5,383 bases of DNA from DASVDK01 sp036562265 [NCBI: Thermodesulfobacteriota bacterium] (lineage in GTDB: Bacteria; DASVDK01): contig DATCKS010000444.1 of the NCBI GenBank assembly GCA_036562265.1, positions 1 to 5,383 on the forward strand, read 5' to 3'. Below, in pieces: positions 1 to 5,383 of the stretch. The notes beneath the pieces are model-generated. The model was not told where the DNA came from and did not search any database. It worked only from the letters and a program-made list of their open reading frames with translations. Positions within the stretch are counted from its first letter, which is position 1; the number at the start of each line of letters is the position of its first letter. The position numbers and the translations under genes were made by a program.

Positions 1-2
1 CC

Positions 3-1439
3 GGCGAGGGGAACGATTCGAGCCGACCGCCGCGCCGGCGCGTTCGCCTCCTCGGCCTCCTGATGGCCGCCCTCGCCGCGGCGTGGCCGGACGGCGCCGG
101 GGCGGCCGAGGTTTCGGCCGAGGGGTACTACCGGCTCGAGCCCTACGTGCTCGACAACATCGACCTCGACCGGTCGAATCCCCGCGACCGGCGCATCGCC
201 TTCGTCGAGCACGAGTTCCTCTTCGCCCTGACCTTCCGCACCGGCGAGATCGAGGCGGCCGTCGGCTTCGAGCTGGCCGACGGCATCGCCGGGCGGCAGA
301 GCATCCGGGGCGAGGCCGATCCGTTCGACGACGTGACGGTCGTCGAGCTCTCTCCCGACACGAACTCGACGCTCGTCGACTTCTTCTGGGTCCGCTGGCA
401 GCCGGAGATCGTCACGCTCAAGGCCGGCTGGTTCACCAACGACCTCGACTCCTACCGCTTCTTCCTCGGTCGCGACGGTGCGCCCTCCGTCCAGCTCGAG
501 CGGACGTTCGGGCCGCTGCGGGTCCAGTACACGTTCCAGAAGGTCGCCGAGCGGGCGTTCATCACCGAGACCGCAAGCTCCGTCCCCGCGCCGCGCTCGA
601 CGCTCGTCGGCGTCGGCGACGTCGACGCCCACTACCTCCTCCTCGACGTCCGCCGCCAGGACCTCGGGCCGGTACGGCTCACCCGGGGCGCGCTCTGGGG
701 CGTGTACGCGTCCGACCGCCGCCCGGAGGACCGCGCCTACATCGGCGTGGTCGGCGGCCAGTTCAGCCTGCGGAGCGGTCGGGTGTCGCTCTACGGCGAG
801 GGGGACCTCCTCGTCGGCAAGTACCGCGGCACCATCCCGGTGTCGCTCAACCGCGGGCCGGGGACGGCGAACGACGAGGTCCTCTCGGCCGGGGCGCCGC
901 TGCGCGGGAGCGTCGCCTTCCTGGGCCTCGCGGTCGACGCGCTTCGAAGCGGCTCCGGACGCCGGCTCCAGGTGGGGGTCGAGGCGCTCCGGGGGTCGGG
1001 CGACCGCGATCCGACCGACGGCCGGGCCGAGGACGTCACCTCGCTCGCGCTCGTTCACGCGAACCTCGAGGGGGACTTCGAGCTGTCCCGGCTCTTCGGT
1101 CCCTTCCCGATCGGCGGGCACTCCCAGTACCTCAAGTACGTCGGCAACCTGACGGTCGTGAAGCCGTTCGTGGCGGTCCGGGTGTGGGAGAGCCTCGAGG
1201 TCGGGGCCGCCGCCTACTGGCTGCGGACGGCGCGGTCGGTGGCGGCCGTCCTGGACGGGGCGCCGACCGGCGAGTGGACGCGCGACCTCGGCTGGCAGTA
1301 CGAGGGCTGGGCCCGGCTGGCGATGGGCCCGGGCGTGAGCGCGGCGCTGCACTACACCTATCTGGTCCCGGGTCCGGCCCTTCGGCCCGGCGGCGACCCG
1401 GCCCAGAGCCTCTACGGCGCGCTGATGCTGCGGTTCTAG
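3..1439 (+). CDS. Probable outer-membrane beta-barrel (porin-like) protein, 5' end outside window
   Basis: The function is not recognised; the protein looks like a secreted outer-membrane beta-barrel. The reading frame is open from base 3. The first ATG (63) falls inside a signal peptide: codons 11-15 read RRRVR, followed by a hydrophobic core LLGLLMAALAAAW and a likely signal peptidase I site in AGAAE (codons 32-36). Starting at 63 would remove the basic n-region, and no Shine-Dalgarno sequence precedes it, so the true start is upstream of the window. The mature part is about 440 residues, with many alternating polar/apolar stretches rich in Tyr, Trp and Phe and separated by Gly/Asp/Pro turns. 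It ends LYGALMLRF, a terminal strand with C-terminal Phe as recognised by the BAM machinery. The last strands and a YLVPG stretch recall alginate-export-type or other porin-like barrels, but this is a weak resemblance. It is followed by 141 non-coding bases and is probably not co-transcribed with the next gene. Confidence 0.75.
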   Translation, partial: GEGNDSSRPPRRRVRLLGLLMAALAAAWPDGAGAAEVSAEGYYRLEPYVLDNIDLDRSNPRDRRIAFVEHEFLFALTFRTGEIEAAVGFELADGIAGRQSIRGEADPFDDVTVVELSPDTNSTLVDFFWVRWQPEIVTLKAGWFTNDLDSYRFFLGRDGAPSVQLERTFGPLRVQYTFQKVAERAFITETASSVPAPRSTLVGVGDVDAHYLLLDVRRQDLGPVRLTRGALWGVYASDRRPEDRAYIGVVGGQFSLRSGRVSLYGEGDLLVGKYRGTIPVSLNRGPGTANDEVLSAGAPLRGSVAFLGLAVDALRSGSGRRLQVGVEALRGSGDRDPTDGRAEDVTSLALVHANLEGDFELSRLFGPFPIGGHSQYLKYVGNLTVVKPFVAVRVWESLEVGAAAYWLRTARSVAAVLDGAPTGEWTRDLGWQYEGWARLAMGPGVSAALHYTYLVPGPALRPGGDPAQSLYGALMLRF

Positions 1440-1457
1440 CTCTTCTTAAGGCCGTGC

Positions 1458-1471
1458 GGCCCGATCGGGCC
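1458..1471. terminator. GC-rich 14-bp palindrome after the barrel gene, possible weak terminator
   Basis: The sequence GGCCCGATCGGGCC is a perfect palindrome 18 bases after the stop codon of the barrel gene. As RNA it would form a 5-bp GC stem with a GATC loop. No T-run follows, so intrinsic termination is uncertain. It could equally be chance in such GC-rich DNA. Confidence 0.25.
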
Positions 1472-1509
1472 AGGGGCTCGCTCCGTGGAGGCTCTGTGCG
1501 CCCGGTCGC

Positions 1510-1536
1510 TTAGCACTCTCGTACGAAGAGTGCTAG
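1510..1536 (+). promoter_or_regulatory. CIRCE operator (HrcA-binding inverted repeat)
   Basis: The sequence reads TTAGCACTC, nine bases, then GAGTGCTAG. The CIRCE consensus is TTAGCACTC-N9-GAGTGCTAA, so 17 of 18 arm positions match and the spacer has the exact length; only the last base differs (G for A). CIRCE is the binding site of the heat-labile repressor HrcA, which normally controls groESL and dnaK operons. Here it lies 44 bases upstream of the FmdB-type gene and on top of its probable promoter, so HrcA binding should block transcription at normal temperature. hrcA itself is not in the window. Confidence 0.9.
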
Positions 1537-1539
1537 AAT
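1510..1539 (+). promoter_or_regulatory. Probable sigma-70-type promoter embedded in the CIRCE element
   Basis: A -35-like TTAGCA (1510-1515) lies within the left CIRCE arm. A -10-like TAGAAT (1534-1539) begins in the right arm, with an 18-base spacer. TAGAAT matches TATAAT at five of six positions. Initiation would be expected near 1546, giving a leader of about 35 bases before the FmdB-type start. Overlap of both promoter boxes with the operator arms is a common CIRCE arrangement and explains repression by occlusion. Confidence 0.6.
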
Positions 1540-1564
1540 CGCGCGAGCGCGCGGGACGCGCATC

Positions 1565-1570
1565 GGAGGT
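1565..1570 (+). promoter_or_regulatory. Shine-Dalgarno site that decides the FmdB-type start
   Basis: GGAGGT ends 10 bases before ATG 1581. It supports that start over an in-frame GTG at 1485, which would place the CIRCE operator and promoter inside the coding region. Confidence 0.8.
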
Positions 1571-1580
1571 CCGCACAGCG

Positions 1581-1904
1581 ATGCCCATCTACGAGTACGT
1601 CTGTCCCACCTGCGGCACTTTCGAGGAGATGCAGAAGTTCTCGGACCCGGTCCTGACCGTCTGCCCGCAGGGCCACGGGGGGGTCGAGCGGAAGATCTCC
1701 GCCTCGGGTTTCATCCTCAAGGGCTCCGGGTGGTACATCACCGACTACGCCCGCAAGGGGAACAGCGGCGGCTCGGTGTCCAACGGCGCCGGCAAGAGCG
1801 ACGCCGCCTCGGGCGAGGCCAAGCCGTCCGGGGAGAGCAAGCCCTCTTCGGAGGCCAAGGCCGGTTCGGAGAGCAAGCCGGCTGCCGCCGGGAGCGGTGC
1901 CTGA
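1581..1904 (+). CDS. FmdB-family zinc-ribbon protein with repeat tail, 107 aa
   Basis: This is a small cytoplasmic zinc-ribbon protein of the FmdB (CxxC_CXXC_SSSS) family. The family is named after a proposed regulator of formamidase/acetamidase genes, but its biochemical role is unclear. The N-terminus MPIYEYVCPTCG is diagnostic, with C8 and C11 as the first zinc pair. The rest of the domain (FEEMQKFSDP, VERKIS, then FILKGSGWYITDY at 44-56) is also typical. The second zinc pair is odd: the usual CPxC reads C28-P-Q-G31-H32, so the fourth cysteine is missing, and H32 may substitute. Residues 57-107 form a hydrophilic low-complexity tail rich in Ser, Gly, Lys, Glu and Ala. The start at 1581 is set by a GGAGGT site and by the family N-terminus. 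The gene stands alone between a CIRCE-controlled promoter and a strong hairpin, which suggests a heat-shock or proteostasis link. Family assignment is firm; the role is unknown. Confidence 0.9.
   Translation: MPIYEYVCPTCGTFEEMQKFSDPVLTVCPQGHGGVERKISASGFILKGSGWYITDYARKGNSGGSVSNGAGKSDAASGEAKPSGESKPSSEAKAGSESKPAAAGSGA
1812..1883 (+). repeat. Four imperfect 18-bp tandem repeats coding the FmdB-type tail
   Basis: The units encode GEAKPS, GESKPS, SEAKAG and SESKPA (residues 78-101). Units 1 and 3 share GAGGCCAAG, and units 2 and 4 share GAGAGCAAG, so the pattern looks like a doubled 36-bp unit that has since diverged. The peptide is charged, flexible and probably disordered. Confidence 0.7.
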
Positions 1905-1916
1905 CCGCTCCCGGCG
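1886..1916 (+). terminator. Strong hairpin across the FmdB-type stop codon, probable terminator
   Basis: A perfect 13-bp inverted repeat (1886-1898 with 1904-1916, core GGGAGCGGT/ACCGCTCCC) encloses a 5-base loop. The stop codon TGA (1902-1904) begins in the loop and its last base is the first base of the right arm. No clear T-run follows directly, only a weak TTTA at 1933, so termination may be of the U-poor type seen in GC-rich genomes. The hairpin could instead protect the mRNA 3' end. Confidence 0.6.
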
Positions 1917-1932
1917 CACGGCTCCCCTCGAC

Positions 1933-1962
1933 TTTACACTCCTTCCACCCCTTTGGTAGATT
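1933..1962 (+). promoter_or_regulatory. Probable promoter of the folD-gcv operon
   Basis: TTTACA (1933-1938, five of six matches to TTGACA) and TAGATT (1957-1962, four of six to TATAAT) are separated by 18 bases. They lie in a locally AT-richer patch between the hairpin and folD. Initiation would fall near 1969, leaving a leader of about 45 bases. I see no riboswitch-sized structure: the whole gap from 1905 to 2013 is 109 bases, too short for a tandem glycine riboswitch plus promoter. Confidence 0.5.
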
Positions 1963-2013
1963 GCCCGAGATTGCCCCGGTCCCTCGTCGCTCATCCTCCA
2001 CAAGCGAGCACCG

Positions 2014-2892
2014 ATGGCCAATATCCTGAACGGCAAGGCCGTGGCGCAGGCTGTACGGGCTCGGGTCGCCGCCGAAGCCGCCGCGCTCGTCCGGACGACC
2101 GGCGTGACGCCGGGTCTGGCCGTCGTGCTCGTCGGCGACGACCCCGCCTCGGCGGTCTACGTGCGCAACAAGGACCGCGCCTGCCGCGAGGCGGGCATGG
2201 CGTCGACCACCCACCACCTGCCGGCCGACACCTCCGAATCGGCGCTCCTCGACCTGCTCGCCCGGCTCAACGCCGATCGGACGGTCCACGGCATCCTCGT
2301 CCAGTTGCCGCTGCCGAAGCACATCCGCGAGGCGCGGGTGCTCGAGGCGATCGACCCGGCCAAGGACGTTGACGGCTTCCACCCGGAGAACGTCGGCCTC
2401 TTGACGATCGGCCGGCCCCGCTTCGTGCCGGCGACCCCGGCGGGCATCGTGGCGCTCCTCGAGGCGGCGGCGGTCGACCCGGCCGGACGGCGGGCCGTCG
2501 TCATCGGCCGCAGCAACATCGTCGGCAAGCCGGCCGCCCTCCTGCTCCTGCACCGCCACGCGACCGTCACCGTCTGCCACTCGCGCACCGCCGACCTGCC
2601 GGCGGTCGTCCGCGAGGCCGACATCGTCGTGGCCGCCATCGGCAAGCCGCAGGCGGTCAAGGGCGACTGGATCAAGCCTGGCGCCGTCGTCATCGACGTC
2701 GGCATCAACCGGCTGCCGGACGGGCGCCTCGTCGGCGACGTCGAGTTCGAGGCGGCCTCGCGCGTGGCCGGCGCCATCACGCCGGTGCCGGGCGGGGTCG
2801 GCCCCATGACGATCGCCATGCTCCTCGACAACACCCTGGCCGCGGCCAGGCGCGCCGCGGCCGTTGCCGCCGGTGTGAAGGACACGCCATGA
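2014..2892 (+). CDS. folD: Bifunctional methylene-THF dehydrogenase / methenyl-THF cyclohydrolase FolD
   Basis: FolD is a cytoplasmic homodimer that oxidises 5,10-methylene-tetrahydrofolate to methenyl-THF, usually with NADP+, and hydrolyses it to 10-formyl-THF. The 292-residue length is normal. The N-terminal catalytic domain shows the [17 protein letters not shown] signature, with Y49 and K53 matching the active-site Tyr and general-base Lys. ILVQLPLP (Q97) and the folate-site motif KDVDGFHP (D120) follow. The Rossmann domain carries [12 protein letters not shown] (161-172), HSRT (188-191), ADIVVAAIG (201-209) and VIDVGIN (225-231). The C-terminal motif PGGVGPMT (258-265) closes the family pattern. 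The usual PCTP motif reads PATP (138-141), a tolerated variant. ATG 2014 gives the standard family N-terminus, although its Shine-Dalgarno site is weak. The stop overlaps the gcvT start by four bases (ATGA), indicating translational coupling. FolD consumes the methylene-THF made by the genes downstream. Confidence 0.97.
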
Positions 2893-4013
2893 CAGAGACA
2901 GCCCTCAAGCGCACCGCGCTCTTCGAGCAGCACCGGGCCCTCGGCGCCCGGATGGTCCCGTTCGGTGGGTGGGAGATGCCGGTCCAGTACCGCGGCGTGC
3001 TCGAGGAGCACGAGGCCGTGCGGACGAAGGCGGGGCTCTTCGACGTGAGCCACATGGGGGAACTCGTCGTCGACGGTCCGGGCGCCCTCGACGCGGTGCA
3101 GCGGGTCGTCACGAACGACGCCTCGACGCTCGAGGTGGGCCAGGTGCAGTACGCCGCCATGTGCCTGCCGACCGGCGGCACGGTCGACGACCTCACCGTC
3201 TACCGCCTCGGTCCGGAGCGCTACCTCCTCTGCGTGAACGCGGCGAACATCGACAAGGACTTCGCCTGGGTCACGGAACAGGCCGGCGCCACCCCGGGGG
3301 CCACGATCCGCAACGAGAGCGACCAGTGGAGCCTGCTCGCGCTCCAGGGGCCGCGGGCCGAGGCGATCCTCGGCGGGCTCACGCGCGCCGACCTCGCCGG
3401 CCTGGCCTACTACCACTGCACGCCGGCCGAGGTGGACGGCGTGCCGGCCATCGTGTCCCGCACCGGCTACACCTGCGAGGACGGCTTCGAGATCTTCGTG
3501 CCGTGGAACGCCGGCCCGCAGATCTGGCGCCGGATCCTCGAGGCGGGAGCGGGCGAGGGGATCCAGCCGATCGGCCTCGGCGCCCGCGACACGCTCCGGC
3601 TCGAGATGAAGTACGCCCTGTACGGCCACGAACTCGACGAGACGACGACGCCGCTCGAGGCGGGGCTCGGCTGGATCGTCAAGCTCGACAAGGGGGACTT
3701 CGTCGGGCGCGACGCCCTCGCGAAGCAGAAGGCCGAGGGGATCCGCAAGAAGCTCGTCGGCTTCGAGGTCGAGGGCTCCGGCATCGCCCGCGCCGGGCAG
3801 ACGATCCACCGTCCGGGCGACGCCGCGCCGGTCGGCACCGTCACGAGCGGCACGATGTCCCCCACGCTGAGGAAGCCGATCGGCCTCGGCTACGTCCCGC
3901 CCGACCTGGCCGCCGTGGGGACGGCACTCGAGGTCGACGTGCGGGGGCGGCGCGTCCCGATCCGCGTCGTCAAGACCCCGTTCGTCCCGAGCCACACCAA
4001 GAAGGCCGCCTGA
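2889..4013 (+). CDS. gcvT: Glycine cleavage system T protein (aminomethyltransferase)
   Basis: GcvT takes the aminomethyl group from lipoyl-GcvH, releases ammonia and gives 5,10-methylene-THF. At 374 residues it has full family length. Visible motifs include [13 protein letters not shown] (22-34), [10 protein letters not shown] (49-58), VTND (74-77) and [11 protein letters not shown] (96-106). The D100-D101 pair in the last of these contains the catalytic aspartate, equivalent to Asp101 of E. coli. Also present are LALQGP (150-155), [12 protein letters not shown] (191-202), [19 protein letters not shown], and the C-terminal barrel motif [18 protein letters not shown]. The normally conserved TGYTGEDG is TGYTCEDG here (C196). 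The start overlaps the folD stop (ATGA) and has AAGGA (2878-2882) at good spacing. gcvH begins 18 bases after the stop. The assignment is firm; related aminomethyltransferase-fold proteins such as YgfZ or sarcosine oxidase are excluded by these motifs and by the operon. Confidence 0.97.
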
Positions 4014-4021
4014 GGCCTCCC

Positions 4022-4028
4022 GGAGGTG
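4022..4028 (+). promoter_or_regulatory. Shine-Dalgarno site that decides the gcvH start
   Basis: GGAGGTG sits just before ATG 4032, with three bases between. The alternative in-frame GTG at 4026 lies inside this ribosome-binding sequence and cannot have its own well-spaced site, so ATG 4032 is the better start. Confidence 0.85.
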
Positions 4029-4031
4029 ACG

Positions 4032-4415
4032 ATGAAGTTCCCGGCCGACCTGAAGTACACCAAGGACCACGAATGGTTGCGGCGCGAGGGGAACGTCGCC
4101 GTCGTCGGCATCACCGACCACGCGCAGGACGCGCTCGGCGACGTCGTGTTCGTCGAGCTGCCCCAGGTCGGCGCCGCGGTGAAGGCGAAGGGGACCTTCG
4201 GCGTCGTCGAGAGCGTCAAGGCGGTGTCGGACCTCTACTCGCCGGTCACCGGCACGGTCATCGAGGTGAACTCGAGCCTCCCCGACAACCCGGAGACCGT
4301 GAACAAGGACCCGTACGGGCAGGGCTGGATGATCAAGGTCGAGATGAGCGACCCCACGGAGATCGACGGCCTCATGAGCGCCGCCGACTACGAAGCCTAC
4401 CTCAAGGAGAGCTGA
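4032..4415 (+). CDS. gcvH: Glycine cleavage system H protein (lipoyl carrier)
   Basis: GcvH is the small lipoylated shuttle that carries the aminomethyl intermediate from the P protein to GcvT. From ATG 4032 it has 127 residues, the usual size. YTKDHEWL (9-16) is the typical N-terminus, GITDHAQDALGDVVFVELP (26-44) is the family signature, and ESVKAVSDLYSPVTG (60-74) surrounds the lipoyl-accepting lysine K63. NKDPYGQGWM and the C-terminal LMSAADYEAYL are also characteristic. All key residues are present, so it should be active once lipoylated. The lipoylation enzymes are not in the window. It lies between gcvT (18 bases upstream) and gcvPA (5 bases downstream), and its 3' end contains the ribosome-binding site for gcvPA. 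Confidence 0.98.
   Translation: MKFPADLKYTKDHEWLRREGNVAVVGITDHAQDALGDVVFVELPQVGAAVKAKGTFGVVESVKAVSDLYSPVTGTVIEVNSSLPDNPETVNKDPYGQGWMIKVEMSDPTEIDGLMSAADYEAYLKES
4404..4410 (+). promoter_or_regulatory. Shine-Dalgarno site for gcvPA inside the end of gcvH
   Basis: AAGGAGA lies within the last codons of gcvH, 10 bases before GTG 4421. It supports the GTG start and suggests that translation of the two genes is linked. Confidence 0.65.
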
Positions 4416-4420
4416 GCCCC

Positions 4421-5383
4421 GTGCGATACATCTCCACCACCGAGGCCGAGCGCAGGACGATGCTCGACGCCATCGGCGTGGCGTCGGTGGACGACCTCCT
4501 CGCGCCGGTCCCGAAGGCGCTGCGCGACGGGGCGGCCATCCGCCTGCCGGACGCCGAGCCGGAGCCCGACCTGATGCGGCGGCTCAAGGCGATGGCGGCG
4601 AAGAACGCCGACAGCGACCGGACGCCGTCCTTCCTCGGCGCGGGCGTCTACCCGCACTTCCAGCCGTCGGTCGTTCCGCACCTCGCGCTCCGGGCCGAGT
4701 TCCTCACGAGCTACACCCCCTATCAGCCGGAGGTGGCCCAGGGGACGCTGCAGGCGATCTTCGAGTTCCAGACGATGGTCGCCGCGCTCTTCGGCATGGA
4801 GATCGCGAACGCCTCCATGTACGACGGCTCGACCGCCGCGGCCGAGGGGGTCCTCATGGCGCGTCGCGTCACCAGGCGCGATCGCGTGCTGGTCGCGCGG
4901 AGCCTGCACCCCGAGTACCGCGCCGTCATCGAGACCTACGGGCAGCGGATCGGCCTCGACGTGCAGACGATCCCGGTCGGGCCGACGGGGGCGGTGGAGC
5001 CGGCGAGCCTCGCCCTCGACGACCGCGTGGCGGCGGTCGTGGTCGGCCACCCGAACTTCTTCGGCGTCGTCGAGCCGCTCGGCGAGATCGCCGAGGCGGC
5101 GCACCGGGCGGGCGCCCTGCTCGTGACCAGCACCCCCGAGGCGCTCGCCCTCGCGCTCCTCAAGGGGCCGGGCGCCCTCGGCGCCGACATCGCCACCGGC
5201 GAGGGGCAGTGCTTCGGCGTGCCGGTCTCCTTCGGCGGCCCGCACGTCGGCCTCTTCGCCACCCGCGAGCGGTTCCTGCGGCAGATGCCGGGGCGGCTCG
5301 CCGGCGAGACGGTGGACGCGAGCGGCAAGCGCGGCTACGTCCTCACGCTCTCGACGCGCGAGCAGCACATCCGGCGCGAGGCG
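4421..5383 (+). CDS. gcvPA: Glycine dehydrogenase (decarboxylating) subunit 1, GcvPA, 3' end outside window
   Basis: This is the N-terminal half of a split glycine decarboxylase (P protein). With GcvPB it removes CO2 from glycine and loads the aminomethyl group onto lipoyl-GcvH. Reading from GTG 4421 gives MRYISTTEAERRTML and 321 residues with no stop before the window edge; the family is about 445-450 residues, so roughly the last quarter is missing. Motifs in order: PSFLGAGVYPHFQP (69-82), TSYTPYQPEVAQGTLQAIFE (96-115), ANASMYDGST (129-138), HPNFFGVVEPLG (210-221), GEGQCFGVPVSFGGPHVG (260-277), RQMPGRLAGETVD (287-299) and TLSTREQHIRRE (309-320). The last matches the stretch just before the conserved KATSNIC region, now off-window. 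The GTG start has AAGGAGA (4404-4410) upstream and follows gcvH by 5 bases. The PLP lysine resides in GcvPB, which should follow. A fused gcvP is less likely because the short N-terminus and sequence fit the split form. Confidence 0.95.
   Translation, partial: MRYISTTEAERRTMLDAIGVASVDDLLAPVPKALRDGAAIRLPDAEPEPDLMRRLKAMAAKNADSDRTPSFLGAGVYPHFQPSVVPHLALRAEFLTSYTPYQPEVAQGTLQAIFEFQTMVAALFGMEIANASMYDGSTAAAEGVLMARRVTRRDRVLVARSLHPEYRAVIETYGQRIGLDVQTIPVGPTGAVEPASLALDDRVAAVVVGHPNFFGVVEPLGEIAEAAHRAGALLVTSTPEALALALLKGPGALGADIATGEGQCFGVPVSFGGPHVGLFATRERFLRQMPGRLAGETVDASGKRGYVLTLSTREQHIRREA

Follow-up and report, generated by a model that had tools for sequence, protein, structure and literature searches.

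According to our analysis, a putative CIRCE operator for the repressor HrcA lies across the promoter of a gene encoding a small FmdB-family zinc-ribbon protein in the 5,383-nucleotide stretch of DNA studied here (the window). We consider it probable that an HrcA operator here overlaps the promoter of a gene of the Ruc type, whose product would be an HrcA-repressed, stress-induced putative chaperone with readier activity. Rv0991c (Ruc) of M. tuberculosis is directly repressed by HrcA, induced by heat, and controlled by SigH, as described in the excerpted text of PMC7448276. According to the same excerpt, Ruc binds one zinc through cysteines and requires its disordered C terminus for activity, the protein, once oxidized, keeps others from aggregating and helps DnaKJE to refold them, and several phyla have ruc homologues in the neighbourhood of chaperone genes. 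The initial annotation had guessed that the zinc-ribbon protein of the window may assist chaperones, which, by analogy, fits these experiments on an HrcA-repressed and heat-induced homologue (PMC7448276, in excerpt); in view of the Ruc work, which the annotation does not mention, the hypothesis has an established precedent, although from a lineage other than that of the window.

A CIRCE operator interlocked with a sigma-70-like promoter

The operator occupies positions 1510 to 1536 of the forward strand, with arms at 1510 to 1518 and 1528 to 1536, and reads TTAGCACTC-TCGTACGAA-GAGTGCTAG. It differs at a single position from the CIRCE consensus TTAGCACTC-N9-GAGTGCTAA, as printed in PMC545781, and its spacer is exactly 9 bases long. 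This match at 17 of 18 positions, which confirms the site and the spacing claimed in the initial annotation, is the only one in the window at up to 3 mismatches, and none arose in 200 shuffles. Given the base composition, about 3e-7 such sites are expected per window-sized sequence, for at most 1 mismatch on one strand and with bases treated as independent. Judged from its sequence, the operator is real.

A consensus scan places a sigma-70-like promoter, TTAGCA-18-TAGAAT, at 1510 to 1539 of the forward strand, interlocked with the operator. The -35-like hexamer TTAGCA (1510 to 1515) and the -10-like hexamer TAGAAT (1534 to 1539) are separated by an 18-base spacer, match the consensus at 9 of 12 positions, and have a TG ahead of the second hexamer; the scan of positions 1400 to 2100 returned 2 sites, and shuffles gave a mean of 0.0. 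The overlap with -35 and -10 boxes that had been proposed for the repeat was thus recovered, and the end coordinate 1539 given for it earlier takes in the -10-like hexamer. Two marks of CIRCE membership, the consensus with exact spacing and the location in a promoter (consensus scan), are found at the window site. The operator starts 71 bases 5' of the FmdB start codon, compared with 74 or 75 bases in relatives, and GGAGG at 1565 to 1569 of the forward strand, read from the sequence, is the likely ribosome binding site. The footprint alignment used below consists of the window and of L001, L097, and L098, the loci of the genomes G001 (Acidobacteria bacterium ACD2), G022, and G030. A promoter scan of L001 and L097 (L098 lay outside it) detected no sigma-70-like site close to the operator of either relative; by eye, TTGACG-17-TACTCT overlaps the right operator arm in L001.

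A Ruc-like protein with three ribbon cysteines

The gene behind the operator (1581 to 1904, forward strand) encodes a protein of 107 amino acids that scores 63 bits for TIGR02605 (cut-off, 31.3) and 55 bits for PF09723 (cut-off, 34.4), in agreement with its earlier assignment to the FmdB type. Homologues occur in the 80 best-ranking of 297 related stretches, which served as the set of homologous fmdB loci. AlphaFold2, run on an alignment of 32 sequences, predicts that residues 1 to 40 are folded, with pLDDT values of 87 to 93 in blocks of ten, and that the remainder is disordered. The folded part, encoded at 1581 to 1700 of the forward strand, is the zinc ribbon, with C8, C11, and C28 as likely ligands; position 31 is Gly and position 32 is His. 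The ribbon is followed by a KGxGWYxTDY motif, as in the nearest relatives, and the protein ends in a hydrophilic tail (residues 59 to 107; 1755 to 1901, forward strand), which is composed mostly of Ser, Gly, Ala, Lys, and Glu and is predicted to be disordered, with pLDDT values of 50 to 64 and no secondary structure. By its predicted model and composition, the protein has the build of the Ruc family, an N-terminal ribbon with a disordered hydrophilic tail.

The four zinc cysteines that Ruc carries in two CxxC pairs are incomplete in the window protein. C8, C11, and C28 are kept, and positions 1671 to 1676 encode Gly31-His32; of the 106 aligned rows, 104 have Cys at position 31. The two-pair pattern fails in five of these rows, namely, the window; L023, which has His instead of its third cysteine; and L043, L051, and L057, which differ only in a wider spacing of the final two cysteines. 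Two genomes outside the 106-row alignment, G013 (L135) and G033 (L136), have lost Cys11 at the start of fmdB (CPKDG and CSRDG, respectively), and both are without the operator; the loss of a single cysteine is thus not unique to the window and recurs in the family of G001. The Gly31 codon may be a base error in the window sequence. Since the fourth cysteine is absent, we name the protein Ruc-like rather than Ruc, and we regard this absence, a departure from the definition of Ruc that we tested, as the most interesting detail of the predicted protein.

In Ruc, the four-cysteine zinc site holds the protein inactive until oxidation, and Cys-to-Ser replacements in either pair cause loss of the zinc and leave a reduced protein that is chaperone active (PMC7448276, excerpted text). 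With the fourth cysteine missing, the zinc site of the window protein may be weaker, or it may be completed by His32, and the protein would be more readily active and would depend more on transcriptional control. Since the cysteine-pair replacements in Ruc gave activity without oxidation, the window protein may, by analogy, be partly constitutive, with HrcA as the main switch.

A different role for the protein is conceivable even where HrcA binds the operator: it could be an FmdB zinc-ribbon factor of some other kind, for example, one that binds nucleic acids, and could merely be made upon heat. No solved structure matches the protein by sequence up to an E value of 1, and structure comparison gave weak matches only (Z of at most 3.5), the closest among the 50 matches listed being generic zinc ribbons such as those of aRF1, RbpA, and MCM, which, like the absence of one of the four cysteines, would suit such a factor. 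To our knowledge, most members of the FmdB family have also remained untested. We nevertheless consider this alternative unlikely, since a zinc ribbon, a disordered hydrophilic tail, and control by a heat repressor are the very features described for Ruc in the excerpted text of PMC7448276. By homology, a chaperone role of the window protein is likely.

Extent of the transcription unit

Downstream of fmdB, at 2014 to 5383 of the forward strand, Pfam and NCBIfam identify folD, gcvT, gcvH, and the 5' part of a gene for the glycine cleavage P-protein; these genes probably form a unit of their own. At 1886 to 1916 (forward strand), a perfect 13-pair, GC-rich hairpin spans the fmdB stop codon and overlaps the final codons of the gene; the fold of positions 1880 to 1960 has a free energy of -38.6 kcal/mol. 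The strong hairpin that the initial annotation had seen after fmdB is therefore real, but it is not recognizable as an intrinsic terminator: the terminator scan scored none at this hairpin, and no T run follows it.

It is against this background that the operator might govern a longer unit, fmdB-folD-gcvT-gcvH-gcvP, and so tie heat stress to one-carbon metabolism. All of these genes lie on one strand, the gap between fmdB and folD is 109 bases, the hairpin has no T run, and in L067 (an Oligoflexia record, 6001 to 11800) folD likewise stands directly 3' of fmdB, with gcvT-gcvH a few kilobases further. However, folD has a promoter-like site of its own, TTTACA-18-TAGATT, at 1933 to 1962 of the forward strand (consensus scan), and L067 is the only one of the best 80 of 297 loci in which tblastn places folD close behind fmdB, some contigs ending soon after fmdB. 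In L074, folD is found about 4 kb from fmdB on the opposite strand. We know of no link between HrcA and folD, and we judge the longer unit improbable.

As for the rest of the window, the 478-codon open frame upstream matches nothing in Pfam or NCBIfam at an E value of 0.001, no Rfam family reaches its gathering score, and a scan of viral contigs found no relatives of the window GcvT. A FolD search in the class of G001 gave 58 to 61% identity for the six best matches, all of which belong to the family of G001; the organism of the window is therefore probably a close neighbour of this family.

Conservation of the operator

Among the best 80 of 297 loci, a CIRCE element within 300 bases upstream of fmdB is present in one, L001, which is the closest locus and has 2 mismatches; in the other 79, none was found within 300 bases, where the best candidates have at least 5 mismatches. 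All 14 genomes in the family of G001 encode an FmdB protein bearing GxGWYxTDY, and the operator precedes its gene in three of them (G001, G022, and G030); in the remaining 11, the 300 bases before the orthologue hold no CIRCE element, with at least 7 mismatches at best. The initial annotation had proposed looking for CIRCE before fmdB-like genes in related genomes, and the element is indeed there in these three relatives, but its distribution is narrow, at 3 of 14 family genomes and 1 of the best 80 of 297 loci. A strict pattern that combines the operator core with the gene start was matched by 3 of 17 genomes in the order and, with the gene-start codons slightly altered, by 1 of 396 in the phylum of G001. 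It was matched by 0 of 12 genomes in a mixed set and by 1 of 385 from the phylum to which the Desulfonauticus locus L027 belongs. A near-identical draw from the phylum of G001 that left out G001 gave 0 of 396, a result that again points to rarity but is not independent of the other draw, and G022 and G030 are in neither of the two.

Of the 18 arm columns in the footprint alignment, 17 are identical in all four sequences. The corresponding counts are 2 of 9 columns in the loop, 5 of 80 upstream, 9 of 49 from the operator to the start codon, and 23 of 40 in the aligned coding part. The loop and flanks have thus drifted while the arms held, as expected for a selected protein-binding site, and the window operator is very likely under selection. 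That the palindrome arose by chance or survives as a relic, without being bound by HrcA, as its absence from most examined relatives of the gene might suggest, is hardly credible in view of the minute chance expectation per window and the sharp footprint in four diverged sequences.

The genome of G001 contains no CIRCE element within 3 mismatches other than the fmdB operator, and the backward-read control yields 0. One of its two groES genes (L172) is preceded by a tandem pair of weak CIRCE-like sites, each with 4 mismatches, the upstream one of which has TTGACA inside its spacer, as do the groES sites of G022 (L171) and G028 (L169). Across the class of G001, 107 of 149 genomes have a site at up to 3 mismatches; the backward-read control at 3 mismatches also matches many of the class genomes, and weak sites therefore carry little weight. 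For 29 loci with CIRCE-like sites among the matches listed for the class, the genes behind are groES (14), hrcA (10), hsp20 (2), fmdB (2, in G022 and G030), and unclear (1), where groES, hrcA, and hsp20 were named by eye from the N termini.

HrcA and a case in another phylum

An hrcA gene scores above the cut-off in G001 (275 bits), in G030, and in G873 (349 bits), a genome of another phylum; none was found in G022, whose completeness is not stated. Two of the three Acidobacteriota relatives bearing the fmdB operator (G001 and G030) thus have hrcA. The membership in the HrcA regulon that had been suggested for the zinc-ribbon gene is upheld by an operator kept in three diverged relatives, of which two have the repressor gene, and is tempered by the narrowness of this conservation. 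HrcA control of the FmdB-family gene of the window is very likely.

In G873 (L178), TTAGCACTC-N9-GAGTGCCAC, with 2 mismatches, lies at 1498 to 1524 and ends 24 bases before an FmdB gene (1549), whose product likewise matches TIGR02605. The -10-like box of this locus ends at 1492, which puts the operator at about the transcription start and not across the promoter. Together with M. tuberculosis, this case suggests that HrcA control has been recruited repeatedly.

A tree of 29 FmdB rows, based on the first 70 residues, places the window nearest to G001, G030, and G022, but 17 of its 26 inner branches are open, and the five rows with CIRCE require 3 changes. Being poorly resolved, it neither shows nor excludes that the operator arose only once in the clade of the window, G001, G030, and G022, and it cannot prove that the recruitment in G873 was independent. 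Two records, L074 (titled Clostridiales) and L017 (titled Acidimicrobiia), group in the phylum and in the class of G001, respectively, and are probably mislabelled.

Proposed mechanism

In the reading that we prefer, an HrcA-controlled Ruc-like chaperone gene, HrcA would sit on both arms of the operator at normal temperature and shut out RNA polymerase. Under heat or protein-folding stress, HrcA activity would be lost and the gene transcribed, and the protein would then hold unfolded proteins for the DnaK and GroEL systems. A broader proposal, which we offer only tentatively and hold to be rather doubtful, is that HrcA gained control of genes of the Ruc type on separate occasions in three or more phyla, its operator being variously placed relative to the promoter, and that the window may carry an always-on version of the protein, gated by HrcA and not by oxidation.

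To the one HrcA-Ruc link found in print, our analysis adds cases from Acidobacteriota and one from another phylum. The added cases would strengthen the view that this widespread family of small zinc-ribbon proteins belongs to protein quality control.

Comparison with known systems

Our literature searches found no work joining FmdB with CIRCE or HrcA under those names and none on CIRCE and HrcA in Acidobacteria; for the HrcA regulon and zinc ribbons, the Ruc study (PMC7448276) was the sole relevant match. The excerpted text of PMC545781 lists groESL, hrcA-grpE-dnaKJ, and rpoH for delta-proteobacterial CIRCE sites and, within that excerpt, no zinc-ribbon gene; it also indicates that Escherichia coli has no HrcA/CIRCE regulon. 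With the classical HrcA/CIRCE operons, groESL and hrcA-grpE-dnaKJ, the window shares the operator sequence, its 9-base spacing, and its position near the gene start, whereas the controlled gene is not groES, hrcA, or dnaK. Compared with the FmdB family at large (TIGR02605 and PF09723), the window protein scores above the curated cut-offs and shares KGxGWYxTDY with its nearest relatives, but it has Gly in place of the fourth ribbon cysteine, and 79 of the best 80 of 297 homologous loci are without CIRCE.

The closest likeness is to Ruc as it appears in the excerpt of PMC7448276: both are small stand-alone proteins with an N-terminal zinc ribbon and a disordered hydrophilic C-terminal tail, and both genes have an HrcA site in the promoter. 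They differ in that Ruc has four cysteines and the window protein three cysteines and a histidine, that ruc is induced through SigH whereas the window promoter looks sigma-70-like, that the phyla are different, and that the window is known from sequence alone. The missing cysteine resembles the hand-made changes that switch the Ruc chaperone on without oxidation (PMC7448276, in excerpt), and the window protein would therefore allow a direct test of the trade-off between redox gating and transcriptional gating.
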